Source: Oscillospiraceae bacterium
Lineage (GTDB): Bacteria; Bacillota; Clostridia; Oscillospirales; Acutalibacteraceae
Reading direction: 5' to 3'
Length of the DNA: 64,000 nucleotides
NCBI GenBank assembly: GCA_031271865.1
Contig: JAISUW010000050.1
Span: 1-64,000 of the forward strand
The translations under genes and the position numbers were made by a program. Under the pieces are notes generated by a model. The model was not told the origin of the DNA. It saw nothing but the letters and a program-made list of their open reading frames with translations, and did not search any database. The number at the start of each line of letters is the position of its first letter. Position 1 is the first letter of the stretch. Of the stretch, positions 1 through 64,000 are shown piece after piece.

Positions 1-3000
1 TCCTGACCGATGAGGACAGAATACGGCAGCTTCGCCGTTTCAATCCCCGTAAGGCCGATACTGTTGAGGTAGCTTTCGGCGTTTTGGTCTAGGAGGTGGA
101 GTTTTGGGGGGGTGGTGTCAGTAAGCCAAACGGCATAGAGCGTGAGGTCATGGTCTATCGGGCAGGCGCTGAAAGACTGCGCATCGGTGTAGACCACGGT
201 TGCGGCTGCGGGGTCGGTGTCCCACCCGCAGAAAATGCCGCCCGATTTTTTGAAAGCATTGGCGGTCAGAGTGGCTGCTTCGCCATAGTAGACACATTGC
301 TGCTCCATGGTGCCGATGGTTGCGCCCATGCCGTTATACATTATATAATAGGGCCGCAGCTGCCATTGGGCATATAGGAGGAGTGCCGGGTCATGCATCC
401 CCATCAGAGCGGCTTCTGCCGCACCGGGTGCATAGACTTGTGTACCGTCCGTACGGACGGTGTACCAGCCGAGGAAATCATAGCCGGGACGCACCGGGTC
501 TGCTTGCCCGATGGCGGTTTGGTAGCCTTTGGTGTTGTCTGTGTAGGTGTCATCGCTCACACTGTAGTTCTGATAGAAGCGGATGGTGTAGGGATTCGGT
601 GTCCAGACAGCATAGAGGGTATGGGCTTCGGGGATTTCGACTGTACTTGTCGCTGTGACTGCCGTACCGTCTGCGGTTTGCCAGCCGGAGAGGGTATAGC
701 CGCTGCGGACAGCGGTTGCCAAAGTGCCATACGTTTCCGTATAGGTTACCTGCTTGTTTGCCGGGGAGGGCGTGCCGCCGTTGCCGTCAAAGGTCACGAG
801 GAACTTCGCGGGAACCCACTTGGCAAAGAGGGTATAGCTGCTGCCGTCCGTGCCGAAGTCGGGGATAGCGTGGGCAGTATCTCCCGCCGCCCAGACAAGC
901 GTGCTGCAAGACGCCTCTTTGTACCAGCCCTCAAAGACATAGCCGGCGCGGACGGGGTCGGACAGAGCGGCGGTGAGGTTGCTGCCGTAGGTCTGGCTTT
1001 CCCGAGCGGTGTTCGCAGGTTTGCCGGTGTAGTTATGGTCAAAGGTGAGGTCGTAAACCTCTTTGCGGAAGACAGCCGTAATGCAGCCGTTGTCGCCGCC
1101 GAAAGTATACTTCTTGGTCGAGCTGTTATAGGAACCGACTGTAACACTCGCCGGGTCAAAATAGTCGTACACATAGCCTGTAATCGCAGCCAGAGCCGAG
1201 CCGTCGGGCGTAATCTCGTTGCCGATGATGTTGTTGGGGTAGTAATCCCCGAGGGTAACAGCTTCTGCTGTGCCGTACTTGGCTTTGATTGTGAGGTAGA
1301 GGGGTTTGGCGGACCAAGAGGCATAGAGGGTCTGTGCGCCGGTTTTGTTCCATGTTCTCGCTGAGGAGCCATCGGCATTGTAGTACTTATTGCCTGCACC
1401 GCCGGTTTGGTCAAAGTAGCCTTGGAACGTGTAACCATCGCGGGTAGGCATGGTCGCACTCGGCATTGCGGAATCGTAGGTAGCCGTGACGCTTGCCGTG
1501 CTGCCTGTGCCGCTTTGTGGGTCAAGGGTTACGGCGGAGGTTTGTGCTGTCCATTTGGCGTAGAGGGTATAATATGCGGAAGATGATGTTTCTGAGGCTT
1601 TCTTTGCATTGTCATTCGTGACAATTGGGAAGTTCGTGTCGGTAACATAGGTGCCAATTGTGACTGCACTCCCGCTGAAAGCTTTGTTGGTGTACCACCC
1701 GTTGAATGTCCACCCGGTGAGCGTCAAAGCGGAAAAAGCACTGCTTGATAAAACAGAATCATAACTCGGTGTCAGATTTGCCTGCGTACCGCTGATTGTA
1801 CCGGTTGCATTGCTCGGTTTATTCGTGTTGAAAGTGAAGTAAGTGGTGTTGGCTGTCCACTTGGCGTAGAGGTTGTACTTAGCCGAAGAAGTTGTTTCCG
1901 AGGCTTTCTTTGGGTTATCGTTTGTGACAATGGGGAAGTTGGTGTCCGTAACCGTAGTATTATAAGCAACAGAACTCCCGCTGAAAGCTTTGTTGGTATA
2001 CCACCCGTTGAATGTCCACCCGGTGAGCGTCAAGGCGGAAAAAGCACTGCTTGATAATGCCGCATTATAAGCCGGAGACAAATCACCTTGCGTACCGCTG
2101 ATTGTACCGGAAGCAGCACTAGGTTTGTTTGTATTGAAGGTGAAGTAGGTGGTGTTGGCTGACCATTTGGCGTAGAGGGTTTGGGAGCCGGTTAGATTCC
2201 ATGTCCGTGAGGAAGTGCCGTTGGCATTATAATACTGTGTACCTGTGCCGTTTGTACCGGTAAAATACCCGCCGAACGTGTAACCTGTGCGGGTGGGCAT
2301 GGTAGCACTCGGCATTGCAGAATCGTAGGTAGCCGTGACGCTTGTTGTGCCGCCGGTACCGCTTTGCTGATTGAGGGTTACTGTTGAGGTTTGCGCTGTC
2401 CATTTGGCGTAGAAATTCACCGTCTTATTGATAGTGCTAAGCCCCCCGCTTCCGCAAGCGCGGGAAACCGTGGTCGTACCTTGCGAGGAACCGGTATCAT
2501 CTATATACCAACCGGCAAAGGTGTACCCCGTTTTTGTCGGGATCCCGCCGTTGGGTACATCTATACTGCCGCTTATGAGCTGTACATTTTCAATGCTGCC
2601 GAATAAGGTAGTGCCGTTGTAGAAGTTGAAGGTGGTGCGGCCGAGGTAGATAACTTGGTTATCACCAACGGTTCCGGGGGCTAATACATTGGCCGCAAGC
2701 CACGAGGAACCGCCGCCGCCGCCGCCGCCTTCGTAGGTACTACCATTAGACCAACCGCCGCAACCGGCGGTTTTGCCGCCGCCGCCGCCTCCGCTTCCAC
2801 CCCAGTAAGGTAAGTAATAGTTACCATTGCTTTCGCCATTTACATCACTTCTGTTTTTGTCTGGATTATCATCACCTTGATTATTGCTCTCTCTGGCTGT
2901 TGTAGAACCATCGCCAGTTATTGTACCGCCACTTCCTCCGCTTTTTCCGTTATGATCTTTGTCCCCACCACCACCGCCGCCGCCGCCGCCGCCTGCAATG

Positions 3001-3584
3001 GCTATGGTACTACCTCCGATAATCAAAGATGAATACCCACCACCACCGCCGCCGGATCCGTTATGATTACCCCAGCCGTCTCCATAACCGTAGCCACCTG
3101 TTCCCCCACCGGGAGAACCGGCAGAGCCACGGTTCTGATAAGCATTTTCACTATTGGAACCTTGCGTTTTGCAATTACCGCCATCGGTTGCTATTGTTAC
3201 CGAAATCGTTGCGGTTCCGGTTCCGGAAACAAACCATCGTCCGGCTGCAAAACCTTTTGCTCCTCCGTTTCCACCACTGGAACCTGATAGTTCATCTCCT
3301 CCCTGCCCCCAACCGCCTTTTCCGCCGAGTATTTTAAAATCGTAGTAGCCGGCCGGAGCTGACGTGTACTCCGTAGTGCCGGTGGCTGTGATTGTCTGAC
3401 TTGTGCCGCTCCATGCCGCGGCCTCCGACTCAACCTCCCCCACATAAAAAAACAAGCCTGCAATCATCGTGCAGACCAAGAATAGCGAAATTATTTTGGT
3501 CATGCGGGGGGAGGGCGAAAATATAGCGGTGCCGGCTGTTTGTTCGACTGTATTCTGTTGTGTGACCTTTCCGATTCGTTCCAT
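1..3584 (-). CDS. Large exported surface protein with Gly-rich domain and InlB/Listeria-Bacteroides-type repeats (partial, C-terminus outside window)
   Basis: Minus-strand frame open from ATG at 3584 (MERIGKVTQQNTVEQ..., RBS ggaggg just upstream) to position 1. N-terminal hydrophobic segment IISLFLVCTMIAGLFFYVG, then GGGGGGYSSLIIGG...IAGGGGGGGGGG, then repeated GYTFxGWY...LYAKWTA units. Absent from the supplied ORF track because it has no stop in the window. Confidence 0.9.
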   Translation of the reverse strand, partial: MERIGKVTQQNTVEQTAGTAIFSPSPRMTKIISLFLVCTMIAGLFFYVGEVESEAAAWSGTSQTITATGTTEYTSAPAGYYDFKILGGKGGWGQGGDELSGSSGGNGGAKGFAAGRWFVSGTGTATISVTIATDGGNCKTQGSNSENAYQNRGSAGSPGGGTGGYGYGDGWGNHNGSGGGGGGYSSLIIGGSTIAIAGGGGGGGGGGDKDHNGKSGGSGGTITGDGSTTARESNNQGDDNPDKNRSDVNGESNGNYYLPYWGGSGGGGGGKTAGCGGWSNGSTYEGGGGGGGSSWLAANVLAPGTVGDNQVIYLGRTTFNFYNGTTLFGSIENVQLISGSIDVPNGGIPTKTGYTFAGWYIDDTGSSQGTTTVSRACGSGGLSTINKTVNFYAKWTAQTSTVTLNQQSGTGGTTSVTATYDSAMPSATMPTRTGYTFGGYFTGTNGTGTQYYNANGTSSRTWNLTGSQTLYAKWSANTTYFTFNTNKPSAASGTISGTQGDLSPAYNAALSSSAFSALTLTGWTFNGWYTNKAFSGSSVAYNTTVTDTNFPIVTNDNPKKASETTSSAKYNLYAKWTANTTYFTFNTNKPSNATGTISGTQANLTPSYDSVLSSSAFSALTLTGWTFNGWYTNKAFSGSAVTIGTYVTDTNFPIVTNDNAKKASETSSSAYYTLYAKWTAQTSAVTLDPQSGTGSTASVTATYDSAMPSATMPTRDGYTFQGYFDQTGGAGNKYYNADGSSARTWNKTGAQTLYASWSAKPLYLTIKAKYGTAEAVTLGDYYPNNIIGNEITPDGSALAAITGYVYDYFDPASVTVGSYNSSTKKYTFGGDNGCITAVFRKEVYDLTFDHNYTGKPANTARESQTYGSNLTAALSDPVRAGYVFEGWYKEASCSTLVWAAGDTAHAIPDFGTDGSSYTLFAKWVPAKFLVTFDGNGGTPSPANKQVTYTETYGTLATAVRSGYTLSGWQTADGTAVTATSTVEIPEAHTLYAVWTPNPYTIRFYQNYSVSDDTYTDNTKGYQTAIGQADPVRPGYDFLGWYTVRTDGTQVYAPGAAEAALMGMHDPALLLYAQWQLRPYYIMYNGMGATIGTMEQQCVYYGEAATLTANAFKKSGGIFCGWDTDPAAATVVYTDAQSFSACPIDHDLTLYAVWLTDTTPPKLHLLDQNAESYLNSIGLTGIETAKLPYSVLIGQ

Positions 3585-3666
3585 AGTATTCACCCTCCGG
3601 CTGAAAGCCTTATATACGTAGGTTTGCATTACGGGATGCGATTTAAATGCTACTATACCTATTATT

Positions 3667-3696
3667 ATTATACAAATTTATGCGCGGGCTTGTCAA
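3667..3696 (-). promoter_or_regulatory. SigmaA-type promoter TTGACA-18-TATAAT for the InlB-like gene
   Basis: Reverse complement of attata (3667-3672) and tgtcaa (3691-3696), 18-nt spacer, about 80 nt upstream of the ATG at 3584. Confidence 0.65.
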
Positions 3697-4038
3697 GGAT
3701 CTTGGAATAATTCTCCGTTATAGCTTATTGTTTCGCTTTACGGAGTAGTACTTTTGGTGATTTTGCCTATTGGTTTTGTATGGTTTGCAGCTTTTACTCC
3801 CGCGTACTGCTTTTGGAGCTTCTGTATACCAGACAAGGCAGGGGTGCGGGAGGTTCCCTCTAAGAGGCAAGAGGTATGGGGCAAGAGTTCTGCATCCTAC
3901 CCGTACAGGCAACCGAAACCATGCCCTGCAAGAAGCATGAGTCAAGAATCCACCTCCAACCCACAAAGTAAACCGAAACCCTGCCCCCAACCCACCGAAA
4001 GGAACCGAGCAGCGCCTATGGTAAATATTCCCAACAGC

Positions 4039-4240
4039 ACATAAGGCGAATTTTCCATCCAGGCGGGCAAGTTACCGCGGGGGTCCGGGGAACTCCCCGA
4101 CCGCGGGGGGTCCCGGGGGCGCCGCCGCGCAAGCGACCCACCGGGCGGGGGGTTAGGGGCGGCGCCCCCAAGGTGGAGGAACGTAGCCATCCTTTCAAAA
4201 CACCATCAGGCAGAAGCAAACCAAAGTGCAAATCCTTTTA
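4039..4240. repeat. GC-rich intergenic repeat, copy 1
   Basis: acataaggcgaattttccatcc...ggcggcgcccccaaggtggaggaacgta is repeated almost exactly 345 bp downstream; contains the 12-bp inverted repeat GGGGGCGCCGCC/GGCGGCGCCCCC (4115-4126 and 4158-4169). Confidence 0.85.
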
Positions 4241-4383
4241 TCCCAGCCGGAGACAAGAAGCAAGATGCGAGAGGGCGGCGGAAAAGGTTACAATCGGTAA
4301 CAATAAATAGCCAAAATCCGCCGCACTGTCCCCGCTTCCCTTGAGGCACCCAAGCAGCACATATGGAAAATTTGCCCTACAGG

Positions 4384-4590
4384 ACATAAGGCGAATTTTC
4401 CATCCAAGCGGGCAAGTTACCGCGGGGGTCCGGGGAACTCCCCGACCGCGGGGGGTCTCGGGGGCGCCGCCGCGCAAGCGACCCACCGGGCGGGGGGTTA
4501 GGGGCGGCGCCCCCAAGGTGGAGGAACGTACCCATCCTTTTATAAATCCCTAAGGCAGAACCTGACCGAAGTGCAAACCCTTTCCTCCCA
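4384..4590. repeat. GC-rich intergenic repeat, copy 2
   Basis: Near-identical to copy 1 over about 155 bp, followed by a looser match (aaggcagaa...accgaagtgcaaa vs caggcagaagcaaaccaaagtgcaaa). Confidence 0.85.
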
Positions 4591-4625
4591 AGCATAAGTT
4601 AAAAACCAACGAAATCCCCAATACC

Positions 4626-4687
4626 TTCGTCAGATTCACGATTGTTCGAGCAATAAAACACGATTTCTTCGTCATAATGCACAAAAC
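4626..4687 (+). repeat. 62-bp dispersed element, copy A
   Basis: ttcgtcagattcacgattgttcgagcaataaaacacgatttcttcgtcataatgcacaaaac; related sequences at 20044-20105 (minus) and 33069-33127 (plus). Confidence 0.7.
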
Positions 4688-4716
4688 AAAAGGCAAGCGG
4701 TTGATACGCAAGAGGG

Positions 4717-4749
4717 ACGCCCTGCCGGTGTATCGCACCGGCAGGGCGT
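4717..4749. terminator. Strong hairpin downstream of the 3138-aa gene
   Basis: ACGCCCTGCCGGTG-tatcg-CACCGGCAGGGCGT, perfect 14-bp stem 45 bp beyond the stop of the minus-strand gene. Confidence 0.6.
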
Positions 4750-4793
4750 TGCGGGGGGAAGTCAGCTGACTTCGTCAGCTCACGTTCGGCGGG

Positions 4794-7700
4794 TTATGCC
4801 CAAATCCAACCGAAGAGGAAGTTGAAGATGGCGCAAATCCAATCCCAAATGGTCAGCCAGAAGCGGACGAAGCCGTTGGAAGCAAGGCCATTGGAGGGTT
4901 TGAAAACATTCTCGTCGAACCAGTCATTGATTTGGTCAAGGAGGGCTGTGTCTCCGCCGAGGAGGTCTACCAGTCCGGTGTAGGCAGCGCGGATGGTGTC
5001 GTTGGCCCATTCCCACAGGGAGTACACAAAGTCGGTGGATTGCACTGCGCTGAACGCCACGAAGTAGAGATTGCTCATCACGACATCGATACCCAAATCG
5101 CCGTAGAGCATGATGTCCAGAATCCAGCCCAAGCCTGCGTTGACAAAGTCAACTGCCGCATAATCCGTGCCGAGGGCATCTGCAATCTCGTGCAGCAACT
5201 CTGTGCGCTCGTTCTTGTCGCTCAGGGTTTCGAGCAGCCAGCGCACCATAGAGGTGAGGGTTTCGGCTCTGCTCTCCGGCGAGCCGTTGAAGTAACGGAC
5301 CGGATAGCCGTTGGCAACCGAACCGCCGGACTGCGAGGTCTGTGCCAGCATATCGCCCGCGACTATGACCTCCAGAATCTCTGCGACAGGACCCAAGTCA
5401 GCCGTCAAATCTGCAATGATCTCTTCCGGCGTGACTTCTACAATCGTACCCATACCGCCGCGGCGCGTCATGGAATTGAGCGCGAAGAGGATGCGGTCGA
5501 TTGCCTGTTTCGCAGGGGAACCGCCCTTATCTGCCGGTACGCCTGCATCCGATACGAAGTATGCGATATTCGGCAACAGGGCAACGAGGGCATCGCCCGG
5601 GGTCTGTACGAGGGCTTCCAGCGCGGAAGTGATGGGGTCAATAATCGCACGGAGTTTCCCGGCACTGTCGCTGCCGAGTGCTTGGTACTGCGCGGCGGTC
5701 TTCACGAGTGCGCCGTTGCCCAGCGGCAAGGTCAGCAGTTCCAAAATCGGGATGACACCTTTGCCGTATCCGTCATAGCCCGGAATGGTCAGGATGGAAT
5801 CGGCAACTTGGATGTCCTCATCCGCCAGCAGGAAGTCGAGAACCGGCACGACAGGCGACAGGTAGTTGATCAGTGCTGCAGAGAAGGTGTCCTTATCGGT
5901 GACATCCGGGTATACATACGGCGCGGAGAGGGCAGCCAAGATGAGATCCAAGTCTATCGTGGTGCCGCCGACCTTCACCAAACCCGCTTGCATTAAGTCA
6001 CGGACCGTGCGGTTGGTGATGGGGTCAAGGATGGTGCTGGTGAGGATTTGCTCTATGGCTGCGCGGTTGTCGCTGATGAGTGTCTGTACGGTATCCACAA
6101 CGGAGTCAACCAAGTCGTTGTTGTAGAGGTAGGTGCCGAAGATGTCCGTCAAGAAGCCGTCCACACTGGCACCGCCGCTGCCGATGGCTACCGTACCGAG
6201 ACCTTTCCCGGTGAGCAGGACGCAGATTTGGTTGAGGAACTCATTGAGGTGGGCCGCTGTATAAGTCGCCTGCTGCTCGGTCCAGAAGTTGTAGGGGTAC
6301 ACGGAGCTGCTGCCGCCTGCACCCGATCTATCGGGATAGTAGACATAGCCGGGTTCCGTTTCAACCGTTGCCGGGTCTATGATACCGATGATACCGGCGA
6401 GGGTTTCGTCATTGCTGATGGCATCGGCCAAGTCCGTGGCATCCAAGATGCTCACAAGCAAGTCGGGTACGCTTACCTTTATATAGGAGGCTTGGTCATT
6501 CAGCCCGGCGGTTTCGTGACCGGAACCAAAGACCGTGACCGTGCCGGTGATGAAGTCCTCAAGGCACAGAGATACATCGGCAAGAAGCGCATTGAGCATT
6601 TCGCCTACACGCAAGTCAGAGAGATCCGGGAATCCGGCAATTTCGCCTGCCAAATCCGCATAGGTGACATTCACAGCACCTAAGAGCGATGTAATCGGGT
6701 AGAGCAGGTTATCAATCGCTTGCTGCAAGGGGCTGTCGCCCGGGTTGGCAGCATCGGAGATGAAGTATGCGACATTCGGCAGGAGGTTCAGTACCGTTCC
6801 CAATGGGTCATCGCACAGCGACTCGAGTACGAAGAGCAGCGGGTCTATAACGGCATCTATCCGTTCTTGCGAGGTCGTCAGCGCGCTGTAAGCTTCGCTT
6901 GTGAGAACAACATCCTCCCCGCCGTCCAAGCCGCCGGCAAGGGCAAGCAGGATAGGCTCAATACCGTAGGCGTAACCCTGTGCGCCCTCCATCCAGAGGA
7001 AGCCGCCGCCGTCGTTGACATCTGCATTATCCACAATCTTGATGCGCTTCCCGGCGAGCAGGAAGTCCAGAAGCGGTCCGAAGCCGTCGAATAGCGAACC
7101 GATGGCAGCTTTCACGCCGCCGATGGTCGTAAGGTCATAGAGCGCGGCATTGTAGTTCTCTATCGGGTCAAAGATGGCGTCAATGTCCACAGCAGTCCCG
7201 GCGGTTGTAGCCGTGCCGCCTATGGTGATGTTGCGCTCTATCAGGTTCTTGACGGAAATCGGCTGCGTCAGACCCGGTATGCCGAAGTCAACCGTATCAA
7301 TGACGGCATTCTCAATCATGGGCTTCAAGTCGAGAATGGCATCGCGGATCAGAGGAATCAGCAGCGGCAAAGCTCCCAAGATGGTCTCCTCCAAGGAGTC
7401 CTCAATGTCGAACGCATTCCCGAGGAGCGCCTTGATGGCATCCTTGCCCGCTTGGTTGCCCGTCAGCAGCGCATTCCAAATGTAGTCGAGGATGGCATCC
7501 AAATTATCCGCGACATACTGCTGCACGGTCGGTGTGAGCCATGCCGGCGCGCTGTAACCGGTGGAGCCTGGCTGTGTCGCCTTGGCGTAATTCACCTTAA
7601 AGAGTGCGCTCAAATCCAGCGGACCGTGTACCAAGAATGTCAGGCCTTCATAGCCGTGGTCTTCCAGATACTGCGTGAGGCCGATTTGGTTGAAGAGCGC

Positions 7701-10700
7701 CATGAGCACGGCGGGCATATCGGCTTTCAGGTACTTATGACCCGCTACGCCGCCGTTCACTACCTCACCGACAGCAAAAGCCGTAAGGTCAAATTGCGCA
7801 TTCAGCAGCAGCATCCCATTGCCATCGCGCAGGATTCCGTCCGCACCGGTCAGGAGGTCTTGCACCAAGTCATTGAGTGTGCTCATCACATCCACGGAGA
7901 AGCCCTTGCCGTTGCCGTACTCTAAGACGGCAATGGGGAACAGCGCCTCCGCCAGCGTCTTGCCGCCTGCGACCTCAATGCCGTTGAGAAGCTGCAGGAC
8001 ATCAAACGACGGCCGAACGGTGTCAAGCAGCTGATAAATCGGGTGGAGCAGTCCGTCAAGTGCTTGGTTGAGCGGGCTCTCAACGGTCGGGGTGTTCGTA
8101 GCGAAGTAGGAAACGGATGCCAGCAATTGGAGAATGCTCCTAAACGGGTTATCCAGCAAGGCACTCAGCAAACCGTCCGTCGGGGATATGATGGCATTCA
8201 CTATCGCATGGAGCTGATCTTCCAGCGTGGCCAGCTGCTTGAAGTCAGCGGCGGAAACAATCGCATCCGCTTTCCCGACCGGCGCCAGCAGGGCATTTAG
8301 GATAGGTATAATCCCATATTCGTAGCCCTCGCCGCCCTTGGCGTTGATAACACCCGGATTGTCGATGTAGGCGTTTGCATAGACCATGTAGGCGGCTTCA
8401 TAAGCTTCTAAGTCTTCCGCATACTGCGCTTGGTCAAGCAAGTACTGTGGGAGAGCCGCCAAGTATGCCGCGAGGTCTGTCTGGTACTGCGCTTCATCAA
8501 TCACATACTGGGCGTCATCGATCAGATACTGCGCATAGTCCGTTGTATACTGCGCATCATCAATCACATACTGCGCATAGGCGGTCTGGTAGTCGTCATC
8601 ATCCAGCAGATACTGCGCATAGTCAAGGGTGTACTGCGCGGACTCCTGCTCCCACTGCGAATAGTCTGCCTCATACTGCTCATAGTCAGCCAAGTACTGC
8701 GTGTAGGCAGCATCGTCAATGACCCATTGCGCAAGGTCGGCATCATAGGTGACAGTGTCGCCGGCGTAGTCTGCGAAATCGGGTTCCGCTCCCGGCGGGG
8801 GAACAGCTGCCGGCGGGGTGGGCGCGGCACCCGGCGGTGTCGGCGCGGTCGGCGGGACAGGAGCAATAGGCGCTGTCGGCGCTGTCGGGGCTGTCGGAGC
8901 TGTCGGTTCAAGAAGCGGTGTCAGTGCGGCGGGCGGAACAGGTGCCGCTGCAACACTTCCGGTCGGGACAAGGCTCAGGGTGTCCCCATTCAGCAGGACA
9001 TTCAGAATCGGACCCAGCGGTGTCAGAATCTCTATCACACCGTCAATGAAGTCCTCCACGGAGGCAACGTTGTTGTCGTTGACATCCACATTGACCACGG
9101 CTTGCAGCACCGCCTGCGTATTGAACGGTACGCCGCCGATGGTAATCAGCGTTTGCAGGAGATTCAGGATGGGCAATACCTCCGGGTCGGTCAGAAGCCC
9201 GTTGATTAGGTCATCCACACTCGCCTTGAGATCCTCCAAGCCTTCCTGCGTGACAACGGTCGCGAGAAGTCCGGCAACAAACTCTGCCGCACCGATGTTG
9301 GAGGGGATGGTCTCCGGTTGGATGGAGCGGGTGAGGGCATCAATCGCGGGGTCGAGGTTCTTGACGAGGTATTCCATATCCTCGCGGGCCTCATCTGCGC
9401 CGCCGTTCGGTCCGCCCCAGAAGTCCGGGTAATCCGGATCCTGTGTAAAAGTCACATCATAGGTAATAGGCGTATAGACATAGTCCTTCGGCATCACAAG
9501 CTCCGCCAAAGTGGCAAGCAGCGCATCCGCATCGCCGAGCTTCTCGCCTACGCCCTCAATGCCCTCCAGCCACGGGTAGACCCAGCGGACAATCTGCTTG
9601 AACACATCCGCTTGGTCGGCGACGATGTAGTAACGCTGCCCGGAGGGACGCTTCGAGGCAAGGCTGTACATCTCGCCGTAGGTCGCCACGCGGCGCGGGA
9701 CAATGTTGTTGGGCAGCTCCAGCTTCACCTCGCCGGTGTCGGCATCCGTTGTCAGGAACGCCAGGAAGCCGGAGAAGCTCTGCAGGAAAGAGAGATCCAA
9801 ATCCGGGTCGCTGTCGGCATCGTCCCCATCTTTGAGGATGACATCATTCATGATGTCCAGACCGACGGGATCCATTGCACCAACCATAGCACCCAGTTTG
9901 ATTTCTTCATTAATCTCGCTCCAAGAACCTCCCAATGTGCTGGAACCGGCAGGGGCATAGAGGACAATGTCCACCCCGGCTTTCAAGCTGCCGTTGGGAA
10001 TGTTGTGCGGCAATCCAACATTCGTAGAACCGGAATAAATATCCAGAATACCGATTTGCAGTTCCCCGTCCACATCCGGTGTGATTTCCAGTTTCATGCA
10101 ATCCAGCAGGGACACTATCCGGTCGGTCTCGAGGGCAAGGGTCAGGTTCGGAATCAGGTCAAGCAAATAGGAGAGCGGCTTGGCACTGACGGCATCCACG
10201 ACTGCCTCCAGCGGGTTGAAGATATAATCCACGAACGTGCGTGCGGCCGTGCGCACTTTTGCCGCATCATAGCTATATGTCGGCAGATTTGAAGAGCGGT
10301 CATAGTGCGTCAGATTGTTTGTCTCTGTCATGGTGGGCCCGCTGGTTTTGGATTTGCTCTTATTCCCATCAGACACATATTCCTTCGTCGGCTTGTTGAC
10401 AATACTCGGGTAGGGCTCGGTCACCGGCTTGCCGTAGGAGATGGCTTTAAGCTCAGCCGCTGTCGGCAGCGCGTCGGTTACGGCTTTGCTCAGAACCGGG
10501 TCGCCGCCGGCAATCGCCTCAAAGATGGGGGTCAGCACCTCGGCAAAACCGTCCACGCCGGGCGCCTCCAACTCAAGGAAGATATGCGGGCACTTAATCG
10601 GAATCGATTGGTCGCCGTATCCATCCAGATATTTATCATAGGTTCCCACTGCGTACCCAATCTTATTCTGGTAGCCGTAGTAGTTCTGCCCCGCAAGGAG

Positions 10701-13700
10701 GGTAGCCAAGAGCGGATAGATGCCCGCCAGACCTTGGGACAGCGCATCGCGGAACAGCTCCGCTTTGGCAGCCGGGGTTAGGGATGGGTCGTCCAAGCCC
10801 CAATCCAGCGTCAGCTTGCCGTCGTCCGTGGAGGGGTCGCCGTCCGGGTCGGGGTCGTAGATGTCGGGATGCTTCCAGAGGTTTTCGTGTTCCGTATACT
10901 TATAACCGGTCACAACCGTCTGGCTGTTGATACTGCGCACCTTCGTGAAGCCGTGCATATCCGGATAGAAAGCACTCTGCAAGGCGGCGGCGGCATCCGG
11001 GAACTTCACGGCATCAATGGTCTTCCCCAGCAGGTCGGGGTAGAGCTTCAGGTCGGAGATGGTGTTGGTTTTTTCGTAAGCGTTCGTCCCGGTTTGGGAG
11101 GCCTGCGTTTGCGTGGATGGCTCTTCACTGTCGCCGCTGACATCGCCCTCGCCGTTCCACAGCCCATTGACGGTCAAGCCCTCGTCATCGGTAAAGGACG
11201 CATTGTAGTTCTCCAGAATATCATGCAGCGTATACAAGTACAGCTTCACACCGGGGGTGTCTTTCAGACCGTTGTCGTCCACCATCTTCTGGGGAATCTT
11301 CTTGAAAGTCTCCTCAAACTGATCGAGAATCAGCGGATAGAGGAAGCCCACAACGGCATTCACCAAGTCATTGGTGTAGACTACGTTTTGCAGCACACTC
11401 TCCAGTATGGTTTCCACATTGAGCGGGCTTGCGGTGAGGTCAATGCCGAGCTTCTCCAGCGTGGCGCCGAGGCTCGAGCTGTCCGCCGGGTCGCCGAGGA
11501 GCTCCGTCAAGTCGAGGGCACTCAGCAGGGAACTGATGTCCCCGGTACCGCCCAGGAAGTAATCCAGCTTGCTGATAACACTCACAAGTGCTTCATCTGT
11601 GGTGTCATAACGCACATCGCCGATTTCATCTTCTCCGCGCAGCAGGTCATCCTCCTGCCAGTAGCGGTAAATCTCCGCCAGGTCGGTCTTGGACCAGTAC
11701 TGCATGGGGTTGGCGACAAAGTCGTCATAGGCCGCACGCAGGGCGGTGTCAATGAAGTGGATGCTGTCCTCATAGCCCGGATCCAAACTGACCGGAGCCG
11801 CCAAATTGTGCAGTACGAGCGTATCAATCTGCATCTGGAGGGCATCCAAGGCGGTCTTGACGCGGGTGTAAGAGTCGTCCACCTCCACGAAGTTGAATGG
11901 TACATACTTCGTGCTTGTGCCGTCCCACGGGAGGTCAAGCGCGACACCTAAAGTGGACTCCGGGCGTTTGGTGGATTCAATCACACTGATGATTTCATCC
12001 ACTTCGCCTTGGAGGATCACTTTGAGCTTGGTGAGCGCATCGACTTCCACCGTGCGGATGATGTCCTCATAGTAGCCGCCGTAAATCTCATCGGCCAAGG
12101 TCTGCCCCAAGCCCGCGACAGCCGCCGCATACTTCGCGGCATAGGCCGCCGACTGCGGCTTGACGCTTGCATTATAGTATGCAATCAGGGCATCGACATC
12201 CGCCGCGTCCGGGTACTGTTCGGAGAGCGGCGTACCGAAGTAGATGGGGTCAAAGTAGTCGCGCAGGTCATACCAATAGGCCTCGGAGTAGCCGTTGAGC
12301 GCCTCGCGGTAATTCAGCTCATCATTCAGCCGCCCGAGGATATTCATCAGCGCGTCTTCATAGGAGATGCGGTCGTCCGTTGTTGCCGGGTCGCCGTCCA
12401 TATCATACACGCTGTTGGTGATGATGGCGGTATAGACATCCGTGTTCGCTGATGCCGTATTGCGCAGCGCCATGAGCGCGACGAGGCTCGCCGCCTCCTG
12501 CTGATAGAGGTCGACCGTGTTAAGCGGCACCGTATAAATAGAATCATCATAGGGGTCGTCGCCGGGATTCAGGTACGCGGCCTCCGGGTCGTCCGGGTCG
12601 AAGTTGTCCTGTGCGCCCTCATGGTAGTTGACGGGGTACTTTGCATCCACAAAAGCCACGATGCTGTCATAGACCTCGCGGGTCTTCCACAGGTCAATGA
12701 CCTTGTCGAGATTCTCCACAAAGCTTTGCATATCATCGCGCCGGATGGGGCTGTAGCCGGCGATTGCGTTGATATACTCAATCAGCGGCACCAACGTGGC
12801 GGCATCCGCGTGGGTGTAGATGGAGTTGATAAGGTTGTAGTGGTACTCCGCCGTCTGGTAGAGAGCCACGAGGTCGGCGACACTCGTATAGCCGGCGTAT
12901 TCGCCGTCCGCTCCCGGGACATCGGCATCGTCCGCTTCTTCCGTCAGGAACTCGTCGTCAACAATCAGCTCGCCTGTGGCGGCGTTCTGGAAATAAGCAA
13001 CGGAAGCCACCGTAGCGTAGCAGAGCTGAATGACGTCAATCTCATCCAAGAGCGCCTGCGCTTCTGCGGCGGTGGGCAGACCGAACTGTGTCTTCACAGC
13101 ATCCGACACGCCGGAGACACCCGCAACAGCGGCAGTAACCTCGGCTTCTGTGTTGATAAGCCCGGGGTCGCTCGTTTCATACAAATAGATAAGCGCAGCC
13201 CGATTCAGCATCGACCCACCGGGCTTCAGCGTATCGCGGTAGGTGACGAGGGCAGCCTTGTTCGTGGCAGTGGGTGTGCCCTCTGCGCCGCCGACAGAGC
13301 TGAGATTATGGTAGATATACTGTTCATAATAGCTGCTCGAAGTATACCCGCCGACACCGCTGACAGCACTGTGCGTATACGTAATGGTATTGGTCAGGTT
13401 CACCGTAGCCGGCACGCTGTCCAAATCCGGGTAGTATGCCAAGGCTTCCGAAAGCGTCCGGGTCAGCGTAAACGTACCGTTCGAGCCTCGGATGCCGAAA
13501 GTCCAAGCATACCGAGCGGTATTCCCGACTTCATAGTTATTGTTGTCCGTATGGGTACCGCTGCTCCGCTTGTTTTGTGTCGAACGCGGGGTCACGAAGA
13601 GCAAAACTTTCGCACCGGAGACATTACCATCTATCTCCGTAGCACCGGTGCCGCCGACACCGTCAGCACTCATCTTGTCAGATAGGTTGTCATACCCGCC

Positions 13701-14210
13701 GGCAAAAAGTCCGTTGTAGGAAGTACCCATAACGGCTTTCGCGAAAGACTCCGCATCGTTGACAGTGCCGCGTGTCCAGTTCGTACTTACAGCACCAATC
13801 GCTGAATCAGCGCTCTGGTTCGGCACAGTAGCGTTTGTGTGGGTCGCCCAAACACCAACTGCCGCCTCACGGAACAGCGTCACGGCATCCCATGCGGCGT
13901 TATTGCCGGTTGCACTGGTCGTGTTCTCCACCGCAACTTTGTTGTACAGATTGGGGAAATTCGCGATGGAGTTGTTACTCGTTGAGGTTCCTAAGTGTGC
14001 CGGGTCATGGGCACTGACATGAACCGTAGTCTCGTTGGTAAACACCGCCTCCTCCATAGCTCCCGCCAAGTCGGTGTATGTAGCTCCGGCGGCGAGGGCG
14101 TTGGCTTGTACTTTCCAGCCGGTCGGCAAGATGCTCAAGCACATGACCGCGGCCAAAAGTACGCACAATTGCTTCATCCATGGGGGTTTGATGTGTGGTT
14201 TTGTGTACAT
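4794..14210 (-). CDS. Giant secreted repeat protein (3138 aa), function unknown
   Basis: Uninterrupted ORF; signal peptide WMKQLCVLLAAVMCLSILPTGWKVQANA; RBS aaaggaaaggtgac; internal PILxxLL...LLPNIAYF modules, Pro-rich APTAPTAPT tract, YAQYxxDDAQY repeats; aromatic C-terminus FNFLFGWIWA. Confidence 0.9.
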   Translation of the reverse strand: MYTKPHIKPPWMKQLCVLLAAVMCLSILPTGWKVQANALAAGATYTDLAGAMEEAVFTNETTVHVSAHDPAHLGTSTSNNSIANFPNLYNKVAVENTTSATGNNAAWDAVTLFREAAVGVWATHTNATVPNQSADSAIGAVSTNWTRGTVNDAESFAKAVMGTSYNGLFAGGYDNLSDKMSADGVGGTGATEIDGNVSGAKVLLFVTPRSTQNKRSSGTHTDNNNYEVGNTARYAWTFGIRGSNGTFTLTRTLSEALAYYPDLDSVPATVNLTNTITYTHSAVSGVGGYTSSSYYEQYIYHNLSSVGGAEGTPTATNKAALVTYRDTLKPGGSMLNRAALIYLYETSDPGLINTEAEVTAAVAGVSGVSDAVKTQFGLPTAAEAQALLDEIDVIQLCYATVASVAYFQNAATGELIVDDEFLTEEADDADVPGADGEYAGYTSVADLVALYQTAEYHYNLINSIYTHADAATLVPLIEYINAIAGYSPIRRDDMQSFVENLDKVIDLWKTREVYDSIVAFVDAKYPVNYHEGAQDNFDPDDPEAAYLNPGDDPYDDSIYTVPLNTVDLYQQEAASLVALMALRNTASANTDVYTAIITNSVYDMDGDPATTDDRISYEDALMNILGRLNDELNYREALNGYSEAYWYDLRDYFDPIYFGTPLSEQYPDAADVDALIAYYNASVKPQSAAYAAKYAAAVAGLGQTLADEIYGGYYEDIIRTVEVDALTKLKVILQGEVDEIISVIESTKRPESTLGVALDLPWDGTSTKYVPFNFVEVDDSYTRVKTALDALQMQIDTLVLHNLAAPVSLDPGYEDSIHFIDTALRAAYDDFVANPMQYWSKTDLAEIYRYWQEDDLLRGEDEIGDVRYDTTDEALVSVISKLDYFLGGTGDISSLLSALDLTELLGDPADSSSLGATLEKLGIDLTASPLNVETILESVLQNVVYTNDLVNAVVGFLYPLILDQFEETFKKIPQKMVDDNGLKDTPGVKLYLYTLHDILENYNASFTDDEGLTVNGLWNGEGDVSGDSEEPSTQTQASQTGTNAYEKTNTISDLKLYPDLLGKTIDAVKFPDAAAALQSAFYPDMHGFTKVRSINSQTVVTGYKYTEHENLWKHPDIYDPDPDGDPSTDDGKLTLDWGLDDPSLTPAAKAELFRDALSQGLAGIYPLLATLLAGQNYYGYQNKIGYAVGTYDKYLDGYGDQSIPIKCPHIFLELEAPGVDGFAEVLTPIFEAIAGGDPVLSKAVTDALPTAAELKAISYGKPVTEPYPSIVNKPTKEYVSDGNKSKSKTSGPTMTETNNLTHYDRSSNLPTYSYDAAKVRTAARTFVDYIFNPLEAVVDAVSAKPLSYLLDLIPNLTLALETDRIVSLLDCMKLEITPDVDGELQIGILDIYSGSTNVGLPHNIPNGSLKAGVDIVLYAPAGSSTLGGSWSEINEEIKLGAMVGAMDPVGLDIMNDVILKDGDDADSDPDLDLSFLQSFSGFLAFLTTDADTGEVKLELPNNIVPRRVATYGEMYSLASKRPSGQRYYIVADQADVFKQIVRWVYPWLEGIEGVGEKLGDADALLATLAELVMPKDYVYTPITYDVTFTQDPDYPDFWGGPNGGADEAREDMEYLVKNLDPAIDALTRSIQPETIPSNIGAAEFVAGLLATVVTQEGLEDLKASVDDLINGLLTDPEVLPILNLLQTLITIGGVPFNTQAVLQAVVNVDVNDNNVASVEDFIDGVIEILTPLGPILNVLLNGDTLSLVPTGSVAAAPVPPAALTPLLEPTAPTAPTAPTAPIAPVPPTAPTPPGAAPTPPAAVPPPGAEPDFADYAGDTVTYDADLAQWVIDDAAYTQYLADYEQYEADYSQWEQESAQYTLDYAQYLLDDDDYQTAYAQYVIDDAQYTTDYAQYLIDDAQYVIDEAQYQTDLAAYLAALPQYLLDQAQYAEDLEAYEAAYMVYANAYIDNPGVINAKGGEGYEYGIIPILNALLAPVGKADAIVSAADFKQLATLEDQLHAIVNAIISPTDGLLSALLDNPFRSILQLLASVSYFATNTPTVESPLNQALDGLLHPIYQLLDTVRPSFDVLQLLNGIEVAGGKTLAEALFPIAVLEYGNGKGFSVDVMSTLNDLVQDLLTGADGILRDGNGMLLLNAQFDLTAFAVGEVVNGGVAGHKYLKADMPAVLMALFNQIGLTQYLEDHGYEGLTFLVHGPLDLSALFKVNYAKATQPGSTGYSAPAWLTPTVQQYVADNLDAILDYIWNALLTGNQAGKDAIKALLGNAFDIEDSLEETILGALPLLIPLIRDAILDLKPMIENAVIDTVDFGIPGLTQPISVKNLIERNITIGGTATTAGTAVDIDAIFDPIENYNAALYDLTTIGGVKAAIGSLFDGFGPLLDFLLAGKRIKIVDNADVNDGGGFLWMEGAQGYAYGIEPILLALAGGLDGGEDVVLTSEAYSALTTSQERIDAVIDPLLFVLESLCDDPLGTVLNLLPNVAYFISDAANPGDSPLQQAIDNLLYPITSLLGAVNVTYADLAGEIAGFPDLSDLRVGEMLNALLADVSLCLEDFITGTVTVFGSGHETAGLNDQASYIKVSVPDLLVSILDATDLADAISNDETLAGIIGIIDPATVETEPGYVYYPDRSGAGGSSSVYPYNFWTEQQATYTAAHLNEFLNQICVLLTGKGLGTVAIGSGGASVDGFLTDIFGTYLYNNDLVDSVVDTVQTLISDNRAAIEQILTSTILDPITNRTVRDLMQAGLVKVGGTTIDLDLILAALSAPYVYPDVTDKDTFSAALINYLSPVVPVLDFLLADEDIQVADSILTIPGYDGYGKGVIPILELLTLPLGNGALVKTAAQYQALGSDSAGKLRAIIDPITSALEALVQTPGDALVALLPNIAYFVSDAGVPADKGGSPAKQAIDRILFALNSMTRRGGMGTIVEVTPEEIIADLTADLGPVAEILEVIVAGDMLAQTSQSGGSVANGYPVRYFNGSPESRAETLTSMVRWLLETLSDKNERTELLHEIADALGTDYAAVDFVNAGLGWILDIMLYGDLGIDVVMSNLYFVAFSAVQSTDFVYSLWEWANDTIRAAYTGLVDLLGGDTALLDQINDWFDENVFKPSNGLASNGFVRFWLTIWDWICAIFNFLFGWIWA

Positions 14211-14328
14211 AATCTGTCACCTTTCCTTTAATAGCGCCTCGGCGCGTATTTGTTTGTGCATATGGCGGACAGCAGGGTTTTCAACGGACATCTGCCGCAG
14301 GGATTACAGAATGTCCCCCTCTACTATT

Positions 14329-14357
14329 ATTATAGAATTGTTTCTGTTCTATGTCAA
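14329..14357 (-). promoter_or_regulatory. Consensus sigmaA promoter TTGACA-17-TATAAT for the giant gene
   Basis: Reverse complement of attata (14329-14334) and tgtcaa (14352-14357), exactly 17 nt apart. Confidence 0.8.
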
Positions 14358-14413
14358 TAGTAAAATAAAAATTTCCTAAAGTTTGTAGACTTGCTCAAAA
14401 AAATTCGGTAGCT

Positions 14414-14430
14414 TTGTGCAATATGCACAA
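14414..14430. promoter_or_regulatory. Operator-like palindrome TTGTGCA-ata-TGCACAA in a divergent intergenic region
   Basis: Perfect 7-bp arms between the divergent giant protein and acyltransferase promoters. Confidence 0.4.
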
Positions 14431-14488
14431 CCAAACTGTTAACACATGAACAGATTTCCAATAAAGTTGAAAAAATGTGCCAAACCCC

Positions 14489-14517
14489 TTGCAAAAGGTC
14501 TTCTTATGGGGTATAAT
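14489..14517 (+). promoter_or_regulatory. Promoter TTGCAA-17-TATAAT upstream of acyltransferase
   Basis: ttgcaa 14489-14494, tataat 14512-14517. Confidence 0.7.
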
Positions 14518-14547
14518 ACATCTATGATGACATAGGGAGGCAACGTC

Positions 14548-15675
14548 ATGGCAAACGCAGCACCCCCCCGGCAGCTCGCCGGGAAAGCAGAGCATATCTA
14601 CCTATTTGATAACCTGAAGGCTATAATGATTTACTGCGTTGTGATTGCGCATCTTCACAGCTTTACGGATGAATTGGCGTTCATGAATGCGCACCCATAC
14701 CATGCGGCGTTCTCCTTGATGGTGCGGTATACCATCTACCCGGTTTTCATGCTTGTGTCCGGTTATCTGTCACGCAGCACCATCGCCGACGACCGGCGTT
14801 TCTTCCGCCGGGAAGCGAATCTGCTTTTCTTGAATGTCTTCTTCTTCTTTATCGTAGACCTGCTCATCTTCGGAGGAACCGATACCTCTGTTTATCTTTT
14901 CCTATCCTCCCTTATGGTTGGGACGCTCGCCCTGCGCATGAGCCGGGATTTCAAGTTCCCCTATGTCCTGGCGGTATTCGTTCTGATTTTCTTAGGTGCT
15001 TCCTTAATCATGAACCGTCTTACCATCTATTACCAACCTATCGCCTTAGTTCCCTACTTTATCATCGGCTATCACTTCCCGGATGCTTTCTTCCGCAAGC
15101 GCAGACCGCTCTGGCAGCAACTCACGGCATTTGTGCTTCTTGTAGGCGGAAACTTGGTTATGGCGTTCCTGCCGAACGAAGTGCGGATAGCGCAACTGAC
15201 CATGTCTGCACTGCCCGCCCACAATGTATTCCTGCGTCCGCCTCTGGTACTCCTCGAAATGGTCATTGCCTCTGCGTTTACGCTCCTCCTGCTTTTTGCC
15301 GTGCCACGCTGCAAGATACCCTTTATCAGCAATATCGGCAAGAACTCCCTGGGTATCTTCCTCCTGCACTGGCCCCTCATGCAGATATGGAATCATGTAT
15401 CCCCAAACACTCTCGATGCAATTGTACACTACGAAGTGCCGTACCTGCCGGGTTGTACGGTTATGCTCCTTTCGGCTGTCCTGACCATATTGCTCTCCTT
15501 TGGCATCGTCCAGAAACCATTCGTGTGGCTCCTGCCGATAACAAATAAGATTGGGGATTGGATGCTGCTCTTATTCGAGCGCGCAAAGGCAGAAACCATA
15601 CCGGGCGGGTCTAAACAAACCAAAAAGCAAGCAGCCAATCCGAGTGCCGCACAAGCCCCTTCCAAAAAGAGGTAA
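14548..15675 (+). CDS. Acyltransferase family 3-like membrane protein
   Basis: YLFDNLKAIMIYCVVIAHLHSFTDE followed by about 10 TM segments; RBS agggaggcaacgtc. Confidence 0.75.
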   Translation: MANAAPPRQLAGKAEHIYLFDNLKAIMIYCVVIAHLHSFTDELAFMNAHPYHAAFSLMVRYTIYPVFMLVSGYLSRSTIADDRRFFRREANLLFLNVFFFFIVDLLIFGGTDTSVYLFLSSLMVGTLALRMSRDFKFPYVLAVFVLIFLGASLIMNRLTIYYQPIALVPYFIIGYHFPDAFFRKRRPLWQQLTAFVLLVGGNLVMAFLPNEVRIAQLTMSALPAHNVFLRPPLVLLEMVIASAFTLLLLFAVPRCKIPFISNIGKNSLGIFLLHWPLMQIWNHVSPNTLDAIVHYEVPYLPGCTVMLLSAVLTILLSFGIVQKPFVWLLPITNKIGDWMLLLFERAKAETIPGGSKQTKKQAANPSAAQAPSKKR

Positions 15676-15682
15676 CACCGCC

Positions 15683-16825
15683 ATGCCCAAGAAACGCCGC
15701 CGCCCCACACCTGCCGCCAAGACGCAACCCCTCCGCAAAGCACCCGCCGACCTGCGTATGCCCCGCTACGACAACGTGCGCGGGCTGGTAATGTACATTG
15801 TCATCCTAAGCAATATGTTCTTGGGTACGCTCATGGCCCACAGCGAAGAACCGGGAAAGGATTACGCGCTTCTGTATATCCTCCTGTGCTTCGGGGAGAG
15901 TTTCTCCATGCAGCTCTTCGTATTCTGTGCCGGTTATTTCGGCCGCCGCTACCTCGAGCAACCGGAGCGTATGGTGCATCGGCTGTTTGATTGCACAGCC
16001 ATGTTCCTTTTTGCCCGTATACTGGCTTTTGTAGCGCAGGCTATCGCGTATGGGTCGCTGTTCCGGTTTCCGTATTTCTTAAGCATGGACTTTTATATGC
16101 TCGCCATGGGCTTGTGGCTCCTTGCGGTCTATCCGTTTCGCAAGTTGCCGCCATGGGTGCTGATACCCGCCGCCTTCGTTCTGGGTTGCCTGCTGATCAT
16201 CCTTCCCGGCACATGGGTACAGACGAACCTCATCTTCAAGAAGTTCTTGTTCCTCCTGCCGTTCTTTGCCGTCGGGCTCTTCTGGAAAGACGAATACCTC
16301 GATATTCTCAGCCCTTATAACCAAAAGGTCGTCGGCAGTACTGGCGCAATAGCGGTCCTGCTGTTTCTCAGCCGCCTCCCGCAAACCTACCGCGCTGAGT
16401 TTGTCTATTCGGAGGAGTCGAGTGCTTTCCTTACCTCTGATTTCGTTCTCTGGCAGCGCCCGCTGCTTCGCCTGGGTGTCTATGCAGTCAGTGTGCTTTC
16501 CTGCCTATGCGTCCTGCTGCTGCTGCCGCGCGGCCGTGTGCCGCTGCTGACGGCAGCGGGGGGGCGAACGCTGCAAATCTATGTCTTCCATATCTTCTTT
16601 GTATTGCTGTATAATGTCCGCTCCAATCCGTTGAAGACTGCTCTGCTGAACATCCCGCTGGGTTGGGCGGTCGTGTGTGCCTTGGGCATCACATTCGTTG
16701 TGTGGGCTGTCCTTTCGCTGAAACCTGTCGGCATTCCGCTTTTATATACAAAGAAAGCCTCCGATTGGGCAGCCAACGCTTGCATTGCGCTTTGGAAACG
16801 CCTGCCGCACCGTAAGACGGCATAA
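15683..16825 (+). CDS. Second acyltransferase family 3-like membrane protein
   Basis: MPKKRRRPTPAAK...MPRYDNVRGLVMYIVILSNMFLG, multi-TM. ATG at 15683, 7 nt after the previous stop with RBS agaggt, is preferred over the track start at 15551. Confidence 0.7.
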   Translation: MPKKRRRPTPAAKTQPLRKAPADLRMPRYDNVRGLVMYIVILSNMFLGTLMAHSEEPGKDYALLYILLCFGESFSMQLFVFCAGYFGRRYLEQPERMVHRLFDCTAMFLFARILAFVAQAIAYGSLFRFPYFLSMDFYMLAMGLWLLAVYPFRKLPPWVLIPAAFVLGCLLIILPGTWVQTNLIFKKFLFLLPFFAVGLFWKDEYLDILSPYNQKVVGSTGAIAVLLFLSRLPQTYRAEFVYSEESSAFLTSDFVLWQRPLLRLGVYAVSVLSCLCVLLLLPRGRVPLLTAAGGRTLQIYVFHIFFVLLYNVRSNPLKTALLNIPLGWAVVCALGITFVVWAVLSLKPVGIPLLYTKKASDWAANACIALWKRLPHRKTA

Positions 16826-16882
16826 GCAATACAATCACAAATCGCAATACTGCGGCTTTAGCCAAGAAAAGGAGATTTTGTC

Positions 16883-18439
16883 ATGGCACTCAAGGACATT
16901 ACCTTGCACCAACAACTCGCCGGTACTGTGGAGAAATATCCGGATGACCCCTTTGCGATCTGGGCGGATACAAATCATATCCAAACATGGAAAGACTTAG
17001 ATAATGCAAGCAACGCCATCGCCAAAGCACTCATCGCGCATTGCATCCGTCCGGGCGGTCATGTAGGCATCTGGTCCACGAAACGCCCGGTCTTCACGGA
17101 TACCCTCTACGGTGTCCTGAAAGCCGGCGGCGTCTTTATCCCTTATAACTACAGCTATAAGGCCGCGGAATTCGCCGGGCAGTTGTCCGAATCGGACACG
17201 GAGCTTCTTATTCTGACGGAAGGCACACCGAACAACGCCTTTGCAGATGTCATCGCAAGCCTCGACCGCGGCGCCTTCCCAAAACTTCAGACCATCGTCT
17301 GGGCTGGTAACGCAGACACCCCCGCAGGAATGGTCTCCTATGCCGACTTCCTCGCCGCCGGGGAAATTGTATCTGACAGCAGCCTCCAAGCCGCCGGGGC
17401 AGCGGTCACCCCGCAGGACACCGCTCTTATTATGTATACCAGCGGCACCACGGGAACCCCGAAAGGCGTAATGCTCTCCCACTACTCCGTAGTCAACGCA
17501 GCAAACGTCTATGCCTATGACTATCTGAAAGGCTCCCATGCGGATGTCTCCCATACCGTCCTTCCGCTGCACCACATGGGCGGCCTGCTGAACCTCTTTG
17601 CCTTGATAGAACACGGCGCAGCAAGCGTTATGCGCGAACACGCCGACATCAAGCAGATGTATATGGATGCCGTGCAGTATCGCTGTACCGTAGCATACTA
17701 TGTTCCCTTGATGTGCATGGCTTTCCTGAAGATTGCCTCCACCGGCGCCCCCAAACCGCCGTGGCGCGCCCTCGGCGTAGGGGCAGACCGCTGCCCGCCG
17801 GAGATACTCTCCGCCTTTACGAGCGTGTTCAACTGTACCATCATCCATACCCTCGCCCCAACCGAAAGCGGTTGCCTGATGAACATCTTGGAAGTCACGC
17901 CCGGCCGGAAAGACCATTTGGACACAGTCGGCTTGACCGTCCCGGACGCAGAAGTGCGCCTGGCGGACAACGGCGAGATTCTGGTGCGCGGCTGGATGAA
18001 TATGCAGGGCTACTACGGTCATCCCGAACTGACGGCGTCAGTCATAGAACCGGACGGCTTCCTGCACACCGGCGACTTAGGCGAAATCCTCCCCGATGGG
18101 TACCTGCGCTTCAAAGGCCGCGTCAAGGATCTGATTATCAGCGGCGGCTCCAACATCTCTGCCTTGGAGGTAGAGGAGGTACTTCTGACCTATCCGGGCA
18201 TCCGTGAGTGTGCGGTCGTCGGCATACCCGACGCGATGTATGGGGAGCTGCCGGTTGCCGCCGTAGCGGCCGCCGACCCCGCCGCCGCGCCGCCAGCGGA
18301 TGCGCTATTATCATACGCCCAAGAGCATTTGGCTGCATATAAGGTTCCGAGTACCGTTTATTTCTTGCCCGCACTTCCGCGCAACAGCACCGGCAAGATA
18401 GACAAGGCGCAAGTGAAAGCATATATCGCACAGCAATAA
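16883..18439 (+). CDS. AMP-forming (ANL superfamily) acyl-CoA synthetase/ligase
   Basis: TALIMYTSGTTGTPKGVMLSH, PTESG, HTGDLGEILPDGYLRFKGRVKDLI, PRNSTGKIDK. Confidence 0.9.
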   Translation: MALKDITLHQQLAGTVEKYPDDPFAIWADTNHIQTWKDLDNASNAIAKALIAHCIRPGGHVGIWSTKRPVFTDTLYGVLKAGGVFIPYNYSYKAAEFAGQLSESDTELLILTEGTPNNAFADVIASLDRGAFPKLQTIVWAGNADTPAGMVSYADFLAAGEIVSDSSLQAAGAAVTPQDTALIMYTSGTTGTPKGVMLSHYSVVNAANVYAYDYLKGSHADVSHTVLPLHHMGGLLNLFALIEHGAASVMREHADIKQMYMDAVQYRCTVAYYVPLMCMAFLKIASTGAPKPPWRALGVGADRCPPEILSAFTSVFNCTIIHTLAPTESGCLMNILEVTPGRKDHLDTVGLTVPDAEVRLADNGEILVRGWMNMQGYYGHPELTASVIEPDGFLHTGDLGEILPDGYLRFKGRVKDLIISGGSNISALEVEEVLLTYPGIRECAVVGIPDAMYGELPVAAVAAADPAAAPPADALLSYAQEHLAAYKVPSTVYFLPALPRNSTGKIDKAQVKAYIAQQ

Positions 18440-18490
18440 GCAATTCTTTATCGGCATTATCTACTACTCCATTCCTTAGGAGGTAACGCA

Positions 18491-20056
18491 ATGGAACTCA
18501 TCCACTCCACCGTTGGCGCCCAATTGCAGAAGGCTATGCAAAAATTCGGCGATGCCCCGATGGCTGTCTTCCCCGATACAGATGTCACAATGACTTGGAA
18601 TGACCTTGACCGTGCCTCCGCACGGTTTGCCGCCGCGTTGCTTTCCCATGGCTACGGCAAGGGCAGCCACGTTGCCCTGCTCGGCGTCAAGTGTGCGGAA
18701 TGGCTGGCGGCGTTTTTCGGCATAATCCGTATGGGAGGTGTGGTTGTTCCGTTCAACCCCGCATTCGGCGCAAAGGAATTGCCGCGCTTTCTGGCTAAGG
18801 TGGATACCGAATTGCTCGTCCTCGTTGAGGGCTCGGGGCAAGTGGATTTGGCACCTTTAGCCGGTGCCTTACAAGAGGCAATGCCCGCTTTACCTCTTGT
18901 CTATTCCGGGAAAGGGACACCGGCCGGGGCGGAGGTCTGGGAAAACTATAACGCCGCAGCTGAAGCAATAAACCCTGCGCAACTATCCGGCGCAGAGCCA
19001 ATTGCTGAACCGCAAGATACCTTCCTGATTGTGCTCACCACAGGCACTACAGCGGTACCGAAAGCCGTGCAGCATAACCATATTGCCGCGCTGAACCACA
19101 GTGTGGACTATAAAGCGATTCAGCTGCAGGACTTCATTCATTCGGATATAGTTCCGTGGTTCCATATCTCCGGCATCTCCAATATGATGTTCTGTTGCTT
19201 GAATGGGGCATGCTTTGTCTGCCGCGAGCGGTTCAATCTTATGACTGCCTATACCGACTTTGGTACGTACGGTTGCACTGTCTGCTCGCTCGTACCGGCA
19301 CTATGCAGTGCATTCCTCGCCGTTGCCGCCAACCCGCAGATGCCGCGAATCAAACTGCATTCCGTTGTCATCGGCGGAGACCGTATACCGGCAGGCCTTA
19401 TGGAAGCATTTGCACAGACCTTTGGGCTGGAACGCACAATCATCAACTATGGTTTAGCGGAAACTTGTGCCATTGGAACAAATCTTATTATTCCCGGTAA
19501 GCAACCCATCCCCGACACCATCGGCTTTCCCAACACCGGCGTGGCGTGCAAAACAATCCTCCCCGACGGGAGCGAGTGCCCGGTCGGCAAGGAAGGAGAG
19601 ATGTGTATCCGGGGCTTTAATGTGATGCAAGGTTACTATGGCGACCCGGAGGGTACGGCTGCGACATTCACCCCGGACGGCTTCTTCCGCACCGGCGATC
19701 TTTGCGTTCAGAACGCGGACGGTTCCTACCGCTTCCTCGGGCGCCTGAAAGACATCATCATCCGCAAGGGGGAGAACATTGCCCCTGCGGAGGTGGAGGC
19801 AGTACTTCTCAAGCACCCGGCGGTAAAAGACGCTGCCGTCTTCGGTCTGCCCGATGCAGATACCGGGGAATCTGTCGCGGCTGCGGTGATTTCTGCACTC
19901 GAAACGCCGCCTTCGGCTGAGGCGTTGCAGGCATTTTGTAAGGAACAGCTTGCCCGCTACAAAGTCCCCGACCGTTTTTTCTTTGTGGATGCCTTCCCGC
20001 AGAACGCAACCGGAAAAGTGGATAAGCGGGCTTTACAGAAACGGTTTTGTGCATAA
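18491..20056 (+). CDS. AMP-forming (ANL superfamily) acyl-CoA synthetase/ligase, second copy
   Basis: DTFLIVLTTGTTAVPKAVQHNH, NYGLAETCAIG, FRTGDLCVQNADGSYRFLGRLKDIII, PQNATGKVDK; RBS aggaggtaacgca. Confidence 0.9.
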   Translation: MELIHSTVGAQLQKAMQKFGDAPMAVFPDTDVTMTWNDLDRASARFAAALLSHGYGKGSHVALLGVKCAEWLAAFFGIIRMGGVVVPFNPAFGAKELPRFLAKVDTELLVLVEGSGQVDLAPLAGALQEAMPALPLVYSGKGTPAGAEVWENYNAAAEAINPAQLSGAEPIAEPQDTFLIVLTTGTTAVPKAVQHNHIAALNHSVDYKAIQLQDFIHSDIVPWFHISGISNMMFCCLNGACFVCRERFNLMTAYTDFGTYGCTVCSLVPALCSAFLAVAANPQMPRIKLHSVVIGGDRIPAGLMEAFAQTFGLERTIINYGLAETCAIGTNLIIPGKQPIPDTIGFPNTGVACKTILPDGSECPVGKEGEMCIRGFNVMQGYYGDPEGTAATFTPDGFFRTGDLCVQNADGSYRFLGRLKDIIIRKGENIAPAEVEAVLLKHPAVKDAAVFGLPDADTGESVAAAVISALETPPSAEALQAFCKEQLARYKVPDRFFFVDAFPQNATGKVDKRALQKRFCA

Positions 20057-20105
20057 TCACAACAAAAAGCGCTTTTATTGCTTGAACAATCGTGAAAATG
20101 ACGAA
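20044..20105 (-). repeat. 62-bp dispersed element, copy C (overlaps end of ANL ligase gene)
   Basis: gttttgtgcataatcacaacaaaaagcgcttttattgcttgaacaatcgtgaaaatgacgaa; inverted relative to copy A and of equal length. Confidence 0.65.
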
Positions 20106-20226
20106 TCTATTCCCCTATTGTGCCTGTCTCCTGTAAGTCGTTTTGTCAAACTAACGCTCGGTTGAATATAATAAAAAGAAGAACCGGCGTCACAGACACT
20201 AACCTACGCCACAGGAGCTGTACATA

Positions 20227-20895
20227 ATGAAAATCCTTGTATATAACAACCGCACAGGACAGATGGAAACCTATTTCAAAGAGCTGAATGAGCCTATGCC
20301 CTATGCGGACTCTTCTTTGCTGGTGGATGAATTCCGCGGCTCCTCCCAGTCGCAGATTATGTGGACGACCAAGGATGCCATGGAATCCTGGGTGAAATTC
20401 CGGCATAACGTTTGGGGGCAACCCATCTACCTCCCCTATGCCTACCGCCGTATCGGTGAGGGCGGCCATGCCGGCCAGAGCCAGCACTACGCAGGCACGT
20501 CCTTTGACTGTGCGCAGAACTTGAGCAGTACACAGCGCAACCGTCTGCGGCAGGCGGCGGAGACTTCCGGTCTGTGGGTATACGTAGAACCTTCCTATTT
20601 AACGCCGACTTGGGTACATATGGATAAGCGCGTCAATCCGCCCGCCTGCTCCACCGGGGGCTATCCAGTGCAAAAACTCGGCTCCCGCAACAACTATGTA
20701 TGTATCCTGCAGGATGCGCTGAATACCGTCTTAGGCCGCCGCAACACGGTGGACGGCATCTACGGAGAGAATACCGCCCGCGCAGTTATGGACTACCAAG
20801 CTTCCCGCAAACTGACTGCCGACGGTATTGTCGGCTGTAACACCTGGCTGAAGCTCACGGGAGAAGCGCGGGGTGCCGGACGCATTGATTATTGA
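20227..20895 (+). CDS. M15-type peptidase-like protein with C-terminal peptidoglycan-binding domain
   Basis: SQHYAGTSFDCA and TWVHMD resemble the M15 zinc-binding pattern; VQKLGSRNNYVCILQDALNTVLGRRNTVDGIYGENTARAVMDYQASRKLTADGIVG = PG_binding_1-like. Confidence 0.75.
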   Translation: MKILVYNNRTGQMETYFKELNEPMPYADSSLLVDEFRGSSQSQIMWTTKDAMESWVKFRHNVWGQPIYLPYAYRRIGEGGHAGQSQHYAGTSFDCAQNLSSTQRNRLRQAAETSGLWVYVEPSYLTPTWVHMDKRVNPPACSTGGYPVQKLGSRNNYVCILQDALNTVLGRRNTVDGIYGENTARAVMDYQASRKLTADGIVGCNTWLKLTGEARGAGRIDY

Positions 20896-20930
20896 ACTAT
20901 AATTATATTGCTATAATGCCCGTGTCCCCC

Positions 20931-20959
20931 TTGCATCTCCGGGCAAAATGTGCTATAAT
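20931..20959 (+). promoter_or_regulatory. Promoter TTGCAT-17-TATAAT upstream of ABC exporter
   Basis: ttgcat 20931-20936; tataat 20954-20959, inside palindrome tgctataatagca. Confidence 0.7.
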
Positions 20960-21000
20960 AGCATTTGTACCATATGCTGTCGACACCACCGGAGGTGCCC

Positions 21001-22863
21001 ATGCCCGCTGCCAAAGCCCAAACCGAACAAAAGAAAAAGCAAAAATTCTCCCTCAAAACCTATTTCACCAACGTCTGGTTCCTGTTTCGGCCGTGGCTGA
21101 AGCATGGGCGGGGGTATCTTGCGCTGAACTTTATCCAAACCGGTGTGTTGTATCCCATCCGCGAGTTGATGATGGTTATGATTGTGCAGGCCGTCATCGA
21201 TGTGGTGCAGTACAATGGCGGCTTTCGCAAAGCGCTGTTGACCGCCCTGTTCTATGCCGGCATATCAATTGTTTGCACCGCAGGGTCCTCCGCAATCGAT
21301 GCGCTACACAATGCATGGAAAGTGCACGACATCAAGGGGAAAATTGAGCAAGAAATCTATCGCCATGCCATACGCACAGACACCGCGCATCTCGACAATC
21401 CGGATTTCTATGACAGCTACAAACTCGCGACGGAGTCATTTTGGTCCAAGTCGGTGCGCACGATGAATTTGCTCTTTTGGATTGTCGGTTGCTTTCTCGG
21501 CACGGCGAGCATTACTACGCTCGTCAGCCTGCGGGCCCCTTTTTTCTTGGTGATGATGGCGGCACTCGCGGCTCTGGGATTGGCTACGGAAACTTGGTGG
21601 GCTCGGATGGATGCTAAGAAAACCAAACTCCAAGTCGGTCCGAAGCGTCGGGTTGACTATCTGCACCGCCTGTTTTATCAGCGCGAGGTGCAAGCCGACC
21701 TGCGTTCGACCCGCATAGCGCCGACACTTTTCTCAATGTACGGCAAAGCCGTGAAGGACGGCATCGCAGTGGGCAAAATGCATCGCCCCGGCATGACGAT
21801 GGATAACTTTGCCCAGTCGTTCATTGACTATATTCCGACGATTGCGGTGCTCATCTATGTCGCGCACGGCTTCGGTACCGGCAAGTTCACGGACATCGGC
21901 TTATTCGCCACGCTGATAGCAGCCGCTACAAAGTTTTCGAGCTACATCACCGGCATCACCTACGAGATTGGTCAACTGACGCTCTGTTCTGAATACGGCG
22001 GGCAGGTGCGGAGCTTCTTTGAATTCAAATCCACGCTCGAGACGCAGGAGGATGGCTTGGAACTCGCCGATGGCAAGCCGGAAGTCGAGTTGCGTAATGT
22101 ACACTTCTGCTACCCCGGCGGCGGCTTTTGCCTCAATGATGTCAGCCTCCACGCGGCACCGGGCGAGAAGATTGCCATCGTCGGCGAGAACGGGGCAGGC
22201 AAATCGACTCTGATGAAGCTGCTGTTGCGGCTCTATGACACCGACAGCGGCCAAATCCTTTACAATGGCACAGACATCAAGGACTATGCCCCGAAAGCCC
22301 TGCGCTCGAAAATCGGCGTGGCATTCCAGCACTCAAACATTTTCGCGCTGACCTTGCGGGAGAACTTGCAGGTCTACGCCGAGGCGGAGGACGACAAACT
22401 CCGCGATGCCCTGAGAGCCGTAGGATTGGAACGGCTCACCGATTCCTTGGATACCGAACTGACCCGCGAATTTGAGGAAGACGGGCTCATGCTTTCCGGC
22501 GGCGAAGCGCAGAAACTCGCCTTGGCGCGGCTTCTCGTCGGTGACTTTGGCCTGGTGCTGCTGGACGAGCCTTCCTCCGCCCTGGATCCCTTGGCGGAGG
22601 CCGCGATGACTGAGCTGCTCTTCGAGAAAGCGAACACCGCCACGACCATCATGGTCGCGCACCGGCTCTCGACCGTGCGCCATGCCGACCGCATTTACGT
22701 CATGGCGGACGGTACCGTCACCGAATGCGGCACGCACGAGGAACTCATAGCCTTGGGCGGCACCTACCGCGAAATGTTTTTGCGGCAGGGGGAGAAGTAT
22801 CGGCAGGATGGGTCAACTATGCGTGTGCACTTTGGTCATGCGGATGCCGGCGGGAACGAATGA
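21001..22863 (+). CDS. ABC exporter, fused permease/ATP-binding half-transporter
   Basis: TM domain, Walker A GENGAGKST, signature LSGGEAQKLALAR, Walker B LVLLDEPSSALD; ATG 21001 with RBS ggaggtg (track start is 20965). Confidence 0.9.
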   Translation: MPAAKAQTEQKKKQKFSLKTYFTNVWFLFRPWLKHGRGYLALNFIQTGVLYPIRELMMVMIVQAVIDVVQYNGGFRKALLTALFYAGISIVCTAGSSAIDALHNAWKVHDIKGKIEQEIYRHAIRTDTAHLDNPDFYDSYKLATESFWSKSVRTMNLLFWIVGCFLGTASITTLVSLRAPFFLVMMAALAALGLATETWWARMDAKKTKLQVGPKRRVDYLHRLFYQREVQADLRSTRIAPTLFSMYGKAVKDGIAVGKMHRPGMTMDNFAQSFIDYIPTIAVLIYVAHGFGTGKFTDIGLFATLIAAATKFSSYITGITYEIGQLTLCSEYGGQVRSFFEFKSTLETQEDGLELADGKPEVELRNVHFCYPGGGFCLNDVSLHAAPGEKIAIVGENGAGKSTLMKLLLRLYDTDSGQILYNGTDIKDYAPKALRSKIGVAFQHSNIFALTLRENLQVYAEAEDDKLRDALRAVGLERLTDSLDTELTREFEEDGLMLSGGEAQKLALARLLVGDFGLVLLDEPSSALDPLAEAAMTELLFEKANTATTIMVAHRLSTVRHADRIYVMADGTVTECGTHEELIALGGTYREMFLRQGEKYRQDGSTMRVHFGHADAGGNE

Positions 22864-22912
22864 AAGGCATAATCTGACAAATAGTTATTCGGAATACGGA
22901 AAAGGAGCAATT

Positions 22913-24445
22913 ATGTCAAACATCCCGGAGATTACCCTCGAAGTCGCCCCTTTCGGCACAGAATACACAACCCTCCAAGCCGCCTTGGACCAAGCGGGAC
23001 AGAACCGCAAGAACGGCATCGCTACGAAAATCCTCGTTGCGCCCGGCATATACAGGGAGAGCGTCGTATTTGACGGCAGTCTGTATGACTTCGCGGAGGA
23101 TTTGCCGCCCATCACCATCGAAGGCCCGGACACTGAGGCGTATGTCAGCGGCGCGTTACCGGTCTACGGCTGGGAGAAAACCGGCGCAGAATACACGGCG
23201 CCGCTGACGGATGAGATGATTCATTTCCTCACCCATGCGGGGGACATCTATCTCCCGAACGGTGTCTGCGAAAACCCCTGGCCGGGGGATTGTCAGGCCT
23301 CTGATTCGGTCTTTGCCAACGGTTTGTTGATCAGCTGCGTAAATATGTACTACCGTGTGTTGCATGAGGAGGAATACAAGCCGGGCACATTCCGTTTAGA
23401 TTTTGAGAACAAAATCATAACCGTTATCCCAAAATATAGCTGGGATGAATTTGTTGAAACGGATGCAGAACTGGCTTGCCGCGCCGCACCGATGATTTTA
23501 CGCAATACACGCAATATTGAAATATACCGCTTACGATTCGTGCGCTCCGGCTGGGGGGGTTGGAGTGCCGCCGCGCCCATTCCCGCAGGGCTCTACATTG
23601 AGAATTGTGAGGACATTTTAATCGATTGGTGCCTGTGCGTGGAAAACCGCGGGCAGGGCTTTCAAATGCATAAGGTACGCCGTCTTGAGGCTTTTTGGCT
23701 CCTCGCCTACGACAACGGCAACATGGGGATAGGCGGCGACTGCGGCGGATATTTGGAAGACTTGACCCTGGATGTCTACGTTGCAAATAACAATTGGGTG
23801 GGCGAGAAGTTCGGCTGGACGTTTTATGACCCCTGCGGGGCGAAGTTTTTGAATCTGCGCCGGTCAAAGATTTCCGACTCCTCGTTCTCGAAGAATTTCG
23901 GCACCGGACTGTGGCTCGACACCGGCTGTGAGGACATCGAAATTATCGATACGAGGTTTGAGGGAAACAAATGGGACGGTGTCCAGTTAGAAGCGAACCC
24001 CGGGCGCATCACATTCAGAGACTGCCGCTTCACGGGCAACAACGGCGCCATTGGCATCATCTGCACGCCCCATGTGACACTGGAGGACTGCAAAATTTTC
24101 GGCAACAAGCACGCTGTGCAACTCAACGACGACGAAGGCGCGGGGCGTTTCGGCTATCATACCGAGCATCTAACGGTCACGGGATGCGAAATTGCCGCCG
24201 CAGAAAAACCCATCTATGAGCTTTCCTATTGGCAGCCGGGGAGCATTGGCGGCAACGGCGCGTATTTCCGCCGCTTCGCGGAAAGCTTTCGAGGCGAGCG
24301 CAATGCGTACTCGCACCCGGAACCGGAGCGCGCGTTCTTGCTGTCTGCGCAAGACGAGCCGTATTTCGGCACCTTACAGGCATGGCGGGAACAGGCAAGC
24401 CGGGAGAAGAGCATCATCATCATCAAGAAAAAACATGAGAATTAA
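22913..24445 (+). CDS. Right-handed beta-helix (pectate-lyase-like) protein
   Basis: FGTEYTTLQAALDQA...ILVAPGIYRESVVF...; successive short beta-strand repeats (NIEIYRLRF, DIEIIDTRFEGNKWDGVQL, RITFRDCRFTGNNGAIGI). ATG 22913 with RBS aaaggag. Confidence 0.7.
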   Translation: MSNIPEITLEVAPFGTEYTTLQAALDQAGQNRKNGIATKILVAPGIYRESVVFDGSLYDFAEDLPPITIEGPDTEAYVSGALPVYGWEKTGAEYTAPLTDEMIHFLTHAGDIYLPNGVCENPWPGDCQASDSVFANGLLISCVNMYYRVLHEEEYKPGTFRLDFENKIITVIPKYSWDEFVETDAELACRAAPMILRNTRNIEIYRLRFVRSGWGGWSAAAPIPAGLYIENCEDILIDWCLCVENRGQGFQMHKVRRLEAFWLLAYDNGNMGIGGDCGGYLEDLTLDVYVANNNWVGEKFGWTFYDPCGAKFLNLRRSKISDSSFSKNFGTGLWLDTGCEDIEIIDTRFEGNKWDGVQLEANPGRITFRDCRFTGNNGAIGIICTPHVTLEDCKIFGNKHAVQLNDDEGAGRFGYHTEHLTVTGCEIAAAEKPIYELSYWQPGSIGGNGAYFRRFAESFRGERNAYSHPEPERAFLLSAQDEPYFGTLQAWREQASREKSIIIIKKKHEN

Positions 24446-24459
24446 ATTTCCCAAACCCC

Positions 24460-24488
24460 TTGACTTTTCCCAAGAAGCAGCGTATAAT
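24460..24488 (+). promoter_or_regulatory. Promoter TTGACT-17-TATAAT of the RyR/RelA cassette
   Basis: ttgact 24460-24465; tataat 24483-24488; surrounded by inverted repeats (see findings). Confidence 0.8.
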
Positions 24489-24550
24489 TGTTTTAATCCA
24501 TTAAAACATTGCTTCTTGTTGCATTGGGACAAGCATCTGAGGGTGTGTTG

Positions 24551-26107
24551 ATGATCAAACAGTTACAGCGGCTGCAATTGGCAGCAATCGCCGCCGTGTT
24601 CTGCGGGGGAGCCGCTTTCTATACCGCCGGTCTTTTGGCGGGAGGGAGCAGTTTTGCCGGAGCGTTGGCAGGCGGTGTCTCGAACTCTTTATGTATGTTC
24701 TTTGCCAACCACAACGTTGACCTGGTCGAAACCGCCCCTTGGTTCTCCCCTCCCCTCGCCCTGCTCTTTTGGCTTATTCACATCGCGGCCGTTTTCCTGA
24801 CGGCTTACAGTTTGCTGCAAATCGTTGCCAAGCAGTTTACCATCAACCTGCGTATCCTTTTTGGACGATACGGCAAAATCTACATTCTGCAGGATGCTAC
24901 GCCGGAGAATGTTCTGCTCGCCCGCAACATAGCGACCGACGATGGCAAAGTTCAAGCGGACAAGCAGTCACTGGTCGTTATCACCGACCCGGACGCCGGG
25001 GAGGACTGCCGTTCGCAGGTCGCCTCTTTCGGTGGGTATCTTTGCCGGGAGGCCAAAACCAATCCGCTGTTAGAGGCTAAGATGAAGAAGCGAGAGGTCG
25101 TCGAGATTAAACCGGTCCATGCAGAGGAACTCGCCGCCCGGCAGGCGATTGCCGAGCATCCGCCGTACGAGTGCCTGGCTTTCGATGCGGGCAAAGCCAA
25201 TCGCGGATTGCACGCGCTGGTTCTCGGTTTTGCCGAATTGGGGCAGGAGATGGCACTGCAACTCATCCGGAACAGTCAATTCGTGGGCGGCCGGCCGCGC
25301 ATAACCGTAATCGACCGCAGAGCGGACAGCCTGAAGCCGCAGTTTAAGTTTCATTATCCCTGCTTGGATATGTGCTGTGACATCGAGTTCCACAACTGCG
25401 ATGTGACGGACGCGGAGTACTACAAGCTCTTGGACGGCTTGCAACCGGACTACGTGGCCGCAGCCTTAGGGACGGCGGAAAAGGACAAAGCGGCGCTCGC
25501 GGACATCACCACCTCTTTCCTGCGCCGCGATTTGCCGTTGCCGGTTGCAATCTCCATGTCCGCCTATGCCGAGATAGATAGAATCTACACAAAAGCGTTG
25601 GTGGTCAATGAAGCACTCGACCGCATGGCCATGGCGGTGAACGGTGTATATTCGAATGCGGCCGACAGCGCAGAGAGCAAAGCTCGGTGGGATAAACTGG
25701 ACGAATTCAGCAAGCAATCCAGCCGCGCCTCGGCTGATTTCATCGCAGCCCATTTGCATATCGCCGGGGTCAGCTTGGAGGAAGCCATTGAATGCGGCAA
25801 AGACGCTAAACCTCTGCCGGTATCCGAGGAACTCACGGAAGTGCTTGCCGAAACAGAGCATCTGCGGTGGAATGCGTTCCACTTCTGTGCGGGATTCCGT
25901 CCGGAGACAGTAGACAAGCTTCTTCCGCAACGAAAGGACCTCGAGCGCAGGCTTCATATCTGCCTCGTGCCCTATGCAGAGTTAGATGACCTAAGCCAAG
26001 ACTATAACAGCCGAGCCGGTGCAAAACGAAATTTCAAGAATAATGACCGCGCTATTATTCAGAATCTGCCGCAGTTTTTGTCTCAGACGCACGGCAATTC
26101 GATATAA
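24551..26107 (+). CDS. Membrane-anchored RCK/TrkA-N-like Rossmann protein with C-terminal RyR-like domain
   Basis: N-terminal TM segments (AAIAAVFCGGAAFYTAGLLAG; PPLALLFWLIHIAAVFLTAYSLL); Rossmann-like HALVLGFAELGQEMALQLIRNSQF...ITVIDR; C-terminal VLAETEHLRWNAFHFCAGFRP...RRLHICLVPYAELDD resembles RyR (PF02026). ATG at 24551. Confidence 0.65.
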   Translation: MIKQLQRLQLAAIAAVFCGGAAFYTAGLLAGGSSFAGALAGGVSNSLCMFFANHNVDLVETAPWFSPPLALLFWLIHIAAVFLTAYSLLQIVAKQFTINLRILFGRYGKIYILQDATPENVLLARNIATDDGKVQADKQSLVVITDPDAGEDCRSQVASFGGYLCREAKTNPLLEAKMKKREVVEIKPVHAEELAARQAIAEHPPYECLAFDAGKANRGLHALVLGFAELGQEMALQLIRNSQFVGGRPRITVIDRRADSLKPQFKFHYPCLDMCCDIEFHNCDVTDAEYYKLLDGLQPDYVAAALGTAEKDKAALADITTSFLRRDLPLPVAISMSAYAEIDRIYTKALVVNEALDRMAMAVNGVYSNAADSAESKARWDKLDEFSKQSSRASADFIAAHLHIAGVSLEEAIECGKDAKPLPVSEELTEVLAETEHLRWNAFHFCAGFRPETVDKLLPQRKDLERRLHICLVPYAELDDLSQDYNSRAGAKRNFKNNDRAIIQNLPQFLSQTHGNSI

Positions 26108-26159
26108 ACAAAACATGACTGAAACGAGATGGCTAATCGCTCATCCTAAGGAGTTCAAT

Positions 26160-28646
26160 ATGGAACCTTCCCCCACCCTCCAAAAAGCCGAAGCCCTCAT
26201 GCGCCGCGCCCACGAGGGGCAGACGGACAAGGCGGGGCAGCCATATTATTTGCATCCTTTGGCGGTGGCCGCGCTGGTCGACGGCGAAGAGGCAAAGGCA
26301 GTTGCCCTGCTCCATGATGTGTCGGAAGACTGCGGCATCAGTGCCGCCATGCTGAAGACGGAGGGCTTCCATGCCGCCATTGTCGAGACCGTGCAAGTGC
26401 TGGAACGCAGACCGGGCGACAACTACTGGGATTACCTCCGACGAATTGCCGATTACCCATTGGCAGTACAGGTAAAGCTCGCGGATTTGGCGCATAACAG
26501 CGACCGCTCGCGCCTGCCCGACCCCACGCCTGCGGATGAAGCCCGCTATGCCAAGTACGCCAAGGCTACAGCTTACCTACTAGGCATCCAAAAGCTGAAA
26601 GCGGAGCGCGCGGACATCGATTTCAGCGAGGCACCGTACAAGTTTCTCCTCCACCGCCGCCTGTATGCGCTCTTGCGGCCGGACTACATCCAACTGGCCG
26701 CCGACTTGCAGGAGAACCTGCAAAGGGAAATCCATGATATCTGCCCCGGTGCGATTGTGCAAAGCCGCGCCAAGAACCTCGACAGCTTCACGGAAAAATG
26801 CGTCCGCAAAGCCAAGAAATACGGCACAAAACACTTCGAGATGATGACCGACCTCTGCGGGGTGCGTGTCATTGTGCAGACCCTGCGGCAGGTGGACGAT
26901 GTTTGCGCCTATATAAAGGAAACCTACGAAATCGACTGGCCCAACAGCGAGGATGCCGGGGCGCGGTTGGGTTCGGCGGAGTTTGGCTATCGCTCCCAGC
27001 ATTTTGTGGTTATTGCAGACGGGCGCAAAGCGGAGATTCAGGTGCGCACTTTCGCGCAGCACATCAACGCCGACACACTCCATGACCGGATGTACAAATC
27101 CGCCATCACGCCGACCAAAGACCACGAGCGCGGCGCAGCCCGCATCGCCGCGCAACTCGACAATGCCGACATCCTGTTGGACGAATTCGTCAGCGGCTTC
27201 GACTTCTTCAGCCTGAACCAGACGACATACCGCCCCACCGGCACGATTGAGGCAGACATCGCCATCCTCCGCGCCATCAACAGCGATGTGAGCGACCCGA
27301 ACGCGCGGTTGGAGAATTCCCTCAAGATAGCGAGGCTCTTGCGCTCGCTCTGCGCATTCGAGGAGATTCTGTCCGAGCTGAAAGCCTATGATGCCAAGGA
27401 GAATCCCGATTGGCTCTTCGAGTACGGTATTGCCCTGTGCGCTTCCGAGGAGAATCGTCTCAAAGGTGCCAAGTTCGTTAAGCAAGCGCTCGATGCTTAT
27501 TCCAAGTATGAACAAGACAACACCGCCAAATGGCAGAAGCAAAAGCGGCAGCTCATCTCCTTGCTCCTGTCAGCCGGCCGGTTTACCGGTAAGGCAGTGT
27601 ACTATGAGCGCGTCCTCGCCATGGACAGCAGCAACCCTTACGCCGCGGCTGAGCTGATTGACGGCTCCTTGAAAGGCAACCAACTGACTTTCCGCGCAGC
27701 AGCCAAACGTGCCAAAGCGCACTTGGCAGCACACATCAACGAGCCGGATATATACTTTATATTGGGGCATCTGCAATTGGCGCTCGGTGAAGAGCACGCG
27801 GCGTTGGAGGCATTCTTGGACGGTCTCCTCTTCTTCCGCGCGCATCATGCGGACGAGAACAAGCCCCTGCGCCGCGCTTACGAGCGCGAGATTCTGAAGC
27901 TCACAGATTCGGAGAACGACATCGCCGATTGCGTCTATCAGTTGGCGGAGAACCCGCAACCCGGTGAACTTATCATCATCAAAGATGCCGGCGGCGAAGC
28001 CTTGCAGAAGATTAAGATTGCCGCCCTCAACGGCACGGAGGTCATCTGCACGCACCCTGCCGCGCAGGCGGAGCTTATCCGGTTAGACAATCCGGTATTG
28101 CGCAAGTTTGTGTTCACCCTGCCGGACGAACCGGAGAGCCTCGCCGCTTTCCGGCATACACCGACAGAATCCCTCATCCAAGGGGATTCGCTCACCGCGC
28201 TTGCCAAGAAAAGCCACGAAGACTACGTCTCGAAGCGACTGCTGCAGCAACGCAACGCAGAGGAAAACCTTGCCGACTGGGAAAACTTGCGCGAAACGTA
28301 TAAGACTGCCAACCGCAGTCAGGTTGCAGATGAAGTCTACGTTTTCGAGAGCTGCGGCTTTTCGGTTATCCAAAGCGCTGAACGGCCGGAGAACGCCTTG
28401 ACCTATGCGGATTTGACAGCGGCCGAGCAGGAGAAACTCGCCCGCGCCGAGCACGGCCGCTGGAACGCGGACAAAGTGCGCGATGGCTGGCTTTACGCGC
28501 CCAAACGTGATAACGCGCGCAAACTCCACCCCTGCCTTGTCGCTTTCGACCGCTTACCGCCGGAGATACAGAAATATGATTACGACAAGATTGAAGAGAC
28601 GATGAAGTGGTATGCGGAGGTAGGGGTTTGGGTCAAGCGGGGGTAG
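26160..28646 (+). CDS. HD - RelA/SpoT nucleotidyltransferase - TPR-like - RyR domain protein
   Basis: HD: YYLHPLAVAALVDGEEAKAVALLHDVSED; RelA/SpoT: RAKNLDSFTEKCVRKAKKY...MTDLCGVRVIVQT...FGYRSQHFVV...AEIQVRTFAQH; helical repeats; RyR: KLARAEHGRWNADKVRDGWLYAPKRDNARKLHPCLVAFDRLPPEIQKYDYDKI. ATG 26160 with RBS aaggag. Confidence 0.85.
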   Translation: MEPSPTLQKAEALMRRAHEGQTDKAGQPYYLHPLAVAALVDGEEAKAVALLHDVSEDCGISAAMLKTEGFHAAIVETVQVLERRPGDNYWDYLRRIADYPLAVQVKLADLAHNSDRSRLPDPTPADEARYAKYAKATAYLLGIQKLKAERADIDFSEAPYKFLLHRRLYALLRPDYIQLAADLQENLQREIHDICPGAIVQSRAKNLDSFTEKCVRKAKKYGTKHFEMMTDLCGVRVIVQTLRQVDDVCAYIKETYEIDWPNSEDAGARLGSAEFGYRSQHFVVIADGRKAEIQVRTFAQHINADTLHDRMYKSAITPTKDHERGAARIAAQLDNADILLDEFVSGFDFFSLNQTTYRPTGTIEADIAILRAINSDVSDPNARLENSLKIARLLRSLCAFEEILSELKAYDAKENPDWLFEYGIALCASEENRLKGAKFVKQALDAYSKYEQDNTAKWQKQKRQLISLLLSAGRFTGKAVYYERVLAMDSSNPYAAAELIDGSLKGNQLTFRAAAKRAKAHLAAHINEPDIYFILGHLQLALGEEHAALEAFLDGLLFFRAHHADENKPLRRAYEREILKLTDSENDIADCVYQLAENPQPGELIIIKDAGGEALQKIKIAALNGTEVICTHPAAQAELIRLDNPVLRKFVFTLPDEPESLAAFRHTPTESLIQGDSLTALAKKSHEDYVSKRLLQQRNAEENLADWENLRETYKTANRSQVADEVYVFESCGFSVIQSAERPENALTYADLTAAEQEKLARAEHGRWNADKVRDGWLYAPKRDNARKLHPCLVAFDRLPPEIQKYDYDKIEETMKWYAEVGVWVKRG

Positions 28647-28671
28647 AATTGACCTCCTCACCAACAAAAGC

Positions 28672-28700
28672 TTGCATTTCCGCAAAATCTGTGATATAAT
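28672..28700 (+). promoter_or_regulatory. Promoter TTGCAT-17-TATAAT upstream of darA-holB-ricT
   Basis: ttgcat 28672-28677; tataat 28695-28700. Confidence 0.7.
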
Positions 28701-28735
28701 AATAGCAATCCTAAAGGATTTGGGGGTGTGCCCTT

Positions 28736-29059
28736 TTGAAATTAATGATTGCCGTAATCCACTCCGATGACTGTCCGGCGGTGTTGGATGCTTTGGCAGG
28801 CCGCGGGATTGCGTTCACGCGTCTTTCCACTACAGGCGGTTTTCTGCGCGCCGGAAACGATACGCTCCTTATCGGCGTGGAGGACAACGGCATAGAGGAT
28901 GTCATGCAGGTGCTCCGTGAGTTCTGCTCCGTCCGCAAGCAATTCCTGGATGTGGGGCAAGCTCCATTCTTGGGAACCCTCCTGCATGCTCCCGTGGAAG
29001 TCACCGTCGGCGGGGCAACTGTCTTTGTGGTTGAAGTCGCAGACTTCAGGAAAATCTAA
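28736..29059 (+). CDS. darA: P-II-like cyclic-di-AMP receptor
   Basis: MKLMIAVIHSDDCPAVLDALAGRGIAFTRLSTTGGFLRAGNDTLLIGVEDNGIEDVMQVLREFC; TTG start; overlaps holB start (TAATG). Confidence 0.88.
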   Translation: MKLMIAVIHSDDCPAVLDALAGRGIAFTRLSTTGGFLRAGNDTLLIGVEDNGIEDVMQVLREFCSVRKQFLDVGQAPFLGTLLHAPVEVTVGGATVFVVEVADFRKI

Positions 29060-29994
29060 TGGAGTATACGGTCAATCTTCCAACACTTTCCAACTTACCT
29101 TCTCTGACTGACGCCCTGCGGTCGGGGCGCTTTCCGCATGCGGTGATACTGGAAGGCGGGACAGCGGCTTCCCGCTTAGCAGCGGCAAAAGACTTGGCGG
29201 CGGCTCTCCTCTGCGAACCTGCGACCGCCGACAGCACAGAACCGGAAGCAGATGCGGAGCTATTCGGCGGAATGAGCCTTTTCGGACCTGCCGTTAGCAC
29301 CGCGTCCGAGCCTCAAAGTGCAGAGATCCCTTGCGGACAATGCCGCCATTGCCGGAAGACCGCCGCCGGCACTCACCCCGATTTGCTTGTCACACTTGGA
29401 CCGGAGACGGAACGCGGCTTCCACATAGAGGCCGTCCGCGAGATTCGGGACAGCATCGCACTTCTGCCGAATGAAGCAAGACGTAAGGTGTATATTGTCC
29501 ACAACGCCCATTCCATGACAGCACAGGCGCAGAACGCCCTCCTCAAAACGCTTGAAGAGCCGCCGCCGTATGCGGTACTGATTCTCACTTGCACGGTGCG
29601 CTCGGCACTATTGGATACCGTACTGTCGCGGGCACCTGCGTTTTCGCTCTCCGAGGCAGGCGGGGAGATGCTCCCCGAGGAGGCAGACGTCCGCATGCTC
29701 GCCGCGAATATCTGCGAGGCATACTGCAAATCCGGAGCAAACGCGTTTGCATGCTTGGCTGCCACAGCGCCGCTCGCCGCCATGGGCAGGGAGGGACTGC
29801 GGGATGTGCTCAAATTCCTCCGGGAGACTCTCCACGGTAAAATACTGGAATCCGCTCTCGCAAACAACACATCCGCCGCCGCATCGCTTCTGCGCAAATC
29901 CGAAGCTGTACGTGCATTGGAGCAAGCCATACTGCGGAATGCCAACCAGAACATTCTTCTTACGCGCTTGGCCGTTGCCGGGACAAACAGCTGA
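29059..29994 (+). CDS. holB: DNA polymerase III delta-prime subunit
   Basis: FPHAVILEGG, CGQCRHCRK zinc motif, HPDLLV, VYIVHNAHSMTAQAQNALLKTLEEPPPYAVLIL. Confidence 0.88.
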   Translation: MEYTVNLPTLSNLPSLTDALRSGRFPHAVILEGGTAASRLAAAKDLAAALLCEPATADSTEPEADAELFGGMSLFGPAVSTASEPQSAEIPCGQCRHCRKTAAGTHPDLLVTLGPETERGFHIEAVREIRDSIALLPNEARRKVYIVHNAHSMTAQAQNALLKTLEEPPPYAVLILTCTVRSALLDTVLSRAPAFSLSEAGGEMLPEEADVRMLAANICEAYCKSGANAFACLAATAPLAAMGREGLRDVLKFLRETLHGKILESALANNTSAAASLLRKSEAVRALEQAILRNANQNILLTRLAVAGTNS

Positions 29995-30009
29995 ACCGGT
30001 GCATTTTTT

Positions 30010-30024
30010 GTTACCATTTGTAAC
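30010..30024. repeat. GTTAC-N5-GTAAC palindromic motif
   Basis: GTTACCATTTGTAAC; related copies at 4287-4301 and 61348-61362. Confidence 0.5.
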
Positions 30025-30056
30025 CATTATACTAAGATGATGAGGAACCTTTATCC

Positions 30057-31613
30057 ATGCAAGAGATTATTGGTGTCCGCCTGAGCGAAGGCGGCAGAGT
30101 GTATTCGTTCGATGCCAACGGCATCAACGCCGAGCCGGGCGATTGGGTCGTGGTGGATACCGCCAACGGTGCTGCCATTGGCAGAGTCGCCGACCACCCG
30201 GTCAAAACCCCAGAGAATGTGGAGCATAAGCCGGTGCTGCGTTTTGCCAACACAGCGGATATGCGCCGCAAAGACGAGATGCGCCGCAAAGAAAAAGATG
30301 CGATGACCGTTGCAGCCCAAAAGGTCGCGGAGTTAGGTCTGAACATGAACCTTGTGGATGCCGTCTGCTCCTTCGAGGAATCGAAAATACTCATACACTT
30401 CACAGCGGAGTCTCGGGTAGATTTCCGGCAGTTGGTTAAAGAATTGGCCGGTGCCCTGAAAGCACGCATAGAGCTGCGCCAAATCGGCGACCGTGACGAG
30501 GCAAAAATCATCGGGGGCTTAGGCATCTGCGGGCGTCCGTTCTGTTGCTCCACATTCTTAGGCGAGTTCCACCCGGTGTCAATCAAGATGGCCAAGGAGC
30601 AGTATCTTTCCTTAAACCCTGCAAAAATCAGCGGCACCTGCGGTCGGCTCATGTGCTGCTTGAAGTATGAGGAAGCCGCCTACCAAGACGCCAATAAGCA
30701 CCTGCCGAAGATAGGGACAACTATAGAAACCCCGGATGGTCCCGGTGTCATCAGTGAGGTAAATGCGGTTTCCAATGTCATTACAGTCCGGCTGGAGGGA
30801 AAGGCCTCCACCCCACAGTACTATCTTTTTGTAGAGGGCGAGGGGTTGCAGCGCCGTACACCGTCTGCGCTCTCCCTGAGTGACCGCATTATAGCCGCCG
30901 CAAAAGCCGACGAGGAAGAGAGCCGCCTCACCCGCCCGCAAGGCGAACCGCCTGCGGAAGGAAAGCGTCCCCCGAAGCAGAACAAATGGGATCGCCGCGC
31001 AGGGAATGCCGGGTCGGGGAGTGCGACGATCGGCACAACGCCGCCTGCGCCGGCAAAGCCGCCCGCACCGCCTGTTGCTCCAACCCCGACTGCCGCGGCA
31101 GCCCAGCCCCCCACAGTACAGCCGACAGACACACCCACAGCCGCACCAAAACCGAAACCGAAGGGCAAGTCCCAGCAAAAGCGGCAGCAAGGGCAAAAGA
31201 CGGAGGTACAAGGCACAGCAAAACAGACTCCGCCGCCGCCGCAAGAACCAAAACAAGGCAAACAGCCTCAAGAACCCAAGCAGCCGAAAGCTCCGCAACC
31301 GAAGCCCTCTAAGGCTCCGAAAGCGCAAACGCAGGAAAAAGCGCAACCCAAGCCCCAGACAGAGGTCCGCCGTGCAAACGGTCCGCAACAGACCGGGCAA
31401 CGGTCACAGAAGCCGACGGCAACGCCGTCCCGGACAGCGAAGCAGTCCCCGGCACCTACGACGCCCGCCGCCCGCCCGGAGAGCGAATCCGGTGCGGTTA
31501 AGAGCATCCCTCGCTACGGAAAGATAGAGCGGCCACCGGCCCAACCGCAAGCTACGGGGCAAGCGGATACGCCGCGCCGTGCATTCGGCACGCCGCCGAC
31601 GGATAAATCGTAG
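30057..31613 (+). CDS. ricT: RicT/YaaT PSP1-domain protein with long low-complexity Pro/Lys/Gln-rich C-terminal extension
   Basis: GICGRPFCCSTFLGEFHPVSIKMAKEQYLSLNPAKISGTCGRLMCCLKYE, diagnostic RicT Cys motif. Confidence 0.9.
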   Translation: MQEIIGVRLSEGGRVYSFDANGINAEPGDWVVVDTANGAAIGRVADHPVKTPENVEHKPVLRFANTADMRRKDEMRRKEKDAMTVAAQKVAELGLNMNLVDAVCSFEESKILIHFTAESRVDFRQLVKELAGALKARIELRQIGDRDEAKIIGGLGICGRPFCCSTFLGEFHPVSIKMAKEQYLSLNPAKISGTCGRLMCCLKYEEAAYQDANKHLPKIGTTIETPDGPGVISEVNAVSNVITVRLEGKASTPQYYLFVEGEGLQRRTPSALSLSDRIIAAAKADEEESRLTRPQGEPPAEGKRPPKQNKWDRRAGNAGSGSATIGTTPPAPAKPPAPPVAPTPTAAAAQPPTVQPTDTPTAAPKPKPKGKSQQKRQQGQKTEVQGTAKQTPPPPQEPKQGKQPQEPKQPKAPQPKPSKAPKAQTQEKAQPKPQTEVRRANGPQQTGQRSQKPTATPSRTAKQSPAPTTPAARPESESGAVKSIPRYGKIERPPAQPQATGQADTPRRAFGTPPTDKS

Positions 31614-31631
31614 ATTTGGTATAAGTATAAT

Positions 31632-31662
31632 AGATAAGCATTGCACGAAGCAACGCTTATCT
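31632..31662. terminator. Hairpin downstream of ricT, between convergent genes
   Basis: AGATAAGC-N15-GCTTATCT followed by gtt. Confidence 0.4.
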
Positions 31663-31694
31663 GTTAAGTATTCACCAATAACTGCTCACTGTCC

Positions 31695-32954
31695 TTACTT
31701 CTTGCCTCCGGCGAGGGATTGGAAAATCCGCACGAGCATATCACCGTAGGTGATTTTCTCCACAGCCTCCGGTGATGTGAGAGTCAGCGAACCCAGTTCC
31801 GTGTCGCCGTCTTTGAAAGTGACTTTCCCGAGAACCTGCCCTTTTTCCACAGGGGCTTGCACATCCAGCGCAAGGTCAACATAGGGTTTCACCGTATCGG
31901 CTTTGCCCTTGGGAACCAAGATGGAGTAATTTTCCGGCAGGGCAGGTGCAATATACTGGGTTTTGCCGTCCAAGACGCGCACCTGCGGAATGAAGCCATC
32001 TTTGATTTCCGGCTGCACGGATTCATAGTTGGCGAAGCCCCAGTTGAGGAGGCGTTTGGCGGTCTCGAAGCGGGAGTCGGAGTCCGGGGAACCCAACACC
32101 ACGGCGATAAGATGGGTTCCGCCGCGCTCCGCAGATGCTGCAATGCAGCAGCCGGCTTTCGCAGTTGTGCCGGTCTTCAATCCGGTGGCGCCCTCATAGA
32201 AGCGCACCAACTTATTGGTATTAACCAACTGAGTCTTGCCGTCACGCAGAGAATCCATCCAGATTTTGGAGAATTGCGTCACGGAGGGGTGCTTAAGGAG
32301 TTCTTTTGCCATAATACCGATGTCGCGGGCAGTCGTTAGGTGGTTCTCGCTGGTGTCATCCAGGCCGGTACAGTTTTCAAAGGTCGTATTTGTCATACCT
32401 AGCTGTTTGGCGCGTTCATTCATCTTAGCGACAAACGCTTCCTCTGAACCGGCGACAGCCTCCGCGAGGGCTGCGCAGGCATCATTGGCAGAATAGACGG
32501 CGGCGGCCTTGATGAGATCCTCCGCGGTCATGGTCTCCCCTTCTTTGAGCCAGATTTGGCTTCCGCCTTTCTGCGAGGCACTTGTTGAAGCTGTAATCTC
32601 ATCCGTCAGCTTGAGCATACCGCTGTCGAGAGCCTCCGCCACCAGCAGCAGCGTCATGATTTTCGTCACGCTCGCCGGGTAGAGCTTCTCATTCTCTTTC
32701 CAACTAAGGAGCGTTTGCCCGCTGGCCGCATCAATGAGCGTCACGGCTTTAGCATCCACCTGTACGGGCAGATTCGGTTTTTCGGTCTCTTCGACCTTTT
32801 GCTTGGACTGCACGGGCAGGGCGGAACCCTCACGTCCGTCGACAGCGGGATTCGCCGCAGGCAGCAGAAACGCCACAAGGGAAAACAGCGCCAGCAGCAA
32901 GGCGGCGCACTTCTTCATGCCCGGATGAACGGCTTGAAACATAGACTTCAGCAT
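31695..32954 (-). CDS. Serine-type D-alanyl-D-alanine carboxypeptidase (PBP5/DacF-like)
   Basis: Signal peptide; ASVTKIMTLLL (SxxK), YSANDACAALAE (SxN), KTGTTAKAG (KTG). Confidence 0.92.
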   Translation of the reverse strand: MLKSMFQAVHPGMKKCAALLLALFSLVAFLLPAANPAVDGREGSALPVQSKQKVEETEKPNLPVQVDAKAVTLIDAASGQTLLSWKENEKLYPASVTKIMTLLLVAEALDSGMLKLTDEITASTSASQKGGSQIWLKEGETMTAEDLIKAAAVYSANDACAALAEAVAGSEEAFVAKMNERAKQLGMTNTTFENCTGLDDTSENHLTTARDIGIMAKELLKHPSVTQFSKIWMDSLRDGKTQLVNTNKLVRFYEGATGLKTGTTAKAGCCIAASAERGGTHLIAVVLGSPDSDSRFETAKRLLNWGFANYESVQPEIKDGFIPQVRVLDGKTQYIAPALPENYSILVPKGKADTVKPYVDLALDVQAPVEKGQVLGKVTFKDGDTELGSLTLTSPEAVEKITYGDMLVRIFQSLAGGKK

Positions 32955-33068
32955 AATAGACCCCCCGTATATTTCTCATGGGAGTATATGCCAAAGATGG
33001 CTTGTTTAGAAGTAAGCTGCAATTAGCGCTTGCGAATATGCGTTACAGTAGGGTTTGGGAGCTATGTT

Positions 33069-33127
33069 TTCGTCACATTCACGATTGTTCAGCAGTAATA
33101 ACACTGCTTCTTCGTCAGAATGCACAA
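33069..33127 (+). repeat. 62-bp dispersed element, copy B
   Basis: ttcgtcacattcacgattgttcagcagtaataacactgcttcttcgtcagaatgcacaa. Confidence 0.65.
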
Positions 33128-33147
33128 TTCGAGAGACAAAAAGACAG

Positions 33148-34608
33148 TCATCGCGTTGGGGTCTGTATCTGCAAAGGTTCTGGATCGGCACTGTCCGTAC
33201 TGACCGCAGCAGCAGCGGCAGTCTCTTCCGCCTCAGCCACTCGAGATTTCTCCGCCGCCGCAAGGAAGAGCGTGACCAGCAGGAGATACGGCAGGGGGGC
33301 GAACACGCCCGGGTTTACCAAGCTCATCATCTCCACGCCGACATAGGATATGAACAGCGTGATGTGGAAAGCCGAACGCTTCTTCAGGAACGTAATGCAC
33401 CGAGCGATGAGCTGCCACACAAATGCCCCGACCCCCACCAGCCCCAGGGAGCCGAGAATCTGCAGCGGTTCGCAGTGGTACCAGCAGAGACTGAATGCCT
33501 TGGAGGGGTGCACATCGCGGTTCCCCATGTAACCAATCCCCGTGCCGAAGATGGGGTGATGGAAAAAGTCCGTCAGCGCGCGCTCATACAAGCGCATGCG
33601 CACCTCTTGGTCGGTAATGGTAATCAAGCGGTTCACCGTAGACCCGAGAAAGCCGAACAAGTCCTGTGCGAACACGGCAGCCGCAACAACCATCAGACCG
33701 CCGACAATCAGGTAAGGCACACGGCGGCGGCGGTCAATGGTAAACAGCACCGCTACGCACATCAGGAATTCGATGGTACCGAAGATAAGCGCCCCGCGGG
33801 AGCCTGAAAGGAGAAGTGCAAAAAACATAGCAAGCCCCGCCACCGTCCAGCCGGGCTTTTTGAGCGCCAAATAAAAAGGAAAGGGGATAGAGAGCATCAG
33901 AAAGGTGGAGACATTGTTGCGCCACTGGAACTGGAGGACAGTTCCCGTCTTGAGGACGGTCGAAAAGTGCGTGAGGTAGTGATGGAAAACCATCAGGCAG
34001 GCAAACAGCCCCAGCGCCGCCATCAGGTGCGGCAAATACCGCCGGAGTTTCTGCCCGGCGCTTGCGGGTATGTAGTTCATGAAAAGGATATAGGCGGCGA
34101 GCATACCGAAGCCTAACATGACCATGTGGTACAGCGATGCGCCCCCGAAATACTCCTTTGCCGTGATGGTTCCCAAGCCCCCGGCGGTAATGGCGATGGA
34201 GGCGGCTAAGATGGGAGCGAACATCTCCCCGCGCGTGAGTCGGAAAGGAGGCAAATTGTTTTTCTTCGGGTTGGGGCGGTAGGCAATGAAGTGGAACAGT
34301 ATCCCCGCCGCCGGGAAGAACACCATCCACCAGTAGGGGATGAACGTACTGTAAGAGTCGGTGCACTTAATCAAGAACATCGCCGCAAATAAAAACGCCG
34401 GCAGGGACGCGAGCAAATCCGCACACAGCGCAATCACAACGGAAAACAGCCCGACAAAGACAAACATTCCCTGCACTTCCGCTTTCAGGAAAACAACAAC
34501 CGCGCCCAAGGCAAAACAAAGTCCAATCCCTCCCTCATTCCCGAGGAAAGAACGCAAAAACGCCAAAAAAGTCTTATCCCGTTTCACTTCAGCTGTCAGA
34601 ATCGACAC
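33148..34608 (-). CDS. O-antigen ligase (Wzy/WaaL)-like membrane protein
   Basis: About 12 hydrophobic segments, large periplasmic loop, ...FFHHPIFGTGIGYMGNRDVHPSKAFSLCWYHCEPLQILGSLGLVGVGAF typical of Wzy_C. Confidence 0.8.
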   Translation of the reverse strand: MSILTAEVKRDKTFLAFLRSFLGNEGGIGLCFALGAVVVFLKAEVQGMFVFVGLFSVVIALCADLLASLPAFLFAAMFLIKCTDSYSTFIPYWWMVFFPAAGILFHFIAYRPNPKKNNLPPFRLTRGEMFAPILAASIAITAGGLGTITAKEYFGGASLYHMVMLGFGMLAAYILFMNYIPASAGQKLRRYLPHLMAALGLFACLMVFHHYLTHFSTVLKTGTVLQFQWRNNVSTFLMLSIPFPFYLALKKPGWTVAGLAMFFALLLSGSRGALIFGTIEFLMCVAVLFTIDRRRRVPYLIVGGLMVVAAAVFAQDLFGFLGSTVNRLITITDQEVRMRLYERALTDFFHHPIFGTGIGYMGNRDVHPSKAFSLCWYHCEPLQILGSLGLVGVGAFVWQLIARCITFLKKRSAFHITLFISYVGVEMMSLVNPGVFAPLPYLLLVTLFLAAAEKSRVAEAEETAAAAAVSTDSADPEPLQIQTPTR

Positions 34609-34764
34609 AGCACTTCATTCGCCTTCACTTAGAATCAGCTTCCTGCGCCCGAAATAATTTCAGCGTATTCCGCTTCCTTATTATACTACAAATTGCAATA
34701 AAAAGCAAGCTTTTGTTTCAGTTTGGGTACAGCGCGGATTCAATTGTAAAATTTATTATTTCCC

Positions 34765-34793
34765 TTGCATTCCGGAAAAGAATAGTTTATAAT
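34765..34793 (+). promoter_or_regulatory. Promoter TTGCAT-17-TATAAT upstream of degV
   Basis: ttgcat 34765-34770; tataat 34788-34793. Confidence 0.7.
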
Positions 34794-34944
34794 TGAACAA
34801 GTACAGCAACCAAAAGATGTCAGCAATCAGAGCTGAAAAAAGAGTTTCCCGCGAAAGTATCCGAGCACTATTGCTGTTTTTGGATACAATATGAATACGG
34901 CAGCCGGTGAAGCGCCGGACAAGCCGCAAAACTTGGAGGAAATT

Positions 34945-35811
34945 ATGTCAGAAAAAGTCTTGCTCACGGCAGACTCTGCCGCCGACCTCATGCCTTCCCT
35001 GGAGGCAGCTTTCGGTGTGAAAACCATACCGCTCTACATCAACCTCAATGGCGAATCGCGCAAGGATATGCTGGAAATCACCCCGGAGGACATATTCCAA
35101 ACCCAGAAGGAACTGGGCGTGTTTCCGAAGACAAGCGCCATCCCGGTGGGGGAGTACCTGGAAGTGTTCCAAAGCTTGACGGAGGATGGCGGTACGGTAG
35201 TGCATATCGCCCTATCCTCCCTCTACTCCTCCTGCTACCGCAATGCCATGATTGCGGCGGAGGAGTTCCCCGGGAAAGTGTTCATTGTGGATTCCAGGCA
35301 CATCAGTGCGGGGATAGCCCTACTGTGCCGCCGCGCCGCCCTCTTGCGGGACAGCTGCAAACCCGCGCAAAGTATCGCCGATACCCTGGAGGCGTATAAG
35401 TACAAGATACACTTCTCCGCCATCGTGCATACGCTGGATTACCTTGCCGCCGGGGGGCGGTTTCCGGCGGTGGTGCGCTTGGGTGCCAATGCACTCAAAA
35501 TCCGGCCCGGGGTTACCTCCGACCCTGTGGCCGGCGTTATGCAGCAGGCCAAAAAGTACCGCGGCACCGTCCTCAACACCCAACTGGCGTGGATTGATGA
35601 TGTTGTGGCGGACTGCGCCCCGCGCATGAACAATGAATTCGCCATGCTTGTGCGCACACCTGACCTGCCGGACGAGATTTTTTCTGCCCTGGAGAACGCT
35701 GTGCGAGACTCCCTACTGGATTTGCAGACGCTCCATGCCGCGCCGATAGGCTGTATGATTGCCGCCAACTGCGGTCCGTTATGCGCAGGGTTTGCCTGGG
35801 AAGAAGAATAA
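34945..35811 (+). CDS. DegV family (fatty-acid-binding) protein
   Basis: SEKVLLTADSAADLMPSLEAAFGVKTIPLYINLNGESRKD; ATG 34945 with RBS ttggagga is preferred over 34891. Confidence 0.88.
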   Translation: MSEKVLLTADSAADLMPSLEAAFGVKTIPLYINLNGESRKDMLEITPEDIFQTQKELGVFPKTSAIPVGEYLEVFQSLTEDGGTVVHIALSSLYSSCYRNAMIAAEEFPGKVFIVDSRHISAGIALLCRRAALLRDSCKPAQSIADTLEAYKYKIHFSAIVHTLDYLAAGGRFPAVVRLGANALKIRPGVTSDPVAGVMQQAKKYRGTVLNTQLAWIDDVVADCAPRMNNEFAMLVRTPDLPDEIFSALENAVRDSLLDLQTLHAAPIGCMIAANCGPLCAGFAWEEE

Positions 35812-35834
35812 GGGTGCGCATTGCGCACCCTTTA
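35810..35834. terminator. Bidirectional terminator between degV and the amino-acid ABC operon
   Basis: aAGGGTGCGCATTGCGCACCCTtt. Confidence 0.75.
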
Positions 35835-35844
35835 CGGTTTGAAC

Positions 35845-36603
35845 TCAAAGTATACTCGACAGAAACTGCCTTGTCCGCTCATTTTGCGGGGACTCGAAGA
35901 GTTGCTTGGGCGGTCCCTGCTCCGTGATTTGCCCGTCGCACATGAAGATGACGCGGTTGGCGGCTTCGCGGGCGAAACCCATTTCGTGCGTGACGACCAG
36001 CATGGTCATGCCGGAGCGTGCCAAGTCCTTCATAACGGCCAAAACTTCCCCGACCAACTCCGGGTCGAGGGCGGAGGTCGGCTCATCGAAGAGCATGACG
36101 CGCGGCTCCATGGCCAAGGCGCGGGCAATGGCAACACGCTGCTGCTGCCCGCCGGAGAGCTTGCCGGGGTAGGCATCTGCCTTTTCGGATAGTCCGACTT
36201 TAGCGAGCAGGTCACGGGCTTTGGCTTCCGCCTCGGCTTTGGATATGTTCTTCACATTGATGGGAGCCAGCATCAGGTTCTCCAGTACCGTCTTGTGCGG
36301 AAAGAGGTTGAAAGACTGAAAGACCATTCCCATCTCTAATAGGAGATTCTTGTAAGTCGTTGTATCTACTACGCTGACCGTGCGGCCTTTTTCCCGGTGG
36401 AGAAAAAGACTGTCGTCAATAAAGATTTTGCCGTCATGGATGTCTTCCAAGCCATTGAGGGCGCGCAAGAGGGTAGACTTCCCTGCACCGGACGGACCGA
36501 TGATGCAGATAACCTCCCCCTGCTCTACCGAGAAATCGATGTCCCGCAGGACGTGGAGGGAACCATAGTATTTGTTGACTTTCTCCGTGCGGATGATAGA
36601 CAT
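35845..36603 (-). CDS. Polar amino-acid ABC transporter ATP-binding protein (GlnQ-like)
   Basis: [54 protein letters not shown]. Confidence 0.93.
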
Positions 36604-36621
36604 AGGGCAGACCCTCCTTTC

Positions 36622-37335
36622 TCAGTCTTTCTTGGCCAGGCGTTTTTCCAGACGGTTGAATACGACCGTAAAGAATGCCGTCATAATTAGGTAGATAATC
36701 ATCGCGGGGATATAGACCATGGCACTCGCCTTGTTGGAGGCTATCATCTTCGTTTTGAACGTGAGATCCGTGAGGGCGATGATAGACACAAGGGAGGTAT
36801 CCTTGAGTACCATAACGAACTCGTTGCAGACAGGGGGGATCATGCGCCGGTAAGCCTGCGGGATAACTATCATGCGCATGGTCTGCCCGTAGGAGAGTCC
36901 CAGGGCATGGGAGGCCTCCAGTTGCCCTTTGGGGATAGACTGAATCGCCGCCCGGATAATCTCCGCCAGGTAAGCGGCGACGTTGAGCGTGAATGCCAAG
37001 AACGCCGCAAAGAATCGGCTCCGGATGGTGAATGCCGGCACCAATGACGGCAGTGTGTAGTAGATAAAGAAAAGCTGCATCAGGAGCGGTGTGCCGCGGA
37101 AGAAAAACACATACGCCGAGGATACTGCACGGATGGTACCGGTCAGGGCACGGCCGAAAAAGTCTATGACCGGGCGGCCGGTGTCGCGGTGAACGCGGGC
37201 TATCTTCCCTAAGGCAAGGAACACGCTCAGCACCAGTGCTGCGCAGACGGATGTTGCCGTCAGTTCCAGCGTGATGCCGGAGGCTTTCAGAAGCTCCGGT
37301 AGCCAGCCGATGATTTGCTCCAAGGATTCGCGCAT
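36622..37335 (-). CDS. Amino-acid ABC transporter permease
   Basis: TM protein with RGTPLLMQLFFIYY and EIIRAAIQSIPKGQLEASHALGLSYGQTMRMIVIPQAYRRMIPP. Confidence 0.92.
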   Translation of the reverse strand: MRESLEQIIGWLPELLKASGITLELTATSVCAALVLSVFLALGKIARVHRDTGRPVIDFFGRALTGTIRAVSSAYVFFFRGTPLLMQLFFIYYTLPSLVPAFTIRSRFFAAFLAFTLNVAAYLAEIIRAAIQSIPKGQLEASHALGLSYGQTMRMIVIPQAYRRMIPPVCNEFVMVLKDTSLVSIIALTDLTFKTKMIASNKASAMVYIPAMIIYLIMTAFFTVVFNRLEKRLAKKD

Positions 37336-37417
37336 CTCAATCCCCCATATCGATTCAATTACGCAGCGGAGGCAGTCCTTGCAACTGCCTCCGCAGCAGT
37401 TTTAACAAGCAGCTGCT

Positions 37418-38257
37418 TTAGGCAGCGGTAACAATGCAGAGTTGGTTGGCGACATAGGGCTCCGTGAGGATGTACTTCTCTTGGCGCTCCGGCGTGATGG
37501 AAACGGCGGAGATGATGCAGTCATACTGCCCTTTCTCAAGCCCGGCGAAGATGCCGTCCCAAGAGGTGTTGACAAACTCGACTTCCAGGCCGAGCAGCTC
37601 AGCGAGAGCCTTAGCGACATCCACATCAAAGCCGATGTATTCCGCACCGTCGTCCGTGGTGTATTCCATGGGCGGGTAGCCGACTTCCATGCCTACGGTA
37701 AGGACGCCGTCTTTCATGGTCTTGAACTCGGTCGGGATTGCCGGGGCTTCGGTCGGTGTACGCAGGTCGGCGGTGAAGTCGTCGCCGAAGTTATCCACGG
37801 CGATTTGGTTCATCTGCCCGCTGAAGTTTAGGGCATCCAACGCGGCTTCGATGGCTGCGGCAAGGTCTTCGCTGCCCTTGGCAAGGCAGATACCCATCGG
37901 CTCCGGCACATCAGAGAGCCAAGTGCGCACGAAGTCGGCACTGTCTTTGATGTAGTAAGCAGATACAACGCTGTCCACATAAACGGCATCCACGCGGCCG
38001 AGTTTGAGGTCGTCAAAACACTGCGTGACTTTCTCATACGGATAGACATCGATGGTGGCACCGGCGGCAATCATCTCATCGAGGCTGTCGGAGGCGGTGG
38101 TGGCGGTCTGGACGGAGATTTTGCGTCCCTCGAAATCGGCGGGGCTGCTGATAGGGGCGGCGTCGGGGGTGTCGGTTGCGGTGCTTTCACCGCAGGACGC
38201 GAACGCAAAGAGCATCGCGGCGGCGCAGAGGATGGAAAGGATACGCTTGGCTTTCAT
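37418..38257 (-). CDS. Amino-acid ABC substrate-binding lipoprotein with apparently permuted lobe order
   Basis: Lipobox LFAFASC; lobe-2-like SPADFEGRKISVQTATTASDSL precedes lobe-1-like DGVLTVGMEVGYPPMEYTTDDGAEYIGFDVDVAKALAELL. ATG 38257 with RBS ggaggaatccc. Confidence 0.85.
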   Translation of the reverse strand: MKAKRILSILCAAAMLFAFASCGESTATDTPDAAPISSPADFEGRKISVQTATTASDSLDEMIAAGATIDVYPYEKVTQCFDDLKLGRVDAVYVDSVVSAYYIKDSADFVRTWLSDVPEPMGICLAKGSEDLAAAIEAALDALNFSGQMNQIAVDNFGDDFTADLRTPTEAPAIPTEFKTMKDGVLTVGMEVGYPPMEYTTDDGAEYIGFDVDVAKALAELLGLEVEFVNTSWDGIFAGLEKGQYDCIISAVSITPERQEKYILTEPYVANQLCIVTAA

Positions 38258-38588
38258 CGGGATTCCTCCAATATTATTATAATGGGCGCACATGGGGGGA
38301 ACACGAGCCTCCTTTGTACGCCGTTGTACCCGGAAAACAGAGCTTGCCTTTTGTCATAAAAATTATACTCTTTTCGCATAGTAAAGTCAAGGTTTTTTTG
38401 AAAAACATCCCGTTGTTGTAAAAATCATATTATAATAGTAATCACATTATAATAATAATCATATTATAAGAAATATAATATTTCTTTATTAATAATATTA
38501 TGTTTATTATCATATCAATGTATTTTACATTATTGTAAGATTTGTATTATTGTAAATATCACATTTTTGTTAATATCCCGTTTTACCC

Positions 38589-38617
38589 TTGCTTCTTTTT
38601 CCGGATTATGGTATACT
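38589..38617 (+). promoter_or_regulatory. Promoter TTGCTT-17-TATACT upstream of amidohydrolase
   Basis: ttgctt 38589-38594; tatact 38612-38617. Confidence 0.6.
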
Positions 38618-38652
38618 TATGGTAACAAAAACAGACAGAAAGGGTTCACCCC

Positions 38653-39459
38653 ATGCCGAGTACCCCAAAGCCGTATATCATTGATGCGCATACGCATATC
38701 TATCCCGCAAAGATTGCCGCAAAGGCTACTGCGGCCGTCCATGCTTTTTATGACCTGCCTATGAGCTATGTCGGGTCTGTGGATATACTATTGGAGGAAG
38801 GCAGAGCCGCTGGCATTTCTCGGTTTGTGGTCTGTTCCGTGGCGACCACGCCGGCACAGATTGCCGCTGTAAACCGCTTCCTCTCCGCAGAGTGCGCCGC
38901 GCACCCGGAGTTCATCGGTCTGGGCGCCTTGCACCCGGCATCAGACAACCCGCAAGCAGACATTGACGACGCTGTCACCCGCGGCTTCCGCGGCTTCAAG
39001 CTCCACCCGGACTTCCAGGAGTTCGAGGCGGACAGTCCCGCGATGCTGGAAGTCTACCGACGCATCGCCGCCACCGGGTTACCGCTGCTCATCCATGCCG
39101 GCGACCCCCGCAAACCTTACTCCTCTCCAAACCGCATGGCAAATATCTGCAAAGCGGTACCCGACTTGACACTCATTGCCGCGCACTTCGGCGGTTGGCG
39201 TGAGTGGCACAGAACCTTGGATTGGCTCGGAGAATACCCGAACTGCGTGGTAGACACCTCCTCTTCCCTGACGGAAATAGAGCCGGAAACGGCCGCCGCA
39301 CTCGTCAACGGCTTCGGTGCCGACCGTGTGCTGTTCGCCACGGACTTCCCGATGTGGGATGCCGCTGAGGAACTGCAGCGGCTGCGCGCCCTGCATCTGC
39401 CGGAGGACACGCTGAAAAAACTCTACCACGCAAACGCAGAACGCATATTCAGAATCTAG
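38653..39459 (+). CDS. Amidohydrolase family (TIM-barrel) protein
   Basis: YIIDAHTHIYPAKIA, GFRGFKLHPDFQEF, PLLIHAGDP, LIAAHFGGW, RVLFATDFPMWD. Confidence 0.9.
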   Translation: MPSTPKPYIIDAHTHIYPAKIAAKATAAVHAFYDLPMSYVGSVDILLEEGRAAGISRFVVCSVATTPAQIAAVNRFLSAECAAHPEFIGLGALHPASDNPQADIDDAVTRGFRGFKLHPDFQEFEADSPAMLEVYRRIAATGLPLLIHAGDPRKPYSSPNRMANICKAVPDLTLIAAHFGGWREWHRTLDWLGEYPNCVVDTSSSLTEIEPETAAALVNGFGADRVLFATDFPMWDAAEELQRLRALHLPEDTLKKLYHANAERIFRI

Positions 39460-39493
39460 TACAGTTATACGGACGTATTTGCTTGCCCTTTGA

Positions 39494-41641
39494 ATGAAAA
39501 GGAGGAGCGCCCATTTGCTTATCAAAACAGCCTCCTTAATTGCGAAGCACCCCAAGACAGTAGCTATCGTTGCGCTGCTGTTACTAATCCCTTGTGTATG
39601 GGGATATATGCGCACCGGAGTGAACTATGACCTGCTCTCCTATCTGCCTGCCGAGTTGAATTCCGTGCAGGGGGAGGAGGTGCTGGATCAGACTTTCGGT
39701 GTTGCGGCAAGCTCTATACTGATTCTTGAGGATTTGTCACCGAAAGATATGCAGGCGCTCAAAGCGCAAATCCGCACCGCCCCCGGCGTGAAGGACGTTA
39801 TTTGGTCGGACAGTATCATAGACTTAGGCTTTCCGACGGCGTACCTGCCGGAGGCTGTCAAAAGCATTCTCTATAGCGCTGACGGTTCCGCAACGCTGAT
39901 GCTCATCCGCCACGACGGTACCGCGGCCTCTGAAGACACGATGGAGTCCATCGCCGCTATCCGTAAACTCTTGAATGCGAAGTCCTACCTCAGCGGGATG
40001 TCCGCCATGCTCGCGGATATGAAAAGCTCCATCCTGCCGCAGGTGCCGATATATATGGCTGTAGCCGTTGCCCTTGCCTTGGCGGTGATGCTCTTGGCGA
40101 TGGACTCTTGGCTCACACCTTTCCTGCTGCTGTTGGCACTTTCTGCAGCGGTGCTGTATAATATGGGAACGAATCTCTTCCTAGGGGAGATTTCTTTCCT
40201 GACGCAGAGTGTGTCCGCCATATTGCAATTGGCTGTCACCATTGATTACTCCATTATCCTCTTGGATCGCTACAAAGAGGAACTCGGGTACAGCACCGAC
40301 CGCCGGGAAGCCATGGCAAAGGCTATCGCCACCACATTCACAGCCTTGGCGGGGAGTTCGCTGACCACGCTCTTCGGTTTCTTGGCGCTGTGCTTTATGC
40401 AGCTGACCCTTGGCTTTGATATAGGTTTTGTGATGGCCAAAGGTGTGGCGCTGGGTGTCCTTACCGTTGTTACTGTCCTGCCGGCACTGATTCTTCTTTT
40501 TGGGAAACACTTGGAACGCTACAGCCACAAGCCCTGCCTGCCGCACTTTGATAAGCTTAATACGTTCTTGCTGAAGCGCAGGAAAGTGCTGACGGTTGTG
40601 TTTTTTATACTCTTTATTCCCGCTTATATTCTGCAGGCGAATACAGAAAAGTATTACAGCATGGACCGGATGCTCCCGGCGGACTTTCCGTCGGTTGTGG
40701 GGCTGTCCAAGCTCAAGACCGACTTTCACATGGCGACGACGCACTTTATCATCGTGGATGACGCACTGCCGCCGGCAACGCTCGCCGCGCTTGCAAAAGA
40801 TATACAGGAGGTAGAAGGTATTACGTCTGTGCTGTCGCTGTATTCCTTTGCCGGTCCGGCTTTCCCGCAATCGATGATTCCGGAGCCGCTGCAAGGCATT
40901 ACGCAAAAGGAAGGCAAACAACTCATGCTCGTCAACAGTTCCTACGCCTCCGCTACAGAGGAGGTGAACACGCAGATAAAAACACTGCAGGAGCTCGTAT
41001 ATTCCGCCGACCCCGGCGGCATGGTGACGGGCGAGGGGGTACTCTACAAAGACCTCATTGAAACAGCCGACACGGACTTTCAGGTGACGGCGTTCATCTC
41101 CATAGCGGCTATCTTTGTGTTGATTTCCATTTTGTTCCAATCCCTTACACTGCCTGTGCTATTGGTGGGGATTATCGAACTGGCGATATTCATCAACTTG
41201 GCCATCTCCCGCCTCACGGGCTCGGAGATTCCTTTTATCGCACCCACCGTCATCAGTTGTATACAACTCGGCGCCACCGTGGACTATGCCATACTCCTCA
41301 CTACGCGCTATCGGGAAGAACTGCGGCACAACCTGAAAGCGGATGACGCTGTCCGGAAAGCCGCCAATGCCTCTTGCCGTTCCATCATGCAAAGCTGTAT
41401 GGTATTCTTTGTCGCAACCGTCGGCGTGTATGTCATCAGCGATATTCCCATCATACAATCGCTTTGCGTACTGCTGGCGCGGGGTGCGATTGTCAGCGGT
41501 ATTGTTATAATCGGTCTGCTCGCCCCGCTTCTGCGTTTCTTTGACCCGCTCATACGCAAGACCACGCGCAACTGGGATACAAGAGGCAAGAGGCATGAGG
41601 CAAGAAGCAAGAAAGCGGAGGGGATGCATCATGGTGTTTAG
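39494..41641 (+). CDS. MMPL/RND-superfamily membrane transporter
   Basis: Two sets of TM bundles, ITIDYSIILLDRYKEE and GATVDYAILLTTRYREE; a TTG start at 39515 after AGGAGG is also possible. Confidence 0.85.
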   Translation: MKRRSAHLLIKTASLIAKHPKTVAIVALLLLIPCVWGYMRTGVNYDLLSYLPAELNSVQGEEVLDQTFGVAASSILILEDLSPKDMQALKAQIRTAPGVKDVIWSDSIIDLGFPTAYLPEAVKSILYSADGSATLMLIRHDGTAASEDTMESIAAIRKLLNAKSYLSGMSAMLADMKSSILPQVPIYMAVAVALALAVMLLAMDSWLTPFLLLLALSAAVLYNMGTNLFLGEISFLTQSVSAILQLAVTIDYSIILLDRYKEELGYSTDRREAMAKAIATTFTALAGSSLTTLFGFLALCFMQLTLGFDIGFVMAKGVALGVLTVVTVLPALILLFGKHLERYSHKPCLPHFDKLNTFLLKRRKVLTVVFFILFIPAYILQANTEKYYSMDRMLPADFPSVVGLSKLKTDFHMATTHFIIVDDALPPATLAALAKDIQEVEGITSVLSLYSFAGPAFPQSMIPEPLQGITQKEGKQLMLVNSSYASATEEVNTQIKTLQELVYSADPGGMVTGEGVLYKDLIETADTDFQVTAFISIAAIFVLISILFQSLTLPVLLVGIIELAIFINLAISRLTGSEIPFIAPTVISCIQLGATVDYAILLTTRYREELRHNLKADDAVRKAANASCRSIMQSCMVFFVATVGVYVISDIPIIQSLCVLLARGAIVSGIVIIGLLAPLLRFFDPLIRKTTRNWDTRGKRHEARSKKAEGMHHGV

Positions 41642-43175
41642 GACAACGAAGCGAAAGAGGAACTGCTGCCTCCTGCTTCTTATGCTCAGCCTCCTCTTGA
41701 ACGCTTGCAGCGCCGGCACAGAGGCAACGCAGGAAGCTGAAACGACTGCACCGACAACGATCCCTCAGCTGCAGGCGTTTACCGATCCGCCCGGTCAACT
41801 CACCAAAACGGAAACCGTCTATGCGCACTTAGGTGCGGACGGTGCATTGGCGGACTCCCTTGTCACCGATTGGCTCCATACGGACAAAGCCGGAGTGCGC
41901 GTGGAGGACGTGAGTTCTCTCACCGACATCACGGACATGAAAGGCAACCATATACCCCTTCCGGAGGGCGATGCCCTTGTGTGGCATATGGACGAAACAG
42001 ATCTGTATTACAGCGGCACGACGCAGAAAGCCTTGCCGTTGGCGTTCCATATCCAATACACTTTAGACGGCGAAGAAATCACACCGCAGGACCTTGCCGG
42101 TAAAAGCGGCAGCCTGCGTATGGAAATTCAAATGGAGAATACGGACCGCCGCAAATTGGAGCTTGACGGCGAGAGTACGCTGCTCTCCCCGCCGATTCTG
42201 GCTGTCGGGACGCTCACTTTCCCGCATGAGGTCTTCTCCCAAGTTTCTCTGGACACAGGAACACTCATCAGCGACGGCAGCCGGGAGATTGGGCTGTTCT
42301 TCGGCATTCCCGGACTTGCACAGAGCCTTGGTATAAACGCTGCGGATATTTCGGACGAAAGCACCGTTTCCCTTCCCCTTGCGGAGAGTGTTACCATTAC
42401 CGCCCAGGTGACTGATTTTCGTATGGGCGGTATTATGATGGCAGGTCTGCCTTTGGCGGCTCTGAGCGGCACAAGCGGGGGAGCCAGCGCGGACGGCAGT
42501 CTGAATGGCATAACCGGCTTGCTGCAGAGCCTGCAAAAACCGTTGGAAGCCCTGAATAAAGACGGCACCCTTTTAAAACTCTTGGCGGACCCATCCCAAT
42601 TCACCGGGATGCTGTCCACCATGAGGCAAGCAATTTCCCTTTGGGAGAGCAACAGAGCCCTCTTAACCGCCGCCGGGAAGCACCTCACTGCCGAGAACGC
42701 ACAGGCACTCGGAGATCTCTTGGCGCAGTTGGATGCCGACAAAACCGCAAAGCTGCTGGAAGCGGTCGGTAACCCTGTAGTCAAAGCCCTTTACCCGGAC
42801 ATGGCCTCGCTGTTCTCCGCTTTGGAAGCCGCCGCGCCTTTCCTGACAGAGCTAATGACAGAACTCGACAAGCCGGAAATGCGTAAAGCCGTGGAGAACC
42901 TCCCGCAGACACTCAAGACCCTCGCCAACCTCAATAGCAGTCTATCGAAATATGACCAGCTCCTCAAAGCCATAGCTGCCATGCCGGAGATGAACTTCTC
43001 CCTGAAGCAAACCGATGCAGACACCCTCACCGAGCTTCTGGGAGATGCCCCCGGTTTGGTTGCGCGCCTTACGGAGTGGCTTCGCTTGGGTGCCTCCTAT
43101 CGGATTTTTACCGATGTGCCGGAAGGTGCGGCATCCTCGGTGCTGTTTATCTTTGAGGTAGCGGCGGTGGGGTAG
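41631..43175 (+). CDS. Lipoprotein coupled to the MMPL transporter
   Basis: MVFRTTKRKRNCCLLLLMLSLLLNACSAG lipobox; ATG 41631 overlaps the upstream stop by 11 nt; RBS ggagggg. Confidence 0.8.
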   Translation: MVFRTTKRKRNCCLLLLMLSLLLNACSAGTEATQEAETTAPTTIPQLQAFTDPPGQLTKTETVYAHLGADGALADSLVTDWLHTDKAGVRVEDVSSLTDITDMKGNHIPLPEGDALVWHMDETDLYYSGTTQKALPLAFHIQYTLDGEEITPQDLAGKSGSLRMEIQMENTDRRKLELDGESTLLSPPILAVGTLTFPHEVFSQVSLDTGTLISDGSREIGLFFGIPGLAQSLGINAADISDESTVSLPLAESVTITAQVTDFRMGGIMMAGLPLAALSGTSGGASADGSLNGITGLLQSLQKPLEALNKDGTLLKLLADPSQFTGMLSTMRQAISLWESNRALLTAAGKHLTAENAQALGDLLAQLDADKTAKLLEAVGNPVVKALYPDMASLFSALEAAAPFLTELMTELDKPEMRKAVENLPQTLKTLANLNSSLSKYDQLLKAIAAMPEMNFSLKQTDADTLTELLGDAPGLVARLTEWLRLGASYRIFTDVPEGAASSVLFIFEVAAVG

Positions 43176-43176
43176 G

Positions 43177-43215
43177 CGCTTCGCGAAGCGAGGCGGCGGT
43201 TCGCGAACCGCCGCC
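43177..43215. repeat. Paired palindromes sharing a TTCGCGAA core
   Basis: CGCTTCGCGAAGCG (43177-43190) and perfect 24-bp palindrome GGCGGCGGTTCGCGAACCGCCGCC (43192-43215), between convergent genes. Confidence 0.8.
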
Positions 43216-43237
43216 GCGATGCATTGCCGGGCGTGAT

Positions 43238-43729
43238 TTATACAAACCAAAACCAAATCCAGCCGAAGAATAGGAAGAACTCCACCAAGTGATACCAAGC
43301 CCCCGGGCAATGCGTATAGCTATGCAGCGCTTCAATAGCGAGCTGAAAAGCCTCTTCTGATTCTGTTTCTATAGCGGGGTTGTCGTCAATTGCTTTCAGG
43401 GCAATAAAGAGTTGTTCCCCGTCTGCATCGGAAAGGCTCATGAGGTGCCGAAAGGCTTCCAGTCCAAAAGTTGCTTCGTTCGTCCCCAAGGATACCTTAG
43501 GAACGAGAAAGGAATAGAATAGGCTCACTAAAGGCATCGGAAACGGAATCGCTGACCATTCCGACTGCAAGAAAGCTTTGAATTCCTTCCAGTTGCTGAA
43601 ACCGATTGTAATGCCGTCTGGCGGTTCACTATACTCCGCATTCGCAGAAACAATTCCGGTACTTATTACACTAAAGACCAATAGTACACTCAACAATACG
43701 GACAGAATGCGCTTCAATGATGTCTTCAT
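43238..43729 (-). CDS. Small secreted protein of unknown function with aromatic C-terminal tail
   Basis: Signal peptide MKTSLKRILSVLLSVLLVFSVISTGIVSANA; C-terminus HLVEFFLFFGWIWFWFV; RBS aaaggagttcc. Confidence 0.8.
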   Translation of the reverse strand: MKTSLKRILSVLLSVLLVFSVISTGIVSANAEYSEPPDGITIGFSNWKEFKAFLQSEWSAIPFPMPLVSLFYSFLVPKVSLGTNEATFGLEAFRHLMSLSDADGEQLFIALKAIDDNPAIETESEEAFQLAIEALHSYTHCPGAWYHLVEFFLFFGWIWFWFV

Positions 43730-43875
43730 TTTGGGAACTCCTTTGATAGAATAATATGAGATTTGGCAACTCCGGCATTATACCACATTCCGAAACAGAT
43801 GTCAACCTCCCTGTGAGAATTAACCGCAGATTGTGAGAATTGGCACAGAGGGGCGGCTGTGTGTTGTATAGAAAA

Positions 43876-44874
43876 TCAGCCTAAATACGCATTCGAGAAG
43901 TATTCCGCACCGAGTTCTTTATCAATGAGTTGATTGTCATACATCCAATCAAAGAACGCATTCCAGCGGCTTTCATCGATGTACCCCCAGTACGGCGCAT
44001 CGGCAATATAGGCTTTGGACATATAGACTTGCGAGGCTTCCACGAGTTCTTTACCCAACTCAGGGGCGGCTTCGAGGAGGATGGCGGCCGACTCCTGCGG
44101 ATTTTCTGCGGCATAGGTATAGCCTTTGCCGACGGCTTGGAGAAACATCTTTGCTGTTTCCGGATGCTCCGCCAAGTAGGCGTTGTTGGCAATGACTACC
44201 GGCGTATAGCAATCCAGTTTCGGTTCCGCCTCTGCGAAAGAGAGGTACGTATAGGGCACACCGGCGACTTGCGCCGCGACACCATCCCAGCCCTCATAAA
44301 TCCAGACGGCATCAATGTCGGTCTGTATGGCGGCGAGGACATCAGTCACGGTGTTCGGGATACGGATGAGCTTATCGAAGTCGCCGCCTTGGTTCTCCAT
44401 GACCTGCCGGATGACAGCCAGCTCCGCCGGAAGATCCCATGAGGCATAGCGTTTGCCCTCCAAGTCCTTGAACGACCGGATATTTGCGCTTGCCGGGGCG
44501 ATGATACCGCTGGTGTTGTGACTTACGACCGCCGCTACGGCCGTGACAGGCAGCGGTTCGTCCGAACTCCACGCAGCGGCGAGCATATCCTGCGCGTCAA
44601 TGCCGAAGTCCGCTTTACCTGCAGCCACAAGGGCAGGGGCACCGCTCTCCGGCGGTTGAACGATGCTCACCTCCAGCCCGGCCTGTGCAAAGTATCCCTT
44701 CGCCTCTGCGACATACAGCCCGGTGTGGTTGGTGTTGGGTGTCCAGTCCAAGACAAAAGTGATTTTTTCCGTGGAGCTGCCGCTGTCTGCTTTCTCCCCT
44801 TCGGTACCGCAAGAGGTAATGCCGAGGAGCAGAACAATTGTGAGAATAACAGCATATACAGACGTTTTTTTCAT
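43876..44874 (-). CDS. NMT1/THI5-like ABC substrate-binding lipoprotein (thiamine-precursor type)
   Basis: ITFVLDWTPNTNHTGLYVAEAKGYFAQAGLEVSIVQPPESGAPALVAAGKADFGID; lipobox LLGITSC. Confidence 0.88.
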   Translation of the reverse strand: MKKTSVYAVILTIVLLLGITSCGTEGEKADSGSSTEKITFVLDWTPNTNHTGLYVAEAKGYFAQAGLEVSIVQPPESGAPALVAAGKADFGIDAQDMLAAAWSSDEPLPVTAVAAVVSHNTSGIIAPASANIRSFKDLEGKRYASWDLPAELAVIRQVMENQGGDFDKLIRIPNTVTDVLAAIQTDIDAVWIYEGWDGVAAQVAGVPYTYLSFAEAEPKLDCYTPVVIANNAYLAEHPETAKMFLQAVGKGYTYAAENPQESAAILLEAAPELGKELVEASQVYMSKAYIADAPYWGYIDESRWNAFFDWMYDNQLIDKELGAEYFSNAYLG

Positions 44875-44977
44875 TGGGATGCGTTCCTTTCGTTCTTCGA
44901 TGTATATATGTATGCCATACGCATTTGCGTGTAAGAATTGCCGTTCGCCGGTTCTAAACCGATTCCCTCTTCATTGC

Positions 44978-45733
44978 TCATTGTTTGCTGTGCGCTTTGT
45001 AGGGCATCGCCTTGCGCTGCAGCAAATCCGTACACTTGATGAGGAGAACGGACAACAGAGAGATAAGCAGAATGACGGAGAACATCTTATCGTAGGCATA
45101 GCCCTTGCGGACGCGGGTCATGTAGACACCCAGACCTGCCTCGCCGCCCAGCCACTCGGCGATGACCGCACCGACTACGGCATAGCTCACGGAAATGCGC
45201 AGACCGGAGAAGAAGCTGTCTAAGGAGGCCGGGAGCTTTACATGACGGAGAATCTGCCCGTTCGTGGCGCCCATGGTGCGGTAGAGGCGGATGTAATCGG
45301 CATCTACCGCCTGCAACCCACCCAAGAGTGCCAAGCACAGCGGGAAGAAGCAAGTAATGAAGATCAGCGCTATCTTCGGCAGCACCCCATAGCCCAGCCA
45401 CAAAACCAACAGCGGAGCTATAGCTATGGTCGGCACCGTCTGCGTGAGGACAACAAGGGGCATACACATCTGCCGCAGAATGGAAAAACGGTCAAGGACC
45501 ACAGCCAGTAACACAGCCGCCGCTATACTGAGTCCCAAGCCGATGAAAGCTTCCTCCAAGGACACAAGCATATGCCGCATGAGCAGCGGGAAATCCGTGA
45601 CAAATGCACGCCCGACCTTGAGCGGCGAAGGAAGCATGAATGCCGGCACCCATCCGAAAGCACAGACACCCTGCCAAATCAACAGCAAAGCGGCTATGGG
45701 CAGGAGGGGTAGTAGGCGGCGGCTCTTAGGCAT
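44978..45733 (-). CDS. ABC transporter permease (ThiX/SsuC-like)
   Basis: TM protein with QTVPTIAIAPLLVLWLGYGVLPKIALIFITCFFPL and AVIAEWLGGEAGLGVYM. Confidence 0.88.
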   Translation of the reverse strand: MPKSRRLLPLLPIAALLLIWQGVCAFGWVPAFMLPSPLKVGRAFVTDFPLLMRHMLVSLEEAFIGLGLSIAAAVLLAVVLDRFSILRQMCMPLVVLTQTVPTIAIAPLLVLWLGYGVLPKIALIFITCFFPLCLALLGGLQAVDADYIRLYRTMGATNGQILRHVKLPASLDSFFSGLRISVSYAVVGAVIAEWLGGEAGLGVYMTRVRKGYAYDKMFSVILLISLLSVLLIKCTDLLQRKAMPYKAHSKQ

Positions 45734-46037
45734 GGTGTTTCGCCACTTTCTTGTCTATGGACCACACGCCTTGCGTGGGGTTCCAGAAAATTTTGACATA
45801 GCTGCTTACAGAGGGTGCGCCTTCGCGGATGACAATCTCCTGCGCCTCGCGTATCAGGCGCATACAGGTGTCGAAGTCCCCCTCCACCGTGGACTCAAAG
45901 GGACCTACGTAGCAGGGAAGCCCCGAGGCTTTCAGGTGGGCTATCACGGCATCCACAATGCGGATGACCTCCTCCCCCTCTGCTTGGGGCAGGACTTGGA
46001 TGGCTACGGAGCATTCGGGTTGGGTTGAGGCAGACAT
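45726..46037 (-). CDS. MTH1187/YkoF-like thiamine-binding domain protein
   Basis: CSVAIQVLPQAEGEEVIRIVDAVIAHLKASGLPCYVGPFESTVEGDFDTCMRLIREAQE; overlaps the permease start. Confidence 0.8.
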   Translation of the reverse strand: MSASTQPECSVAIQVLPQAEGEEVIRIVDAVIAHLKASGLPCYVGPFESTVEGDFDTCMRLIREAQEIVIREGAPSVSSYVKIFWNPTQGVWSIDKKVAKHHA

Positions 46038-46417
46038 GGTGTGTTCCTTTCTGTATGACAGGTATGGGCAGCGCGGGAAATCTGCAAAAAAATGGAACCT
46101 GCTATCCGTTAGTCTTGTCTAATAGGCGTAGGGCGGCAAAAGCAGATCAGCAGACACCGACCCCAACAAAGAGGATACGCAAAAGAAGGGTAGCCATGCG
46201 CCACCGAACCAAACCGGGTTCGCAAGGCGCGGTTGGACAAGCGGTGCATGGCTCAACCCCCGGGAGAGGCTCACTCCCCTCTCCGCAGTCGGCAAAAGCG
46301 AGGGCAGCTTCACTCCCTGCCCGACCCGTAGATAAAAGACTGCAAACGGCCGCGCCCGTCTTGGAAACAGACAGCAGAGGCTCTCTGACAAAACGGGCGC
46401 GAAAATTTGAAAAGTTA

Positions 46418-46522
46418 TTTCCCTTCGCCGGCATTATCCGGAGCAGGTTCAATGGGTTGCGCTCAAAACACGCTCTCAGCCTGTTGGGAACAACTGCACC
46501 GCCCAACATAAAGGCACCCCGT
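46418..46522 (-). ncRNA. TPP riboswitch (THI element)
   Basis: Reverse complement: GGGGTGCCtttatgttgggcggtgcagttgttcccaacaggCTGAGAgcgtgttttgagcgcAACCCATTGAACCTGCTCCGGATAATGCCGGCGAAGGGAAA, matching the conserved CUGAGA and ACCUG-GGAUAAUGCCxGCGxAGGGA motifs. Confidence 0.93.
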
Positions 46523-46690
46523 TTGTCACGAGATATTATACCACACGCTGCAGGAAAAGTCAAGGAAAATTTTAAATCGAAGAGGGAGGCAATAGGTCTC
46601 CCGCCGGAAAGGTAAGCAGACGCTTGCCGCGGCATCGCCATGTCGGCGAGAGTGAGGGGAGCCTACAGCTCCCCACGGAAGGAGGATGCA

Positions 46691-47539
46691 ATGCTTAACC
46701 TCAGTATCGGACGCCACCTCGGTCTGCCCCCCCGCAGCCGCATCTGCAATGGAGAGGAGCCTCCGCCATGCAGCGGAGATGCTTGCGCCCCGAAAGCCTC
46801 CCTCTGGCGGCGGCTGACCGCTTTCGTCTTGTCCGTTTGGATGACGGTCATTGGGATTGCTGTCCCGGCGTCGGCGGATGAATCCGCAGACCCTTTCGGT
46901 GATTGGCTCAAGAGCATCTTCGGCGGGGCAGACCCGCCCTCCGCCGGCAAAGTGACAAGCGGCGTTGTTGACTACGCAAAAGCTTGCCAGCCGGACAACC
47001 AACTCCCCATGTGGGGCGGCTTCGACCTCTGGAATAAGAAAGAACGCTTCGTGCAGTTTGCCCTCTCGCAAGTAGGTTATCATGAGGGGAAGCGCATCAA
47101 TAACGGTGCATCCGTCCGCTTTCCGGCCGGCAACAATTGGACGAAGTACGGCGTTATGTATGGGAACTACGTCGGCGAGTGGTGTGCCGTGTTCGTCAGT
47201 GTATGCGCAGAGGCGGCCGGCATCCCGGAGAATGTGCTTGAGAAGAGTGCCAGTGCCTCCATCGGTATGTATAACAGCGACGGAACCAAAAGCAGCAAGT
47301 ATATTCCCCGGGAGAATGCACTCTCCAAAGCCGTTCCGGTGCGCGGGGATTTGGTGTACTTCCTCTACCGCCGTTCCGGGGACCGCAATGCCTCCCATGT
47401 CGGCATCGTAGTTGGCTACAACAAGTGGACGCACATCCTTGAGACCGTCGAGGGCAACAAATCCAACGCCGTCAAAAAATGTTCTTACAACCTCGAGACC
47501 AACAAGACCATCAAAGGCTTTCTGCGCGTGGACGTGTAG
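46691..47539 (+). CDS. Exported CHAP-domain (amidase/endopeptidase-like) protein
   Basis: VQFALSQVGYHEG...VGEWCAVFVSVCAEAAG...PVRGDLVYFLYRRSGDRNASHVGIVVGY; RBS ggaggatgca. Confidence 0.82.
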   Translation: MLNLSIGRHLGLPPRSRICNGEEPPPCSGDACAPKASLWRRLTAFVLSVWMTVIGIAVPASADESADPFGDWLKSIFGGADPPSAGKVTSGVVDYAKACQPDNQLPMWGGFDLWNKKERFVQFALSQVGYHEGKRINNGASVRFPAGNNWTKYGVMYGNYVGEWCAVFVSVCAEAAGIPENVLEKSASASIGMYNSDGTKSSKYIPRENALSKAVPVRGDLVYFLYRRSGDRNASHVGIVVGYNKWTHILETVEGNKSNAVKKCSYNLETNKTIKGFLRVDV

Positions 47540-47559
47540 CGTCCCGCCCTTCATACCGA

Positions 47560-47590
47560 CAAAGGCAGCCGACCGGGACTGCCTTTGTTT
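47560..47590. terminator. Terminator hairpin between convergent CHAP and beta-galactosidase genes
   Basis: CAAAGGCAG...CTGCCTTTGttt. Confidence 0.6.
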
Positions 47591-47613
47591 CATCTGTTGC
47601 TGCGTTGTTTTGC

Positions 47614-50600
47614 TTAGCAAACGGGTCGGATGGTGAAACCCCAAGTGAGCTTTTCCCCAAAGTTGATGCGGTAGGGCTTGTAAGGCGGATGACCGCAGCT
47701 CTCACTGCCGGAGGCGCGGACATATCCATCCAATGAGAAATAGGTAATCCTATCGTCTTTGATGTCCTCGCGATGCTTGGCCGCCTTCAAAAGCTCCTGC
47801 GGGTACTTGTGGACAGAGAACGACAGAAGGGAGGGTGTGCCGCTTTCGTCCTCGCGGAAGCCGGGCGCACTTATCTGCAATCCGATGCCGTCGGCGTCCG
47901 TAAACTCCACCCAGCGCACGGCACCATGGTTGGAGTTGTCCTGCGGCTTTATATACGGTTCGTGCTGTGCTGCGGCTGTCGTCTTGTATATCCCAACGGC
48001 GGCAACTTGCGTCATATCGGGAAGGTTCTCTGCAGGACCCAGACCATAGTAACGGATGTTGTCAAAATTCTTCGCAATGCCGCCGTAGATGCCGAAGCGG
48101 TATAATTCCGCCTCGGAGGGGCGTTTGTCGGTGGGTTCCAGTGTGAAAGTGCAGAAGACCGTACCGTCGGTTAAGATACGGTACGAAGCCTTCGCTGTCC
48201 ACCAAACCTCACCGCGGACGGTGAGTTCATAGAGACACTCTGCGATAATGACACTCTCGTCGCGCCAAGCATTGAAGCTGGTGCAAGCGGTTGTCAGCTC
48301 ATCCAGACCCAGTTTGCGGAAGTTTGCACGGATAGAGTTGTCGTTATCCAATGCGGCACGGACAAAGTTCAGCACCAAAGGCAGACGGTCGCGAAGAATC
48401 TTTTTGCCTGTTACGTTATAGGAAGAGATGGCACCGGTGTCTTTCTTGATAACAATCTCTGCTTTGCCTGCTTTGACTGTTATCCCGTACTGGTTCTTAA
48501 TGTAGGTTTGGAAACTGCCGCTTTCTGTCGCGGCAACAGGAAGCCAACCCTCTTGGACAGTCAGCTGCTCAAATGCGATTTCTTCGCTGTCTTGCCCGAT
48601 ATAGTTGACTGTGATAAGGTAGTCTGCGTTGTGTTTGCGCTTGGGGAGCGGGAGCTTGACATCCTCACTCTTATCTGGGGCGGCGGAGAGGGGCACCTCG
48701 CCGGAAAGAATCTCAGTACCGTTTTCGAGCAATACCCATTTTGCGGTGATGCCCTCGGCGGAGATAAAGCGGTTGGTGTTTGTGAAACTGATGGTGGATT
48801 TGCCTTTCAGCGCGGCACGAATGGGGCGGTAGACATTCTTCATAAGCTTTGCGCCCGTGTGCGGTGTACGGTCGGGGTAAAACAGACCGTCCACGCAGAA
48901 ATTGCCGTCAGAGATGGTCTTGGCAATCTGCCAAGAGGACATCACATCAGGTTCGATGTTGTCGCCGCCGTAAGTCCAGCGGGTCTTTGCCTTGGGACCA
49001 TGGTCCACGGAGTGGTCAACGAACTCCCAGATACAACCGCCGCAGAGATTGTCATACTTATAGAAGAGCTGCCAATAGTCCTCCAAACCGCCGGGACCCA
49101 CACCCATGGCATGGGCGTATTCGCACTCGAAGAACGGCTTTGTCTCAATGAACTGCCAGTGCGAATCCTCATGGTCAAAGTCTCCGCTGCCGGCTTGGAG
49201 AAGCTTATCCGGGTGGGTGTACATCTCGGAGTACACATCGTACCCCCACACGCCGGCGGCGCGGCAGGCTCCCTCGTAGTGTACGGGTACTTCGGGATGG
49301 ACGGCATGGAGCCAATCATAGCACTTATTCTGGCAGTGGATGCCGCCGGCCTCATTGCCCAAGCTCCACATGGTGACGCAGGGATGATTGCGGTCACGGA
49401 AGTACATCCGCTTCACGCGGTCAATGAAGCGCGGGAGCCATATCTTATTGTCGGCGATGATGTCCCAACGCTCACCGCGGGGGATTTTGGTGCGGTCTAT
49501 CGGCAAAGAACACAGACCGTGCGTCTCTATGTCGGCCTCGTCGATGACATAGAAGCCCATGCGGTCAGCCAGGTGAAGCAAGTAGGGGTCCGGTGGGTAG
49601 TGGGACGTTCGGATAGCATTGACATTGTACCGTTTCATTAACGTGAGATCCAGCAAGTAATCCGCATAAGACATGGCGTAGCCCTTAGTCGGATGACTGT
49701 CGTGGTGGTTCACGCCTTTGAACTTGATTTTCTTGTCGTTGAACTTGAATACTGCACCGTCAATTTTTATATCGCGGAAGCCGATATAGGCTCGAATAAC
49801 CGTAGCCGTTTTGCGTTCGTGGAGAAGCCGGATAAAGCACTCATATAAGCGCGGCTTTTCGGGATTCCATTCCTCCGGACGCAGATCGTTGAAGCGCACG
49901 ACATAGCGCTCTTTGGCCGTCGAGCGGGCGGCAAGGTTCAACTCCGGGCATTCAAACTCCAATGCCCAACCCATATAAGCCTCTGAGATGGATTCAATGA
50001 TAACGGCGAGGTCATAGGTACCGTCGGAACGCTTCTGGGGGCGCAGAAAGTAATCATTCAGTATGACTTTCGGTCCTGCTGTAAAGAGGACATCGCGGAA
50101 TATTCCATTTTCACGGAACATATCCTGGCACTCCAGCCATGTGCCGGTGCACCATTTGTGCACCACAATGAGAAGCTCGTTTTCGCCGTCCGTGACAGCA
50201 TCGGATACATCAAACTCCGCAGAATTGTGGGAACCTTCCGTGTACCCGATGCGGCAGCCGTTGAGGAAGACATTCGCACAGGGAGCGACACCCAGCAAAC
50301 TGACGGTAAAGACCTTGCCTTTGGATATATCCACGTTGAAGAGCTTGCGGTAGACGCCGACGGGCATTTTTTCCGGTAAGGAAAGCTCTAAGCCCTGTAT
50401 GTCAAGTTTGTCTTTCAGATCCGTATTCTGATCCAAACCACACCAGAAGATTTTTTTGAGGTATTCGTCTCGCTGCTGCCTGCTGTCAAAAAGCGGGAGG
50501 TTCGGCACTTCCCCGGAGGAACCGTCTTTGGTTCCATTGAACTCATAGGGGCAGTTGATATAGACAGGCGGGGCATAACCGGTACGCTGCCAATCGGAGG

Positions 50601-50856
50601 GTACGGGAATCTTCTCCCAGCGCACATTCTCTGTTTCCAGATGGCGAGGCAGGTCGGAGATGTCCGGAAAGTACATGAAATCCCACTCCCCGGAGAGGCA
50701 CGTCGTCATGTCAGACTCCGTGCGTTCCCTCTCCCATGGTGTGGCTTTCAGCTTTTCCTCATCCCGAAATGGAATAAAGTAAGCCCGGGGCGCGAGCTTC
50801 TTTGTCTCCATGACATCGAAGTCTTTATAATTGGACATCATCATGCGGTATAACAT
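47614..50856 (-). CDS. Glycoside hydrolase family 2 beta-galactosidase (LacZ-like)
   Basis: VPSDWQRTGYAPPVYIN, NHHDSHPTKGYAM, NAIRTSHYPPDPYLLHLADRMGFYVIDEADIETHG, RDRNHPCVTMWSLGNEAGG; RBS ggaggattgaccg. Confidence 0.93.
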   Translation of the reverse strand: MLYRMMMSNYKDFDVMETKKLAPRAYFIPFRDEEKLKATPWERERTESDMTTCLSGEWDFMYFPDISDLPRHLETENVRWEKIPVPSDWQRTGYAPPVYINCPYEFNGTKDGSSGEVPNLPLFDSRQQRDEYLKKIFWCGLDQNTDLKDKLDIQGLELSLPEKMPVGVYRKLFNVDISKGKVFTVSLLGVAPCANVFLNGCRIGYTEGSHNSAEFDVSDAVTDGENELLIVVHKWCTGTWLECQDMFRENGIFRDVLFTAGPKVILNDYFLRPQKRSDGTYDLAVIIESISEAYMGWALEFECPELNLAARSTAKERYVVRFNDLRPEEWNPEKPRLYECFIRLLHERKTATVIRAYIGFRDIKIDGAVFKFNDKKIKFKGVNHHDSHPTKGYAMSYADYLLDLTLMKRYNVNAIRTSHYPPDPYLLHLADRMGFYVIDEADIETHGLCSLPIDRTKIPRGERWDIIADNKIWLPRFIDRVKRMYFRDRNHPCVTMWSLGNEAGGIHCQNKCYDWLHAVHPEVPVHYEGACRAAGVWGYDVYSEMYTHPDKLLQAGSGDFDHEDSHWQFIETKPFFECEYAHAMGVGPGGLEDYWQLFYKYDNLCGGCIWEFVDHSVDHGPKAKTRWTYGGDNIEPDVMSSWQIAKTISDGNFCVDGLFYPDRTPHTGAKLMKNVYRPIRAALKGKSTISFTNTNRFISAEGITAKWVLLENGTEILSGEVPLSAAPDKSEDVKLPLPKRKHNADYLITVNYIGQDSEEIAFEQLTVQEGWLPVAATESGSFQTYIKNQYGITVKAGKAEIVIKKDTGAISSYNVTGKKILRDRLPLVLNFVRAALDNDNSIRANFRKLGLDELTTACTSFNAWRDESVIIAECLYELTVRGEVWWTAKASYRILTDGTVFCTFTLEPTDKRPSEAELYRFGIYGGIAKNFDNIRYYGLGPAENLPDMTQVAAVGIYKTTAAAQHEPYIKPQDNSNHGAVRWVEFTDADGIGLQISAPGFREDESGTPSLLSFSVHKYPQELLKAAKHREDIKDDRITYFSLDGYVRASGSESCGHPPYKPYRINFGEKLTWGFTIRPVC

Positions 50857-50910
50857 CGGTCAATCCTCCATCAACTGCCTGCGGCAGCGGTAGTAATGCT
50901 GATTCAACGG

Positions 50911-53193
50911 TCACTGTTTTTCGAGTTTAGCGGCTTTTGCCAGCAATCTGCGCGTGCCGGCGGATTCGAAAGCAATTTCCAGCAAAGTGTCGCCGCCGGG
51001 CATTGCTTGCGCGGAAGTAACTGTACCAATTCCGAATTTGCCGTGACGGACGGTATCGCCTAAGGTGAACGTTTGCTCTTTTCGAATCGGCTGCACTTGT
51101 GTGCGAAGTACGGCACCGGCTTCGGCCGGGGAAAGATAGTCCGGGATGTCATCAATTCTGCCGGTGAAATCGTACCGCTCATTGGTATAGCGGCCGGAAC
51201 CTTTGCGTTTTAGTACTGTCAATCCTGTTTCGCGCAGGAAGCGGGAAGGCTTATTGAACTGGGACTGCCCCCAGAGCATCCGCATACTGCACGTAGTCAA
51301 AAACAGTCTGCGGCGGGCGCGGGTAATACCGACATAGGCCAAGCGGCGTTCCTCCTCCTCATCCTCCAAGGTCTCGCAGTAGCGGTTGGGGAACACCCCC
51401 TCCTCCCAGGCGGGGAGATAGACAGAGTCAAACTCTAAGCCTTTGGAGGCGTGGATTGTCATGAGGTAAGCGGCATCTGCGGTCGGGTCGGCGCGGTCAA
51501 TGTCCGTCAGAAGGGACACTTCTTCCAAGAATCCGATGAGCGTGGGGTTGTCATTCTCTTCCTCGTACTGCACCAGGTTGGTACCGAGTTCCATGAGGTT
51601 CTCGCGGCGATCCTCGCAGGTCTCCTTGTCCAGTTCCAAGAACTCCCAATAACCGCTGCGCTCCAAGGTTTCCTCTAATAGTGTTTGCAGTGTGATGCGT
51701 TTTTGACCGGGAGAAAGCTCGCGCGGCGGATCCTCCGGGGAGTCCAAGAGCGGACCGGCTAAGTCGCGCAAGCCGTTAATCAGATGCCCGAACGCCTCCA
51801 GTTTGCCGGCGACCCGCTGCAAAGAGGCCGCATGGGAGGCACGGCTGATTACCTCAAAAAGCGGTACACCGGCTCTTGCCGCTGCATCTGCGGCCTTTTG
51901 GAGTGTACCCTCCCCTATACCGCGTTTGGGTTCGTTAATAATGCGGCGCAGGCGCACCTCGTCGGAAGGGTTGGCGATAATGGTGAGATAAGCCAAAGCA
52001 TCCTTGATTTCTTTGCGGTCATAGAAGCGCATACCGCCAATAATACGGTAGGGCACATGGGCGTTGCGGAACGCTGTTTCTATCGCATTGGAGAGCGCGT
52101 TTGAGCGATACAGCACCGCATGGGCGGAGGCGCGGCCTCCATTGGCAACGGCAGAACGAACACTCTCCGCTATGAAGCGGGATTCCTCGCGCTCGTCCAA
52201 GAACTCCTGCCAGATGACAGGCTCCCCTTTGCCGTTCGAGGTGAAGAGGGTCTTCCCTTTCCGCTGGGTATTCTTGGCAATCACGCGGTTAGCGGTGTCT
52301 AAGATGTTCTGCGTAGAGCGGTAGTTCTCCTCTAAACGCACGACCTTTGCGCCCGGGAATTGATGCTCAAAGCTGAGGATGTTCTCAATGGTCGCCCCGC
52401 GAAAGCGGTAGATGGATTGGTCGTCGTCCCCGACCACGCATAAATTCCGATGACCCGCCGCCAGCAGCGATACCAAACGGTACTGCGTGTGGTTCGTATC
52501 TTGGTACTCATCCACAAGAATGTAATCAAAACGGCGTTGGTAGTAGTTCAGAATATCCGGATTCCCCTCGAGCATCTGCACTGTATAATAGAGCAAATCA
52601 TCGAAATCCATGGCGTTAGCGCGCTTGAGTTCCATCTGATACAACTTATAGCACAGCGCTATCTTCGCAAGCACCGGATCGTCACCCGCCGAATGCGCCA
52701 AATCCGACGGGGAGAGCATCTTCTCTTTAGCCGCGGAGATGTCTTTGAGTACCTTGCTTATTGGCAGATACTTATCGTCAATGTTCAGCGCTTTCATGAC
52801 GCGCTTCATCTGCGCCTTGCTGTCGTCGGCATCATAAATCGCAAAGCGGCTGTTGAATCCCTCTATACCGCCGTCTTGCCGCCGTAAGAATTTCGCACAG
52901 GTCGCATGGAATGTTCCTGCCCAAATTTCCTCCCCTTGCGGTCCCAGCATGGCTTTGAGCCGCTCCTTCATCTCTCCCGCGGCTTTGTTCGTGAAGGTTA
53001 TCGCTAAAATCTTCCACGGCGGTACCGGCTCAGTCGCCAGTATCTGCGCCACTCTATGTACCAGTACAGTTGTTTTTCCGCTTCCCGCTCCGGCAAGCAC
53101 CAGCACAGGGCCGCGTGTCGCAGCTACTGCCTCTTGCTGTCTTGCATTGAGTCCTTTCATGATGTCCGTGGGCGCGGTGTCGGTCATTTGCAT
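50911..53193 (-). CDS. pcrA: ATP-dependent DNA helicase UvrD/PcrA
   Basis: LNARQQEAVAATRGPVLVLAGAGSGKTTVLVHRVAQIL, VDEYQDTNHTQY, VVGDDDQSIYRFRGA, LMTIHASKGLEFDSVYL. Confidence 0.95.
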   Translation of the reverse strand: MQMTDTAPTDIMKGLNARQQEAVAATRGPVLVLAGAGSGKTTVLVHRVAQILATEPVPPWKILAITFTNKAAGEMKERLKAMLGPQGEEIWAGTFHATCAKFLRRQDGGIEGFNSRFAIYDADDSKAQMKRVMKALNIDDKYLPISKVLKDISAAKEKMLSPSDLAHSAGDDPVLAKIALCYKLYQMELKRANAMDFDDLLYYTVQMLEGNPDILNYYQRRFDYILVDEYQDTNHTQYRLVSLLAAGHRNLCVVGDDDQSIYRFRGATIENILSFEHQFPGAKVVRLEENYRSTQNILDTANRVIAKNTQRKGKTLFTSNGKGEPVIWQEFLDEREESRFIAESVRSAVANGGRASAHAVLYRSNALSNAIETAFRNAHVPYRIIGGMRFYDRKEIKDALAYLTIIANPSDEVRLRRIINEPKRGIGEGTLQKAADAAARAGVPLFEVISRASHAASLQRVAGKLEAFGHLINGLRDLAGPLLDSPEDPPRELSPGQKRITLQTLLEETLERSGYWEFLELDKETCEDRRENLMELGTNLVQYEEENDNPTLIGFLEEVSLLTDIDRADPTADAAYLMTIHASKGLEFDSVYLPAWEEGVFPNRYCETLEDEEEERRLAYVGITRARRRLFLTTCSMRMLWGQSQFNKPSRFLRETGLTVLKRKGSGRYTNERYDFTGRIDDIPDYLSPAEAGAVLRTQVQPIRKEQTFTLGDTVRHGKFGIGTVTSAQAMPGGDTLLEIAFESAGTRRLLAKAAKLEKQ

Positions 53194-53202
53194 TCCCCTT
53201 TT

Positions 53203-53379
53203 GGGTTTGGTTTGGTTTAGGTTTAGGTAAGTTTAGGTGAGTTGAGTTTAGCTGAGTTGAGTTTAGCTGAGTTTAGCTAAACTGAGCTGAACTGAGTTTA
53301 GCTAAACTGAGCTGAACTGAGTTTAGCTAAGCTAAACTAAACTGAGCTAAGCTAAACTGAACTAAACTCAACTCAACTT
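53203..53379. repeat. Low-complexity GTTTAGCT/AGCTAAAC repeat tract with dyad symmetry
   Basis: gggtttggtttggtttaggtttaggtaagtttaggtgagttgagtttagctgag...ctaaactgaactaaactcaactcaactt; the tract reaches the pfkA stop codon. Confidence 0.95.
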
Positions 53380-54554
53380 CTCCGAACCAAATACTCCGGA
53401 TAATGCCCTTCCGTAGCCAAGAGAATATCATCAATGAGCTCCGGCTTGACGCGGGCGGCAGGATCGGGGTCGGCGCGGCGAAGTTTCTGCAGTTCTTTAG
53501 CGGCGAGGCATTCCTCGTAGGTGCAGGTGGTAAGTAATCCATTTTTGATGATAGTGACAAGGTTATACTGCCCATCCATAAGCAGTTGGGCAGCCAAAGC
53601 ACCCATTTGCATACCGGTAATTCGGTCTTTGGCAGTGGGTCGGCCGCCGCGTTGGACATGACCGAACTGCACATAGCGGCACTCTATGCCTTCGCCGTTG
53701 GGCGTTACATCCTGTGTTGCTTTCTGGATTTCTTTTGCAATACGCTCTATACCATGGTGGTCGCGGGAGTCGAGGGTAGGACCGGGGTAGATAATACTGC
53801 CATCTTTCTGGATTTTGAAAGTAATGCCTTCCGCTACCAGAATGAGGAAGTACCGTTGTCCGCGCAGGTAAGCCTGTTTGACACGCCCGGCGGCGGTAGT
53901 AACATCTGCCTCTGTGAAGGTTTCCCCTATGAGAACATCTGTCGCATTGGAGGCGATGCTCGCATAGAGCGGCAAATCTCCCGCAAGATTTCCCATCACT
54001 TCGGCTATCATACAGCGGTCATGGGCGCGGTCGGTGTCGGCGAGCTTGTCGCAAAGTTCCACAACAGTATTGAGGGCAGTATCAAAGCCGATGGTATAGT
54101 CGGTACAGGCGATATCATTGTCAATGGTGCCGGGAATACAGATACAGTGGATACCCTGCGAAGGGTCATTCTTCGTGCCGCAGTAAATCAAATCCCTTGC
54201 TCCGGCAAAGGAACCATCGCCGCCGATAACAATGAGACCTTCTAAGCCGAGTGCATTGGCGTTTTCAACACAGCGCTCAATGGCGGGTTGGCGGGTGGTT
54301 TCATTATTGAACGGTTGGAATCGTGCTGAGTGAAGATAGCTGCCGCCTTCACGCAGGTGACTTTCTATCTCAGCGGTTTTCAGCGGTATGTATTTGTTGT
54401 TATACAATCCGTCAAAGCCGCGCACAAAACCGATGACCTCATACCCGAGGGATTCAGCGGCTTTGGTCGCGCCGATTACGGCGGCATTGTAACCGGGTGC
54501 ATCCCCGCCGCTGCACAGAATGGCAATTTTTTTTGTTTCGCCCATAACCATCAT
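53373..54554 (-). CDS. pfkA: ATP/PPi-type 6-phosphofructokinase
   Basis: KKIAILCSGGDAPGYNAAVIG, LIVIGGDGSFAGA, GIHCICIPGTIDNDIACTDYTIGFDTALNT, GHVQRGGRPTAKDRI. Confidence 0.93.
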   Translation of the reverse strand: MMVMGETKKIAILCSGGDAPGYNAAVIGATKAAESLGYEVIGFVRGFDGLYNNKYIPLKTAEIESHLREGGSYLHSARFQPFNNETTRQPAIERCVENANALGLEGLIVIGGDGSFAGARDLIYCGTKNDPSQGIHCICIPGTIDNDIACTDYTIGFDTALNTVVELCDKLADTDRAHDRCMIAEVMGNLAGDLPLYASIASNATDVLIGETFTEADVTTAAGRVKQAYLRGQRYFLILVAEGITFKIQKDGSIIYPGPTLDSRDHHGIERIAKEIQKATQDVTPNGEGIECRYVQFGHVQRGGRPTAKDRITGMQMGALAAQLLMDGQYNLVTIIKNGLLTTCTYEECLAAKELQKLRRADPDPAARVKPELIDDILLATEGHYPEYLVRRS

Positions 54555-54613
54555 TCTCTTTCTATTGTAAAATTACCGCCGGGCACTTTTGTCCGAACGG
54601 TTTGCCGGCGGCA

Positions 54614-55558
54614 TCATCCCACACCGTACTGCCGCATTTGCGCTACGTGTTCATCGAACGTCTTGGAGTAGTGGTTTGTGTTGTCCTTGCCGAAGAAGTA
54701 GTAAAGGTAATCCGAGGAAGCCGGGTTCTTGGCGGCTGTTATCGCATTGTGACCGGGGTTGCCGATGGGACCGATGGGGAGGGCCTTGCATTGGTAGGTG
54801 TCGTACCGATTTTCATACTGGGAAGAGAGGAGTACCTCCGGGTTAGCAACAATCTGCTTGCTGACATAGGCTTTTGTGGCGTCCGCTTGGAGCTGCATTC
54901 CTTTTTTCAGCCGATTGTGGAACACGGATGACACCATAGCCATATGCTCCGGGGAGCGCGTCTCCGCTTGGATAAGGGAAGCCAAGATGAGCGTATCCCA
55001 GTCCGGCATTCCGCTTTTGGCGGCATAGTTGTTAAGCATCTTCTTGAGGACATCCACCGGGTTGTCCCCTATATAGAAGTGATACGTATCCGGGTATAAG
55101 TATCCCTCATATTTATAAGCGACCTGTGACCCGGCACCGATGGAGAACGACTGCACCTGATAGGCCTGCGCTGCGTCATAGAAAGCCTTGCCGGTACAGA
55201 CACCCTTGTTTTCCAATGTTTGCATAATTTGCCAGAAACTATAACCTTCCGGGATAAGAACCGTAACTTCTTGCCGCGGGGTTGTTGCGGAAACGGTCGT
55301 GGGTGCTGCCGTGGTGGATACATTTGGTTGTCCGAAAGAGGCGCGCGCAGTGCTTGTCCGTATAGTCGTTACATTTGTATAAGTTACAGACGGCGGGGCG
55401 GTCCGGTTGGAGATGGAATCATCGCCGGTTGCGTCGAAAATACTTTCTGCTGCGGAAGTTAAGTCATCCGACGGCCGCCGGTCCGAGGGTCTGTCACACG
55501 ACGCCACACCCGCTACAAGCAGGCAAGCGGCAAGAATAAACAGAACCCGGCGCAGCAT
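54614..55558 (-). CDS. mltG: Endolytic murein transglycosylase MltG/YceG-like
   Basis: VLIPEGYSFWQIMQTLENKGV, LASLIQAETRSPEHMAMVSSVFHNRLKKGMQLQAD, PIGPIGNPGHNAITAAKNPASSDYLYYFFGKD. Confidence 0.92.
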   Translation of the reverse strand: MLRRVLFILAACLLVAGVASCDRPSDRRPSDDLTSAAESIFDATGDDSISNRTAPPSVTYTNVTTIRTSTARASFGQPNVSTTAAPTTVSATTPRQEVTVLIPEGYSFWQIMQTLENKGVCTGKAFYDAAQAYQVQSFSIGAGSQVAYKYEGYLYPDTYHFYIGDNPVDVLKKMLNNYAAKSGMPDWDTLILASLIQAETRSPEHMAMVSSVFHNRLKKGMQLQADATKAYVSKQIVANPEVLLSSQYENRYDTYQCKALPIGPIGNPGHNAITAAKNPASSDYLYYFFGKDNTNHYSKTFDEHVAQMRQYGVG

Positions 55559-55740
55559 AACTACCTCCCAAAATGTGATAAATCCTCACGTATATAAAAA
55601 ACAACAGTAAACAGATAGTATAATACCACAAACGGACAGAAAAAGCAAGCATTTTTTGCAGAATTACTAAATATTACATATTCTTATATCAGAAAGTAAA
55701 AATGACCGGCAATCGATGCTGTCTTTACAATAACTGTTTC

Positions 55741-56412
55741 CTATTCATTATGGATTGTTTCTTTTCCCAAGGGCTGTGCCGCTACGCGGCAAACCTCCTC
55801 CGCAAAAGCCTCGCACGCTGCACGGCAAGCGGATTGACTCCCGGTCAGAAGTGCGCCGGCAAAGTTCGTTTCGCTGGGCGGACCATAGTATACTTTCAGC
55901 TCCACATCGGCAGCTTTGAGCGCGGCATCCAACCCAACGGTCGCTTCCAACGGCGGCGCAATCAAATATGCCATAGCCGTACCCGGCGGTACCTCCGCCT
56001 GCGCAGAGAGGTACGTCCCCGAGCGGGAAATGGTGTGTGCAAAATACACCACGCCGCCGGCTTCGTCAGCGGAATAGAAAGCAGCATCGTTTTGGATATA
56101 GTCAAAAGCGGCATCCAGACCGGCCTGCACCTGTTCGGGATCCGGGCCGGCCAAAATGCCGATAAACTCCCCGGCAAGGGAAGTAGAGGCATTGGAGGCA
56201 CCGGCATACATGGACCGCGCATAGAGGACACGCACATCCGCTTTCTTCGTGGCCTCATCTATTGCGGCGTAGCTCACATCATCGCAGTCCGTTGTAAAGA
56301 TACCGAGCGAACGTTCCCGGCTGTCTGCCCCCAATTGCTCCAGCAGTGCAGCGTCCGCATTCGGCAGAATGCGGCAGGAGAGCACTTTCGTCTGTATGCG
56401 TTCGTGAATCAT
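55741..56412 (-). CDS. eutL: Bacterial microcompartment shell protein, EutL-like tandem BMC domain
   Basis: RSLGIFTTDCDDVSYAAIDEATKKADVRVLYARSMYAGASNASTSLAGEFIGILAGPDPEQVQAGLDAA matches the EutL pattern. Confidence 0.9.
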   Translation of the reverse strand: MIHERIQTKVLSCRILPNADAALLEQLGADSRERSLGIFTTDCDDVSYAAIDEATKKADVRVLYARSMYAGASNASTSLAGEFIGILAGPDPEQVQAGLDAAFDYIQNDAAFYSADEAGGVVYFAHTISRSGTYLSAQAEVPPGTAMAYLIAPPLEATVGLDAALKAADVELKVYYGPPSETNFAGALLTGSQSACRAACEAFAEEVCRVAAQPLGKETIHNE

Positions 56413-56581
56413 TGATTTACTCCAATGTTCTCTAAACATAGATGCAAGTTATTTCCAATAAATTGATTATAGCACATCTCGCCATCAATTGCAAGTCTAA
56501 CATAAAATACGTCTGCTGTCTAAGCCGCCGGATTTTGAATCGGATATGAAATAGTTCATAACCCGTTCTTACAGATTTCCC

Positions 56582-56610
56582 TTGCAACCGCAGTCGAAAT
56601 GTGTTATAAT
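56582..56610 (+). promoter_or_regulatory. Promoter TTGCAA-17-TATAAT upstream of pduL
   Basis: ttgcaa 56582-56587; tataat 56605-56610. Confidence 0.7.
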
Positions 56611-56662
56611 AACCATATGTGATTTGCCGAAACACGAACGCTGACGGGATTGGAGCAAAACA

Positions 56663-57544
56663 ATGGATGAGAAACAACTCCGTGCCTTGGTGACCTCGAT
56701 TCTGGCGGAGCTTCCCTCCGGGGGTGAAGGCAGCGGTGCAGATAATTTTGCCCCAAAGACAGCACCGATACCGCTGGAAGCCTCCGCCCGTCACGTACAT
56801 TTGACAACAGAGGCTATTGAAAGCCTCTTCGGCAAAGGTGCCGCCCTCACCATGAAGCGCAGCCTGTCCCAGCCCGGTGAGTTCCTCTCCGAGGAGCGTG
56901 TGAAGCTCGTCACCCCAAAAGGAGAACTGCCGGGGGTTGCTGTCTTGGGTCCGGCGCGCAAAGCTGTGCAGGCGGAGCTTTCCCTGACAGATTGCCGTGC
57001 GCTTGGGCTGAATGCACCAATCAACCTCTCCGGCGATTTGACGGGAGCCGCAGACGTGCTGATTGTAGGTCCTGCCGGACATATAGATGCCAAAGGCTGT
57101 GTGATTGCCGCCCGCAACCATATCCATATGACCCCTGCGGATGCCGCCCGCTACGGTGTTTCCAATGGGGCGTATGTACAAGCTGCAACGGACACAGCAC
57201 GTCCCGTGACATTTGGGAATGTTGCCGTGCGTGTCAGCGCGGACTTCGCGCTCGCCATGCACATTGACTTTGACGAAGCCAACGCCTGCGCTTGGACGCA
57301 GGGTGCATCGGTGACGATACGCCCCTGCGGGAAGAGAGATGGTACAGCGTCACCTGAGACAACCGCTGCCGTTGCCGCCGTTCCTGCGGCAGGTCAGCCG
57401 GACTTGCCGAAGCTCATTACCGAGAGTCTTGCCAAAACGCTGGCGCAGAGCAGCCAAACGCTGCTGATTCCAAAGGGAACCCTTATCACACCCGCAGCAA
57501 AGGATGTCTTTTTCTCCGCAGGTGTAACGCTCAAAGTGCAGTGA
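56663..57544 (+). CDS. pduL: Phosphate propanoyltransferase PduL-like
   Basis: EASARHVHLTTEAIESLFGKGAALTMKRSLSQPGEFLSEERVKLVTPKG, GCVIAARNHIHMTPADAARYGVSNGAYV; N-terminal amphipathic helix MDEKQLRALVTSILAEL. Confidence 0.92.
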   Translation: MDEKQLRALVTSILAELPSGGEGSGADNFAPKTAPIPLEASARHVHLTTEAIESLFGKGAALTMKRSLSQPGEFLSEERVKLVTPKGELPGVAVLGPARKAVQAELSLTDCRALGLNAPINLSGDLTGAADVLIVGPAGHIDAKGCVIAARNHIHMTPADAARYGVSNGAYVQAATDTARPVTFGNVAVRVSADFALAMHIDFDEANACAWTQGASVTIRPCGKRDGTASPETTAAVAAVPAAGQPDLPKLITESLAKTLAQSSQTLLIPKGTLITPAAKDVFFSAGVTLKVQ

Positions 57545-57606
57545 GTCCGACACCGCATAACAGCAGAAAGCAGAAGTACTTCTGCTATCTTCAGGAGGTA
57601 GAACAA

Positions 57607-57876
57607 ATGATTATTGCCCAAGTCATCGGTCACGTCTGGGCCACAAAAAAAGAGCGCACCCTCACAGGGGTGAAGCTGATGGTCGTCAAAGCCGAGGAGA
57701 GCGGAGAAGCGTTCGTAGCAGGTGATGTCGTCGGTGCCGGGGTTGGGGAGCAGGTACTTGTCTGCCAAGGAAGTACTGCCCGACGCGCTTTAGGCGGCGA
57801 CAGTGTGGCGGTGGACGCCGCCATTGTCGGTATCATCGATACCTTAGAAGTCGAACGCGCCAAAGCCAAGCACTGA
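57607..57876 (+). CDS. eutN: BMC pentameric vertex protein EutN/CcmL-like
   Basis: MIIAQVIGHVWATKKERTLTGVKLMVV...VAGDVVGAGVGEQVLVCQGSTARRALGGDSVAVDAAIVGIID; RBS aggaggtag. Confidence 0.93.
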   Translation: MIIAQVIGHVWATKKERTLTGVKLMVVKAEESGEAFVAGDVVGAGVGEQVLVCQGSTARRALGGDSVAVDAAIVGIIDTLEVERAKAKH

Positions 57877-57902
57877 GCTGCCGCGGTGAAGGAGTAACCC
57901 AA

Positions 57903-59252
57903 ATGTCCCTTATAGAACAAATCCGGAAAGCAGGCATTGTCGGATGCGGCGGTGCCGGCTTCCCAACGCACGCCAAGTTGGCTGCGCAGGGTGTAGACAC
58001 CTTGATAATCAATGCAGCCGAGTGCGAACCGCTGCTGCGTACCGACCGCACGCTCCTCAAGACCGCGCCCAACCGTATCCTGACTGCCGCGGAGGCCGTC
58101 AAGGCACATCTTGGAGCCGTCCGTGCCGTGATAGCGCTTAAAGAATCCTACACGGAAGAAATTGCCGCCTTAGAGGCTACCGGTAAAATCGGTGAGAACC
58201 TCTCTATATATAAAATGAAATCTACCTACCCCGCCGGGGACGAGCACGTCATGGTGTATGAAGTCACGGGCCGCATTGTGCCGCCCGGCGGCCTTCCGTT
58301 GGCAGTCGGTTGCGTGGTGAGCAATGCCGCCACAATGTATGCCGTCAGCCACGCCATGCAGGACAGACCGTTCATTAAGCGCATCCTGACCGTTACAGGT
58401 GCTGTCAGGGAACCGCTTGTCCTCTCCGCCCCGCTCGGGACAAGCTTTGCGGCGTGCCTGTCGGCGGCAGGCGGTCCGCTTACGGAAGACTATATTGTCG
58501 TCAACGGCGGACCCATGATGGGCAAACCGCTCACGAAAGAGGAAGCAGACAAGGCAGTCGTCACCAAGACCACCGGCGGTTTCCTCGTCCTGCCGCGCAG
58601 CGTGAAACTGTGGCAATACCACCAACGCCCTTTGGAGCATTCCATCAAGCAAGCAGCCTCCGCTTGCATCCAGTGCTCGTTCTGCACGGGGATGTGTCCG
58701 CGCTACCTCTTGGGGCATCCCATAGAGCCGCACAAGATTATGCGGGCAGTCGGCGGCGGCAAAGATGTAGAAATGCTGACGCAACATCCTGCAGTGCAGG
58801 GCGCGGCCTACTGCTGCGAGTGCGGCATATGCGAACTGGTCGCCTGCCCCATGGGACTGCGTCCGCGGCAGATAAACCAATATGCAAAGCAGCTGCTGCG
58901 CGCGCAAGGGATACGCCCCACACCGCCCCCGGATTGGAAACCCGCCGTGCGGCCGTTCCGCGACGAACGGCGCATCCCGACGAAGAAAGCGGCGCAGAGC
59001 GCGGGTGTCCTGCGATACTATCATACGGACATCAGCAAGACGGCGGAGCTGACGCCGCAGGAAGTGTGCATCGCCGTGAACAGCCACATCGGAGTACCAG
59101 CAGAGCCGACAGTCACCGTCGGGGAGCGTGTGCGGTTAGGGCAGCGCATAGCTGCGGCGCCGGAGGGAAAGCTCAGCGCGGATTACCACGCGTCCATAGC
59201 CGGGACGGTGCTGGAAGTTAAAGACAACACCATCCGGATATCCGCCGCGTAA
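57903..59252 (+). CDS. pduS: PduS-like (RnfC-type, SLBB and ferredoxin domain) BMC redox protein
   Basis: IRKAGIVGCGGAGFPTHAKL...IINAAECEPLLRTDRTLL; CIQCSFCTGMCPRYLLGHPIEPHK and CCECGICELVACPMGLRP Fe-S motifs. Confidence 0.9.
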   Translation: MSLIEQIRKAGIVGCGGAGFPTHAKLAAQGVDTLIINAAECEPLLRTDRTLLKTAPNRILTAAEAVKAHLGAVRAVIALKESYTEEIAALEATGKIGENLSIYKMKSTYPAGDEHVMVYEVTGRIVPPGGLPLAVGCVVSNAATMYAVSHAMQDRPFIKRILTVTGAVREPLVLSAPLGTSFAACLSAAGGPLTEDYIVVNGGPMMGKPLTKEEADKAVVTKTTGGFLVLPRSVKLWQYHQRPLEHSIKQAASACIQCSFCTGMCPRYLLGHPIEPHKIMRAVGGGKDVEMLTQHPAVQGAAYCCECGICELVACPMGLRPRQINQYAKQLLRAQGIRPTPPPDWKPAVRPFRDERRIPTKKAAQSAGVLRYYHTDISKTAELTPQEVCIAVNSHIGVPAEPTVTVGERVRLGQRIAAAPEGKLSADYHASIAGTVLEVKDNTIRISAA

Positions 59253-59301
59253 GTAAGGGATAGGCAACCGCCTACCCCAAAAAGCCGGGTGCTGCCGCAG
59301 C

Positions 59302-59889
59302 TCAGCTCCGGAAGAGCCAGTAGGCGGACAATTGGGTTCCCAGTTCCGCGCCCCGGAACCACTGGAGCAGATAGTACGCGCTGTCTACCCTGCCGTAGTC
59401 GTCGATATACTTATCCTCCGCAACCGTCTTCGCGGCCAGCTTCCCGCCGCTGTAACTCCACTCCGCGCAGGTGGTCTTTTCTTCCTCCCCGTCGTAGAGG
59501 GTCTTGTAGGCAATGATCTTCCCTTCTGTCGGGTTGTAGTAGATGTCATCTGCGGCTATCTTCTCGGCGATGGCTTCGTCACCGGTCATGCGTTTGTTGG
59601 ATATATCAAACACAGCTACCGTGTCCAGCAAGTGCGGCCCTGCCGCATAGTAGCGCAGCCGGACGAGCAGTTCCGGTGTACCGTTGCCGTCGAGGTCTAT
59701 GACGGTGAAGCCGGCTGTTTCCATCGGCTCCTCGTCGGCGGTGGCGCCGTTGTCCACGATACTGCGGTACTTGGCCGCCCACGCCGCAGAACCGTCAGCT
59801 GTCTGCGTGGAAGCGTTGACCGTACAAGCCGCCGTAAGCGTCAGCAGGATTCCGGCGCAGAGTAGGGACAGTATTCCTTTCGGTTTCAT
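59302..59889 (-). CDS. Putative lipoprotein, function unknown
   Basis: MKPKGILSLLCAGILLTLTAACTVNA lipobox; internal FTVIDLDGNGTPELLVRL; RBS gggagg upstream. Confidence 0.7.
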   Translation of the reverse strand: MKPKGILSLLCAGILLTLTAACTVNASTQTADGSAAWAAKYRSIVDNGATADEEPMETAGFTVIDLDGNGTPELLVRLRYYAAGPHLLDTVAVFDISNKRMTGDEAIAEKIAADDIYYNPTEGKIIAYKTLYDGEEEKTTCAEWSYSGGKLAAKTVAEDKYIDDYGRVDSAYYLLQWFRGAELGTQLSAYWLFRS

Positions 59890-60012
59890 AACAGATTCCT
59901 CCCTTTCATGGTAATAGAACTTACCATTCTATAGTATATGCACTTTCCCATCTTATGCTAAAAGTGCTTCACGAAACACACTATACAAGTCAACGAAAGC
60001 GAGCCGCACCCA

Positions 60013-60557
60013 TGAACGCAATAGCCTTTCTGGAACTGAGCAGCATTGCCAAGGGCATGGAAGCCGCCGATGCCATCATCAAGACGGCAGAGACAGAGCT
60101 TCTCTTCGCGAGAGCCTCCTGCCCCGGCAAGTACTATATCCTCTTTTCGGGAGAGGTGGCGGCCGTGTCCGCTTCCTTAGATGCGGGGGCGGCATGGGCG
60201 GAGGGCTTCTTGGTGGACTCCTGCCTGATTCCGCGGGTGCATCCGCAGGTGGCGGCGGCCATCCACCAGACCGCAGAGCCGGCAGCGTACGGCGCGGTGG
60301 GGGTCATGGAGTTCTACAGCGTCACGGCTGCCATCTATGCAGCGGATGCCGCCGTCAAGGCTGCCGCCGTGGATCTCATTGAGCTGCGCCTGGCGACCGG
60401 TATCGGCGGGAAGTCCTTTGCCGTTGTGGTCGGTGAGGTCGCGGCCGTCCGTGCCGCCGTCGATGCCGGCATTGCCTCCCGGGAAGCGGACGGCTTTGTG
60501 CTGGCGCACTGTGTCATCCCCTCCCCGGTGCCGGAACTATTCGAGATGATTGGATAA
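60013..60557 (+). CDS. pduT: Tandem BMC-domain shell protein, PduT-like
   Basis: AIAFLELSSIAKGMEAADAIIKTAETELLFARASCPGKYYILFSGEVAAV...GAVGVMEFYSVTAAIYAADAAVKAAAVDL; Cys37 lies in the SCPGK context of PduT. Confidence 0.88.
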
Positions 60558-60570
60558 GCCGAATTCATAC

Positions 60571-60600
60571 AAATCCGGGCAGGGAAACCTGCCCGGATTT
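60571..60600. terminator. Strong terminator after the pduT-like gene
   Basis: AAATCCGGGCAGG-gaaa-CCTGCCCGGATTT. Confidence 0.85.
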
Positions 60601-60696
60601 GTAAACATTCTGTGAATAGCGACTCTCGGAATCGTTGATTATCAATAGTTGCAGAAGAGCATTACATTGTGTGACTATAAGTAACACGATTGTAAC

Positions 60697-60725
60697 TTGC
60701 TTTTTTCGACAAAATGTGATATACT
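60697..60725 (+). promoter_or_regulatory. Promoter TTGCTT-17-TATACT
   Basis: ttgctt 60697-60702; tatact 60720-60725; about 150-nt leader before the next CDS. Confidence 0.6.
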
Positions 60726-60877
60726 ACAGACATACCCCCACGGAGGGAACGGCAGGTTGCCTGCGGAGTGAACGAAGGCACCGCCGCAATACCCGGCGCA
60801 GCAGCGGGCAGATGCAATGAATTTATTCCCAACGAGAATTTACAGCCCGTCCGCCGGACAAGTCAGGAGTGAGTCCC

Positions 60878-61168
60878 ATGAACCTCAGAGACGTCGCGGC
60901 AAAGGCCGCGCAAAGCGGAATCGCAGAGAAGCTGCTCGACCAACTGCGAGACAGAGCAGACGATTTGCCGGTCGACAAGATTGAGCATTACCTCGAGAAA
61001 TTCGGTCTGACCGACCATGAGGAGGCGAAAGCCGTCGCCGTCGCCGAAGCGACAAGAGGCGAGGCGCAAGAGCTCGGGCTGCACGGGAACCAGTGGATTC
61101 AGATGGTGCTCCAGCACTTCAACGTGCGACCCGACAGAATCGCAGACATCACCAAGCGCCTCAGGTAA
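60878..61168 (+). CDS. Small hypothetical protein (96 aa)
   Basis: MNLRDVAAKAAQSGIAEKLLDQLRDRADDLPVDKIEHYLEKFGLTDHEE...; RBS caggag; dedicated promoter. Confidence 0.65.
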   Translation: MNLRDVAAKAAQSGIAEKLLDQLRDRADDLPVDKIEHYLEKFGLTDHEEAKAVAVAEATRGEAQELGLHGNQWIQMVLQHFNVRPDRIADITKRLR

Positions 61169-61364
61169 TTCCCTGCGTCCATTTTTAGCTTAAACTGAAT
61201 ACACCGCTCCCCTGTCGGCTGAAGCTGATGGGGGGGTTGCTTGCAGGAAACACACTATGCAGAAGTCACCAACGCCGCCTTGGAGGACTTTGCCCGACTG
61301 ATTATGCGCAACGCGGCATGAGCAGCCGATGGGTTTGGATTTTTTTTGTTACCAATTGTAACAA

Positions 61365-62399
61365 TTAAGCCGTGCGCTCCCAGATGTAGACGACCAGGTA
61401 GGGTTGCATGGTTTTGTCGGCTACTGAATTGTTTGTGGCGCTTACAGAACCGGAGAGACTTGAAACCGTACCTCCAAGTGTAGCGGAGCCGCTGTAACCG
61501 GCGGTTGCACTCGTTGCTGTAACTGTACCGGAAAGACCGGAGGCTGTGCCGGTGCTGTTGAGCGTGACCGCCGTGCCGTTGCCGGTGGCAGCGGTTGTGG
61601 CGGATGTGTAACCGGTGTAGCCGCCCCAAGTGCCGGCACCCACCTCTACAGTTGCACCGGTTGTAGCCCCGGTAGCGTTGCTGCCGCGCCAGTAAGATTT
61701 GTTTTCCAGATCTGCGAATACACTCCCAACATCACCATCCGAATCATCGGCACCATCAGGTTTATTATTAAACGATTCGGCTGATGTATATCCATGGTCA
61801 TGTGTTAAATCATGATTATGATTAATGGTATGTGTATGCGCCGGTAGATTTTCTGCCGTCAGAGTCTTTGTTCCGCTGACTGAAATGGAACCGCCGATGC
61901 CGGTTGCAGTTCCGTTTGTAAGGGCTTGGCTTGTACCGACACCGCTGACAGAGCCGGAAAGACCGGAGAGGGTGCCGCCGACGTTGCTCGTGGAGATGTT
62001 CAAGGTTAGGGAACCGTTGCCGTCAACGGCACCGCCTGTGGCTCCGACTGTGTAGCCCGTGCCGGCACTCACCAAAACACGCCCCGGCGCGAGGGCTGTC
62101 CATGTCCCGCCGAATTTGGCTGAAGGATTTGCGCTGTCGGTACTTTGGTAAATTGCACCGACAGGATAGAAAGCGTCAAATAAATCGGTGTTGGTTTCGC
62201 TGTCTAAGCCATAAGGTTTAGCTAAAAGGAGATAATTGGAGCTTGCAGCACTTGCGGCGGGTATAGCTATCAGCGACGCTAACATAAGGATTGCAAATAA
62301 CTGTGCCATTCTGTGATAGGCTTTTTTGCACTTTACAGAATCTGCTTTTTTATACTCCGCTTTGAGTTCCGAGAGAAAGGCATATTCTTCTGCTGTCAT
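61365..62399 (-). CDS. Exported or membrane-anchored protein with phage tail-collar-like domain (paralog 3)
   Basis: N-terminal helix plus hydrophobic segment; DLFDAFYPVGAIYQSTDSANPSAKFGGTWTALAPGRVLVSAG; LPAHTHTINHNHDLTHDHGYT; C-terminus MQPYLVVYIWERTA. Confidence 0.85.
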   Translation of the reverse strand: MTAEEYAFLSELKAEYKKADSVKCKKAYHRMAQLFAILMLASLIAIPAASAASSNYLLLAKPYGLDSETNTDLFDAFYPVGAIYQSTDSANPSAKFGGTWTALAPGRVLVSAGTGYTVGATGGAVDGNGSLTLNISTSNVGGTLSGLSGSVSGVGTSQALTNGTATGIGGSISVSGTKTLTAENLPAHTHTINHNHDLTHDHGYTSAESFNNKPDGADDSDGDVGSVFADLENKSYWRGSNATGATTGATVEVGAGTWGGYTGYTSATTAATGNGTAVTLNSTGTASGLSGTVTATSATAGYSGSATLGGTVSSLSGSVSATNNSVADKTMQPYLVVYIWERTA

Positions 62400-62414
62400 C
62401 GTGTTCCCCTCCTT

Positions 62415-63398
62415 TCAGGCCGTCCGTTTCCACATATATACATTGAGATAAGGCTGCATGGTATTGTCTGCTACGCCGGTTTGGCTGACAGTTGCGCTCC
62501 CTGTCAGGCTGACACTTCCGCTTACACTTGCCGTGCCCCCGGACAAACCCGAACCAAGGCTTAATGCAGCAGTTCCACTCAAACTGCCGGCTGTGCCGGT
62601 ACTGCTGTGGCTAAACGCAGTTGGAGAAGATTGCCCTGCGGAACCGCTGGTATTTGGATTTGCGTCACCACTGTTGATGGTACTGGAAGTGTAACCACTG
62701 TGGTACTGACTTTGCGCACCGCGCCAATACGAACCTCCATCTGAAGCAGAGTTGTCCGGCCATCCATCCCGGTTGCTCATCCAGTAGTAGGTATGCGTAT
62801 GGCTTGCAAATGTGTGTCGGTGTTCCGGAATGGCATGCGTGTGCGAAGGCAGGTTTGTTGCGGCAAGCGTTGTACTGCCGGATACCGATATATTGCCACC
62901 GACACTGCTCGCTGAGCCGGAGATAGACTGCCCATTTCCAACGCCGGATGCAGATCCGGTCAAGGTTATGCTGCCTGTTACAGTTAAGGCACTTGTTGAC
63001 AAACTGACAGTGCGTGTCTGCCCGGCTGCGGAACCCCCGGTATTCCCTGCGGTATAGGTAGTCCCACTCAGAGTTCCGGCGCCGAGGAGAACGCGGCCGG
63101 TGGGAAGTTTCTCCCACGTACCGACACCTGCGGTGATGCAAGGATTGGTGTTTGTTGCGCTTGTGTAGATACACCCAACCGGATAGAGCGATTCGAGTAA
63201 ATCCACATTTGTAATGCTGTCCAATTCTTTCGGTGCAAGCATTTTTAGGGCAGACACATATTTGGCATGGGCAAGAGGAATAGCTGTTATAAGCAAGAGC
63301 AATACGATTGCTGTAATGAATCGGCGGCGGTGCTTTCTTTGTCTGTGTTCTTCTTGGATTTCCGCTTTCAATGCGTTACGCATTTCGTCCGTAATCAT
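62415..63398 (-). CDS. Exported or membrane-anchored protein with phage tail-collar-like domain (paralog 2)
   Basis: TM RRRFITAIVLLLLITAIPLAHA; DLLESLYPVGCIYTSATNTNPCITAGVGTWEKLPTGRVLLGAG; LPSHTHAIPEHRHTFASHTHTYYW; MQPYLNVYMWKRTA. ATG 63398 after AGGAGGG. Confidence 0.85.
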   Translation of the reverse strand: MITDEMRNALKAEIQEEHRQRKHRRRFITAIVLLLLITAIPLAHAKYVSALKMLAPKELDSITNVDLLESLYPVGCIYTSATNTNPCITAGVGTWEKLPTGRVLLGAGTLSGTTYTAGNTGGSAAGQTRTVSLSTSALTVTGSITLTGSASGVGNGQSISGSASSVGGNISVSGSTTLAATNLPSHTHAIPEHRHTFASHTHTYYWMSNRDGWPDNSASDGGSYWRGAQSQYHSGYTSSTINSGDANPNTSGSAGQSSPTAFSHSSTGTAGSLSGTAALSLGSGLSGGTASVSGSVSLTGSATVSQTGVADNTMQPYLNVYMWKRTA

Positions 63399-63414
63399 GA
63401 GCGATTCCCTCCTT

Positions 63415-64000
63415 TCATGCCGTTCTTTGCCACATATAGACAACCAAATACGGTTGCATGGTTTTATCCGTTACATTTCCGGAAGCGGAGGCTGTTCCGG
63501 ACAAACCGGAAACCGTTCCGGTGTAAGCCGCCGTACCGCTCCACCCGGTGCTTGCAACTTTTGCACTTGCACTGCCGGTTAAGGGGGAAGAAGATGCTAC
63601 TGTACCGCTGCTGTTAAATGTGAAAGGTGTTGCACTTCCGGTAGATTCGGAACTGCCTGAATATGTCCCGGAAACACCGCTCCATGTGGATGTTCGGCGT
63701 GTTATAGAGCCTTTCCAATAGCTATGACCTGTATTTCCCCCATTTTTAGGATTTCCATTACGCTCATAAGCATAATAGTAATGATGCTGATGATTCGCTG
63801 TATGTGTGTGGCTGATACCGTGTGTATGCTGCGGCATATTTGCGGCGACAAGTGTCACATTGCCCGAGGTTGTGGAAAGCGTACCGCCGGAAACAGAAGC
63901 CGTCCCGCTCAAAGTCGCCCCCGCCCCCACGCCTGTAACTGTACCTGTCAGATTCACCGAACCGCCTACCCCGGTCACGTTGCCGGATAAAGAAACGGCT
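63415..64000 (-). CDS. Phage tail-collar-like domain protein (paralog 1, N-terminus outside window)
   Basis: MPQHTHGISHTHTANHQHHYYYAYERNG...MQPYLVVYMWQRTA; frame open to the window edge. Confidence 0.8.
   Translation of the reverse strand, partial: AVSLSGNVTGVGGSVNLTGTVTGVGAGATLSGTASVSGGTLSTTSGNVTLVAANMPQHTHGISHTHTANHQHHYYYAYERNGNPKNGGNTGHSYWKGSITRRTSTWSGVSGTYSGSSESTGSATPFTFNSSGTVASSSPLTGSASAKVASTGWSGTAAYTGTVSGLSGTASASGNVTDKTMQPYLVVYMWQRTA

Follow-up and report, generated by a model that had tools for sequence, protein, structure and literature searches.

Genes A and B, which stand side by side in the window (the whole 64,000-nucleotide stretch of DNA analysed), form a cassette that we tentatively interpret as a nucleotide-signalling switch, in which the sensing of ADPR-type or adenine nucleotides would control both alarmone synthesis and a membrane effector; we give this reading slightly less than an even chance of being correct. 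The analysis supports the assignment of B as a bifunctional-looking alarmone producer and eraser, and of A as its RCK-channel-type membrane partner, from a putatively GsuK/MthK-derived family.

Organization and genomic setting of the cassette

Gene A (24551..26107, plus strand) encodes a 518 aa membrane protein with two transmembrane (TM) segments, dual RCK-like Rossmann domains and a RyR domain, as indicated by its ORF and a profile-profile match. Gene B (26160..28646, plus strand) encodes 828 aa arranged as HD, RelA/SpoT synthetase, TPR-like, half SLOG and RyR (ORF, Pfam and AF2 model). The two adjacent ORFs are separated by a gap of 52 bp and share one upstream promoter-like site, the strong sigma-70-like TTGACT-17-TATAAT (24460..24488, plus strand; 11/12 consensus matches), bearing out the first-pass annotation of two neighbouring plus-strand genes behind a single promoter. 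A Shine-Dalgarno sequence, AAGGAG, precedes gene B (26148..26153, plus strand).

The cassette adjoins darA-holB-psp1, a housekeeping neighbourhood and not a defence island, and PADLOC returned only partial candidate matches. A foreign origin by base composition was considered and dropped, as the GC content of the cassette resembles that of its flanks. The cassette itself contains no TIR gene; the three TIR genes of this genome lie on other contigs.

Gene B encodes HD and RelA/SpoT synthetase domains

The SAH-type HD hydrolase domain of B (aa 4-140; 26169..26579, plus strand) scored 20 bits in Pfam, under the cut-off; phmmer matched it to the solved (p)ppApp hydrolase 7smg (E 1e-22). The synthetase domain (aa 202-315; 26763..27104, plus strand) scored 64 bits against Pfam RelA_SpoT and has an SAS-like fold, nearest to B. 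subtilis SAS1 by Foldseek. The motifs of both domains had been described as apparently intact, and alignment upholds this: all signature residues of the HD (H32, H52-D53, E56-D57, D109 and N113), its active site included, and of the synthetase (R203, K205, D231, R236, Y277, H281, E292, Q294 and R296) align with those of canonical Rel.

In the HD tree, the domain lies nearest the stand-alone SAHs, though it sits on a long branch and its position within that group is only approximate, and its nearest structure is the (p)ppApp hydrolase. Canonical Rel ancestry for this HD was ruled out by identity and by the tree, and the HD of the window protein looks like a separate fusion. Its SAH rather than Rel affinity had been missed in the first reading of the sequence.

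The C-terminal tail of B

Pfam detected no TGS or ACT domain in B, and helical repeats followed by a RyR domain stand in their place, as first annotated. The TPR-like repeats (aa 350-583; 27207..27908, plus strand) are visible in the AF2 secondary structure and have TPR matches in relatives. Next comes a TRPM-type SLOG (LSDAT) domain reduced to its C-terminal half (aa 595-664; 27942..28151, plus strand), recognized from the family alignment, hhalign (SLOG positions 107-179, P 0.016; shuffles 0.27-0.76) and a beta-alpha-beta unit in the AF2 model. A complete SLOG domain with the GGT/PG loop is not found in B, its first half being absent and its second weakly detected; the partial domain had escaped the first-pass annotation. 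The RyR domain (aa 757-825; 28428..28634, plus strand) scored 56.8 bits against PF02026 (cut-off 27.4), has a Foldseek match to RyR3 Repeat12 in complex with ADP/ATP analogues and carries the pocket residues H765, W768, H790 and D807, spaced as in RyDEP.

Gene A encodes a divergent RCK-type membrane protein

Gene A codes for a divergent membrane protein with two TM helices, two RCK domains and, at its C-terminus, RyR. Hydropathy places its two TM segments at aa 8-26 and 64-93, within a TM or pseudo-pore region (aa 8-93; 24572..24829, plus strand) whose homologous region in the family aligns with the TM-RCK part of GsuK/MthK. The selectivity filter is absent, with no TxGYG/TVGYG-type motif at the filter position of A, so that ion conduction is doubtful. 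Both the N-terminal TM segments and the missing TxGYG had been noted beforehand, as had a Rossmann region with GFAELG; this glycine motif (25226..25243, plus strand) falls in the second Rossmann domain, and its G226 and G231 are conserved in alignments A2 and A5.

Profile-profile comparison matched A to TrkA_N/RyR proteins (423 columns, E 8e-18), and a GsuK/MthK-type two-TM pore followed by Rossmann RCK domains was reached through the profile chain A5-A6-GsuK; A itself gives no direct match to a channel of this type. The AF2 model of A is poor (pLDDT 37), and structural claims on A are therefore confined to profile homology. A RyR domain near the C-terminus had been predicted for both proteins. 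For B this is clear; the domain of A (aa 426-505; 25826..26065, plus strand) remains below the PF02026 cut-off on its own (17.6 bits, E 0.0045), with support from its homologues and from the conserved pocket residues H437, W440, H469 and D499 in the residue alignment.

The RyR pocket and its putative ligand

RyDEP, a phage RyR enzyme, binds cADPR isomers through H75, W78, H100 and D117 (PMC13232231). All four are present in both A and B. The earlier proposal of a shared, ligand-sensing RyR domain is supported to the extent of a common ligand-binding module. The equivalent H and W occur in 25/25 copies examined, the D in 22/25 and the second H in 17/25, and the residues of the catalytic dyad with which RyDEP acts as a glycosidase (2'/3'cADPR cleavage) are also present here by alignment. 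In one study, prokaryotic RyR domains were assayed as phage counter-defence proteins (PMC13232231). Phage RyR proteins can be sponges or glycosidases instead of sensors. The small pocket in both A and B is of the type with which animal ryanodine receptors bind adenine nucleotides, and the SLOG domain of TRPM binds ADPR. A RyR domain occurs in only 10 of the 398 genomes of the phylum sample, so chance is excluded.

The family of B, its erasers and its neighbours

B belongs to a rare and widely scattered family (PVC group, Cloacimonadota, Myxococcota and Bacillota) with 11 further full-length members; in genome contigs, a single-sequence search with B gave no match, and relatives were retrieved with a two-sequence alignment as the query. 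The family architecture is RelA/SpoT, TPR, TRPM-type SLOG and RyR, with SLOG recognized in most members, and B is collinear with the 11 over the synthetase, TPR and RyR parts (26-32% identity). The synthetase clade received a support of 100/100; the stand-alone RelA_SpoT genes L048, L049 and L080 fell in a separate clade and were set aside. Neither the remaining species sampled from the genus nor the relatives sampled from family and class yielded a full-length B, and viral contigs gave no relatives of A or B. In tblastn of B against plasmids and phages, the matches listed were all of the Rel/SAH type, and none of these spanned more than half of the query.

No description of a RelA/SpoT-RyR fusion appeared in the literature searched, outside which lay the survey of Burroughs et al. 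from 2015. That survey reportedly linked prokaryotic LSDAT with TIR, NUDIX, other nucleotide enzymes and RyR, and the SLOG/RyR/RelA class may already have been predicted there; the HD/NUDIX exclusivity was measured in the present analysis. Over the 12 loci, an adjoining NUDIX is present in eight and an SAH-type HD in three (the window and two others); none has both, and the sole locus with neither is one short contig. The NUDIX genes of L070, L075 and L076 were found by an HMM search of open frames. HD or NUDIX, never both, is a swap of erasers. Alarmones are substrates of NUDIX as well as SAH hydrolases, and the swap predicts a signal chemistry destroyable by both enzyme classes, e.g. (p)ppGpp or (p)ppApp.

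Homologues sit with TIR, DUF4062-STAND and NACHT genes. Six of the 11 relatives of B have TIR (L071, L075, L078 and L079) or DUF4062 genes (L069 and L074) nearby, and RyR proteins without RelA/SpoT adjoin TIR genes in four loci (L041, L046, L066 and L115). The conflict setting suggested in the first-pass annotation is supported by these homologues; the cassette itself occupies a housekeeping neighbourhood. An RCK/TrkA-type gene is adjacent to the enzyme in the window and in L074 and lies ~6 and 12 kb off in L070 and G481, respectively; in the examined flanks of most relatives, no RCK/TrkA-type or RyR membrane gene was seen. The neighbourhood of A and B is therefore recurrent but not obligate, and the earlier notion of an alarmone enzyme paired with a membrane effector is borne out in part.

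Proposed mechanism and alternatives

In our model, the synthetase and SAH-type HD hydrolase of B would constitute an alarmone make/erase pair, with the TPR and RyR tail (and SLOG in relatives) as its regulatory sensor. The RyR pockets would bind an adenine-nucleotide or ADP-ribose-type signal, e.g. a TIR product. Ligand binding on B may shift its balance away from erasure and towards synthesis of an alarmone, either (p)ppGpp or (p)ppApp, while the same type of ligand would act on A, a putative GsuK/MthK-derived 2TM-RCK protein, as a membrane effector; both ADP and NAD+ activate the GsuK channel. Together, A and B could cause growth arrest or membrane perturbation during phage attack or similar stress, after which the HD of B would reset the system. 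On this reading the setting would probably be phage conflict; ligand, product and phenotype are all ones that we infer.

The architecture, signature residues, family, eraser pattern, RyR pockets and TIR/STAND neighbours of relatives speak for the switch. Against it stand the lack of a TIR gene in the cassette, the truncated SLOG of the window protein, the filterless A, the restricted occurrence of the A-B pair, the housekeeping site, the partial PADLOC matches and the sponge or glycosidase roles of phage RyR proteins. The sequences suggest that an ADP-ribose-type danger signal could be relayed into an alarmone response. Its fuller form, in which RyR/SLOG on a RelA/SpoT synthetase turns a NAD-derived (ADPR-type) immune signal into alarmone, an RCK-derived RyR membrane protein acts in parallel and the alarmone is reset by HD or NUDIX as unrelated erasers that can replace each other, we regard as somewhat unlikely; if true, it would join TIR/ADPR and stringent-response signalling in one module.

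The RyR domains could instead read the product of the synthetase. The synthetase would then make (p)ppApp or a similar adenine alarmone, and this would be received by the RyR domains of both proteins, feeding back on B and gating A, in a CBASS-like logic with the alarmone as the messenger. The proximity of the HD to a (p)ppApp hydrolase structure, the same RyR pocket on maker and membrane partner, the ADP/ATP analogues bound by RyR3 Repeat12 and the eraser accompanying the enzyme everywhere but on one short contig are consistent with this. However, A-type RyR membrane proteins without RelA/SpoT lie beside TIR genes, suggesting a NAD-derived ligand, and in the flanks examined a RyR membrane protein is missing from most RelA_SpoT-RyR loci; we consider this account unlikely, at roughly one chance in four. 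Less probable still is a toxSAS-like growth inhibitor, acting through alarmone or tRNA pyrophosphorylation and restrained by the HD in cis or, elsewhere, by NUDIX or HD in trans, with the RyR/TPR tail sensing a phage trigger as in CapRel and A as a loosely associated partner. The SAS-like synthetase fold, an HD of the SAH type (the class that detoxifies toxSAS) and an HD or NUDIX partner in 11/12 loci fit such a toxin-antitoxin arrangement, but NahA-type NUDIX enzymes cut between the 5' alpha and beta phosphates, with no obvious reversal of tRNA pyrophosphorylation, and the TIR neighbours, together with a SLOG-RyR sensor that is both large and conserved, favour a ligand-controlled signal over a simple pair. 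Least probable is a metabolic or stress sensor unrelated to conflict, in which RyR/RCK would read NAD(H)/ADP status and tune alarmone level and ion transport: the patchy distribution, which leaves sampled relatives of the genus, family and class without a full-length B, and the TIR, NACHT and DUF4062 neighbours of homologues weigh against it, despite the chromosomal housekeeping site, the unremarkable base composition and the ability of RCK domains to read NAD/ADP.

Should the switch reading prove correct, it would show how a type of ligand sensor also found in animal calcium channels (RyR; in relatives, TRPM-type SLOG as well) can govern alarmone synthesis, and prokaryotic RyR domains would gain a testable host role.

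Comparison with known systems

Like the long RSH enzymes (Rel/RelA/SpoT), B has HD followed by synthetase in one chain with intact signature residues. Unlike them, it has no TGS, helical, ZFD/CC and ACT/RRM C-terminal half (TGS, ZFD and ACT are all lacking) and instead combines a short interdomain linker and an SAH-lineage HD with a TPR, half SLOG and RyR tail. Its synthetase fold is nearest SAS1 and its HD nearest SAHs, as in SAS/SAH/toxSAS pairs; however, those are single small proteins, whereas B fuses both domains with a ligand-sensor tail. The family of A aligns with GsuK over the TM and RCK region of the GsuK/MthK RCK potassium channels, from which A differs in lacking the TVGYG filter, in its C-terminal RyR domain and in its divergent Rossmann domains.

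Homologues of A and B beside TIR genes, and SLOG in relatives of B, are reminiscent of Thoeris and TIR-SLOG systems; Thoeris comprises a TIR (ThsB) and a ThsA-type effector, whereas the cassette has no TIR and its enzyme is a RelA/SpoT synthetase, placing it outside that system. Compared with the nucleotide-centric LSDAT/SLOG systems that Burroughs et al. reportedly predicted, the cassette is HD-fused, SLOG-truncated and accompanied by an RCK-RyR partner. Finally, B shares the four ligand residues of RyDEP and RyR Repeat12 (PF02026) at identical spacing, but RyDEP is a stand-alone phage sponge or glycosidase, whereas RyR is here a domain of putative host signalling proteins.

Cassette organization and domain content of gene B

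Genes A (24551-26107, + strand, 518 aa) and B (26160-28646, + strand, 828 aa) are separated by 52 bp and lie downstream of a single promoter-like site (24460-24488), with a perfect Shine-Dalgarno sequence in front of gene B. The cassette is located on contig C26 of a 2.4-Mb genome (70 contigs) that also encodes a canonical Rel on a different contig, and is bordered by a beta-helix-like protein gene on one side and a darA-holB-psp1 block on the other. Despite having a base composition like its surroundings, the cassette is accessory, as nothing resembling A or B was found upstream of the holB region in nine family members with this region and its flanking sequence, and full-length B is absent from the other sampled member of the genus. 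The DarA/YaaQ-like gene directly downstream (28736-29059), of the cyclic di-AMP receptor type by sequence, sits with holB and psp1 in the conserved block, outside the cassette.

Pfam analysis of gene B returned matches above cut-off for RelA_SpoT (64 bits) and RyR (56.8 bits) and a match below cut-off for HD_4 (20 bits). In searches against solved structures, the HD matched 7smg, a (p)ppApp hydrolase, at E 1e-22; the tail matched ryanodine receptors and a bacterial RyR protein. Alignment with canonical Rel proteins revealed that the HD (H, HD, ED, D...N) and synthetase (RxK, D, R, Y, H, ExQxR) signatures are fully retained, although the interdomain region is shorter. The AF2 model was usable for the synthetase, helical repeats and RyR part (pLDDT mostly about 70-94) and not for the HD part, which is missing in relatives. 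By Foldseek, the synthetase grouped with small alarmone synthetases and the tail with RyR3 Repeat12 carrying ADP or ATP analogues.

A RelA_SpoT-TPR-SLOG-RyR family with alternative putative erasers

An alignment of B with its first relative (L045, genome G481), searched against species genomes, yielded eleven further loci, ten with a full-length gene (L069-L072, L074-L079) and one fragment (L073), giving eleven full-length relatives with L045 counted. Their hosts include Verrucomicrobiota, Kiritimatiellota, Planctomycetota, Cloacimonadota and Myxococcota, among others. The common architecture is RelA_SpoT-TPR-SLOG (LSDAT, TRPM type)-RyR, with SLOG recognized in most relatives and only its second half in the window protein, whose synthetase is placed inside this family with full support. 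None of the eleven carries a fused HD; the window protein is the only member with HD in the same chain. In L070, a stand-alone 108 aa RyR gene (9932-10258) lies directly upstream of the enzyme gene; its product could act as a sponge, hydrolyse the ligand or serve as an additional sensor.

A NUDIX gene adjoins the enzyme gene in L070 (divergently), L071, L072 and L074-L078. A separate HD gene lies directly upstream of the enzyme in L045 and about 5 kb downstream in L079; L069 (10-kb contig) has neither. HD and NUDIX occur together at no locus among the window and the eleven full-length relatives, and the probability is 0.018 that all three HD loci would by chance be within the four that lack a NUDIX gene. 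All three HDs (window, L045 and L079) cluster with stand-alone small alarmone hydrolases (SAHs) rather than Rel HDs, those of L045 and L079 being sisters. The simplest inference is that HD and NUDIX both erase the synthetase product, since the NUDIX enzyme NahA hydrolyses (p)ppGpp (PMC7584652), as do SAHs, which also hydrolyse (p)ppApp (PMC9765508). As well as the downstream NUDIX gene, L077 has a second NUDIX reading frame (9442-10305) that overlaps the beginning of its RelA_SpoT-RyR gene.

Gene A, the RyR pocket and genomic contexts

Gene A by itself returned only a sub-threshold Pfam RyR match. A profile of A and its homologues from L041 and L043 matched TrkA_N-RyR membrane proteins with E 8e-18, in an alignment of 423 columns that takes in the membrane part. 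These proteins match GsuK, which is activated by ADP and NAD+ (PMC3510474), and MthK over the TM and RCK regions, but lack a selectivity filter.

RyR is rare (10/398 genomes in the phylum sample). In the phage RyR protein RyDEP, a cADPR-derived ligand is contacted by H75, W78, H100 and D117 (PMC13232231); the equivalents are H765, W768, H790 and D807 in B, with the same spacing, and H437, W440, H469 and D499 in A, with insertions between them. All 25 RyR copies from these loci have the first H and the W; 22 have the D (N in the other three) and 17 have the second H.

A-type RyR genes lie next to TIR genes in L041 (Butyrivibrio plasmid pNP243), L046 (G509), L066 (G672; same gene order in the related L068, G752) and L115 (G798, with a SLOG gene). 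TIR genes are also found near the RelA_SpoT-RyR gene in L071, L075, L078 and L079. L069 and L074 have DUF4062 genes nearby, the order in L074 being enzyme, NUDIX, TrkA_N membrane protein, DUF4062-NACHT. RCK/TrkA genes lie about 6 kb (L070) and 12 kb (G481) from the enzyme. The L115 operon (C207, 542-5257), from the same bacterial family as the window, encodes a TIR-LRR, a degenerate TIR-LRR, a 582 aa RyR protein and a YpsA-like SLOG protein, and looks like a TIR-RyR signalling system. In L046, the operon that holds a TIR gene and a membrane RyR protein gene also encodes an AAA ATPase whose C-terminus is a RyR domain (5812-8004), and in L079, from a Myxococcales genome, an aspartyl protease-like/TIR fusion (8492-9931) lies immediately upstream of the RelA_SpoT-RyR gene. 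The window's genome has three TIR-domain genes away from the cassette (L116-L118; contigs C59, C20 and C33), possible sources of ADPR-type signals.

Proposed mechanism and relation to known systems

The domain content, intact motifs, family membership, HD-or-NUDIX pattern, pocket conservation and gene contexts were observed directly. We propose RyR as the sensor of a signal of the adenine-nucleotide or ADPR type, which B would turn into an alarmone that the HD would reset. In the main rival reading, the alarmone itself would be the RyR ligand. Under the proposed sensing of an adenine-nucleotide or ADPR-type signal, A would be a membrane effector controlled by the same type of ligand, and the setting may be phage conflict. 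The literature searched contained no description of RelA/SpoT-RyR proteins. Burroughs et al. 2015 reportedly predicted LSDAT/RyR/TIR/NUDIX nucleotide systems, and a RelA/SpoT fusion may already be among those predictions.

Follow-up and report, generated by a model that had tools for sequence, protein, structure and literature searches.

A circularly permuted PAAT-type binding protein from a clostridial ABC operon, with recurrence and apparent reversal among its relatives

Known natural circular permutants are mostly isolated pairs, ancient and strongly diverged. The effect of permutation on folding, hinge motion and function is therefore confounded by divergence. One gene in a 64,000-nucleotide stretch of Oscillospiraceae DNA, referred to here as the window, raises the question of whether a substrate-binding protein (SBP) in an ordinary ABC operon has had its lobes swapped and, if so, whether such a swap is singular. 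Three segments are distinguished: L1, the N-terminal part of lobe 1; L2, lobe 2; and R, which leads back into lobe 1. In canonical proteins these run L1-L2-R, and the window protein reads L2-R-linker-L1. The evidence supports a clean circular permutation of a single gene of the polar amino acid type (PAAT) at the interlobe hinge, in a normal ABC operon.

The gene, its segments and its operon

The gene (37418..38257, (-) strand) encodes an SBP_bac_3 lipoprotein of 279 aa, ordered L2-R-L1 by segment HMMs. Its reading frame, with ATG at 38257 and TAA at 37418–37420, is that given by a first-pass annotation of this DNA. A Shine–Dalgarno sequence, GGAGG (38265..38269, (-)), can be read 7 nt 5' of the ATG, as can a lipoprotein signal peptide (38192..38257, (-)) ending in the lipobox FAS-C (Cys22). 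(i) L2 comprises residues 36–118 (37904..38152, (-)), which align with canonical AncQR (4zv1) from its residue 109 and match the L2 HMM. This segment lies mid-chain in canonical SBPs and contains a conserved Asp within VDAVYVDS. (ii) R, residues 119–161 (37775..37903, (-)), is defined by the 4zv1 alignment and the R HMM, and forms the C-terminus in canonical order. (iii) The linker TADLRTPTEAPAIPTEFKTMKD, residues 162–183 (37709..37774, (-)), is delimited by alignment and a linker profile and bridges the former C- and N-termini. (iv) L1, residues 184–279 (37421..37708, (-)), matches PF00497 positions 1–91 and 4zv1. It begins the mature protein in canonical SBPs and contains a conserved Arg within SITPERQ. 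Two genes follow 3' of the SBP gene: an ABC permease of the BPD_transp_1, PAAT/cystine type (36622..37335, (-)) and an ABC ATPase of the polar amino acid/cystine type (35845..36603, (-)). Both are ordinary by Pfam and NCBIfam, and the earlier reading of a normal permease/ATPase context stands.

Family membership is established by the Pfam SBP_bac_3 profile (PF00497), which scores 115.1 bits against a cut-off of 26.4. The match falls in two stretches, the better of which pairs residues 186–277 with profile positions 1–91. A canonical SBP would give a collinear match running from lobe 1 through lobe 2 to the return segment; the window protein does not, its order being rotated. A phmmer search of the PDB aligns residues 184–275 with residues 10–101 of 4zv1, and residues 36–158 with residues 109–232. 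NCBIfam models give a two-stretch swapped pattern for the window protein, whereas the canonical relative L056, which served as control and is 73% identical over the shared segments, is matched in a single unbroken stretch. The window protein is a permuted variant of the SBP_bac_3/PAAT family and not a canonical member.

Predicted structure points the same way. An AlphaFold2 model built from 26 permuted homologues without templates reaches a pLDDT of 93.1 and a pTM of 0.86. The predicted fold is two-lobed, and its succession of helices and strands is that of the L056 canonical model, rotated. Foldseek, which is order-dependent, aligns only 78–80 residues of the window model with PAAT SBPs (0.8–1.7 Å, TM about 0.29), against about 205–260 columns for the L056 model on the same structures (TM mostly about 0.6–0.75). 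A full-length Foldseek alignment with OpuAC was dropped as proof of topology, since the canonical SBP 4g4p aligns similarly poorly; lobe pseudo-symmetry is probably the cause of such poor full-length alignments. The 60 top-ranked hits of each PDB profile search include no permuted PAAT chain of solved structure. The first-pass annotation had inferred swapped lobes, apparently by circular permutation, with the new termini at the interlobe hinge. The profile matches, the model and the structural comparison with its canonical control bear this out, and the boundary coincides with the first lobe 1-to-lobe 2 hinge crossover.

One permuted gene or an artefact

The same L2-R-L1 order is common to about 30 related proteins at 45–76% identity, designated clade A. 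These come from Oscillospiraceae, Clostridiales Family XIII and Christensenellaceae assemblies and from the cultured isolates An867 and MH27-2. N-termini across the clade are lipobox-like, and an Arg and a Pro of the linker are invariant throughout its alignment. The ligand-type pocket Arg of lobe 1 and Asp of lobe 2 are likewise invariant, in 18/18 clade-A proteins; we take their pocket role to be that of the LAO/HisJ residues. The order SBP–permease–ATPase is kept at nearly all clade-A loci with enough flanking sequence. The permuted proteins are under purifying selection, with dN/dS of 0.05–0.24 in close pairs. Plasmid records gave 1446 matches. In none did 80% or more of the query match at a single location, which means that the window-type order was not encountered there.

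An assembly error, a frameshifted tandem domain or a decaying pseudogene could mimic permutation. The window genome is a draft of 70 contigs and relatives carry tandem and partial SBP copies, which gives the idea some footing. Such an artefact is nonetheless barely conceivable, given that the order and an intact frame are kept in about 30 clade-A proteins and that the single-contig genomes G390, G418, G543, G514 and G289 hold other permuted family members. Assembly error is ruled out by recurrence of the order in independent assemblies and two cultured isolates, although these are assemblies and not raw reads. A pseudogene is ruled out by the intact frames of relatives and by dN/dS far under 1. 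The arrangement lobe 2–linker–lobe 1 could also be produced by adjacent-gene fusion, with lobe 2 and lobe 1 derived from two different SBP genes joined in reverse. This origin is very improbable. L1 and L2+R rank their canonical relatives identically, with half-protein identities of 83%/65% to L056, then 75%/61% to L012, then 69%/49% to L057. The shared ranking rules out a two-gene chimera, and the common nearest relative of both halves identifies the locus as a permuted single gene. Fusion of two near-identical tandem copies is likely the physical route, and is counted here as permutation.

Order changes and reversion in the family

The wider family was surveyed with segment HMMs at 205 loci. 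Permuted queries supplied part of this set, and some loci overlap; the counts of order are therefore not frequencies. Sampling was within Clostridia, and other phyla were not systematically covered. Among the ORFs, 109 read L2-R-L1, 64 L1-L2-R and 28 R-L1-L2; four E. coli controls (HisJ, ArgT, TcyJ and GlnH) were all canonical. At 20 further loci, several of them in single-contig genomes, the ORFs were mostly R-L1-L2, with L2-R-L1 at 4; shuffled ORFs from this set gave zero segment-HMM matches. A permuted ORF is present in at least 48 genomes of a 200-genome family sample. In a separate 60-genome class sample, chosen by PF00497, re-reading of short-span matches confirmed at least 13 permuted ORFs, spread over 10 genomes. 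Clostridia thus contain the family in each of the three rotations that the two hinge crossovers allow, together with a cut in lobe 2 and tandem fusions, and some permuted SBPs are fused to a permease (L015).

The R-L1-L2 proteins form a second permuted type, cut at the other hinge crossover. They occur widely across the class, in scattered phylogenetic positions (L029, L031, L066–L077, L130–L132, L134, L135, L209–L211 and others). A cut inside lobe 2, giving L2c-R-L1-L2n, is seen at L196:1396-2217 (-) and L212:919-1794 (-), the latter in a 3.26 Mb single-contig genome. L196 is the one such ORF of the 205-locus survey, and L212 belongs to the 20 further loci.

Many independent order changes have taken place in this wider family. 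In a 111-row tree, built after the segments were restored to canonical order, 22 order changes are needed. Supported branches alone force at least 14 changes for L2-R-L1 and at least 8 for R-L1-L2, gains and losses being mixed in these counts. Sister pairs of differing order have UFBoot support of 98–100 (L062/L032, L154/L198, L159/L185, L167/L130 and L156/L180, as well as L184 beside L082/L095). A single origin of the permuted order is rejected by the trees and by AU tests. Exact cut points also differ, which supports independent permutations: the window clade is cut before SPxDFxG, and L032 and L198 are cut after the SLDDL equivalent, which therefore stands at their C-terminus.

Clade A itself (support 98/95) contains 29 permuted rows and 4 canonical ones, L059, L012, L056 and L001. 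L012 (= L098; G167) is canonical in order and belongs to the same genus as the window protein. The deepest branches of the clade are permuted, and a constraint that keeps the permuted rows together is rejected (p 5e-10 or less). When the tree is built from the neighbouring permease and ATPase instead, the canonical operons of L098, L056 and L059 are again nested, and L098 is the nearest neighbour of the window operon. The nesting of canonical proteins among permuted ones indicates reversion to canonical order. A linker profile built from permuted proteins only strongly matches the C-terminal tails of just the four clade-A canonical proteins (E 2e-12 to 3e-7), so the tail resembles the old linker left dangling. 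In outgroup canonical tails the match ends at model position 8, and the VTExPVI tail is absent from the outgroup canonicals compared.

One of the four, L001, is an orphan canonical-order SBP of the window genome itself (L206:4262-5194 (+), contig C13). It is fast-evolving, carries a linker-like tail and has a long branch of uncertain placement in the clade-A tree. Contig C13 holds no permease.

The direction of change in clade A is apparently from permuted to canonical. This is an inference that rests on where the tree places these proteins and on taking the tail for a vestige. The converse is that these canonical proteins (L012/G167, L056, L059, L001) retain both order and tail from their ancestor, and that permuted forms arose repeatedly and independently with the tail serving as linker. 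Independent permutations abound in the wider family, and the tail might be older than the first permutation; a tail-first history with many identical permutations is not strictly excluded. We consider it unlikely. It would demand that the same event took place about eight times at one junction, where the alternative takes one gain and three or four reversals, and it must accommodate the permuted deepest branches, the missing outgroup tail and the nested canonical operons of the permease–ATPase tree. Clostridial PAAT SBPs have thus probably been rotated repeatedly, through three rotations, a lobe-2 cut and a clade-A reversion that left a vestigial linker tail. If this is true, circular permutation is no rare, irreversible accident but a frequent and reversible change in a living family.

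Such a family would be a rare natural laboratory for protein rewiring. Close pairs are available in which a permuted and a canonical protein have up to 73% identity over their common segments and occupy the same operon position. Independent rotations in sister pairs, candidate intermediates and probable reversals with footprints make the mechanism and consequences of permutation directly testable. Order-dependent annotation (Pfam, NCBIfam, Foldseek) reads the permuted receptors as two broken pieces. Biosensor design gains naturally tested hinge cut points.

Transport, route and known systems

The best explanation, held with high confidence, is that the window protein is a lipid-anchored, permuted PAAT receptor for its own ABC importer. 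Transport, ligand class, hinge effect, route and reversion are all inferred, without experiment. As proposed, a two-lobed Venus-flytrap protein of the polar amino acid type would be tethered by its lipid anchor and feed the adjacent importer, whose single permease gene implies a probably homodimeric channel. The linker of roughly 22 residues joins what were the C- and N-termini, and the new termini have opened at the first lobe 1-to-lobe 2 hinge crossover. Folding and ligand clamping are expected to proceed as in a canonical relative. The lipid anchor would have moved to lobe 2, and of the two hinge strands only one, the L2-to-R crossover, would remain covalently continuous, as inferred from segment order.

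The protein is most likely an ordinary receptor for polar amino acids or of the cystine type, the ligand, transport and the effect of the anchor shift being inferences. NCBIfam matches the permease best to a cystine model and the ATPase to ectoine and cystine models, all under cut-offs; no equivalog cut-off is met that would assign a ligand to the SBP. A search of 18 loci for Rfam riboswitches as a ligand clue found none beside the window gene or those of its clade-A relatives. An FMN riboswitch at L040:589-733 (+) lies about 3 kb upstream of a permuted SBP gene and is probably unrelated. The permuted protein might instead be a sensor or an orphan ligand binder, freed from transport by its changed anchor point; its anchor position and hinge continuity are indeed unlike those of canonical SBPs. 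This is improbable, as the gene stands directly upstream of those for permease and ATPase, both here and at nearly all clade-A loci with enough flank, and elsewhere some permuted SBPs are fused directly to the permease (L015).

Compared with canonical PAAT SBPs (PF00497; HisJ, GlnH, TcyJ, AncQR), the window protein shares family, predicted lobe folds, pocket Arg and Asp, anchor and operon. It differs in its L2-R-L1 rather than L1-L2-R order, its hinge termini and the anchor on lobe 2. Natural permutation is already known for other SBP classes. TpMglB-2 (Tp0684), a naturally permuted Type I sugar SBP termed 'Type Ic / Cluster Bc', also found in gut Gram-positives, is a lipid-anchored protein serving an ABC importer, and its authors suggest that the topology may owe its origin to tethering (PMC4990184). 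It differs in being a Type I (cluster B) sugar binder with another cut and an extra hinge crossing, and is described as one family; recurrence or reversal was not found described there. Membership of the window protein in Type Ic/Cluster Bc is excluded, its top matches being PAAT amino-acid SBPs and not the Type I sugar fold. The glycine-betaine binders OpuAC (2b4l) and ProX (1r9l), reported circular permutants, illustrate natural permutation among SBPs of the same general class; they belong to another SBP family, share <24% identity, were detected by structure only and lack close permuted/canonical pairs (PMC2395249). The window protein is not of the OpuAC type: it has no such Pfam or NCBIfam match, and Foldseek to OpuAC is weak (TM 0.50, 12% identity, 7.4 Å). 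Searches of open-access literature found no report of permutation in the PAAT family or of such recurrence, which is weak evidence as subscription papers were not covered.

The tandem SBD1-SBD2 of GlnPQ (6h30) consists of two canonical domains in one chain. Across the domain junction it presents lobe 2–return–lobe 1, the order of the window protein, and shows how a permutant could be cut from a tandem. The inferred route would run from tandem duplication through fusion to trimming, both forward and back. Candidate intermediates exist: by segment HMMs, L079 and L080 are fused tandem canonical SBPs, and L038 and L043–L045 have adjacent permuted SBP pairs. Adjacent pairs and fused tandems fit a route of duplication, fusion and trimming. 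L028/L102, in G126, is an adjacent pair of mixed order, with one canonical and one permuted SBP gene in a single operon, 5' of the permease and ATPase. Permuted units are also fused in tandem, three in the 1000 aa product of L189:706-3705 (-) and two in the 779 aa product of L195:595-2931 (+); the former is fused to a permease by Pfam, and the end of the latter is permease-like by eye.
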